Of a DNA stretch of 43,226 nucleotides, positions 1-43,226 are shown piece by piece. A model generated the notes under the pieces. It saw nothing but the letters and a program-made list of their open reading frames with translations, was not told the origin of the DNA and did no database searches. Every line of letters starts with the position of its first letter. Within the stretch, counting starts at the first letter, position 1. Both the position numbers and the translations under genes were made by a program. The stretch is from an uncultured Caulobacterales bacterium (lineage in GTDB: Bacteria; Pseudomonadota; Alphaproteobacteria; Caulobacterales; Maricaulaceae), in the NCBI GenBank assembly GCA_937923965.1, contig CALDTL010000033.1, positions 1 to 43,226 on the forward strand. Direction: 5' to 3'.

Positions 1-144
1 CCGCATATTGGCATTGTTTCAGACCGCAGTAGCAAAGACGGTACGCCGCTGATTATTCATAACATTGGCGGCGGGCCGGAGGAGAGCGATATGTTGTTCT
101 CCCATTCGATTACCGGGCATTATCGCTACCGTCCTGACAACTAA
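1..144 (+). CDS. DUF1287 family protein, C-terminal fragment (5' truncated by window)
   Basis: Frame 1 reads PHIGIVSDRSSKDGTPLIIHNIGGGPEESDMLFSHSITGHYRYRPDN*, typical DUF1287 C-terminus. Confidence 0.75.
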   Translation, partial: PHIGIVSDRSSKDGTPLIIHNIGGGPEESDMLFSHSITGHYRYRPDN

Positions 145-176
145 GACGCTTCAGGCATAAAAAACCACTTTACACC

Positions 177-204
177 CTTGCGAGTCTGTTTCGCCGCCCC
201 ATAT
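177..204 (+). promoter_or_regulatory. sigma32 (RpoH)-type heat-shock promoter upstream of dnaK
   Basis: CTTGCGA, 13-nt spacer, CCCCATAT; matches the CTTGAAA/CCCCATnT consensus; located about 110 nt before dnaK ATG. Confidence 0.7.
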
Positions 205-313
205 CGGGCGGGAAAGGGTTTTTGAGCGGCTTTGGCGGCGTGAAACCTTCTACGACATTAATATAGACGCAGGTGCCGCGATCGGGCCTGCCTAAGAATT
301 TGGAGCATGATAC

Positions 314-2224
314 ATGTCTAAAGTGATTGGTATCGACCTTGGCACGACAAACTCTTGTGTTGCGGTTATGGATGGCGACAAGCCGAAAGTGATTGAAAAT
401 GCGGAAGGCCAGCGCACAACGCCATCGGTCGTTGCTTTCACCGAAGACGGCGAGCGCCTGATCGGAACGCCGGCGAAACGCCAAGCGGTCACAAACCCTG
501 AGCATACATATTTCGCGGTTAAGCGCTTGATCGGCCGTCCGTTCACAGACCCGGCCATTAAGAAAGACGCGAAGCTCGTCCCTTATAAGATTGTTAAAGG
601 CCGCGGCGGCGACGCGTATGTGCAAGGCCGCGACAAGGAACTGTCGCCCGCTGAAATTTCCGCCATGACATTGACCAAGATGAAGGAAACCGCTGAGGAC
701 TATCTCGGCGCGACTGTTACGCAGGCTGTCATCACAGTTCCGGCTTACTTTAATGACGCCCAGCGTCAGGCGACAAAGGATGCCGGTAAAATTGCCGGCC
801 TCGAAGTCCTGCGTATCATCAACGAGCCAACGGCTGCGGCGCTGGCTTATGGTATGAATAAAGAAGACGGCAAAACCATTGCCGTTTACGATCTCGGCGG
901 CGGCACATTTGATGTCTCCGTTCTCGAAATCGGCGATGGCGTTTTCGAAGTGAAGTCCACAAACGGCGATACATTCCTCGGCGGTGAAGACTTCGATATG
1001 CGGATTGTCGAATATTTCGCGGAAGAGTTCAAAAAAGACACCGCGATTGACCTCAAGAAAGATAAGCTCGCGCTGCAGCGTCTTCGCGAAGAAGCCGAGA
1101 AGGCCAAGAAAGAATTGTCCACGGCGTCGTCCTATGAAGTGAACCTACCCTTCATCACGGCGGACGCATCTGGGCCGAAACATTTGAACATGAAGCTCTC
1201 TCGCGCCAAGCTCGAAAAGCTTGTTGATGACCTTATCAAACGCACTATCGCGCCGATCAAAAAGGCTATCGCCGATGCTGGCCTATCAGCGTCCGATATC
1301 GACGATGTTGTTCTTGTGGGCGGCATGACACGTATGCCAGCCGTTCAAGCCGCTGTGTCCAAATATTTCGGCAAGGAGCCGCATAAGGGCGTGAACCCGG
1401 ATGAAGTTGTCGCGATGGGCGCGGCCATTCAAGCGGGCGTGCTGCAAGGCGACGTGAAAGACGTACTCCTGCTTGACGTGACGCCGCTCTCCCTCGGTAT
1501 CGAAACCGAAGGCGGATTGTTCACACGGATGATTGATCGCAACACGACAATCCCGACCAAGAAGTCCCAAGTTTACTCAACGGCGGCGGATAACCAATCT
1601 GCTGTGACGATTAAGGTCAGCCAAGGCGAGCGCGAAATGGCGGCGGATAATAAACTACTGGGTCAATTTGACCTCGTCGGCATCCCGCCTGCGCCGCGCG
1701 GCATGCCGCAAATCGAAGTCACCTTTGACATCGACGCCAATGGTATCGTGAACGTCTCAGCGAAAGACAATGCCACAGGCAAGGAACAGCAAATCCGTAT
1801 CCAAGCCAGCGGCGGTCTGTCTGATGATGATATCGAAGCAATGGTGAAAGACGCCGAAGCCAATGCGGAAGGCGATAAAGCCCGCCGCGAATTGGTCGAA
1901 GCGAAGAACCAAGCTGAAGCGATGATTCACAAAGCTGAGTCTGACCTAAAAGAGCATGCAGATGCAATCGAAGAAGAAGACAGAGCCGCTGTCGAAGAAG
2001 CCTTGGCAGAAGCCAAAGAGGTTGCCGAGGGCGAAGATACGGCTCTGATCGTCGATAAGGTTCAGGTGCTCTCCGCCGCGCTCATGAAAGTTGGCCAGGC
2101 CATGTATGAGAAAGCCTCTGCTGACGAAGACAAAGGCCCAGCCTCACAAGCTGACCAAGCGGATGATGACGATGATGTCGTTGACGCCGAATTTGAAGAT
2201 GTTGACGACGAAAACGTCGCATAA
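314..2224 (+). CDS. dnaK: Chaperone protein DnaK (Hsp70)
   Basis: [21 protein letters not shown]..., full-length 636 aa, acidic tail. Confidence 0.98.
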
Positions 2225-2248
2225 GCGCGCCGAAATCGAGTGAATATG

Positions 2249-2278
2249 GGCTCTGCGCGACTCGCGCGGGGCCTTTTT
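2249..2278 (+). terminator. Rho-independent terminator after dnaK
   Basis: 11-bp stem GGCTCTGCGCG/CGCGCGGGGCC (G-U pairs allowed), loop ACT, then TTTTT. Confidence 0.75.
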
Positions 2279-2368
2279 CAAATGGGGACTTCAACACATA
2301 TAAATCCGCCGTTCGGCCATTACGCCCTCCCGCCCGCGCGGGAGGCAAGACGGTTTTCTGCGCATCGC

Positions 2369-3124
2369 ATGGGTGATACTCGGTTTGGGCGCTGGACAAT
2401 TAGCCTATGCCGAAAACAAGCCATACGCGGCTTGCCTGAGCCTTTCGATGTGACGGTTGCGCCGGGCGTTTTGGCGAGGCTTTATCCCTCGACAAATCGC
2501 TGCGAGAAACGCGCGCTTTGCGGCGTGCAAATTTGGGACGCAGCTGAACGCGAAGCATTGCGGCAAGCCATCGCTTCTTCACCTGAAGAGATATTTGTCT
2601 TTTTGGATGTTGGCGCGAATGTGGGTCTCTACGCGCTTTTCGCGCATAGTTATGCGCGCCAAGCCAGCCAGCCTATTCGAATCATAGCCGTTGAACCTAG
2701 CGCGGAGATAGGTGCGCGGCTGGCGGTTAACGCCCAAGCCTCAGACGCCCCCATCGAGTTAATCCGCACCGCCATCGCAACGCGCGAAAGCGACGTCTTT
2801 CTGTCTGATGGCGGCGGTAATCGCGGCGAAGGCCGTCTTGCGGAGAGCGGAGAGGCGGTATCCGCCCTGCCCCTGCTGCAGCTTTGCCGTGAACACAATA
2901 TACCGCGAATTGACGCTCTTAAAATAGATATAGAAGGCGCCGATTTAGCGGTGCTGACGCAATTTTTCGACCAAGCCCCCGCCTCGCTTCATCCGGACAT
3001 GATGATCCTAGAGCTGGATACAGACTCTGCTGCGCCGCTCATTGAACTGACCGAGGCGAATGACTATTTAATTATAACGCGCACACGCATGAATGTCGTC
3101 GTGCGGAAACGGGACCGGACTTAA
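2369..3124 (+). CDS. FkbM family methyltransferase
   Basis: FVFLDVGANVGLYALFAH...IIAVEPS...IDALKIDIEGADLAVL motifs. The ORF opens at GTG 2240, but that lies at the dnaK terminator; ATG 2369 is a more plausible start. Confidence 0.85.
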   Translation: MGDTRFGRWTISLCRKQAIRGLPEPFDVTVAPGVLARLYPSTNRCEKRALCGVQIWDAAEREALRQAIASSPEEIFVFLDVGANVGLYALFAHSYARQASQPIRIIAVEPSAEIGARLAVNAQASDAPIELIRTAIATRESDVFLSDGGGNRGEGRLAESGEAVSALPLLQLCREHNIPRIDALKIDIEGADLAVLTQFFDQAPASLHPDMMILELDTDSAAPLIELTEANDYLIITRTRMNVVVRKRDRT

Positions 3125-4294
3125 ATGTCAAAACGTGATTATTACGAAACGCTCGGCGTGGCAAAAAACGCTGATGCTAAAACATTGAAATCGGCCTTTC
3201 GCAAGAAAGCCATGGAGTGTCATCCTGACCGTCATCCAGATGACCCCGAAGCCGAAGCGCGGTTCAAGGAATTGAATGAGGCCTACGGCATATTATCGGA
3301 TGAGCAGAAACGCGCCGCTTATGACCGCATGGGCCATGCCGCGTTTGAACAAGGCGGCGGCGCGGGCGGCGGCGCAGGTTTCCAAGATTTCAATGATATT
3401 TTCAGCCAGATATTCGGCGGCGGCGCAGCGGGCGGCGGCTTTGCAGATATGTTTGGCGGCGGCGGGCGGCGGCAACGCCAAACGGCGCAGCGCGGATCAG
3501 ACCTTAGATATGAACTTGAAATCAGCCTCGAAGAAGCCTTTGCGGGCAAGGACATTGATATCACCGTGCCCATCGCCGAAGACTGCGAGCGCTGCGACGG
3601 TATTGGCGCGGAGCCCGGCGCGAGCGTCGAAACGTGTTCTACCTGCGCGGGCCAAGGCCGCGTGCGAACGCAGCAAGGTTTTTTCACTATGGAGCGCGCC
3701 TGCCCAACCTGCGGCGGGCAAGGTGAATATGTGTCGAACCCCTGCACGGCCTGCGACGGCGTCGGGCAAACGCGCCAAGAAACAGAACTCGATGTGTCTA
3801 TTCCGGCTGGCGTCGAAGACGGCACGCGCATTCGCCTGACAGGGCAAGGCGACGCCGCGCCCCGGCGCGGGGCCTCTTCGGGCTCTCAGCGCGGCGATCT
3901 TTATATTTTCGTTGCGGTCAAACCGCACGACTTATTTGAACGCGAGGCGGCAAATTTATTCTGCCGCGCCCCCGTGCCCATGACAACGGCGGCGCTGGGC
4001 GGAGATGTTGAAATTCCGACCATTGATGGCGGACGGTCAAAAATTAAAATCACGGCAGGCAGCCAGACGGGTAAACGCTTGCGGCTGCGCGGCAAAGGCA
4101 TGAGCGTGCTGCGGTCCGATAAACGCGGCGATATGTATATTGAGCTCGCTGTCGAGACACCGTCCGGCCTCACCAAACGCCAGAAAGAACTGCTCGAAGA
4201 ATTTGCCATTGAAGGCGGCACCCATTCGGAATCGCCTGAAAGCCGGAACTTTTTTGATAAGGCAAAATCCTTCTGGGACGGATTGGTTGACTAG
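3125..4294 (+). CDS. dnaJ: Chaperone protein DnaJ
   Basis: J domain with HPD, G/F-rich region, four CxxCxGxG zinc motifs; ATG directly abuts TAA of the FkbM gene. Confidence 0.98.
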   Translation: MSKRDYYETLGVAKNADAKTLKSAFRKKAMECHPDRHPDDPEAEARFKELNEAYGILSDEQKRAAYDRMGHAAFEQGGGAGGGAGFQDFNDIFSQIFGGGAAGGGFADMFGGGGRRQRQTAQRGSDLRYELEISLEEAFAGKDIDITVPIAEDCERCDGIGAEPGASVETCSTCAGQGRVRTQQGFFTMERACPTCGGQGEYVSNPCTACDGVGQTRQETELDVSIPAGVEDGTRIRLTGQGDAAPRRGASSGSQRGDLYIFVAVKPHDLFEREAANLFCRAPVPMTTAALGGDVEIPTIDGGRSKIKITAGSQTGKRLRLRGKGMSVLRSDKRGDMYIELAVETPSGLTKRQKELLEEFAIEGGTHSESPESRNFFDKAKSFWDGLVD

Positions 4295-4306
4295 GCGCTA
4301 TTCGCG

Positions 4307-4813
4307 ATGAATTTTGTCTCCCAACGCCGCGCATTTACAGGAACCATGTCGATCCTCGCAACGGCATTTGGTGTCGTCATCAGCAGAGACGTATTAGGCG
4401 AACAAGCCGATCTTTTTGCGGATGTTTTCAAAATCAGCGCGCTTATTTTTGTCGGTACAGCGGCAGCGAGTTTTGTCTTCTGGACGCTCACTCATTTAAG
4501 ACGCGCCAGTGTCTTTCGCGGTGGCATCGCCGGATTTTTAACGGCCCTGTGCTTAATCCCACTTCCGAACTTTGGATGGGCATTGAAAACAGAATTTTTA
4601 TCTAAGTTTCAGGGCGGAACTGAAGGGTTTCTCTCCGCAATTTTTTCGTCCATTCCTGCGGCCATCAATGCGGGACTTTATACCTTTATTGATATCACCA
4701 AAGCTTCGCTAATTGCGATTGCCGCAAGCGTAATCATCGGGGGGGCCTGCGCGCACTTCATTCCTCCGAAGATACCGCGGCACGACGAAAATTCGCAGAG
4801 CCCGCGACAATAG
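4307..4813 (+). CDS. Hypothetical membrane protein (about 4 TM segments)
   Basis: 168-aa ORF with hydrophobic segments, 12 nt after dnaJ; 3' end overlaps the convergent avidin-like gene. Confidence 0.6.
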   Translation: MNFVSQRRAFTGTMSILATAFGVVISRDVLGEQADLFADVFKISALIFVGTAAASFVFWTLTHLRRASVFRGGIAGFLTALCLIPLPNFGWALKTEFLSKFQGGTEGFLSAIFSSIPAAINAGLYTFIDITKASLIAIAASVIIGGACAHFIPPKIPRHDENSQSPRQ

Positions 4814-5201
4814 ACGACCACATATCCTCCGCCTCTTCCGCGTCTGGCACGTCGCGGGTGAGATGCCAGAGCGTGCGGATATAAGGCCCGTCGGCGTCCT
4901 CACTCAGCTGGCCCGTCCAACTGGTGAGGCTGCCATACCCTTTGAAATTCACGGTAAAGGTTAGCTGGTCGCCTTCGATGAACCCTGTAAGCGGAAATTT
5001 CGATTTAGGGTCAGGATTGCCGAGCTGCGTCTTATAATAACCCTTCAGCACCCCATCCGCCGACGTAAATGTCACCGCAGACCCGCGTTCATTGACCCAA
5101 ACGCCGGTCACTTCCGGCGCGGCGTCTTGTGCATCTGCCGTGCAGGCCAGTAATGGCAACATAAAGGCAACACTTATTTTACGTCCCCAAACTTTAAACA
5201 T
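4758..5201 (-). CDS. Avidin/streptavidin-family secreted protein
   Basis: Signal peptide MFKVWGRKISVAFMLPLLACTADA; GVWVNERGS, GYYKT, SLTSWTGQ, IRTLWHLT, MWSSIVAGSANF align by eye with streptavidin GTWYNQLGS, GTYES, SATTWSGQ, INTQWLLT, AWKSTLVGHDTF. Confidence 0.85.
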   Translation of the reverse strand: MFKVWGRKISVAFMLPLLACTADAQDAAPEVTGVWVNERGSAVTFTSADGVLKGYYKTQLGNPDPKSKFPLTGFIEGDQLTFTVNFKGYGSLTSWTGQLSEDADGPYIRTLWHLTRDVPDAEEAEDMWSSIVAGSANFRRAAVSSEE

Positions 5202-6666
5202 TGAGAACTCCTAGAATTAAATAAAGCACCGTCGTGATCGCGCCGCCTATCAGTGCGTAGGGCAGCTGCGTGCGGACGTGATCGATATGGTCGTTCGCCG
5301 TCGCCATAGAGGTAATGATTGAGGTGTCGGAAGTCGGGCTGCAATGATCCCCAAAAATACCGCCGCCCAAAGCGGCCGCCACGGCCAATGTCACAGTCGT
5401 ATCGAGGCCCTGCGCGAGCGGCACGGCAATCGCGATCATAATAGCAAAGGTCCCCCAGCTGGTCCCCGTGGAAAAAGCGATAAACGCGCTGATGAGGAAA
5501 ATGAGCGCAGGCACGAGCGCGGGCGATAAGAACGGCTTGGCTTGCTCGGCGACATATAACCCCGTGCCCAAATCCTTGCACAAACTCCCGAGGGCAAAGG
5601 CGAAGACCATGAGCAGGGCCAGCGGCAACATGCCCGACATGCCTTTCAGGATGACATCGACCATTTCCCGAACGCCCATAATGCCTTGAGTTTTATTTAA
5701 AATGACAGAGACGAGAATCGCGCCGCAGACGGCATAGAGCACGGATTTTGATCCAGAGGCCCGGTCCGCAAGGTCCATAATTCCGTTTGGCCCCTCGGAA
5801 CTCCAGCCCGTATAAAGCATGAAGACCATCATCAAAACCACGAGGGCCGCCAATGGAAGGATCATATTTCGGGCTTTGGGACGCACGCCCGCTTTGGCGC
5901 TCATCATTGTAATCTCGCCGGCGATCATCGGGACGGCCCCGTCACGAATGAGTTTTCCTTCCTCCGCGGCGCGCGCTTCTGCGCGTTTCATCTCGCCAAT
6001 ATCTTTGCCTGTCACGATAACCAAAATGACAAGCGCCACAGCCAGCATGGGATAAAAATTGAGCGCCACCGCCCCGACCAAAGTCGATACGGGGCTCTCC
6101 AGATTTTGCTCACCGAGCAAACCCATAATATATGCGCCCCACGCATTAAGCGGAATGAGGATACAAATTGGCGCGCAGGTACTATCGGCGATATAGGCGA
6201 GTTTCTCGCGCGGTATTTTGAGCTCGTCTGTCACGGGGCGGTAAAGCGTGCCCACCGTTAGCGTTGAAATATTGCTCTCCACAAATATCAAAACGCCCGT
6301 CAACACCGCGAGGAGTTCAACCCGCTTACGCTGTCCTTTTCCGTCGGCGTTGGCCGCTTTGCGTTGCAACCATGCGAGCACGCGGTTGACAAATCCTTCC
6401 ACCCCGCCTGCGCGCTGTATGAGTGCAATCAGCGCGCCGATGAGCAGCGTAAAAATGATAATTTCCGTATTATAATTACTCTCAAAGACAGACACGAACC
6501 CGCCCATCGTCTGGATGGCGCCTTGCAATGGATTCCCGCCCGCGAGGATCAAAAACCCAGAGGCAATGCCGAGGAACAGCGCCAGAAACACTTGCCGCGT
6601 CCAGAGCGCCAACCCAATCGCGATCAACGGCGGAAGCAAAGAGAGAAAGCCAACAGAATTTTCCAT
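5194..6666 (-). CDS. NhaC-family Na+/H+ antiporter-like transporter
   Basis: 490 aa, polytopic, GGGIFGDHCSPTSDTSIITSMAT signature; 8-nt overlap (ATGTTTAA) with the avidin-like gene. Confidence 0.85.
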   Translation of the reverse strand: MENSVGFLSLLPPLIAIGLALWTRQVFLALFLGIASGFLILAGGNPLQGAIQTMGGFVSVFESNYNTEIIIFTLLIGALIALIQRAGGVEGFVNRVLAWLQRKAANADGKGQRKRVELLAVLTGVLIFVESNISTLTVGTLYRPVTDELKIPREKLAYIADSTCAPICILIPLNAWGAYIMGLLGEQNLESPVSTLVGAVALNFYPMLAVALVILVIVTGKDIGEMKRAEARAAEEGKLIRDGAVPMIAGEITMMSAKAGVRPKARNMILPLAALVVLMMVFMLYTGWSSEGPNGIMDLADRASGSKSVLYAVCGAILVSVILNKTQGIMGVREMVDVILKGMSGMLPLALLMVFAFALGSLCKDLGTGLYVAEQAKPFLSPALVPALIFLISAFIAFSTGTSWGTFAIMIAIAVPLAQGLDTTVTLAVAAALGGGIFGDHCSPTSDTSIITSMATANDHIDHVRTQLPYALIGGAITTVLYLILGVLNV

Positions 6667-6789
6667 GGCTCCGCGTTAGCGCGATGCACCAGCGGGGCAA
6701 AGCCCTTTATGCGAAAGGGCGAGACGCAACATGCGACCAAGCTGCGGAGAGCCCTGTCTCAACACCCAGACATGGTCTATGAGACGCCC

Positions 6790-6990
6790 ATGATGAGACG
6801 TATTGTAACACGATTGATAATTGCAAACCTGATTCCAGTGGCGATAAAAGCTGGAAAAAAGGCCTTTAGTCAGCGGAAAAAACCGGCCCGCGTCGAGCCA
6901 AGTAACCCCGCCAAGACTCTGGATCACGCGCCAAATCTCGACTCCGTTGAGACAGCGGCGATCGATGTCACGGATAAAACGATCCGCTAA
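6790..6990 (+). CDS. Possible small basic protein of unknown function
   Basis: MMRRIVTRLIIANLIPVAIKAGKKAFSQRKKPARVEPSNPAKTLDHAPNLDSVETAAIDVTDKTIR; hydrophobic N-terminal segment then basic tail; no clear SD. Confidence 0.35.
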   Translation: MMRRIVTRLIIANLIPVAIKAGKKAFSQRKKPARVEPSNPAKTLDHAPNLDSVETAAIDVTDKTIR

Positions 6991-7081
6991 CACGCTTAAA
7001 AATCTTACTGACGGCATCAGATGATTTAAGACTCCGCCTTTTTTTGTGTATGAGACATCCAAAGATTATTTGGAGATCCGC

Positions 7082-8191
7082 ATGAAAACCCGCGCCGCTG
7101 TTGCTTTCGAAGCCAAAAAACCACTTGAAATCGTAGAGCTCGATTTGGACGGCCCCAAAGACGGCGAAGTGTTGGTTGAAATTATGGCGACGGGTATCTG
7201 CCACACAGATGCCTATACGCTGGACGGTCTGGATAGCGAGGGGCTGTTCCCCAGTATCCTCGGCCATGAAGGGGCGGGGATTGTTCGCGAGATCGGCAAA
7301 GGCGTCACCTCCGTCGCCGCCGGTGATCATGTCATCCCGCTCTACACGCCAGAATGCCGTCAGTGTAAATCTTGCCTGTCGGGCAAAACAAACCTCTGCA
7401 CCGCGATCCGCGCGACGCAGGGCAAAGGCCTCATGCCGGACGGGACGAGCCGTTTTTCCTATAAGGGCGAGACGATCTATCATTATATGGGCTGCTCGAC
7501 ATTCTCCAATTTTACGGTCCTGCCGGAAATCGCAGTCGCGAAAATCCGCGACGATGCGCCCTTTGATAAGTCCTGCTATATTGGCTGCGGCGTGACGACG
7601 GGTATCGGCGCGGTGACGAATACGGCGAAAGTCCAAGCGGGCGATAATGTCATTGTCTTTGGTCTCGGCGGGATCGGGCTGAACGTGCTGCAAGCCGCAC
7701 GCATGGTCGGCGCGAATAAGATTATCGGCGTCGATATTAATTCCGACAAAAAAGAGTGGGGCGAGCGTTTCGGCATGACCCATTTCGTCAATCCCAACGA
7801 CATTGACGGCGATATCGTCGAACATCTTGTCGGCCTCACCGATGGCGGCGCGGATTACACATTTGACTGCACGGGCAATACGATTGTCATGCGCCAAGCC
7901 CTCGAGGCCTGCCATCGCGGCTGGGGCGTTTCTGTTGTCATCGGCGTGGCCGAAGCGGGTAAAGAAATCGCCACGCGTCCGTTCCAACTCGTGACGGGCC
8001 GGGTCTGGAAAGGCACAGCCTTCGGCGGCGCAAAGGGCCGAACCGACGTCCCCAAGATCGTCGACTGGTATATGAATGGCAAAATCGAAATCGACCCGAT
8101 GATTACTCATGTGTTGAAGTTGGACGATATTAATGAGGCGTTTGATCTAATGCACGCTGGTAAGAGTATTCGAAGCGTGGTGGTTTATTGA
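7082..8191 (+). CDS. frmA: S-(hydroxymethyl)glutathione dehydrogenase / class III alcohol dehydrogenase
   Basis: [49 protein letters not shown]...; ORF opens at 7046 but homology begins at 7082. Confidence 0.95.
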
Positions 8192-8192
8192 C

Positions 8193-8219
8193 CCAATGAT
8201 AGCATTACGCTATCATTGG
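8193..8219. promoter_or_regulatory. Perfect inverted repeat, putative toxin-antitoxin operator
   Basis: CCAATGATAGC-attac-GCTATCATTGG, 11-bp perfect arms, 3 nt before the antitoxin ATG. Confidence 0.75.
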
Positions 8220-8222
8220 CGG

Positions 8223-8456
8223 ATGGGACAGATAATTATTAGAAAACTTGATGATGAGATTATTGCAACCGCTAAAAGGCGGGCAAAATCCGACGGCAAA
8301 TCTTTGGAGCAATATCTGCGTGACCTCATTACGGACAATGTTCGTCCCTCAAAAGCCGACATTTACAAACGTATTGAGGCTCTTTTCGAGGGTCGGGATT
8401 TTTCCTTCTCGCAACCGCCCGAAGATTTAATTCGAGAAGACCGAGATAGCCGATAG
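8223..8456 (+). CDS. FitA-like ribbon-helix-helix antitoxin
   Basis: MGQIIIRKLDDEIIATAKRRAKSDGKSLEQYLRDLI...; small RHH directly upstream of a PIN-domain toxin. Confidence 0.8.
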   Translation: MGQIIIRKLDDEIIATAKRRAKSDGKSLEQYLRDLITDNVRPSKADIYKRIEALFEGRDFSFSQPPEDLIREDRDSR

Positions 8457-8458
8457 CT

Positions 8459-8860
8459 TTGGGTATTATAGTTGTTGATACGAGCGCCTTGATGCGCAGC
8501 GTTCAAACCCGGCCTGACGCGAAAATTTACCAAGAGATCATTAGAACTTCAGATTGTCATTCGCCAAGCCTTCTTCTGTCTGAACTTGCGAATGCACTCT
8601 GGAAAACCGTCCGTTTCGCAGACCTCACGCGGGATGACGCGAACCGACTTCTTTCTGATATGACGTCCATACCCTATTTCACCAGCGACGACACGCTGAT
8701 AGCGGCAGCGCTTGATATTGCGATTTCACAAGAACATTCAGTTTATGATTGCCTATTCATTGCGCTTAGCCGCACATTGGAGGCTCCAATTCTGACGGCT
8801 GACAAAAAATTGCGCCGGAAATTTCCTGACGATCAATTCGTCGATATAAAACCGGGCTAG
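8459..8860 (+). CDS. VapC/FitB-type PIN-domain toxin (TTG start)
   Basis: MGIIVVDTSALMRS...LLLSELANALWK...SVYDCLFIALSRTLEAPILTADKKLRRKF; PIN acidic residues present; starts at TTG 8459. Confidence 0.85.
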   Translation: MGIIVVDTSALMRSVQTRPDAKIYQEIIRTSDCHSPSLLLSELANALWKTVRFADLTRDDANRLLSDMTSIPYFTSDDTLIAAALDIAISQEHSVYDCLFIALSRTLEAPILTADKKLRRKFPDDQFVDIKPG

Positions 8861-8869
8861 GAGAAACCC

Positions 8870-8959
8870 ATGTTCACACACGTAATGGTCGGAGCGAATG
8901 ATATTGCGGCACCCGAGAAGTTTTACACGAAGGACCTCGATTTTGGTATTCGAATATAG
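8870..8959 (+). pseudogene. Truncated VOC (glyoxalase/bleomycin-resistance) protein remnant
   Basis: ATG 8870 encodes MFTHVMVGANDIAAPEKFYTKDLDFGIRI*, resembling the N-terminus of VOC proteins (MF.HVMVG.NDI..S.KFYD), terminated after 29 aa. Confidence 0.65.
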
Positions 8960-8970
8960 ACATGAGTATA

Positions 8971-9810
8971 ATGAAAACTCTCTCCACAAATAAATCCCAT
9001 AAAGGAACGCAGGGCGTTTATTCTCACGCGTCCACATCTACGGGAACCGAGATGACGTTCTCCGTTTTTGTACCTGACCACGAAGCGGGCGAGACGCTGC
9101 CCGTCATTTGGTTCCTATCTGGCTTGACTTGCACACATGCCAATGTCACCGAAAAGGGTGAGTTTCGCGAGATTTGCGCCGAACTGGGCATTATCTTCAT
9201 CGCGCCAGACACGAGCCCGCGCGGAGACGGCGTGCCGGACGATAGCGAAGGCGCTTATGATTTTGGCTTGGGCGCAGGATTTTACGTCGATTCCACCGAG
9301 CCGCCCTTTAGCACACATTATCAAATGCGGTCCTATATCGAAACCGAGCTTCCCGCTTTAATCGCAGCAGAGTTTCCAGCGGATATGTCTCGCCAATCCA
9401 TCATGGGGCATTCTATGGGCGGGCATGGGGCGCTGACGATTGGCCTGCGCAACCCAAATGTTTTTAAGTCGATTTCCGCCTTCTCCCCGATTGTATCGCC
9501 GCTGAATTGTCCGTGGGGCGAGAAAGCCCTGTCGGGATATATCGGCAAGGATAAAGCGGACTGGAGAGAGTATGACGCCTGCGCCCTCATCGAGGACGGC
9601 GCGCGGGCCAAACACATCCTGATTGATCAAGGTCTGGCCGATAATTTCCTGGCAGAGCAACTCAAACCGGAGCTATTCAAAAATATCTGTGAAGCCCATA
9701 ATCAGCCCCTCACCCTGCGCGAACACGAAGGATATGATCATAGCTATTATTTCATCTCCAGCTTCATGAAGAGTCAAATTATGTGGCACAGCCAATTTTT
9801 GAACGCTTGA
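8971..9810 (+). CDS. frmB: S-formylglutathione hydrolase
   Basis: MKTLSTNKSHKGTQGVYSHAS...MGHSMGGHGALTIGLRNP...GYDHSYYFI. Confidence 0.95.
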   Translation: MKTLSTNKSHKGTQGVYSHASTSTGTEMTFSVFVPDHEAGETLPVIWFLSGLTCTHANVTEKGEFREICAELGIIFIAPDTSPRGDGVPDDSEGAYDFGLGAGFYVDSTEPPFSTHYQMRSYIETELPALIAAEFPADMSRQSIMGHSMGGHGALTIGLRNPNVFKSISAFSPIVSPLNCPWGEKALSGYIGKDKADWREYDACALIEDGARAKHILIDQGLADNFLAEQLKPELFKNICEAHNQPLTLREHEGYDHSYYFISSFMKSQIMWHSQFLNA

Positions 9811-9811
9811 T

Positions 9812-10258
9812 ATGAAATCCACGCTCGACATTACGGTCCAAGCAGACGGCTGGGCGGATTGCGCGGCTCTGGCCGAAACCGCACTTCAGGCCGCTGCGGC
9901 GCAATTGGACTCACCGCGCGAAGGCGAGCTCTCGCTTGTCTTATCCGATGATGCGCAGCTGCGCGTTTTAAACCGCACCTATCGCCAGAAAGATAAGCCG
10001 ACAAATGTGCTCTCATTTCCGCAAACCGGACCGCTGTTGGGGGATATCGTCTTAGCGCGCGAAACTTTGGCGCGAGAAGCAGAAGAAAAAAGCGTCTCCT
10101 TCGAGGCCCACCTCACCCATCTCATCATTCACGGCTGGCTGCATTTACAAGGCTTTGATCATCAAACAGAGGCCGAAGCCAGGGAGATGGAAGCGGTTGA
10201 AATAGCAGCCCTGCGAAGGCTGGGCATTGACAACCCGTATCAGGTAAGTGACGACTAA
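9812..10258 (+). CDS. ybeY: Endoribonuclease / rRNA maturation factor YbeY
   Basis: NRTYRQKDKPTNVLSFP...HLIIHGWLHLQGFDHQTEAEAREMEAVE. Confidence 0.95.
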   Translation: MKSTLDITVQADGWADCAALAETALQAAAAQLDSPREGELSLVLSDDAQLRVLNRTYRQKDKPTNVLSFPQTGPLLGDIVLARETLAREAEEKSVSFEAHLTHLIIHGWLHLQGFDHQTEAEAREMEAVEIAALRRLGIDNPYQVSDD

Positions 10259-10265
10259 TCTCATC

Positions 10266-11213
10266 ATGACAGACGACAGTACCACCGCAAGCCAGCAAAA
10301 ACGCCGCTTGCGAGACCTTCTTAAACGCCCCGCGCCCGAGGCGGCGGTGACGCCCAAAGCGTCAGATTTATCACAGCGCCGCATGGTCAATGCGGCCGAG
10401 CGCTTCCACCGCTTGCGCGTCGACGACGTGATGGTGCCGCGTGCCAATATAGTGGCCGTGGACAGAACCTCCACCCTGACAGAGCTCTCCAATGCGTTTA
10501 AAGAGGCCGGACATTCGCGCCTGCCCGTTTACAATGAATCGCTGGATGATCCGACGGGCATGGTCCACATTAAAGACTTGCTGCCTTACCTAATGCTGGA
10601 TGCGAAGGGCCGGACAAATAAGACCTACCCCAATAAAAAGATCCTGCAATATATTAAACGCGAAGTTCTCTTCGTGCCGCCCTCGATGCTCGCGCAAGAT
10701 CTACTGCGGCGCATGCAGGGACGCCGGATTCACATGGCTATCGTCGTGGATGAATATGGCGGAACAGACGGTATTGTGACGATTGAGGATCTGATTGAAA
10801 CCATTGTCGGCGATATTGACGATGAACATGACGAGCAAGAGCCGGAAGTCCAGATTGTTACCGGCAAGGGCGGGGCCTCTGTGTGGGAAGCCGATGCGCG
10901 TATTCATATTGATGATTTCGAAAAAGCCCTAGGCCGAGATTTCGCAACGCCGGATGAGGAAGATGATGTCGATACGCTTGGCGGTTTGATTTTCACGCTT
11001 GCGGGCCGCGTCCCTGAGCGGGGCGAGATTATCCGCCATGCGTCCGGCCTTGAGTTCGAAGTCATGGATGCCGACTCGCGGCGGGTGAAACGATTGCGAA
11101 TCGCAGACTCAAAACGCAAATCAACTGAGTCCAAAACGGCAGACCCAAAACCCGCGCGACCGGCAGACGCAAAAGCTGAGGCGAAAATAACTGATAAAGC
11201 TGAAAAGCCTTAG
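10266..11213 (+). CDS. CBS-domain CorC/hemolysin-C family protein
   Basis: [21 protein letters not shown]...[33 protein letters not shown]. Confidence 0.9.
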
Positions 11214-11216
11214 TCT

Positions 11217-12809
11217 ATGATCCCGCCGGTCTTGCTCAAGACGGAAGGTTGGGGCGCACGGGCCGTCGGCTTAATTTTGGGCGCCGCGGCGGCCCTTGGG
11301 CAAGCACCCTTTCACCTGTGGCCCATTTTTATCCTCTCGCTCGCGCTTTTATTTGCGCGCCTGCAAGAAGCCGCGACTGCCGAACGTCCCGGACGGCGCG
11401 GGTTTTCCGCCGCGCTTTGGTGGGGACTTGGATATTTTGCCGCTGGCACATTTTGGGTGGGGTCGGCCTTTATTGAGCGCGGGCCCGAGTTCATTCCCAT
11501 CATGCCCTTTATGGTTGGCGGACTCGCGTTAATCCTGTCTGTGTTTTGGGGGCTCGCCGGAGCGTTTATCGCCAGAAATAGACTTTCGGGTCTGTGGGCC
11601 GTCACCGCGTTTACGGCCGCCTTGACTTTGGCAGAGCTCGCGCGTGGACACATCTTTGGCGGATTTCCTTGGAACCTCCCCGCCTATATTTTTGAGGCCG
11701 GGTCCCGCCCCTCACAAGCCGCGCGGTGGATTGGCGCATATGGCCTTTCGGCTATGGTTATTATGATCAGCGCCGCACTTGGCTTGGTCCTATTTTCAAA
11801 ACAGCGGGCTGCCGGAGCAGCAATCGCCGTCTTGCCGATCATCGCGCTGTATGGAGTCGGTCATGTCCGGCTTAGCGGCGCTGTGATCGACTATCATCCC
11901 GACATTAACATGCGAATTGTCTCCGTGCCTTTCAAGCAATCAGAGATGATGGAGCCCAACACGGCAGTGGGGGTAACCAATAAATTTATTCACGCGAGCC
12001 TGTCGACCGGGATTGAAGATGTGACTCACTTGGTTTGGCCGGAGGGCGCGGTCCGCGGGTTCTACGGAACGGCTATGGATGATCCGAATTTACTCGGCGC
12101 AATCGGAAATATTCTATCCGCCCAAGATCCTACCCCGCCCGTCTGGTTAATGAACTCCCTCCAAACTGAAATGGAACGGGGCCGGACGCGCTATTACAAT
12201 GTAGCCGTCGCGATCTCTTTTGACGCAAATGGCATTGCGACTGTCGCAGGGACCAATCGCAAACGTAAACTAGTGGCATTCGGCGAGCACATCCCTCTGA
12301 TGGATTGGTTTGAGGATGTTCAATTTCCGCTCATCTCAACAAATTTAGCCTCTATCTCGCCCGCCAAGGAAAAACGTCTTGCTGATTTTCCAGGACTGCC
12401 GCGCTTATCCCCTCAGCTTTGTTATGAGGTTGCTTTCCCAGGCCTGACCCCCAAACCTAAAGACGGTATTCCGCCCGAATTTATTCTCAATCAATCTAAT
12501 GATGCCTGGTTCGGCCGCAGCGCTGGCCCGGCACAACATGCCAATATCGCAAGATATCGCGCGATCGAAACAGGACTGCCTATCATCCGCGCGGCCTCCA
12601 ATGGCGTGAGCGCGCAAATTGACCCTTACGGCCGTATTCACGGTGACGATGTCGCGGATAATATTTTTTATATAGATACGAAACTCTTGAAACCTTTGAA
12701 ATTCAATGACCGGATCAAGGTCATTGATTTATTACTCCTCTTGATAAGTTTGTCATTATGCGTCATATTGTCATTAATTAGGCCACGCGGTGTGGGACTG
12801 CGTTCTTAA
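11217..12809 (+). CDS. lnt: Apolipoprotein N-acyltransferase
   Basis: Polytopic N-terminus, nitrilase-like domain with LVWPEGA, FGEHIPL, LCYEVAFPG, NDAWFG. Confidence 0.93.
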   Translation: MIPPVLLKTEGWGARAVGLILGAAAALGQAPFHLWPIFILSLALLFARLQEAATAERPGRRGFSAALWWGLGYFAAGTFWVGSAFIERGPEFIPIMPFMVGGLALILSVFWGLAGAFIARNRLSGLWAVTAFTAALTLAELARGHIFGGFPWNLPAYIFEAGSRPSQAARWIGAYGLSAMVIMISAALGLVLFSKQRAAGAAIAVLPIIALYGVGHVRLSGAVIDYHPDINMRIVSVPFKQSEMMEPNTAVGVTNKFIHASLSTGIEDVTHLVWPEGAVRGFYGTAMDDPNLLGAIGNILSAQDPTPPVWLMNSLQTEMERGRTRYYNVAVAISFDANGIATVAGTNRKRKLVAFGEHIPLMDWFEDVQFPLISTNLASISPAKEKRLADFPGLPRLSPQLCYEVAFPGLTPKPKDGIPPEFILNQSNDAWFGRSAGPAQHANIARYRAIETGLPIIRAASNGVSAQIDPYGRIHGDDVADNIFYIDTKLLKPLKFNDRIKVIDLLLLLISLSLCVILSLIRPRGVGLRS

Positions 12810-12867
12810 GTATTAATGAATAAATAAATGGTCGTCGTTTGGTGGAGGCATCAGGCGCGACTGAATA

Positions 12868-13326
12868 ATGGCGCAAGTAGATGGGAATAAAATGGTAGAG
12901 AAACTCGGCCCGCGGTCATCCAATCCGGTGGACGTTCATGTAGGCGCGCGCGTGCGGTTACGACGTAAAATTCTAAAATTAAGCCAAGAAAAACTGGGCG
13001 ACCAACTCGGCGTAACCTTTCAACAAGTTCAAAAATATGAGCGCGGTGCCAACCGTATCGGCGCAAGCCGCCTTTGGAAATTATCCGAAGTTCTCGATGT
13101 TCCCGTGAACTTCTTTTATGACGGTCTTTCAACAGAATATGGCGGTCAGTCCGAAAGCTCCGCCCTACTATCCGAAGGCCCAGATCAAGCCCCTATCGTT
13201 TATGACTTTATCAATTCAACCGATGGTGTGAGCCTCGCAAAAGCGGTTTTGAAAATAAAAAATAAGGCGGTCCGTCGCCAGATATTGGAACTCGCTAGAT
13301 CTTTAGGTGATAACCAAGACGAATAG
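12868..13326 (+). CDS. XRE-family helix-turn-helix transcriptional regulator
   Basis: VGARVRLRRKILKLSQEKLGDQLGVTFQQVQKYERGANRIGASRLWKLSEVLDVPVNFFYDG; typical alphaproteobacterial family next to lnt. Confidence 0.9.
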   Translation: MAQVDGNKMVEKLGPRSSNPVDVHVGARVRLRRKILKLSQEKLGDQLGVTFQQVQKYERGANRIGASRLWKLSEVLDVPVNFFYDGLSTEYGGQSESSALLSEGPDQAPIVYDFINSTDGVSLAKAVLKIKNKAVRRQILELARSLGDNQDE

Positions 13327-13365
13327 CACTTTATAGTTTGGCCTGCGCCCCCTATAGGCGCGGTC

Positions 13366-14031
13366 ATGAGCTTCGACCGCGAAACTGATACATTCCGAAC
13401 CTTTGGTCGGGCCAAGGGACGCCCTTTGACCTCTCACATGCAGGCGATCTGGGATGACGTCTTCCCCGCTCTAAAATGGGATATGGATGCGCCATTGCCG
13501 CAGGATGAGCTATGGCTTGAAATCGGATTTGGCGGTGCGGAACATTTGCTGTGGCAAGCAGAAAACCACCCAGACATTCATCTTATCGGCGCCGAGCCAT
13601 TTCTGAACGGTGTCGCGAAAGCGGTTCGCGGGGCGCATGAGTCAGGTTTAAAAAATCTCTCGCTCCATCACGGCGATGTCCGAGATGTGTTAGCTGCATT
13701 GCCTGATAATCATTTATCGAAAATTTTTATCCTATTCCCCGACCCGTGGCCGAAGTCGCGCCATCATAAACGCCGCCTCCTGCGGTCAAAATTTATCGCC
13801 GAGCTTTACCGCGTTTTAAAACCTGGCGGAGAGCTTCGCTTCGCCAGCGATATCATCCATTACGTTGACTGGACGCTATCCCGCCTGAAGAGGCATGGTG
13901 GCTGGCGTTTCGGGTATACTCAAAATGTGGATTGGCGAAACCGCGGTGAGGATTGGCCTGGAACACGTTATGAAGCCAAAGCCGGACGCGAAGTTCGGCC
14001 CTGTCATTATTTTAAATTCAACAAAAAATAG
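13366..14031 (+). CDS. trmB: tRNA (guanine-N7-)-methyltransferase TrmB
   Basis: [15 protein letters not shown]...[19 protein letters not shown]. Confidence 0.95.
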
Positions 14032-14044
14032 AACTGGAAACGCT

Positions 14045-14761
14045 ATGCGTCCAAATAATCGCTCCATGGATCAACTCCGGGATGTCTCTTTCGAAACAGG
14101 CGCCAATGCCTATGCGGAAGGCTCTTGCCTCGTAAAATTTGGCGGCACCCATGTGCTTTGCACTGCCAGTATCGACGAAGGCATCCCGCGCTGGCTCAAG
14201 GGTAAAGGCCGGGGTTGGGTGACGGCCGAATATGGTATGCTCCCGCGATCGACACATACCCGCAACAGCCGGGAAGCCGCGCGCGGAAAACAAAGCGGAC
14301 GGACGATTGAAATTTCGCGCTTGATTGGACGGTCCTTGCGGGCCGTCATCGATTTAGAAAAATTGGGCGAACGCCAAATCATTATTGACTGTGATGTCAT
14401 GCAAGCCGACGGCGGCACGCGCACAGCGTCTATTTCCGGCGGTTGGGTTGCGCTTTGGCTCGCCTGCGAAAAACTCGTGAAAGACGGCGAGCTGACTCAA
14501 AACCCCGTCTTCGCTAACATGGCCGCTGTCTCTTGCGGTATTGTCGACGGAAGCTGCCGTCTCGATCTAGAATATACAGAAGACAGCGCGGCGCAGGCCG
14601 ATGCGAATTTTGTCCTCACCGACAAAGGCGGCATTATTGAGGTTCAAGCCAGTGCAGAAGATACGCCATTCACCGCTGGCGAAATGAATGAGCTCACCCG
14701 GCTCGCAATTAAAGGCATCGAGGAATTATGCGCCCTTCAGCAAGCTGCAATCAAAGCCTAA
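14045..14761 (+). CDS. rph: Ribonuclease PH
   Basis: [45 protein letters not shown]...[19 protein letters not shown]. Confidence 0.96.
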
Positions 14762-14797
14762 ACAGCCTTCCTTTCCACTCCTTCTCTTGAGGCCCGC

Positions 14798-16360
14798 ATG
14801 ACATCTCGACCCTCTCTTCTCGCCGCCCTTTCGAAACAAGCCGACCGCGATATCAATATCGCCTCGCTTTTTGAGACCGAAGCTGATCGGCTGGACCGCT
14901 TCGTTATGCGGGAAGGACCGATCCGCGCTGATTTCTCCAAACAGGCTTTGGACAAAAATGCGCTGGAGGCTCTGCTGAAGCTCGCGGCAAAATGCGATCT
15001 GGAAGAATGGCGTGCCAAGCTTTTTTCCGGAGAACGGGTCAACACCTCGGAAGATCGCGCCGTCCTGCACATGGCGCTGCGCGGCGTTGGCGGCACACAG
15101 GAAAACCAAGCTGACGTTGCGCAGATGCGGGCGCATATGGCGGACTATGCGAACGCTATTCGCGCTGACGGTAAATTCAAAAATATTGTCCACATCGGCA
15201 TTGGCGGCTCCGATCTTGGACCGCGATTAGTTGCCGATGCCTTTGAAGCCGCCGCCGATCAAAGCCTGACATTGCGCTTCGCCGAAAATGTAGACGGCGC
15301 GTCGGTTAATGATGCGATTAAAGGCCTCAACCCTGCAGACACCTTGGCCGTCGTTGTCAGTAAATCTTTCGGCACGCAAGAAACCAAAATGAACGGCGAA
15401 AGTGTTCGGGACTGGCTCGGGGAACATGGCGGCACAAATATGATTGCTGTGACGGCCAACCGCGAGCGCGCCATTAATTTCGGTATTGCCGCTGAGAATA
15501 TTTTTGATTTTTGGGATTGGGTCGGCGGACGTTATTCCGTCTGGTCTGCCGTTGGACTGTCTTTGCAAATTGCTTACGGACCTGATGTCTTCGCAGAGTT
15601 TCTCGATGGCGCAAAGGCAATGGATATGCATTTCCGCGATCAGCCTTTGCAGGAGAATCTTCCTGTTATGTTGGCGCTGACGGGAATTTGGAACCGAAAT
15701 GGACTTGGGTATGGCAGCCAAGCCGTTATCCCCTATAGCCGCCGCCTTCGAAAATTCTCGGCCTTTCTCCAGCAGCTCGAGATGGAAAGTAATGGGAAAT
15801 CCGCGACGCGGCAGGGCGAGGCAACAACGCTGACCTGCCCCGTAATCTGGGGCGACGAGGGCACAAATGGGCAGCACGCATTTTTCCAATGGCTGCATCA
15901 AGGCCCGAGCGCCGGACGTTATGGCGGCGCGCCCGTTGATTTCGTTGCCGTCCTCAAAGATCACGAAAATCGCCCGGCTCATCACGCGGCTTTACTGGCA
16001 AATTGTTTTGCGCAATCTGAAGCGCTGATGCTCGGCAAGGATGAGGCGACTGTTCGAGAAGAAAATGCGGACCGAGATGACATAGACGCCCTCGCCCCGC
16101 AAAAAACATTCCCAGGAAACCGGCCTTCGACGACAATTACACTGGACGAGCTGTCAGCAAATGCACTCGGACATCTGATTGCGCTTTATGAGCACAAGAC
16201 ATTTGTTCAAGGTGTCATCTGGGACGTCAATAGTTTTGACCAATGGGGCGTCGAGCTCGGCAAGGTTTTGGCAACTAAAATATTGGAAGAGATGTCCAAA
16301 GACATCGCCGGAAATCATGACCCGTCGACAACAGCCTTAATGAAACTCGTCCAAAATTAA
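14798..16360 (+). CDS. pgi: Glucose-6-phosphate isomerase
   Basis: NIVHIGIGGSDLGPRLV...VVSKSFGTQET...VWSAVGLSLQIAYG...DQWGVELGK. Confidence 0.97.
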   Translation: MTSRPSLLAALSKQADRDINIASLFETEADRLDRFVMREGPIRADFSKQALDKNALEALLKLAAKCDLEEWRAKLFSGERVNTSEDRAVLHMALRGVGGTQENQADVAQMRAHMADYANAIRADGKFKNIVHIGIGGSDLGPRLVADAFEAAADQSLTLRFAENVDGASVNDAIKGLNPADTLAVVVSKSFGTQETKMNGESVRDWLGEHGGTNMIAVTANRERAINFGIAAENIFDFWDWVGGRYSVWSAVGLSLQIAYGPDVFAEFLDGAKAMDMHFRDQPLQENLPVMLALTGIWNRNGLGYGSQAVIPYSRRLRKFSAFLQQLEMESNGKSATRQGEATTLTCPVIWGDEGTNGQHAFFQWLHQGPSAGRYGGAPVDFVAVLKDHENRPAHHAALLANCFAQSEALMLGKDEATVREENADRDDIDALAPQKTFPGNRPSTTITLDELSANALGHLIALYEHKTFVQGVIWDVNSFDQWGVELGKVLATKILEEMSKDIAGNHDPSTTALMKLVQN

Positions 16361-16541
16361 ATAGGATTTGGGCGGGCAGGGAACGGCTCAGGGGGCAACC
16401 AATGCCACTCAACCTGCCCAGGCCGCCCGCGTACATCCCCCCAGATGTGGACGCTAACGACCTCCTCTATTCGATAGGATTTGAAGGCTGAATGTTAACT
16501 GAACATTTTGACATAGGGCCTGCGGACCGCCATGATGAGCC

Positions 16542-17150
16542 ATGCGGTTCATATTCGGTTTAGGTTTAGGTTTAACTCTCGCAGCTTGCTCTTCGGAGCC
16601 GCAACTTTCTAATCTTGCCCCGGTTGTGATTCTTGAAACCACGGCGGGACCAATTGAAATCACGGTTTACCCCGAGGCTGCGCCGATGAGTGCTGCCGAC
16701 TTTCTGCGTTATGTGGACGGCGGCCTTTATAACGAGCAAGGCTTTTACCGCACCGTTCGCGCAGATAATGATCCGCGCGGCATGGGCATGAGCCTCATTC
16801 AAGGCGGACGGCTTGACCAAGAGATGATCGGCGGCCCGATTGCACATGAGCTAACCACCCAAACAGGAATAAGCAATCGAGACGGCGCGGTGGCGATTGC
16901 CAGATTGGAGCCCGGTACGGGCAGCGCGGCCTATTTCTTTATCAATATTGGAAATAATGATTTCCTGGATACGGGCGGCACGCGAAATCCCGACGGCCAA
17001 GGCTATGCGACTTTCGCCCGCGTGACCGATGGTCTGGATGTCGTTCGCGCTATTCAATCCGGAGAGGTCATTGCGACCTCAAGCGAGGCCGCGACGCAAG
17101 GCCAAATTTTGGCTAAGCCCGTTATTATCACTCGAGCTTACCGAAAATAG
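16542..17150 (+). CDS. Cyclophilin-type peptidyl-prolyl cis-trans isomerase, predicted lipoprotein
   Basis: MRFIFGLGLGLTLAACSS lipobox; ILETTAGPIEITVYPEAAPMSAADFLRYVD...GFYRTVR. Confidence 0.88.
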   Translation: MRFIFGLGLGLTLAACSSEPQLSNLAPVVILETTAGPIEITVYPEAAPMSAADFLRYVDGGLYNEQGFYRTVRADNDPRGMGMSLIQGGRLDQEMIGGPIAHELTTQTGISNRDGAVAIARLEPGTGSAAYFFINIGNNDFLDTGGTRNPDGQGYATFARVTDGLDVVRAIQSGEVIATSSEAATQGQILAKPVIITRAYRK

Positions 17151-17198
17151 TCAGCAAAGCTGCACCCGCGGTCCACGTTTATCACAATGGGCCTTATC

Positions 17199-17243
17199 CT
17201 AATGAGTCATGTTCTAATGAGTCATGTCCTAATGAGTCTTGCC
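17199..17243 (+). repeat. Three tandem 15-nt repeats upstream of hisS
   Basis: CTAATGAGTCATGTT / CTAATGAGTCATGTC / CTAATGAGTCTTGCC; each of the first two contains the 9-bp palindrome ATGAGTCAT. Confidence 0.85.
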
Positions 17244-17273
17244 GCACTCCCCAGTTTGTGAGACAGCGCCGAT

Positions 17274-18770
17274 ATGTCTAAAAAGAAGAACAAACCCTTT
17301 CGTCCCAAGGCCCGCCGCCCGCGCGGTTTTGAAGATCGTGCCTCTGATGTTTTGCGCGCCGAAGCCCGCTTAATTAAAGCGGCTTTCTCCGTCTATGATC
17401 TGCACGGCTTTGAGCCGCTGCAAACACCCGCTTTTGAATTTGCAGACGCGCTGGGCAAATTTTTGCCGGATGAGGATCGTCCGAATGTTGGCGTCTTCGC
17501 CCTGCAAGATGATGATGAGCAATGGATGAGCCTGCGCTATGATCTGACCGCGCCCCTCGCCCGCTATGTGGCTGAGAATTATGACGCGCTGGCAAAACCT
17601 TATCGCCGCTATCAAGCGGGCAGCGTCTTCCGCAATGAAAAGCCGGGACCGGGACGGTTTCGCGAGTTCACACAATGCGACGCTGATAGTGTCGGCGCAG
17701 CAGGCGCGGCGGCCGATGCCGAGATGATTATGCTGGCCGCAGAGGTCATGCGCTCCGCCGGCCTCAAAGACGGGCAATATGCGATCCGAGTGAATAACCG
17801 GAAATTACTCGACGGTATTTTGGAGAGCTCAGGCGTGCCTAATACAGAGGCTGGGGCCACACAGCGCCTGCAAGTTCTGCGCGCGATTGATAAGCTTGAC
17901 CGATTGGGCGCGAGCGGCGTGGAAGCCTTACTCGGCGAAGGCCGCGAAGATGAGTCCGGCGATTACACCGACGGGGCCAAATTGGGCGCGGATGGCATCA
18001 AAGCGGTCCTAGGCTTTACGACAGCCTCCGCAGAGAATCGCAGCGAGACCATTCAGGCCTTGGAAAAATTAGTGGGGCAATCCGAACGCGGACGAGCGGG
18101 CGTGGATGAACTCATTCAGATTGACACGATCCTCAACGCTGTTGGCTTTGGCAATGACCGCGTGACTTATGACACCTCTATCGTGCGCGGGCTCGGCTAT
18201 TATACCGGCCCCGTTTTTGAAGCGGAGCTACTGACGGAAATTAAAGACCGCAAAGGCCGAGCCGTGCGGATTGGGTCTGTTGGCGGCGGCGGGCGCTATG
18301 ACGATCTGGTCTCCCGCTTTCGCGGCCAAACCGTTCCTGCTACAGGTTTTAGCTTTGGCGTCTCCCGCTTTTTGACGGCACTCGAGCGAATGAGTGCTCT
18401 GGAGGCCGAGGTAAAGCCGCCCGTCGTGATTTGCGCCTTTGACCGCGCTTTGATGGGTGAATATTTCAAACTGGCGGGTGAGCTTCACGCACAAGGCATC
18501 CGCGCCGAAGTCTTCGTCGGCTCGGGCAATGTCACGAAACAAATGAAATATGCAGATCGCCGCAATGCCCAAGTCGCCGTCCTGATGGGCAGCGACGAAA
18601 TGGAGGCTGGCCAAATCACGCTGAAGGATCTTTATGAGGGTGCAAAAGCCGCCGCCGCGATTGAGTCCAATGAAGAATGGAAATCCTCTCGCCCCGCACA
18701 ACAAACCATCGCGCGCGCGCAATGGGTCACGGCCGTTAAAGAGATGCTAGCGAACGATCATCCTGCTTAG
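17274..18770 (+). CDS. hisS: Histidyl-tRNA synthetase (alphaproteobacterial non-canonical type)
   Basis: RRPRGFEDRASDVLRAE...SLRYDLTAPLARYVA...FRNEKPGPGRFREFTQCDADSVG...VRGLGYYTGPVFE...GGGGRYDDLVSRF. Confidence 0.95.
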   Translation: MSKKKNKPFRPKARRPRGFEDRASDVLRAEARLIKAAFSVYDLHGFEPLQTPAFEFADALGKFLPDEDRPNVGVFALQDDDEQWMSLRYDLTAPLARYVAENYDALAKPYRRYQAGSVFRNEKPGPGRFREFTQCDADSVGAAGAAADAEMIMLAAEVMRSAGLKDGQYAIRVNNRKLLDGILESSGVPNTEAGATQRLQVLRAIDKLDRLGASGVEALLGEGREDESGDYTDGAKLGADGIKAVLGFTTASAENRSETIQALEKLVGQSERGRAGVDELIQIDTILNAVGFGNDRVTYDTSIVRGLGYYTGPVFEAELLTEIKDRKGRAVRIGSVGGGGRYDDLVSRFRGQTVPATGFSFGVSRFLTALERMSALEAEVKPPVVICAFDRALMGEYFKLAGELHAQGIRAEVFVGSGNVTKQMKYADRRNAQVAVLMGSDEMEAGQITLKDLYEGAKAAAAIESNEEWKSSRPAQQTIARAQWVTAVKEMLANDHPA

Positions 18771-18808
18771 GTCAACCAAAAGAAGACCGACTGGCTGATT
18801 ACAACACA

Positions 18809-18913
18809 AGAAAAAACCCGCGCCGGGAAACCGAGCGCGGGTTTATCATGAGAACCACTTTATAAGCTATCGGCGCTGGGTTGGGGGAGGTTCCACCGAC
18901 AGCAAGGGTTCGT
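18809..18913 (-). ncRNA. Candidate small RNA with anti-SD loop and intrinsic terminator, convergent to hisS
   Basis: Minus strand: ATGACA (18947-18942), 16 nt, TATCTT (18925-18920) promoter-like; 7-bp stem CTGTCGG/CCGATAG with CCTCCCCC in the loop; 3' terminator AAACCCGCGC/GCGCGGGTTT followed by T-run. Confidence 0.6.
18811..18844 (-). terminator. Intrinsic terminator (minus-strand T6; may also end hisS on plus)
   Basis: 10-bp perfect stem AAACCCGCGC...GCGCGGGTTT; minus strand continues into TTTTTT. Confidence 0.8.
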
Positions 18914-19010
18914 CTGAATAAGATATATAGGAACGGGAACCTGTCATTACCTTTACTATTTTATGACAAAACGCCCATGTTTGTAGCCTCGAGTAACATT
19001 ATAAAAATTA

Positions 19011-19099
19011 GGCCGCATAAGCAGGACTAACGAAGGGAAAGCGGTGTCTCTGCTATGCGGCCTGCTTATTAAGCGGGAGTCCAAACGGCCTCCGCTTAA
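19011..19099. repeat. Two adjacent intergenic inverted repeats (hairpins)
   Basis: GGCCGCATAAGCAG (19011-19024) with CTGCTATGCGGCC (19050-19062), 13 bp plus one bulge; TTAAGCGGGAG (19069-19079) with CTCCGCTTAA (19090-19099). Confidence 0.75.
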
Positions 19100-19264
19100 G
19101 TGGGAACTAGTTTCTATCTCTGCCTTTACAATTAACGTATGACAGCATTGTGACGCTGGTATGAAACCTATGTCACACTTCCTCGTAAATTCCTTGGCGC
19201 GCGAGAATAAATTGCCTGCCCCGCATGTCTTGACCTTAACGTCCATCAAGCACAGATGTTCCTC

Positions 19265-19951
19265 ATGGCCCGTCTTGACCTTAAACTGCTGCCCGTCACG
19301 CCTTTTGCGCAAAATTGCTCTTTGCTTTATGATATCGACACGCTCGAAGGTGTGCTGATTGATCCTGGCGGAGAAGCGGGCCGCCTCAAGGAAACTCTGG
19401 ACAAGCTCGGGATTACGCTCAAAGAAATGTGGCTCACCCATGGGCATTTGGATCATGCCGGCGGGGCAGATGAACTGCGCGACGCCCTTGGCGTCTCTGT
19501 CATCGGTCCGCACAAGGACGATCAATTTTGGATGGACGGCATCACCGAACAATGGACTCAATATGGGCACCCGGGCATGGGCCGCGCCGTCGTCCCTGAT
19601 CGCTACTTGGAAGACGGCGACACGCTTGAGTTATCGGGTGTGGAATTTCATGTGCTACACACGCCGGGCCATACGCCGGGCCATGTCGTCATATATAATG
19701 CCGAGATGAAAATTGCCTTTGTCGGAGATGTCTTGTTTCGCGGCTCTATCGGGCGCACGGATTTCCCCAAGGGCAATCACCAGCAACTCCTAGATTCCAT
19801 AACAGATAAGCTTTGGCCGCTGGGAAATGATATGCGTTTCGTTCCCGGTCATGGACAAATGAGTACATTTGGACAGGAACGTAAAGACAATGCCTTTGTC
19901 GCGGATGACGTGATTGGGCGAACCGCGCCCAATAGCGCGGGTCCTGGCTAG
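19265..19951 (+). CDS. MBL-fold metallo-hydrolase (glyoxalase II-like)
   Basis: WLTHGHLDHAGGADELR...HVLHTPGHTPGHVV...FVGDVLFRGSIGRTD...FVPGHGQMSTFG. Confidence 0.93.
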   Translation: MARLDLKLLPVTPFAQNCSLLYDIDTLEGVLIDPGGEAGRLKETLDKLGITLKEMWLTHGHLDHAGGADELRDALGVSVIGPHKDDQFWMDGITEQWTQYGHPGMGRAVVPDRYLEDGDTLELSGVEFHVLHTPGHTPGHVVIYNAEMKIAFVGDVLFRGSIGRTDFPKGNHQQLLDSITDKLWPLGNDMRFVPGHGQMSTFGQERKDNAFVADDVIGRTAPNSAGPG

Positions 19952-19982
19952 GGCGCTTCCGTCAAGGCAAAGTAAAGCGTGA

Positions 19983-22900
19983 TTACTCTCCAATAACTGT
20001 ACCTTCAGGTAAGCTCCCATTTTGCCTCAGAATTTCAGATTTAACCTGCGCATTCGAGTTAAAGCTCCTTGCAATATTAAACAGCTCACCCTTCACAGAA
20101 ATATCAAATCTGAAAGGTTGCTGATTCAGCACTTTCTTATTGGAGCCATCAAATATCAGCCCAATTTCAACATCGCCGTCCAATGGACCGTTCAGCGATG
20201 CGCTTAGCTCTCTATATCGAAATTCTCGCAAAGCATCTTGGGCTAGAAACGCATATTCACCTGCGCGGCGTTCCCGGAGAACATCAATCGCCTCTTCTTG
20301 GCTATATCTTGGGACATTCGGGCCGGGATCATATTTTATAAGGCCGCCCTCAGGCACTGAGACTTCGCCCTTTTCAATCAAGACGTCGACTCCGCGAACG
20401 ACAATTGGGAAGACACCAACGACATTTCCCGTTGCCTGAATTTTTTTATTCCCGACATTATTCAAAAAATCGCCCAATGAGACATTTTTCACGCGCATTA
20501 CGACGCGGTTTTCAGGCGCATAATATTGCCAAATAAACGGGTCCAATGAGAAAGAGCCATTGCCAATTGGCCAATCCGCTGAGTCAACTTTCACACCATC
20601 CGGCACAAGATGAAAACTCACCGTGCCATCTTTCAAATCCATACCCGGATTGAAACTCTCCATGGTCAGTGTTTGAGGCCCATTGGTTTCTAACGGGAAA
20701 AGCGATGAAAACGCCATTGTGGTATTTAACCCCATGATCGGCCCCGGCGCCGTACCGACCGCCATATCCACAAGCTGCACCGTGCCGCTTGAGGACGTAA
20801 GCGCGCCATCGGCAAACCCAATATTGAGGGCCGCGCGGGCTTCACCTTCCACGCGCGCAATTTTACCCCGAAGGGCGGGCACTAATGTCTGTGGCTGCAG
20901 ACCTTTAGGTTCAAACAGGATCGATGGAATTTCTATCAACGCAGTCCCTGCCCCATCGGCGTATTCATAGCTCACATCGACATCTGCATTATTCGCTTTT
21001 GCGACGACCAATTTGGACCTGCCAATATATTTTCCGTCTTTAAACTCGACTCGGCCATTGGCAGGGAACCGTCCAAGCCCAGCCTTCTTAGCGGTGTCAG
21101 CAAATTCGGACCCGATGACGTCCACCGTCCCGCCTTGATGATCGACCACATAGGCGTCCGGCGTGCCGCTCAGCGCTATCTCGAAATCAGATATACGCAC
21201 GAGAGGCGTTTCAGCCGTTATCGAAGAACTATTTAGTGTCAGCTGCGGAGATTGGCCGGGAGATAACCGCGTTGTTACCTTTGCACGCGGAGCAAATCCG
21301 ATGGTTCCCGCGCCAGGAAGCGTCTCACTTGCATATTGGACCTGCGTAAAATCAATATTCCAATCCTGAGTCTTATCTGGCCACAGCGTGCCGTCTAAGG
21401 TCAGGCCTTCTGATTGGAAATCCAAACGCTGCGCCTTATTCCCCGCAATGGCTGGCTGGGTCAGGGTGAAGTCAGCCATTTCCAAAGTTGCCGTAAAATT
21501 TGACTGACCTTTCTCCCGCGTAAACAGGCTGGTCGTCGGCGGAAGTGAAAAACTGATATCCTCGCCAAACCAAGCCGTTGGGGTCTCTAAACTTACCAAC
21601 GTCACGCGGCTGCTCGGCGTCGGCGTGAAGTCAAGAACTTGTCGGCCAACATAAAGGTGAACATCCAAGCGTCCCTCTAGGTTCAATCCTGTCACGCGGC
21701 CGCCAGGTAGATCTCCGTCGTAATCTACAGACGTGTTGATCGTTAATTGGCGGGGTCTTCGGGAACCGCCTTTATAATTTAAGCTTGCAGTGACGGGCCG
21801 CAGGCGCACTGGCCGCCCGTCTTCCGCCTTGGCCAGCCAATCCTCAAAGGTTTCAAATTTGGCAGAGAATGACTGAATGCCGCCTAGTTTCACACCATTT
21901 TCGGATTTCGCTTGCAGCTGAATATCCGTCAGCGTCAACCCAACAGGGTCATCAAATTGCGCGTCTAGCCTCGCTGAAATGATCTTTTTCTTTGCGTCAA
22001 AATTGAAAAATGTTGCGCCGTCGCGCGGAACGAGACGGAGCCTGTTTCCTTGATTCTGAATATCCACCACGCCGTCCGGTGTAATTGTAAATCCCGATGG
22101 GCCGTAATCCAATGCTCCGTTCACCGTTACATCAGACCCCAGCAAAAATGACTTTACGGTTTGTTTGAGCTCGGGCGCAAAATTCTCGGTGACAGGGACA
22201 ACACTGATGGCAGGAAAAAGCGAAAGCGTCTCCGCCAGCTCCTCCGCGCGCTTAGCGCGCGGGATACGCGCCTCATCTGTAGACACAGACCAACGTCCGG
22301 CTGCGCGCAATTCGTCAGCTTTTGACAGCCTCCCCGTCCAGCTTAATTGGGCCGCGTCAGCCGCAAACAAATCACTAGAGACAGCCTGGCCGTCGACAGA
22401 CATATCGCCTTCAAATAGGCGCGCGCCAATATCCAAATTACCGGCAAAACTTAAGTTTGCATCTTCGATACTCAGAGCCCCATTCGATAATCGGTCCGTA
22501 CGCGCTTGACCCTCCAAAGTAAGGTCCTGAAGGGAGCCCCCTGACATAGAGCCTGCCAAGGTTATGCCGGCTGAGCCCTTTGCAGAATACCCAGCATAAG
22601 AGAGATCGGTTGGCTGTAAAATAACCTCAGAGGTGAAATTTTCGAGCGTCGGTATCTCCGCATTAAAGAAAAGCTCCGCCTCCCCAAAAGGGGCGGCCAA
22701 AGTCACCACGCTATCGGTCAGACTGATGCCATTTTCCGGAAATGAAATCTTGTTTCCGCGGCCCGCCCCCGCTCCATTTGCTAAAAGATCATTGATCCAG
22801 TCGTCTGCTGGGCGCCAGTCTTCCCCTAACGATAGGCGCGTTCTCGCGCCTTGGAGTTTGAGGCCCTCAGTGCGAAGATCTCTAATATCCGGCCAAACAT

Positions 22901-23228
22901 ATTCGGCCTGTAACTTATTGATCGTCAGGACGTCCTGACCCTCTCGCGTCAAGCGAATATTGCTGAGCTGCGCCTGAGTGTCCGTGACAGACACGATATC
23001 TAACTCAACCTCAAATCCAGCGTCTGCGAAACGGTCGGCCGCATAATCCTCCATCAATGCATATCGATGACTCCAAGCCCAGGCCGCCACCATTAGCAAA
23101 CACAGCAAGAGCGCCAGCAAAATCCAGAGGCACCACGCCCACCAACGCAAATACCATCGTTTGACGGAAGATGGTGTTTTGGCGCGCGCGGCAGACGCTT
23201 TATTTATAGGTTTATCTTGCGCGGAAAT
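19983..23228 (-). CDS. YdbH/AsmA-like large envelope protein (dicarboxylate transport domain family)
   Basis: Over 1055 aa, N-terminal TM, repetitive beta-rich body, C-terminal YdbH-like GGLIKYDPGP...ALREFRYRELSASLNGPLDGDVEIGLIFDG. ORF-caller start TTG 23150; likely upstream extension to ATT 23228 (see findings). Confidence 0.75.
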   Translation of the reverse strand: MSAQDKPINKASAARAKTPSSVKRWYLRWWAWCLWILLALLLCLLMVAAWAWSHRYALMEDYAADRFADAGFEVELDIVSVTDTQAQLSNIRLTREGQDVLTINKLQAEYVWPDIRDLRTEGLKLQGARTRLSLGEDWRPADDWINDLLANGAGAGRGNKISFPENGISLTDSVVTLAAPFGEAELFFNAEIPTLENFTSEVILQPTDLSYAGYSAKGSAGITLAGSMSGGSLQDLTLEGQARTDRLSNGALSIEDANLSFAGNLDIGARLFEGDMSVDGQAVSSDLFAADAAQLSWTGRLSKADELRAAGRWSVSTDEARIPRAKRAEELAETLSLFPAISVVPVTENFAPELKQTVKSFLLGSDVTVNGALDYGPSGFTITPDGVVDIQNQGNRLRLVPRDGATFFNFDAKKKIISARLDAQFDDPVGLTLTDIQLQAKSENGVKLGGIQSFSAKFETFEDWLAKAEDGRPVRLRPVTASLNYKGGSRRPRQLTINTSVDYDGDLPGGRVTGLNLEGRLDVHLYVGRQVLDFTPTPSSRVTLVSLETPTAWFGEDISFSLPPTTSLFTREKGQSNFTATLEMADFTLTQPAIAGNKAQRLDFQSEGLTLDGTLWPDKTQDWNIDFTQVQYASETLPGAGTIGFAPRAKVTTRLSPGQSPQLTLNSSSITAETPLVRISDFEIALSGTPDAYVVDHQGGTVDVIGSEFADTAKKAGLGRFPANGRVEFKDGKYIGRSKLVVAKANNADVDVSYEYADGAGTALIEIPSILFEPKGLQPQTLVPALRGKIARVEGEARAALNIGFADGALTSSSGTVQLVDMAVGTAPGPIMGLNTTMAFSSLFPLETNGPQTLTMESFNPGMDLKDGTVSFHLVPDGVKVDSADWPIGNGSFSLDPFIWQYYAPENRVVMRVKNVSLGDFLNNVGNKKIQATGNVVGVFPIVVRGVDVLIEKGEVSVPEGGLIKYDPGPNVPRYSQEEAIDVLRERRAGEYAFLAQDALREFRYRELSASLNGPLDGDVEIGLIFDGSNKKVLNQQPFRFDISVKGELFNIARSFNSNAQVKSEILRQNGSLPEGTVIGE

Positions 23229-23330
23229 GGTCCAGACTCCTCATGAGACCCACTTAAAGGACCTTTGACAGTAAAACCAACAAAACCAACCCTTACAAAA
23301 CGGTCAGTTTACATGGAAAGCAAGAAAGCG

Positions 23331-23345
23331 TTAACTCTGATTTAG
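23331..23345 (+). promoter_or_regulatory. Possible CtrA-like site upstream of the M23 peptidase
   Basis: TTAA-CTCTGAT-TTAG, one mismatch to TTAA-N7-TTAA, 70 nt before ATG 23415. Confidence 0.3.
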
Positions 23346-23414
23346 GGAAGGTTAGGGCATGAGAACATTCCAGGGCATATCCCCATACATGCCTTTCCGG
23401 TGCCGAGACATACT

Positions 23415-24842
23415 ATGAATAATGAAACTGACATCGAGACAACGCCCCGCGGCCATGAGGGACGTCAAAGCCTAGTATCTGCTTTTCAGGAACGAGCCGA
23501 AGCTTTCGGTCGATTTCGCCACACGGTCATCCCAGCACAGAACAAGCACCGCTTCTTGATCGCGGCGGCTGTTGTGGGCATATTTGGCCTAATAGCGATG
23601 CCCGACGACGGAACAGCCGAGTCGGTGGAAAATACGACCCAGCTATTAGCCGCCCCGGCGATCGATATTTCTCGATTTGATATGGGCCTCGACGCGTCTT
23701 TCGCGCAGCCCAGCACAACCAAGACCATCACGCTCAAATCAGGTGACAATCTGGGCCCACTTCTGCAGCGCAACGGTTTATCCGGACAGGACGCTTACCG
23801 CGTCACACAAGCTTTCGGCGATGTCTTTAAACCGCAGAATTTACGGGCCGGTCAGGACTTCAATCTACACTTTACCGGCGAAACATTGGAACACCTGACC
23901 TTCAAGCCGAATATCGAAACGACCGTTTTCGTAGACCGCAGCGGGGAGTCTTATTCCGCACGTAAAATCGGGGCTGAATTTAAATACGAAACCATCAGCG
24001 TCAAAGCGACGGTAGAAAACTCGCTTTATGTGGATGCGACTCGTCTGGGCGCGCCGGATAAGGTCGTTGTGCAATTCGCCAATATTTACGAATATTCCGT
24101 CGATTTCCAGCGCGATATCCAACCGGGCGACGCTTTTGAAATGTTCTTCGAGGTCGCGCGCGATCAAAAGGGCGATATCGTCAAAGCCGGTGATCTGCTT
24201 TACACCTCCTTCTCGCCGCGCGGAAAGACGTCAGAATATTGGTTATTTGAAGACTCAAAAGGCCGCGAGAATTTCTATGATGCGGAAGGCAAAACCGCGA
24301 AACGTAAGCTGCGAGCCACACCCATCAATGGCGCGCGCCTCTCGTCCTCATATGGACGCCGTAAGCATCCAATTTTGGGGTATAGAAAAATGCACGCCGG
24401 TGTTGATTTTGCAGCGCCTCGCGGAACGCCCATTTTAGCGGCAGGCTCGGGCACGGTTGAACGCGCCAACCGATATGGCAGCTTTGGAAATTACATCCGT
24501 ATTCGCCATACGGATGGGTATAAAACCGCTTATGCCCACCTTAAGAGTTTTGCGCGCGGCGTAAAATCCGGGGCTTATGTCAAGCAGGATCAGGTCATCG
24601 GTTTTGTGGGCACGACGGGCCGGTCAACTGGGCCTCATCTACATTACGAAGTCATCCATCACGGTAAAAAAATTAATCCGAGACGTCTTTCACAGCTTTC
24701 CGGAAAGCCTTTATCAAAAGATCAGCATCCTGCGTTTAAATCTCGCCGTGCCGAGATTGAAACCCTGCGTAGATCCTCAGAGGTGTTGAGCCCGCCTCCG
24801 CACATTAGCGCCACACTCGAAGCTGCGGCTTTGCCCGAATAA
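23415..24842 (+). CDS. M23-family metallopeptidase (peptidoglycan endopeptidase-like)
   Basis: LSSSYGRRKHPILGYRKMHAGVDFAAPRGTPILAAGSGTVERA...GRSTGPHLHYEVIHHGKKINP. Confidence 0.93.
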   Translation: MNNETDIETTPRGHEGRQSLVSAFQERAEAFGRFRHTVIPAQNKHRFLIAAAVVGIFGLIAMPDDGTAESVENTTQLLAAPAIDISRFDMGLDASFAQPSTTKTITLKSGDNLGPLLQRNGLSGQDAYRVTQAFGDVFKPQNLRAGQDFNLHFTGETLEHLTFKPNIETTVFVDRSGESYSARKIGAEFKYETISVKATVENSLYVDATRLGAPDKVVVQFANIYEYSVDFQRDIQPGDAFEMFFEVARDQKGDIVKAGDLLYTSFSPRGKTSEYWLFEDSKGRENFYDAEGKTAKRKLRATPINGARLSSSYGRRKHPILGYRKMHAGVDFAAPRGTPILAAGSGTVERANRYGSFGNYIRIRHTDGYKTAYAHLKSFARGVKSGAYVKQDQVIGFVGTTGRSTGPHLHYEVIHHGKKINPRRLSQLSGKPLSKDQHPAFKSRRAEIETLRRSSEVLSPPPHISATLEAAALPE

Positions 24843-24859
24843 GAGGAAATGAATCAAGC

Positions 24860-24889
24860 GCCGGCCCGCCGCATCCGTCCGGCGTTTTG
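24860..24889 (+). terminator. Possible intrinsic terminator after the M23 peptidase gene
   Basis: CGCCGG...CCGGCG followed by TTTT; 14-nt loop. Confidence 0.5.
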
Positions 24890-24985
24890 GCTCAGATCAA
24901 ATTTACCTCTCTCAGAGTCTAAGTCTTGCGAAAGGTCTGAAATTTCGTTAGTTACGAAACCGAATTATAAGAATTCGGATCTCCT

Positions 24986-25753
24986 ATGAAAAACTTACTA
25001 AACTTCTTTTTCTCCTTTGATAAATTATTCAAAGAAAAACTCATCGTTCCATTTTTCTGGCTTGCCATCATTGTTTGGGGCTTAGGGTTTTTTGCGGATT
25101 TTTTAGAAGGCATTCGCCTCGCGCCTGTGGCTTGGGTCATTGAAGCCATTCAATGGGTCGTGTCGATCCTCTTCGCGCTCGTCCTGATCCGCTTAGTCAG
25201 CGAATTGGCCGTTGCGATCTTCCGCATTAATGACAATCTCTCACCGGACGGCGGAAAATCCGAGCTGGCCGACATCGACCCGATCGCAGAAGCTCGTAAA
25301 GCCGCCGAGCTCGCGGCAAATCGGACACGCGAAGCGACCCGCAGCGTCAGCGAAAAAGCTAGCGAAGCAACAAAAAACATGCGCGAAAATGTCGGCGAGA
25401 TGAGCGGGAATGTTCAAGATAAGGCCAAAGCGGCAACGGCGTCTGTTCGCGGTAAAGCTGAAAGCATGAAGCCCAAAACGGGAAGCGAGAATTTGGTAGA
25501 GGAAGCGGAAGTCGTGATTGAAGCCCCGAAAAGCCGAGGACGTCCAAAAGGGTCTTCCAGTAAATCCAAAACCAGCACAACTAAGAAGACCGCCAGTGCA
25601 AAACCAGCGGCTAAAAAAGCAGCGAAAAAAACAACGACCACATCAACGGGTAAACGAGGCCCAAAGCCCGGCGCAAAAATTCCCCGCGATGCTGATGGCA
25701 ACCTCTTGAAGAAAGACGGAACGCCAAGAAAAAAACCCGGACCTAAAAAATAG
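24986..25753 (+). CDS. DUF4282 membrane protein with long basic histone/AT-hook-like C-terminal tail
   Basis: N-term MKNLLNFFFSFDKLFKEKLIVPFFWLAIIVWGLGFF (DUF4282-like, two TM); helical KAAELAANRTREATRSVSEKASEATKNM; tail SRGRPKGSSSKSK...KRGPKPGAKIPRDADGNLLKKDGTPRKKPGPKK. Confidence 0.8.
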   Translation: MKNLLNFFFSFDKLFKEKLIVPFFWLAIIVWGLGFFADFLEGIRLAPVAWVIEAIQWVVSILFALVLIRLVSELAVAIFRINDNLSPDGGKSELADIDPIAEARKAAELAANRTREATRSVSEKASEATKNMRENVGEMSGNVQDKAKAATASVRGKAESMKPKTGSENLVEEAEVVIEAPKSRGRPKGSSSKSKTSTTKKTASAKPAAKKAAKKTTTTSTGKRGPKPGAKIPRDADGNLLKKDGTPRKKPGPKK

Positions 25754-25780
25754 GCGTTTTTTAAAGCCCCCAAGCTCAAG

Positions 25781-25806
25781 AAAAGCGGCCACTGGGCCGC
25801 TTTTTA
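25781..25806 (+). terminator. Intrinsic terminator
   Basis: AAAAGCGGCC-actg-GGCCGCTTTTTATT. Confidence 0.85.
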
Positions 25807-25836
25807 TTATGCCGCCTTCGCCTTTGCACCCTCAAA

Positions 25837-28410
25837 CTATGCGGTGCTGATTCGGATTTTCCCGCCTGCGACGTCGACTTTGACCGTATCTCCGTCAGCA
25901 ATTCGTCCGCCGAGTAACTCGCGTGCGAGTTCGTCTTGCACAAGCTTTTGGATGACACGCTTTAACGGTCTCGCGCCGAAACTGGGATCATACCCAGCCT
26001 GTGCCAAATGCTCACGAGCGGCTTCGGACAGCTCGACCGTGATTTGCTTTTCCTTGAGCCAGCTTTGCAAACGGGCCATCTGGATATCGACAATCGCGCC
26101 CATATGTTCCGGTTTCAAGCGCTCGAACAAAAGGATTTCATCAATACGGTTCAGGAATTCTGGACGGAAATGCGCGTTCACCTCAGCCATGACGCCAACT
26201 TTAGCGGCTTGGACATTATCTCCGTCTGCAAGATTAAGCAGGTGCTGCGCGCCAATATTGGACGTCATAATGATGAGCGTATTCCGGAAATCAACGGTTC
26301 GTCCCTGCCCATCGGTCAAGCGACCATCGTCTAAAACTTGAAGCAGAATATTAAACACATCGGGATGCGCCTTTTCTATCTCGTCAAAGAGAATGACTTG
26401 ATAGGGACGACGACGCACCGCTTCCGTAAGGGCCCCGCCCTCATCATATCCGACATAACCCGGCGGCGCGCCGATCAGTCGAGCGACGGAATGTTTCTCC
26501 ATATATTCGGACATATCCATGCGCGTAATCGCTTGGTCATCGTCAAACATAAACTCCGCCAGCGCCTTGGTCAGTTCTGTTTTTCCGACACCTGTAGGTC
26601 CGAGAAAAATAAAACTGCCGATGGGACGCTGCGGATCGCGGAGCCCCGCCCGCGCACGGCGAACCGCATCTGAGACGGCTTCTACAGCGCGGCTTTGTCC
26701 GACAACGCGCGCGCTCAACACAGTTTCCATAGCGAGTAATTTTTCCCGTTCTCCCTCCAGCATTTTCTCGACCGGAACGCCCGTCCAGCGGGAGACAACC
26801 GCGGCAATGGTCTCAGCGGTCAGGGTTTCACTGGCGAGGCTCGGCGCATCGGCTCGTGATTCCAACTCTGCGGCCCGGGCTTCTAGCGCCGGAATATCCT
26901 CATGTTGGAGACGGCCCGCCGTTTCGTAATCCCCGCGCCGAACGGCATCCGCAAGTTCGAAACGTGCATGGTCCAGTTCTTCAACAATATTTGTCGCACT
27001 AGCGAGTTTGGCTTTCTCGGCTTGCCAAGTTGCAGTCATCTCATCGGATTGCCCTTGCAGGTCTTCAATTTCGCTATGACGTTTTTCAAGCCTGTCTTTT
27101 GACGCTTGATCTTTTTCCTTCTTCAGCGCCTCCACCTCAATCCGCAATTGCACGATCCGGCGATCAATTTCGTCTAAAGCTTCAGGTTTGCTGTCAATCT
27201 GCATTCGCAAACGGCTGGCGGCTTCGTCCATCAGGTCAATGGCTTTGTCCGGCAAAAAGCGGTCTGTGATATAGCGACTGGAAAGTTGCGCGGCAGACAC
27301 AATGGACGCATCTGAAATCCGAACGCCGTGATGAACTTCATATTTTTCTTTCAGCCCGCGCAAGATAGAAATCGTATCTTCAACCGTTGGCTCGGAAACA
27401 AACACGGTCAGGAACCGCCGCGCCAGTGCGGCGTCTTTTTCTAGATGTTTGCGATATTCATCAAGCGTTGTTGCGCCGATACAATGTAGCTCGCCTCGCG
27501 CCAAAGCAGGTTTAAGGAGGTTTGCCGCATCCATCGCGCCGTCGCCCTTTCCGGCTCCGACAAGCGTATGGATTTCATCGATGAATAAAATGATCTGTCC
27601 GTCAGCTTTTTCGATTTCTTTCAAAACCGCTTTCAGACGCTCTTCAAATTCGCCGCGATATTTTGCGCCTGCGATTAACGCGCCCATATCCAGCGCCAAA
27701 AGACGCTTATCGCGGACGCTTTCAGGCACATCCCCACTGATTATTCGAACAGCGAGGCCCTCGGCGATAGCCGTTTTACCGACCCCCGGCTCACCGATTA
27801 GCAAGGGGTTGTTTTTCGAGCGGCGAGAGAGAACCTGCAGCGTTCTGCGGATTTCCTCGTCTCGTCCAATGACAGGGTCGAGCTTTCCGTCCCGCGCAGC
27901 CTGAGTCAGATCTCTCGCATATTTGGAGAGAGCCTCATAATGATCTTCGGCCGAGTCCGAGGTGACAGGCTCATCTTTACGGACGGATTTAATCGCTTCA
28001 CCCAGCTTAGAAATATCCAGATTTGATGTCTCCAGAGCGGTCCGCAAATCTTTATCGGCGTGAGAGGTCGTCGCCAGTAAAAGACGCTCGAGGGTCACAA
28101 AAGCATCCCCTGCCTCTTTGGCGGTTTTCTCAGAGACAGCGAAAATTTTCGTTGCGGCTTTTGATAGGGACAGACCTGACCCGCCCTCAACCTTTGGGAG
28201 TTTTTTCAACACTTGCTCATTGGCCGCCGCAATAGCGTCTGGCGATGCACCCGCCATTTTAATCAGATTTCGGGGCAGTCCGCCGTCTTCTTGCAAGAGG
28301 CCATATAAAATATGGGCTGGTACAAGTTGTTGATGATCGCGCGAAACGGCTTCGGTTTGCGCCGTTTGAATGACGCTCCGGGCGCGCTGGGTGTAAGACT
28401 GAATATCCAT
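25837..28410 (-). CDS. clpB: ATP-dependent chaperone ClpB
   Basis: Two AAA+ Walker A motifs ([30 protein letters not shown]), ClpB middle domain, 857 aa. Confidence 0.98.
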
Positions 28411-28444
28411 TTTTGACCTCGGTCAGGCGTTAGTTTCCTGCTGG

Positions 28445-28472
28445 AGATAGGAATTAAGTCCTTACGTTCAAG
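28445..28472 (-). promoter_or_regulatory. Possible sigma32-type promoter of clpB
   Basis: Minus strand CTTGAA (28472-28467), 15 nt, CCTATCT (28451-28445). Confidence 0.45.
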
Positions 28473-28493
28473 GTCTCTGTTATTTTGAGAGAT

Positions 28494-29096
28494 TTACTCT
28501 GCAGCTTCAACTGGTTCTGTCGGGGCCGATTTCTTACGGGCCGGTGCCTTGCGGCGGCGTATCGGTTTTTCTTCAGCCGTGATGTCACCTGACGCAGCCA
28601 CCTCGGCTTTTGCTTCAACTTTTGCGGTTTGTTCGGAGGTCGGCTCAATCACCTCTAGCTCGGTCCGAGTCTCGGGTTTCTCTTCGGAATTGCGGTTGTC
28701 ATCGCGATTTCGAGAGGATTGTCTTTGGTTGCGGCGGTTACTATTACGCGGGCCGTCTTTGGATTCATTGCCGTCTGCCTCACCTCGTTCGGCTCGCTTG
28801 GCGGCGCGTTCTGCATCAGCTTTTTCTCGGGCGGCTTGCGCTTCTTTCTTGGCCGCTTCCTGCACATTCATCAATCGAAGATAGTGCTCCGCATGTTGCA
28901 AAAGATTTTCTGCTTTTACGCGGCTTCCACCCATTTTGGCGTCGCGCGCGAGCGTTACATATTTTTCGTATATCGTAGACGCATTGCCTCGAACTTTTAC
29001 ATCCGGCCCTTGGCTATCCATAGACCGATTGTAATTGGTCTGGTTGCCATTGCGATTATTATTCTTGTTGCGATTACGGCCGCGTTGACGCTTCAT
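28494..29096 (-). CDS. DUF4167 domain protein (Arg/Asn-rich N-terminus)
   Basis: MKRQRGRNRNKNNNRNGNQTNYNRSMDSQGPDVKVRGNASTIYEKYVTLARDAKMGGSRVKAENLLQHAEHYLRLMN. Confidence 0.9.
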   Translation of the reverse strand: MKRQRGRNRNKNNNRNGNQTNYNRSMDSQGPDVKVRGNASTIYEKYVTLARDAKMGGSRVKAENLLQHAEHYLRLMNVQEAAKKEAQAAREKADAERAAKRAERGEADGNESKDGPRNSNRRNQRQSSRNRDDNRNSEEKPETRTELEVIEPTSEQTAKVEAKAEVAASGDITAEEKPIRRRKAPARKKSAPTEPVEAAE

Positions 29097-29264
29097 CGGT
29101 CTTCCTTAAATGGTACGACAATCTTTTCGGGCATGAATACGCTTCTATACGCGTAAGGCCCCTGATCTGTCGGCTTTAGCAGTGGTGTCTGTTTCGTTAA
29201 TGTTCAGACGACTCTGACTGCGCATTTTGCCTAGCAAAGTGAAAGGCGGATGAAAAGCGATTTT

Positions 29265-30179
29265 TTACACGTGTCGCCGCGCCCAAACCACACGATCTAA
29301 ACCGCTCAAATCCTGCTCTACACAGACCTCCTCTACACAGGTATGAGTCCAAGGTGCGTTACTTAGCAAATCCCGTAGCGCAGCGCCTTGATCAAATCCA
29401 ATCTCAAACCCCAACCAACCATTGGCGGTCAAAAAATTCTTGGCGCCCGAGGTAATCGCACGATAGGCGTCCAATCCCTCAGGCCCGCCGCGTAGAGCCA
29501 AGTCTGGGTCATAAGATATTACCTCTGTCTCCAATGTCTCCATGGCATCGTTTGAGATATAAGGCGGGTTCGAGACAATCATATCAAATTTTGCGCCAGC
29601 AGGAATGGCCTCCCACCAAGAGCCCCGCAAAAATTGCACCCGGTCTTCTAACGCTTGAAGCCTCGCATTTTTTGCAGCTACGCTTAAAGCTGCCGCGGAC
29701 ATATCTGTCGCGGTTAAAACTGCATCTGGTCGTTCTGCCAATAAAGTCAATCCGATCGCCCCGCTGCCAGTGCCGAGATCTAAGATTTTCGGGCTTTCCG
29801 TATTGACTAGGCGCGCCAAAGCCCCGCGAACCAAAGTCTCTGTGTCTGCCCGCGGGGACAATACATCACTGTTAACGATAAACCGCCGTCCAAAAAATTC
29901 TCGCCAGCCCAATATATGGTCGACAGGCTCACCGGATAGTCGGCGTTCCATATGCTGCTTTATAATGTCGATAACATGGGAATGGAGATCTTCCCGCCCG
30001 CGCAACATAAAACCGGTCTTATCTAACCCTGTCGCGGATAGAACGATTTCCAAAGCATCCTCTTCAGCGAAATTCAATCCAGCTTGCCGAAAGCTCTGCG
30101 TTAGAAACCGCCTGGCCGAGCGCGCGGTCAAACCCGAATAGGGCCCAGAACACGGACGTTTATCGAGGGGGATTACCAT
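29265..30179 (-). CDS. prmC: Release factor glutamine methyltransferase PrmC
   Basis: ILGWREFFGRRFIVNSDVLSPRADTETLV...ILDLGTGSGAIGLTLL...DMIVSNPPYIS. Confidence 0.95.
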   Translation of the reverse strand: MVIPLDKRPCSGPYSGLTARSARRFLTQSFRQAGLNFAEEDALEIVLSATGLDKTGFMLRGREDLHSHVIDIIKQHMERRLSGEPVDHILGWREFFGRRFIVNSDVLSPRADTETLVRGALARLVNTESPKILDLGTGSGAIGLTLLAERPDAVLTATDMSAAALSVAAKNARLQALEDRVQFLRGSWWEAIPAGAKFDMIVSNPPYISNDAMETLETEVISYDPDLALRGGPEGLDAYRAITSGAKNFLTANGWLGFEIGFDQGAALRDLLSNAPWTHTCVEEVCVEQDLSGLDRVVWARRHV

Positions 30180-30190
30180 GCAGAGTTCCT

Positions 30191-30925
30191 CTAGGAAATG
30201 TCAGCGATCGCCGCCTCAATCAGCTTTAAGTCACGCTCTCGCGATAAGCTATGGTCCCCGCCAGACACCAGCGTATAGGTGACATCTTTCGATGTCAGCA
30301 TGTCAACTAACCGCTTTGAATGTGTCCACGGCACAACCGTATCCTCATGCCCTTGGAGAATACGAACGGGGCATGTGACAGGGATGGGCATATCCAGAAT
30401 TTGGCGGTCGCGACCATCTTCAATGAGTGCCTTCGAATAGGCATAAGGTTCATCATAGCCGGAAGGTTCATACACAACGCCGTCATTTTCCAACGCCTTT
30501 ATTTGCGCCTCGGTCCAGCCCGCAACCGTAAGCTTTTCTGTGAAATCAGGCGCGGGATTAATCAGAACGAGTCCGCTCGTGCGCATAGAGTTGGACATTG
30601 CGGCCAAGAGCGCGGCCCACCCTCCCATGGAGGACCCAATGAGAATGGCGGGGCCGCGGCATAATTCATCTTTCACAAATCGAATATCTGCGGCCCATTG
30701 TGACATGGTCCCGTCAATAAACTTGCCGCTACTGCGTCCGTGGCCAAAATAGTCAAAACGAATAAAAGCCTGTCCGCGTCCGCGCGCCCAGCGATGCAAA
30801 TGTACGGCTTTTGAGCCCTCCATGTCGGATTTTAGCCCGCCGCACCAAATCAAAGGCGGCCCCCAACCCTCGCTCATTTCATAAGCTATCTTTTCGCCTT
30901 TAGGAGTCTCGAGAAAGTTCGGCAT
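30191..30925 (-). CDS. Alpha/beta hydrolase
   Basis: MPNFLETPKGEKIAYEMSEGWGPPLIWCGGLKSDMEGSKA...IGSSMGGW...ILQGHEDTVVPW. Confidence 0.88.
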   Translation of the reverse strand: MPNFLETPKGEKIAYEMSEGWGPPLIWCGGLKSDMEGSKAVHLHRWARGRGQAFIRFDYFGHGRSSGKFIDGTMSQWAADIRFVKDELCRGPAILIGSSMGGWAALLAAMSNSMRTSGLVLINPAPDFTEKLTVAGWTEAQIKALENDGVVYEPSGYDEPYAYSKALIEDGRDRQILDMPIPVTCPVRILQGHEDTVVPWTHSKRLVDMLTSKDVTYTLVSGGDHSLSRERDLKLIEAAIADIS

Positions 30926-30955
30926 TTTGATTCCATTTGGTTTAAGGACGGTCTT

Positions 30956-32059
30956 ATGAATGTGCTGCAAATCCTACCAGACCTCAATGCCGGAGGTGTC
31001 GAACGCACTGTTTTAGAAACGGTGGAAGCTCTGCGCGCCGGCGGGCATGGCGCCTATGTGCTCAGCGCGGGCGGGCGGCTCGTGCCTGAACTCCAAGCTT
31101 TGGGCGGTATTCATCACAGCGGACAAATTGGATCTAAGAATATCCTCACTGTGCCTTGGCGTATCGCGGGCATTCGCCGCCTCATCGCTGAGCAGAAAAT
31201 CGATATTGTCCATGCCCGAAGCCGCGCCCCAGCTTGGCCTGCTTATTATGCAGCGCGTGCAGAGAACATAGCTTTCGTGACAACCTATCACGGGATTTAC
31301 AATGCGGGGTCGGCCTTAAAACGCGCTTATAATTCCATCATGGCAAAGGGCGATATTGTCATCGCCAATTCTCAATATACAGCGGATCATATATTGCGCG
31401 AACATGGGGTCGACCCTGACAGAATGACAGTCATCCCGCGCGGCGTCGATATGGCGCTCTTTGATCCCAAGACCTTCAACTTAGGCGATCGACACGCGAA
31501 GCGCGCCCAATGGGGCGTTCCAGACGATAAAACTCTGATTTTACTGCCAGCACGTCTAACACGGTGGAAAGGGCAAACCATTGCCCTAGAGGCGCTCGCC
31601 CGTTTAGATGATAAATTTCACCTTGTTTTGCTGGGCGATGCGCAAGGCCGTGAGGCCTATGTGTCGGAATTAAAAGACCAGGCCGCGCGATTAAACCTTA
31701 AGGACCGCGTCTATTTTCCTGGTCATGATACCGATATCGCGCGGGCTTATTACGCGGCTGACATCGTCATCTGCCCCTCTACGGACCCCGAGGCCTTTGG
31801 CCGGACAGCCGCCGAGGCCCAAGCGATGGAACGCCCTGTTATCGTGTCTGATCACGGCGGCGCAGTAGACGTCGTTGAGCACGGCAAAGCCGGTTGGCGC
31901 GTCCCGCCCGGAGACGCGATGGCGCTCGCCAACGCTATCGATCGCATTGGGGCATTAACAGATATACCCGGGGGCCGTGCCCGTATTGCGGACCAATTTT
32001 CCAAAACAGCCCTGCAATCCGCTCTTTTAGAGGTCTATTCTAGATTTGCGAAACCTTAG
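30956..32059 (+). CDS. Glycosyltransferase family 4 protein
   Basis: MNVLQILPDLNAGGVERTVLE...ARLTRWKGQTIALEAL...CPSTDPEAFGRTAAEAQAMERPVI. Confidence 0.93.
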   Translation: MNVLQILPDLNAGGVERTVLETVEALRAGGHGAYVLSAGGRLVPELQALGGIHHSGQIGSKNILTVPWRIAGIRRLIAEQKIDIVHARSRAPAWPAYYAARAENIAFVTTYHGIYNAGSALKRAYNSIMAKGDIVIANSQYTADHILREHGVDPDRMTVIPRGVDMALFDPKTFNLGDRHAKRAQWGVPDDKTLILLPARLTRWKGQTIALEALARLDDKFHLVLLGDAQGREAYVSELKDQAARLNLKDRVYFPGHDTDIARAYYAADIVICPSTDPEAFGRTAAEAQAMERPVIVSDHGGAVDVVEHGKAGWRVPPGDAMALANAIDRIGALTDIPGGRARIADQFSKTALQSALLEVYSRFAKP

Positions 32060-32151
32060 CAAAATATGCGGTTTCCCTTGTATATGCGGCATAAAAGCGC
32101 CATATCGCTGTCTTAACAGACCTCGATTGAATTAACTTTAGGAGAACCCCA

Positions 32152-32697
32152 ATCGCTAGAAGACCCCTTTCGGCCCAACCTGCCAAAAAACCCAAAGGCC
32201 CGCGCATCAATGGTGACATTACCGCCGATAATGTCCTGCTCATCTTGGCCGATGGAGAAAAAAAAGGACTTGTTCCCCTCAGCGAAGCTTTAGCTGCCGC
32301 CCGGGAAGCCGGTCTTGACCTCGTCGAAGTCGCCCCGGGACTCAAACCTGTTTGTAAGGTTTTGGACTACGGCAAGATGCGTTTCGAAAATCAAAAGAAA
32401 AAGGCTGCTAACCGTAAGAACCAGCGCACACAAGCGTTGAAAGAAATCAAGATGCGCCCAAATATCGACGTCCATGATTACGGCGTGAAAACCAAAGCGA
32501 TGCGGAAGTTCTTTGATCGCGGCGATAAAGTAAAGGTAACTGTCCGTTTTCGTGGCCGCGAAATGGCGCATATGGATCGCGGCATGGACTTACTGTCGCG
32601 CGTCAAAGAAGATTTTGCTGATGATTGTAAAGTCGAATTTGAACCTAAAACTGAAGGTCGCCTCATGACCATGGTTCTGGCGCCAAAGAACAATTAG
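32152..32697 (+). CDS. infC: Translation initiation factor IF-3, predicted AUC start codon
   Basis: Frame from ATC 32152: (M)[78 protein letters not shown]...; GGAG SD 7 nt upstream; in-frame stop TGA at 32128. Confidence 0.88.
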
Positions 32698-32722
32698 ATT
32701 TCAAATTATCAATGCCTATTCC

Positions 32723-32749
32723 AGCCGGGCCAAAGGGTCCGGCTTTTTT
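32723..32749 (+). terminator. Intrinsic terminator after infC
   Basis: AGCCGGGCC-aaag-GGTCCGGCTTTTTT. Confidence 0.88.
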
Positions 32750-32819
32750 GTGTGAGACGCTAGGCGGATATACGCAACTGACTCCACAAGCCTCTGACTC
32801 ATGTTGGAGATGTTTTCAT

Positions 32820-33965
32820 TTAAGTCAGTAACAGCCGCTCAGTAACAGCGTTTAATACGAGCCGCCCCTTTGCTGTAGCTTTTACCCGATCCCCTAGTTG
32901 CAATAGAAATCCACCCTGAATGAGATGGTTCAATTCAGTTTCGCATAAAGCCTTTTGCGATAATGCGGCGTAGCGCCTCAAAGACACGCCCTCTTCTATC
33001 CGAAGCCCCATGAGTAGGTATTCCGCAGCCCAATCTTCGCCAGTCAGTGGCTCACGGCTGTCAATCGCTGAACCCGAATCGAAGATCGCCCTCACATAAG
33101 CTCCGGGGGTGAGGTGCGCTATCGTCGCCTGACGTTGACCATTTATAGTAATCCGCCCGTGAGCCCCAGGACCTACGCCGACATAATCCCATCCACGCCA
33201 ATAGGCGAGGTTATGCTCTGACTGATGATCGGGCCGCGCAAAATTCGAAACTTCGTAATGTTCATACCCAGATTGCTTTAATTCCGCGCAAACATGTTCG
33301 TAAAAAGCAGCCGATAGGCCAGATTCAACAGAGCGGCTTTGCCCTCTGTCTTCGGCTTTGGCGAAAGCTGTCCCCGCTTCGACCGTGAGTTGATAGGTTG
33401 AAATGTGCGGAACATCGGCCGCCAATAACGTTTGCAAATCGCCGCTTAGCATCTCTTCGGTTTGCCCAGCCCAGCCAAAAATGAGATCCGCTGACACGCT
33501 CGGAAAGATCTCCATCGCAAGATCAAGGGCAGCGCGAGCCGCTGAGCCGTCGTGATCCCGGCCCAGAAACTTTAGCGCGTCATCCCGGAAACTCTGTATG
33601 CCGAGAGACAAACGGTTCAGGCCCGCCGCGTGGTAATCTCGCCAATCTTGCGCGTTCATTTCATGTGGGTTTGCCTCCAAGGCAATTTCAATATCACCCA
33701 GACCCCACAGCGTATTTACGCGATCAATGACCGCGCCGATTTGTTTCGGGCGCATCAGAGACGGCGTGCCGCCGCCGAAATGTATCGATGTAATTTGACG
33801 CGGCCCTGCCAACTCTCTCCAATGTTTTAAATCCGCTAAAATAGCCGGTAATAGCGTGTCATCTTCTCGCCGTTTATAGACGTTGAAATCACAGTAGGGG
33901 CAGATACGCGCGCAATAGGGCCAATGAATATAGACCGCGAGATTATCCGTTTTTCCCTTAAGCAT
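32820..33965 (-). CDS. hemW: HemW-like radical SAM protein (coproporphyrinogen III oxidase-like)
   Basis: AVYIHWPYCARICPYCDFNVYK...ITSIHFGGGTPSLM...RLSLGIQSF. Confidence 0.94.
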   Translation of the reverse strand: MLKGKTDNLAVYIHWPYCARICPYCDFNVYKRREDDTLLPAILADLKHWRELAGPRQITSIHFGGGTPSLMRPKQIGAVIDRVNTLWGLGDIEIALEANPHEMNAQDWRDYHAAGLNRLSLGIQSFRDDALKFLGRDHDGSAARAALDLAMEIFPSVSADLIFGWAGQTEEMLSGDLQTLLAADVPHISTYQLTVEAGTAFAKAEDRGQSRSVESGLSAAFYEHVCAELKQSGYEHYEVSNFARPDHQSEHNLAYWRGWDYVGVGPGAHGRITINGQRQATIAHLTPGAYVRAIFDSGSAIDSREPLTGEDWAAEYLLMGLRIEEGVSLRRYAALSQKALCETELNHLIQGGFLLQLGDRVKATAKGRLVLNAVTERLLLT

Positions 33966-33966
33966 C

Positions 33967-34602
33967 CTAATTGGGAAATTGATCCGCTAAAAATTTGGCA
34001 AAGGCATCGGCGCGGTGGCTAATGGCGTGTTTCGCCTCAGGCTCAATTTCCGCAAATGTCTGGGTCGCCCCAATTTGTTGAAACATAGGATCATAGCCAA
34101 AGCCTTTATCCCCGCGCGGCGGCCAGATCATTTCCCCCTCAACCGCGCCCTCATAGACCGACGTCTGGCCGTCTGGCCAAGCCAAGCATAGCGCGCAAAT
34201 AAAGCGAGCCCTCCGGTCTTCCGTTTCCCCTAACCGATCATTCACATACCACATCGCCATGTCAAAATCTCGGCGTTGACCATAGATTTCTTTTTCAACG
34301 CGCGGGAGCTCGGCCCATCGCGCCGCATAAATCCCAGGCTCCCCGCCCAGGCCGTCAACCGTAAGGCCGCTATCATCTGACAAAGCGGGCAAAGCGGAGG
34401 CCTTTGCCGCAGCAAGGGCTTTTAGCTTCGCATTGCCTGCAAAAGTCGTTTCGGTTTCTTCGGGCTCCGGCAGATCAAGTTCTGCAGCGCTCACGGTCTC
34501 CAAACCATAGGGCCGCAGCAAGTTTCGAATTTCCCGCACCTTGCCTTCATTATGTGAGGCCACAACGATTTTTGTACCGGCGGTTAATTTTGTTTCTGTC
34601 AT
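33967..34602 (-). CDS. rdgB: RdgB/HAM1 non-canonical purine NTP pyrophosphatase
   Basis: [19 protein letters not shown]...[25 protein letters not shown]...GFGYDPMF; start trimmed from 34659 to 34602. Confidence 0.94.
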
Positions 34603-34670
34603 ATCGGTCTCCAGCATCAGCCGCTTAATCCGCGCGAAAGCTGTCTGCAATACTTGCATCTCATCTATTA

Positions 34671-35222
34671 TTGTTTATCAATATGGCGATGACCATGGAA
34701 ACTGAATTCCGGGCCAACGACGCCCCAATGGCGAAGATGCTCTCTGTGATTTTAATCATCGGGCAATGGGTGTTAGCCATTGGCTTTGTTTGCCTTCTTA
34801 TCATGGCCGCCTTGATGATGATCCCGGGCGGCTTTCGGGAAAACTTGATTGCCGATCTACCGGAAGGTTTGGACTCATCAACCTTGGCGGGGCGTTGCCT
34901 GGCTAGCGCCGTCATCGCTGTCGGATGGTTCATTGTTTTAAGATTACTCAGACGTGTTGTAACGGCCGTTATACATAAAGACCCGTTTTTACCGGAAAAT
35001 GTATCCAGACTTCGGACCATATGGATTATCATTGCGGCAACAGAAGTCTTTCGCATGATCGCCATGTTCATCATGGGCGGCCCTGACGGCTATGGAAATG
35101 TCGACCCGTCACGGCTCGACATTCGCATTGGAACGTGGTTCTTCATCTTTATCATCGCCGCGATCTCCGAAGCCTTCCGCCACGGCGCTGCACTGCGCGC
35201 TGAGCAAGAATTGACGATCTGA
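34671..35222 (+). CDS. DUF2975-type membrane protein
   Basis: Four hydrophobic segments; partner HTH gene overlaps by TGATG. Confidence 0.75.
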
Positions 35223-35461
35223 TGGCGATCAAAGTCAATCTCGACCGCGTCTTATTGGACCGGAAAATGTCGCTGACGGAACTCGCAGAGCGCGTCGGAA
35301 TTACGCTGGCCAATTTATCAATTTTAAAAACAGGGAAGGCCCGAGCGGTGCGCTTTTCGACACTGGACGCGCTTTGCCGAGAGCTTGAGTGTCAGCCCGC
35401 AGATATCCTTGTTTATGTTCAGGATGGAGCTGAAGACAGTTTAAAAATTGCGGCCGAATAA
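35222..35461 (+). CDS. YozG-like XRE/HTH regulator
   Basis: [66 protein letters not shown]. Confidence 0.9.
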   Translation: MAIKVNLDRVLLDRKMSLTELAERVGITLANLSILKTGKARAVRFSTLDALCRELECQPADILVYVQDGAEDSLKIAAE

Positions 35462-35465
35462 TAAC

Positions 35466-37499
35466 CTACTCCAGCGCCTCTTTTAAAATCTCATAGGTGA
35501 GTATCTGGGGCAATATGCGAACATCTTCTGCGCCCGGGGCATAAACCAAATATAGCGGCACGCCTGCTCGCCCATGGCGCTCAAGTTCAGCGGCGATGAT
35601 ATCATCTTTATTCGTCCAATCCGCGACTAGAAATTCTGTATTCGTGTCCTCAAACAGCTGCGCGGTCCTTTGCGACTTTAAAACCAGAGCTTCATTGACC
35701 TTACAGGTCACGCACCACGCCGCTGTAAAATCTACAAAGACAGGACGACCTTCGGCGCGCGCAGTCTCCACGGCTTGCGCCGACCATATATTGAAGTTTA
35801 GGTCTGCCGAACCATCGGCGGGCGCGGTCGTGAACGGAAGAATAAGCGCCAACGCGATCATAACTCCGGCCAACACCTTGGCAATTCCACCAGATTTTCG
35901 AAGGGCCCAGAGACCAAACGCCAACGCTAGTGCGCTGAGCATGAGTTTCAGAATGCCTGTCGGACCGCTCTGCAATGTGAGAACCCAAGCCAGCCATATT
36001 GCGGCGGCGAACATCGGAAACGCCAAGATCTGTTTGAAAGTCTCCATCCAAGGGCCCGGCTTTGGCAGTTTGGACAAAAGCCCAGGAACATAAGCGATAA
36101 GCAAAAAAGGCAGAGCAAACCCAACACCCAGCGCAAAGAAGATCATAAGCGTTACCGCCGCCGATCCAGTTAACGCAAGGCCGACAGCCCCCGCCATAAA
36201 GGGCGCCGTGCATGGGGTCGCCACAATAACCGCCAAGACGCCTGTGAGGAAGCTAGCAAAACTACTGTCACCGCTAGCGCTTTTGGCGCCGATATTCTGA
36301 AACCGGCCGCCAATTTCAAAGACGCCAAGAAGATTTAAACCAATCGCAAAAAGTAAAAGCGACAAAAGCGCAACGAGCCAAGGCGACTGCAATTGGAAGC
36401 CCCAGCCTACAGACGCGCCAGCGGCTTTGAGGGCGATCAGAAGCCCCGCAAAAATGAGGAAACTCACGAGGACGCCCGCCGTATAACTCCAAGCAGATCT
36501 TCGGACCGTCCTGCGCTCGCCATGCGCGGTCTTAGTTATAGACAGGGCTTTCAAGGAAATAATTGGAAAAACACAAGGCATGAGATTTAGGATGAGGCCA
36601 CCCAGGAAAGCCCCCAGCGCGGCACCCAAAAGACTTGCGAGAGAGACAGCGGCTCCGCCGCTTTTTAGGCCCCCGATCTCGACCCTCGAGTCTGTCGCAA
36701 TGGGAACAACTATCGCGCGGCCATCCTTGGCAACCAATGTCGCTTTAAAACTCGGCGGCGTCTGCTCATCCCAACCATATCCTGGTGTCGCTCGGAACTG
36801 CAGGCCCTGTTCCGCAGCGACGAGATCAATTGTGTCACTATGCGTGATGATCGGATTTTCATGCGGGAAGAGCTGCGGGTCATCGAAGCCATTTGGTAGC
36901 CCCTTCACATTGAAGACCACCTTGCCAGCGTCCATGTGCGCTGACCCCAAAGCTTCGCCTTCTTGCGGTATTTTCGCTTTGGCTTTTTGAATTTTTGCCA
37001 TGTCGTCAGGATTAATGTCGGGGCTGCCAATACCCACAGGCAAACTCAATGCGCCGTCTTCGGGCACGCACACATCATCGCACACTAAGAAATAAGCATG
37101 GGCCCTGAGCGTAATCGGTTGATTGGTGTCTACCGAGCCGTCCAACGTGATTGTAACAGGCAGCCAAACATCCCTAGCCATCGCATAGGACACGATGGGG
37201 CCGACAGTTTTCACTTCAGGCGCTGGCCATTGGATTGGCCCTGCGCTGACGCCATCTGGTAAATCCCAAACAATTTGAACCGCTTCCCCGCTATCACCAG
37301 CATTGCGCCAATAGGTGTACCAGTTACCTTCAAATTCCATGCGCAAGGCAACAGTAAACTGCGTGCCGGGTTCTACGGCATCATGGCCAGATATGAGCGT
37401 TATCTCAGTGCGGCCCGTATCCAATGGCATCGTCTGAGTCGCCTGCGCGGCGCTGGCCGTCAGCCAAAAGGACAAAGCAAGAATTAAAAACCGAAACAT
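35466..37499 (-). CDS. DsbD/ScsB-like thiol:disulfide interchange protein
   Basis: N-terminal periplasmic domain (CDDVCVPE), DsbD membrane domain (LNLMPCVFPIISLK, ATPCTAPFM), C-terminal thioredoxin AAWCVTCK. Confidence 0.92.
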   Translation of the reverse strand: MFRFLILALSFWLTASAAQATQTMPLDTGRTEITLISGHDAVEPGTQFTVALRMEFEGNWYTYWRNAGDSGEAVQIVWDLPDGVSAGPIQWPAPEVKTVGPIVSYAMARDVWLPVTITLDGSVDTNQPITLRAHAYFLVCDDVCVPEDGALSLPVGIGSPDINPDDMAKIQKAKAKIPQEGEALGSAHMDAGKVVFNVKGLPNGFDDPQLFPHENPIITHSDTIDLVAAEQGLQFRATPGYGWDEQTPPSFKATLVAKDGRAIVVPIATDSRVEIGGLKSGGAAVSLASLLGAALGAFLGGLILNLMPCVFPIISLKALSITKTAHGERRTVRRSAWSYTAGVLVSFLIFAGLLIALKAAGASVGWGFQLQSPWLVALLSLLLFAIGLNLLGVFEIGGRFQNIGAKSASGDSSFASFLTGVLAVIVATPCTAPFMAGAVGLALTGSAAVTLMIFFALGVGFALPFLLIAYVPGLLSKLPKPGPWMETFKQILAFPMFAAAIWLAWVLTLQSGPTGILKLMLSALALAFGLWALRKSGGIAKVLAGVMIALALILPFTTAPADGSADLNFNIWSAQAVETARAEGRPVFVDFTAAWCVTCKVNEALVLKSQRTAQLFEDTNTEFLVADWTNKDDIIAAELERHGRAGVPLYLVYAPGAEDVRILPQILTYEILKEALE

Positions 37500-37584
37500 A
37501 AGCTATAGTTTACGCAAGAAGATATGAAAATTCGATGCACAAATCCGTGTGGGGAATGAGATTGATTGTACTTCTAACCAGAGC

Positions 37585-39453
37585 TTATCCCGCCGCTTTT
37601 TCGCGGGCAATATAGTTGTCAACAATCCGGCCCAACACGGTCATGGGCACAGCCCCGCCCAGAACAATGGCGTCATTGAACCGGCGGAAGTCATATTTCG
37701 CGCCGAGCTCCGACTGGGCTTTTTCTCTCAAGCGATTGATCGCCGAATGTCCAACCTTATAACCGCACGCCTGTCCCGGCCACGCGCAATAGCGGTCGAT
37801 CTCGCCGCGAACCGCATCGGGATTGGACCCATTATTTTCAACGAACCATTCATTTGCTTGCCGACGTGTCCATTGTTTCGCATGTAACCCCGTATCGACG
37901 ACGAGACGGCAGGCCCGGAAGCCCAAGGATTGCAAATATCCTAAGCGCCCTGCCGCATCATTTTCATAAACGCCAAGCTCTGCTGCAATTTGTTGCGCAT
38001 AGAGCGCCCAGCCCTCGGAATAGGCATTAAACGCCAACATGGACCGAATGAGCGATTGTTTGAAAGTATATTCGCCTTGCCAAACATGGCCTGGAATCGC
38101 TTCGTGATAGGTCAGATCTGCGAGATCAAATTTATTGTGCAAATCCGTACTGCGCAGATTAATCCAGAAATGACCCGGCTTGGTCCCGTCCACGGACCCT
38201 GCCCCGCCATAAGCGCCGGGCGCGCCGGCCTCGACGGACGGATCTATCCGCGTGACTTCCAAGAACCCCGGAACCAACGTTTCAAAAGCGTCTGGCATGC
38301 GTCCGCGAATATCTGTCACGACGTCCTCGATAAAGGCCATAATTTCCGCCCGGCCCTTATCGCCGGGAGAGAATTGATAGCGCGGGTCTTCCGCGAGAGC
38401 CGCCATACGTTGCCCTACTCCGCCGTCTGTATACCCTAAATCTCGTAATATAGGATCCATTTCGGCATGGAGGGTCGCAAGTTCGTCTAATCCCATTTGA
38501 TGAACCTCATCGGCGCTCATATCTGTTGTCGTCGCGGCCCCAAGCGCCCAATTATAATAGGCTTCACCCTCAGGCCGCGCCCAGACGCCAGCCTTATCTG
38601 TTGCCTTTGGCGCGAGAGACTCGAGAGCGGCGATCTGGCGATCCATCGCGGGGCCGATTTCGTCTCTCGCAATACGGACCGCGTCTACGCTAAGGGCTCC
38701 ATCTGCGCCTCCATCGACAATCAATTGTTTGACAATGCTCCAGTCTTTGGGGTCTTGTGCCCGCGCTGTTTTCAATTGCCCGACAGTTTTCTCTAGTAGG
38801 AAATCGGGCAAGACCATCCCCTGTTCGCCGTCGCGGCGGATACGGTCTGTCTCGCCGTCCAACTGCCCGGCATAGGCGCTCATACGGGAGAGATAATCTT
38901 CTGCCGCGCCGAGAGAATCAATCGCATGAGACGCGCCAAGGAAGCTCGGAATCTCAATAAAGGCCCCCGTGTTTTGTGCGACAACATAGGGGCTGGGCCG
39001 GTAAGAGAGGTTGGAATTAAGCAGCGCCATATCCCCATAAGGAAAATCAAATCCTTTGACGCTACGGTCAAAGACAGCGGCCACGACTTCGACATCCAGC
39101 GCAAGGTCAGGGGATAAGGCCTCGATATCCAAATCGGCAAGGCCATCCGAAAGCGCGCGCGTTTGTTTCGCGATTTCCGCTTGCCCGGCTGGGGAGCGAT
39201 CCGAGAGCCTCGCCCGCAGCGCAGCATAATCGTCTTTATCGATACCCATGGAAGACGCCGTTTCAGGGTATGATCGGAGCATGAAATCTTTAGCGGCCCC
39301 CAGGACGGATGTCGCAGCTTCATTCGCCGCAGTTTTGACGCCGGCAGGCGCCGCAGGTTTCACGACGTCCACGGCGGGCTGCGAACATCCGGCAAGACCC
39401 ATAGCGGCGCAGGCGGAGGCAGATTGCAAAAGATGGCGACGGGACAAAGACAT
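37585..39453 (-). CDS. DUF885 family protein, Tat/lipoprotein-type signal
   Basis: MSLSRRHLLQSASACAAMGLAGCSQ; LTYHEAIPGHVWQGEYTF zinc-peptidase-like HExxxGH. Confidence 0.9.
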   Translation of the reverse strand: MSLSRRHLLQSASACAAMGLAGCSQPAVDVVKPAAPAGVKTAANEAATSVLGAAKDFMLRSYPETASSMGIDKDDYAALRARLSDRSPAGQAEIAKQTRALSDGLADLDIEALSPDLALDVEVVAAVFDRSVKGFDFPYGDMALLNSNLSYRPSPYVVAQNTGAFIEIPSFLGASHAIDSLGAAEDYLSRMSAYAGQLDGETDRIRRDGEQGMVLPDFLLEKTVGQLKTARAQDPKDWSIVKQLIVDGGADGALSVDAVRIARDEIGPAMDRQIAALESLAPKATDKAGVWARPEGEAYYNWALGAATTTDMSADEVHQMGLDELATLHAEMDPILRDLGYTDGGVGQRMAALAEDPRYQFSPGDKGRAEIMAFIEDVVTDIRGRMPDAFETLVPGFLEVTRIDPSVEAGAPGAYGGAGSVDGTKPGHFWINLRSTDLHNKFDLADLTYHEAIPGHVWQGEYTFKQSLIRSMLAFNAYSEGWALYAQQIAAELGVYENDAAGRLGYLQSLGFRACRLVVDTGLHAKQWTRRQANEWFVENNGSNPDAVRGEIDRYCAWPGQACGYKVGHSAINRLREKAQSELGAKYDFRRFNDAIVLGGAVPMTVLGRIVDNYIAREKAAG

Positions 39454-39559
39454 GGGCGAGCTCCAAAATAACTCCCTCAAATCTGCGCTGAATTTGACAA
39501 ATTATCAATGGCCGAAATTTCTGGTCTCGGCGGCCCGATCTTAGGTGGATTTTGGCAGT

Positions 39560-39586
39560 AAAAAACCCGCCTCAGAGGGGCGGGCT
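39560..39586 (-). terminator. Intrinsic terminator of the SapC-family gene
   Basis: Minus strand CCCGCCcctctgaGGCGGGTTTTTT. Confidence 0.8.
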
Positions 39587-39608
39587 TTAAACTCAATCAT
39601 CAGAGCGA

Positions 39609-40406
39609 TTAGGTATTCGCAGCCGCTTGCGTGCGGCGCAGTGTCATATTCACCAAACGCTGCCAATTACCGAGGCTAACGAGATGAGCATAAGCAACAG
39701 CCAAATAGCCGTTTTTGGAAAATTCTGCGAGCTTTTCGTCCGGCAGCGCTTTTAATTTTTCTTCTGAAACAGCGAAATAATCCGCAATTTTTTGGCGCGG
39801 GGCTGGGGTGCCATCAGCGTTATTGCCTTGGAAATTCATTTCCTTTGACTCAAACAAATCAAGCGCCTTGAACTCTTCGATCATTTTCGTCGTGGCTTGG
39901 CGATCCCGCTCAAAGCTTTGCAAAAATTGAAAGGCCTCTTTGGTGAACTGTGATGTGTCTTCCTTATCGAAGAACATTTGTTGTGGGTCTTTGTCCGTGA
40001 CGCATTCTGCGTCTTCGTCAACGCAGACAACGAAGCGATCATTGGCCTGATCACCGGCTAGAACAAATGGATATCGCCGCGCAAAAGCTGGCATGTAGAA
40101 ATCGACTTCAAACTGACCGTCATTAACAAACAGGTTTTCACCTGAGCGGATGCCCATCACAGCCAAAGGCGAGCGATCTTCACCAGCGAAAATGATCGGC
40201 ATGGAAGCTGAAGCCGCGCCAAATTCTGGGGCCGTCAACGGTAGAAAATGCTGGTCAGCCATAAATTCAAAAGGTTTTGTGACTTGCTTTACGCCGAATT
40301 TGGAATGCTGATCCTTGTTCAATGGAACAGGTTTTTCGTAAAACATAACATTGCCCGAGACGGTGGGCGTGTTGGCGTCTTCATTCTTAGCCATGATGTT
40401 CCCCAT
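39609..40406 (-). CDS. SapC family protein
   Basis: FYEKPVPLNKDQHSKFGVKQVTKPFEFMADQHFLPLTAPEFGAASASMPIIF...; SapC-like C-terminus. Confidence 0.88.
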   Translation of the reverse strand: MGNIMAKNEDANTPTVSGNVMFYEKPVPLNKDQHSKFGVKQVTKPFEFMADQHFLPLTAPEFGAASASMPIIFAGEDRSPLAVMGIRSGENLFVNDGQFEVDFYMPAFARRYPFVLAGDQANDRFVVCVDEDAECVTDKDPQQMFFDKEDTSQFTKEAFQFLQSFERDRQATTKMIEEFKALDLFESKEMNFQGNNADGTPAPRQKIADYFAVSEEKLKALPDEKLAEFSKNGYLAVAYAHLVSLGNWQRLVNMTLRRTQAAANT

Positions 40407-40525
40407 ATTTGCCGAGTTTCGTCAGCAGTTTGAAAATAAAGCGCGCCCTTAGCCGACCGAATAGCTTGCATCAATACCGTATTGCTGTTGGACCCATGCT
40501 TTGCATTGACCTATAAGCCCAGATT

Positions 40526-41011
40526 ATGAGCGAAACACATCACCATGATCATCCGCAATTGACCCTGCAGCAGCGCATTGAGCAGGCACGCACCATCGTT
40601 GAAGGCGCAAAGGAGCGGTTCACCCCTCTTCGCGCGCACGTGCTCGAATTGATTATTGAAGACGGCAAAGCCGTGAAAGCCTATGACCTGCTAGACCGGT
40701 TAAGGCCCGATGTGGGGAGTCCCAAACCGCCAACTGTTTACCGCGCCTTGGAGTTTCTGTCCCGTCATGGCCTTATTCACCGGGTCGAAGCCTTGAACGC
40801 CTTTATCGCCTGCGATCATAATCATCTGCATGACCATGCCCATGACCACGGCGACGGCTCGCATCGTCACCTCGCCGAATTTTTCATTTGCGAAAAATGC
40901 CATGATGTTGAGGAACGTCACGCTCATGATCACGCCGCCTGCAAACCCGATGGATTTGTCGTGACTCGCTCCGTAGTCGAGCACTACGGCCTTTGCGCGA
41001 GCTGTGCATAG
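40526..41011 (+). CDS. Fur/Zur-family transcriptional regulator with His-rich segment
   Basis: FTPLRAHVLELIIEDGKAVKAYDLLDRLRPDVGSPKPPTVYRALEFLSRHGLIHRVEALNAFIACDHNHLHDHAHDHGDGSHRHLAEFFICEKCHDVEE...CASCA. Confidence 0.9.
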   Translation: MSETHHHDHPQLTLQQRIEQARTIVEGAKERFTPLRAHVLELIIEDGKAVKAYDLLDRLRPDVGSPKPPTVYRALEFLSRHGLIHRVEALNAFIACDHNHLHDHAHDHGDGSHRHLAEFFICEKCHDVEERHAHDHAACKPDGFVVTRSVVEHYGLCASCA

Positions 41012-41963
41012 TGCATTACCTGTTGTGAAAAACGACATCTTATCAGGTTTTACCCTCACGTGGGCCGGTGAATGTTCCGCTTGGGAATGTGATGAGCTGA
41101 ATCACATGAACATGCGGCACTATGTTCACAAAACAGATGAGGCGCGACGCGGATTAATTATTCGCTTAGGTCTATCCCGCGCCTTTCGCCCCGGCGTGGT
41201 CAGCACTGTGCGGTGCCGAGACTTTCATATTAAGTATCAAGGCGAAGCTCGGCCCGGAAACCCGCTTCGTATTGACTCCGCCATTATTGAATTAGGCGAG
41301 TCAACGGCCCAGCTTTGCCACATCATGACCCACCGAGACGGGCGTATTGCGGCGACTGTGGTTGAAACAATTGAGCATGTTTATCTCCCGGAAGATAAAG
41401 TCTTCCCTTGGCCGGAGCGCGTACGCGACGCCGCCATGGCCTTCACAGTGCCGCTCCCGCTACCAGCAAAGGCCAGAAACATAAAAGCAAATGACCCGCA
41501 TCTGGGCATGAGCTTATCGGATCTAGACGCCGCCGGAGCCGCCATCATTGGGGCCGGCACATTCGGCGTTAGCGAAACAGATATTACCAATCATGTGACG
41601 ATGGGCAGTTTTTTCGGACGAACGACATCAACTGTGGCCTGGTTTAGAGATGGCTGGCCCGAGTTTGAAGACCCCGCCTATCACGAGACTGGTATGAGCG
41701 CAGCCCTGCTCGAAATGCGTGCTGTCATCCATAACTATCCTAAGAACGGAGATGCCTATGCTTATCTCCCCGCACTCGTTGGTGCCAATCCTTACACCCG
41801 TGAATTTGTCCATAATCTTGTCGACCCGGTGAGCGGGAAAAGCTGGGTGTCCATGCAGGCCAGCGGCTGTAAATTCGACCTGAACACGCGCAAGCTCGTC
41901 AAAACGTCAGAGACTGAACTTGCCGAGCTAGGCCTCGCCATGAAACCGGGCGTCAAAGCCTAA
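41004..41963 (+). CDS. Thioesterase family protein (double hotdog, acyl-ACP thioesterase-like)
   Basis: WAGECSAWECDELNHMNMRHYVHKTDEARRGLIIRLGL...FHIKYQGEARPGNPLRIDSAIIELGES; GTG start overlapping the zur-like stop. Confidence 0.78.
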   Translation: MHSALPVVKNDILSGFTLTWAGECSAWECDELNHMNMRHYVHKTDEARRGLIIRLGLSRAFRPGVVSTVRCRDFHIKYQGEARPGNPLRIDSAIIELGESTAQLCHIMTHRDGRIAATVVETIEHVYLPEDKVFPWPERVRDAAMAFTVPLPLPAKARNIKANDPHLGMSLSDLDAAGAAIIGAGTFGVSETDITNHVTMGSFFGRTTSTVAWFRDGWPEFEDPAYHETGMSAALLEMRAVIHNYPKNGDAYAYLPALVGANPYTREFVHNLVDPVSGKSWVSMQASGCKFDLNTRKLVKTSETELAELGLAMKPGVKA

Positions 41964-42844
41964 GCCGCCCCCAAAACCTCTCGCAATAAATCGGTCGCCA
42001 ACTCCGTGCGAATAAAGGGAAAGAGGTGACCAAGACTAGCGTCAAATTGGACATCCATATTGGGTTGAGCCGTTTGCACGGCGCGCCGCGTGCCGCGCGA
42101 AGAGACAGGCGGACGCCCACCTGCATAGATAATTTTTGAATTATCCGGCAAGGCAGGCGCCGCCTTAAATAAATTATGCCACTGCGCGGCAAAAATGGCT
42201 TGTTCCCATTTTGGATCACACGCGAGCTCCCATTGGCCGTCGGGACGCGAAATTAAACCGCCGGAGATATAATCCCGCAACACGTCATCTCCCATACCTT
42301 TAAACGCGCCTCGGCCTTGCCAGCGCGCGAAAGCGGCTTCGGGATTTTCAAACACAGATTTCCGCCGCCCCGCGTTGCGCGCAATGGGAACCCGTTTTTT
42401 CATATAGGCCCGCCCGCCGGGTAGCGCCGATGTCAGGCGAAATAGAAACGGCACGGACACTGGATCAAAGCCAACATATCCGCTTAATTTTTCTTTGATC
42501 ATCGGCGCGGCCAAAATCGCAGATACCGCCCCAAAACTATGGCCCGCTGAGACAACACGGCCATCTGTCAGGTTAGGCAAATGCCGCTCGAAAAACTCCA
42601 CGCAATCATCCCGGAAAATGTGCCAATTTGGAAGATTTGATGGCTGCGGCATCTCCTGGCTCTGCCCATGCCCGCGCATATCAAAGGCGACGGCATGCAC
42701 ACCAAGCGGCTCTAGAACCGCCCGGTAGGATTGCGCATTGAATCCATTGGCATGCAGGAAAACAAGGCGCACAGGCTCCGACATTTCGCCGAAATGCAGA
42801 GCAGAAAGCGTGCCGTCGCGCAGAGGATATGTTTGGCGTTTCAT
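41960..42844 (-). CDS. Alpha/beta hydrolase
   Basis: LVFLHANGFNAQSYRAVLEPLGVHAVAFDMRGHGQS...VSAGHSFGAVSAI. Confidence 0.9.
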   Translation of the reverse strand: MKRQTYPLRDGTLSALHFGEMSEPVRLVFLHANGFNAQSYRAVLEPLGVHAVAFDMRGHGQSQEMPQPSNLPNWHIFRDDCVEFFERHLPNLTDGRVVSAGHSFGAVSAILAAPMIKEKLSGYVGFDPVSVPFLFRLTSALPGGRAYMKKRVPIARNAGRRKSVFENPEAAFARWQGRGAFKGMGDDVLRDYISGGLISRPDGQWELACDPKWEQAIFAAQWHNLFKAAPALPDNSKIIYAGGRPPVSSRGTRRAVQTAQPNMDVQFDASLGHLFPFIRTELATDLLREVLGAA

Positions 42845-42863
42845 AAAAGGCGCGATTATTTAA

Positions 42864-43226
42864 TTACAGCGCATGGACTTTCGAGGGGTCTAGATCATCT
42901 TCAATCGCTTGGTCGAGGATTGCAAACAGCGCTTTGCGGCTTCGCAGTTTTGTTTCGCGGAACGCTTTTGGATTAGCCTGTCCAAACATTTGTCCCGCCA
43001 TCGGGATAGCCATGGGCCACTGCTCGTCCGGGACAACGCGGTCAAAAAAGCCAGCGTGCACCGCGCCTTTTGGATCGAAGATTTCGCCGTTAATCACGCA
43101 GCGATTAAAGTGGCTTTTGTTGAGCGTCTCGCGCGCAAGCTCAATACCGAAATTGTGCATGGTCATTCCGATGAGAGTCTCATTCAGGCCAATCTTATAA
43201 GGTCCCGCTTTGATCATGGAATAATC
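42864..43226 (-). CDS. Enoyl-CoA hydratase/isomerase (crotonase) family, 5' truncated by window end
   Basis: IGLNETLIGMTMHNFGIELARETLNKSHFNRCVINGEIFDPKGAVHAGFFDRVVPDEQ. Confidence 0.82.
   Translation of the reverse strand, partial: DYSMIKAGPYKIGLNETLIGMTMHNFGIELARETLNKSHFNRCVINGEIFDPKGAVHAGFFDRVVPDEQWPMAIPMAGQMFGQANPKAFRETKLRSRKALFAILDQAIEDDLDPSKVHAL

Follow-up and report, generated by a model that had tools for sequence, protein, structure and literature searches.

Between hisS (positions 17274-18770) and a gene for a glyoxalase II-like MBL-fold hydrolase (19265-19951; Pfam PF00753), both on the plus strand of the 43,226-nt stretch of DNA analyzed here (the window), lies a segment that raises a simple question: what does its minus strand encode, and what controls it? 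The initial annotation proposed a minus-strand small RNA unit without an open reading frame, and the elements of that unit are all present at the stated place. The sole same-strand reading frame of at least 20 aa that starts in or just before the predicted transcript is 26 aa long, and the long minus-strand frame at 18956-19570 runs antisense to the MBL gene. We describe 18809-18914 on the minus strand as a predicted, conserved small RNA gene with its own promoter and terminator. We call this gene sRNA1; its transcript would be about 106 nt long, the conserved -10 element giving an estimate of its 5' end and the terminal T run marking its 3' end.

Folding of 18808-18913 gives -46.6 kcal/mol (z -6.4), a value equalled by none of 200 shuffled sequences. 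The upper hairpin (18866-18903) has a 10-bp stem with arms GCUGUCGGUG (18903-18894) and CGCCGAUAGC (18875-18866), closing an 18-nt C-rich loop, GAACCUCCCCCAACCCAG (18876-18893), with the core CCUCCCCC. The 7-bp pairing CTGTCGG/CCGATAG described earlier, with a 22-nt loop, is present in this stem, and the folded hairpin is larger than that description. Below the hairpin, a basal stem joins the 5' part of the RNA (about 18911-18904) to the region before the terminator (18859-18852). The strong terminator with T6 is found as described, at 18844-18811, with the stem AAACCCGCGC/GCGCGGGTTT. The C core of the loop is kept in all nine genomes aligned, in keeping with a conserved loop compatible with anti-Shine-Dalgarno pairing. 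We also considered whether a GGA in the loop might mark a CsrA sponge, and rejected this reading on finding that the GGA is not kept across all orthologues.

A lack of conservation in relatives had been named among the conditions that would refute the reading; orthologues with covariation are found, and the reading is not refuted on this count. An initial DNA search across 60 related genomes gave matches within the same genus; the relatives compared include several draft genomes. Orthologues of sRNA1 occur in all eight of the closest relatives, which are all of the relatives with HisS at least 89% identical. In an alignment of the window with seven of these (G005, G014, G013, G011, G009, G008 and G002), the consensus fold retains each of the helices described above, from the basal stem and loop hairpin to the terminator. 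Across the 29 pairs, 91.4% of cells are paired and nine pairs have changed on both sides, compared with a mean of 4.1 in shuffled alignments and with no shuffle of 500 reaching nine. When partners are slid out of register, pairing falls to 35-47%, a control that somewhat favors the structure because the structure was derived from the same alignment. The double-sided changes, which are most abundant in the terminator helix, are the firmer evidence.

A covariance model built from these eight sequences, R1, scores its training set at 80-110 bits and matches G010, which lies outside that set, at 53.4 bits (E 3e-9, covariance-model E-values being rough). All remaining loci in the 137 genomes of the family score at most 34.8 bits, many of them short and terminator-like, and this search yields no clear member beyond the close relatives. 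G028 has one weak and possibly diverged copy, upstream of its MBL gene (L133:972-1060, minus strand; 16.3 bits), where a hairpin AACAGGTT...AACCTGTT with ACCCCCAGCCCAG in its loop precedes a strong terminator.

The orthologues also show which neighbor matters. Convergence with hisS, as described initially, holds in the window but is broken in most close relatives. In G009, decarboxylase-like and ABC1-kinase-like genes (named from their translations) stand between sRNA1 and hisS, and in G010 about 174 kb separate hisS from the sRNA-MBL pair, which adjoins a gene whose translation reads as peroxiredoxin-like. In every orthologue, however, the MBL-fold hydrolase gene has sRNA1 upstream of it in divergent orientation, an adjacency seen in nine genomes. 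The constant neighbor is the divergent MBL gene, not hisS.

Inspection of the interval from the MBL start to sRNA1 revealed a second candidate gene, sRNA2, on the same strand and just upstream of sRNA1 (about 19001-19116, minus strand, with an estimated 5' end and a predicted RNA of about 115 nt). It has two hairpins, the second of which is the terminator (19010-19063): AGGCCGCATA...TATGCGGCCT, with CUUUCCCUUCG in the loop, followed by T5. The fold has a z-score of -4.5. In the 12-bp terminator stem, 94% of cells are paired and seven of the 12 pairs have changed on both sides, and the terminator loop is C-rich in all eight genomes that carry the gene. Seven of the eight relatives conserve sRNA2; G002 lacks it yet retains sRNA1, so the pair is not obligatory. 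The initial annotation was right that sRNA1 is a free-standing gene, but in presenting it as a lone unit it overlooked this second gene as well as the Pho-box-type elements described below and the MBL neighbor. We regard sRNA1 and sRNA2 as a tandem pair of predicted small RNA genes.

The promoter of sRNA1 differs from the ATGACA-N16-TATCTT arrangement proposed for it. Both hexamers are present (18947-18942 and 18925-18920) but they do not appear to serve as -35 and -10. The conserved -10 is TATATA (18924-18929, minus strand), 4 nt upstream of TATCTT, with an invariant A at 18928. ATGACA is only 12 nt from TATATA and, as the upstream alignment shows, overlaps the third of three repeats in 11-bp phase that make up a conserved element at 18938-18971 on the minus strand (first G of each at 18967, 18956 and 18945). 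The corresponding array before sRNA2, detected by alignment, pattern and weight matrix, has four such repeats, GTGAC/TTCAT/GTCAC/GTCAT (19139-19176, minus strand). In the upstream alignments the repeats fall at columns 22, 33 and 44 for sRNA1 and 28, 39, 50 and 61 for sRNA2, an exact 11-bp phase in each case, and at both promoters the G of the last repeat lies 17 columns upstream of the invariant A of the -10 (18928 for sRNA1 and 19126 for sRNA2). Transcription is predicted to start some 10-14 nt beyond this A. The sRNA2 repeats match (G/T)TCAY-N6, and in most relatives those of sRNA1 read GTCAT/GACAA/GACAG.

We asked where else such repeats occur. A two-repeat pattern has 19 matches in the window's own genome (G000) compared with two in the reversed control, and in this genome as well as in G014 and G028 a porin gene beside pstS has double boxes ahead of it. 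The three-repeat pattern KTCAYN6KTCAYN6KTCAY has 22 matches across 16 genomes, against zero in the reversed control, with the sRNA2 promoter as the sole match in its own genome. Allowing up to one mismatch, 0.18 such arrays would be expected by chance in the window. Matches in relatives stand before phoU in two genomes, before a metallophosphoesterase gene in two genomes and in one phoX intergenic region. We take the metallophosphoesterase gene to be plcP-like, although its profiles say only that it is a calcineurin-like phosphoesterase related to LpxH. The repeats before sRNA2 are identical to these Pho boxes of the clade. A separate conserved three-repeat Pho-type site, in L202 (G014) and L197 (G005), is followed within about 300 nt by a gene whose product is proline-rich and TonB-like.

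A weight matrix trained on the sites at these Pho genes alone, leaving out the sRNA promoters, scores the latter quite differently. The sRNA2 promoters reach 12-21.7 (21.7 in the window), which places them in the top 1e-5 to 9e-5 or so of background positions; the sRNA1 promoters score 1.6-11.1, which corresponds to the top 1e-4 to 3e-3. Since the background includes the sites themselves, each fraction is an upper bound. The genome also encodes PhoB, which scores above its curated cut-off. The published PhoB consensus is CTGTCAT-N4-CTGTCAT (PMC2573895), and the PhoB box takes the place of the -35 element; of 33 Sinorhizobium meliloti boxes with mapped starts, 16 are positioned 22-25 nt upstream of them (PMC3616915). 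The spacing from the repeats to the predicted sRNA starts fits this geometry. The promoters of the Pho regulon (pstS, phoU, phoX and plcP) likewise carry GTCAY repeats in 11-bp phase in place of a -35, in contrast to which the repeats here precede predicted non-coding RNAs. Measured against such a promoter, sRNA2 has the full arrangement, with four repeats, and sRNA1 has the phase and the spacing but only part of the sequence. Control of sRNA2 by PhoB is a well-supported prediction, and control of sRNA1 a less well-supported one.

These features suggest the following model, to which we assign a probability of about 0.6: a PhoB-controlled pair of trans-acting sRNAs with C-rich loops, encoded between hisS and the MBL gene. 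Each RNA would have its own activator-type promoter, on which a regulator of the PhoB/OmpR family, most likely PhoB, would bind the 11-bp-phased GTCA-type repeats that stand in for the -35 element. Scarcity of phosphate would then lead to synthesis of both RNAs, each closing in its own intrinsic terminator and holding open a C-rich loop, CCUCCCCC in sRNA1 and CCCUU/CCCC tracts in sRNA2. Base pairing of the loops with G-rich stretches, most often Shine-Dalgarno regions, would repress the mRNAs concerned. Of this model, the sequence analysis itself establishes the two gene units with their folds, covariation and terminators, the kept loops, the geometry of the promoters, the match of the sRNA2 repeats to the clade's Pho boxes and a PhoB encoded in the genome; transcription, binding by PhoB, and mRNA pairing with its consequences are inferred. 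The complete version of this proposal, in which PhoB directly drives both RNAs and they lower translation of Shine-Dalgarno-led mRNAs under scarce phosphate as part of the Pho response of the clade, seems to us to fall a little short of an even chance.

The loops of sRNA1 and sRNA2 resemble those of characterized RNAs, which makes repression in trans their most likely mode of action: the cytosine-rich loop of GsrN pairs with G-rich mRNA leaders (PMC5869019), and the C-rich sequences of NfeR1/ar14 (PMC10746234) and SisA/ar8 (PMC12559287) pair with G-rich leaders or Shine-Dalgarno regions. By this analogy, the loops here probably bind the ribosome-binding sites of mRNAs. A search of the draft genome limited to perfect pairing found no complement of ACCUCCCCC at a start codon. 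Perfect 9-nt complements number 16, none of them just upstream of an ORF start, and many fall in a dispersed palindromic repeat, CACCTCCCCCGC...GCGGGGGAGGTGG. Copies of this repeat with GCGGGGGAGGTGG arms occur on contigs C43, C85, C102 and C105, in pairs 130-160 bp apart.

How else might the locus be explained? One alternative is that the segment holds nothing other than a bidirectional hisS terminator and regulatory DNA of the MBL gene, with no stable sRNA. The terminator hairpin is indeed near the hisS stop, and the plus strand, too, carries a short run of T. The upper stem, loop and upstream element, however, are conserved with covariation where the neighboring gene is ABC1-kinase-like or peroxiredoxin-like instead of hisS, and we consider this explanation highly improbable, the least likely of those discussed here. 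A different alternative accepts the C-rich-loop sRNAs as real and trans-acting but places sRNA1, or both genes, under another OmpR/PhoB-family regulator such as CenR, in which case the role could possibly be, for example, in envelope stress instead of phosphate supply. The reported binding site of CenR, TGA-N8-TGA, likewise has an 11-bp phase (PMC9275681), and the regulator of sRNA1 is less certain for this reason; the repeats found before sRNA1 in most relatives fit the Pho matrix poorly, and their low scores leave room for such a regulator at that promoter. Set against this are the sRNA2 repeats, the same as those at the phoU, plcP-like and phoX genes, and the phase and -10 spacing common to both sRNA promoters. 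We judge this reading unlikely, though it is the most credible of the alternatives.

The remaining alternative is that the RNAs are diverged members of a named family: ar14/cuckoo/CcsR, ar8 MmgR/SisA, AbcR or GsrN. The design is shared, with exposed C-rich sequence followed by a terminator and, in some families, tandem copies. Nevertheless, motif and model tests already disfavor this view, which we regard as very unlikely, and the initial annotation, which did not recognize the RNA as one of a named family, is borne out. Covariance models from Rfam 15 give no match at gathering threshold in the window; below gathering, where matches are at chance level, the best is Burkholderia anti-hemB (RF02837; 18.4 of 49.5 bits), an RNA that also has a hairpin with a CCUCCC loop and then a terminator but is similar in design only. 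The ar14/cuckoo RNAs (NfeR1, CcsR) are likewise alphaproteobacterial, with short stems and a conserved C-rich anti-Shine-Dalgarno loop motif, and CcsR occurs in tandem copies. They share an identical CCUCCUCCC motif, with three hairpins in NfeR1 and a DUF1127 gene associated with CcsR (PMC10746234, PMC10253847). The present locus instead has CCUCCCCC, a single C-rich loop in sRNA1, an association with the MBL gene and Pho-type promoters. CCUCCUCCC is absent from the window and from the aligned orthologues of both sRNAs, and the neighbors (hisS, ABC1-kinase-like, peroxiredoxin-like and MBL hydrolase genes) do not include the DUF1127 gene of the CIN1 locus.

Similar considerations apply to ar8 (MmgR, SisA-D; RF00519), which resembles the present RNAs in having one core anti-Shine-Dalgarno stretch and a terminator. 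Its 10-mer UUUCCUCCCU is located in an unpaired stretch, and linkage to an N-formylglutamate amidohydrolase gene is usual (PMC12559287). No match to this 10-mer occurs in the sRNA region even with one mismatch, and RF00519 matches neither sRNA1 nor sRNA2 in the window. The loop CCUCCCCC is a cytosine-rich loop near the 5' end, as in GsrN. The Caulobacter RNA, however, has a SigT/EcfG promoter and, in most species, a position at the GSR locus (PMC5869019), and neither is seen for sRNA1: the SigEcfG promoter (GGAAC-N16/17-CGTT) is not found upstream of it in the window, and identity with GsrN was rejected. A lone SigEcfG-like GGAAC-N16-CGTT is present at the MBL start (19238-19262, minus strand; 0.73 expected by chance) and is not kept in relatives. 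Because CCUCCUCCC, UUUCCUCCCU and an upstream GsrN-type promoter are all absent, sRNA1 and sRNA2 are predicted to form a new sRNA family of a known kind, absent from Rfam, that would work like ar14, ar8 and GsrN without belonging to them.

The interest of our preferred reading, PhoB control of the pair, is that the promoters link a covariation-backed family absent from Rfam to a named regulon. In the openly available subset of the literature, we found no direct PhoB-driven anti-Shine-Dalgarno sRNA in alphaproteobacteria, and those sRNAs of S. meliloti that were found to be induced by phosphate starvation had no evident PhoB site (PMC2573895). Phosphate- and PhoB-dependent expression is a direct hypothesis, for which a cultured relative would serve as a test system.

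Beyond the close relatives, hisS lies near the MBL gene in several genomes, and the interval between the two holds other putative small transcripts. In more distant relatives, putative transcripts divergent from the MBL gene were noted at L124, L128, L133, L134, L135 and L136. One has an TCTCTCTCTT tract before its terminator and TTCAG-N6-TTCAG upstream, another has TCCCYTTCGAACTGGC before its terminator, and several have 11-bp TGTCA repeats. The DNA upstream of the MBL gene in distant relatives also gives sub-threshold Rfam matches, to MmgR at 24.8 of 41 bits and to SorX at 22.1 of 46.6. An order-wide search with TCCCYTTCGAACTGGC, a motif that several relatives carry upstream of their MBL gene, returned mostly scattered one-mismatch matches; its exact occurrence at the MBL locus was confirmed in a few genomes only, all of the same family.
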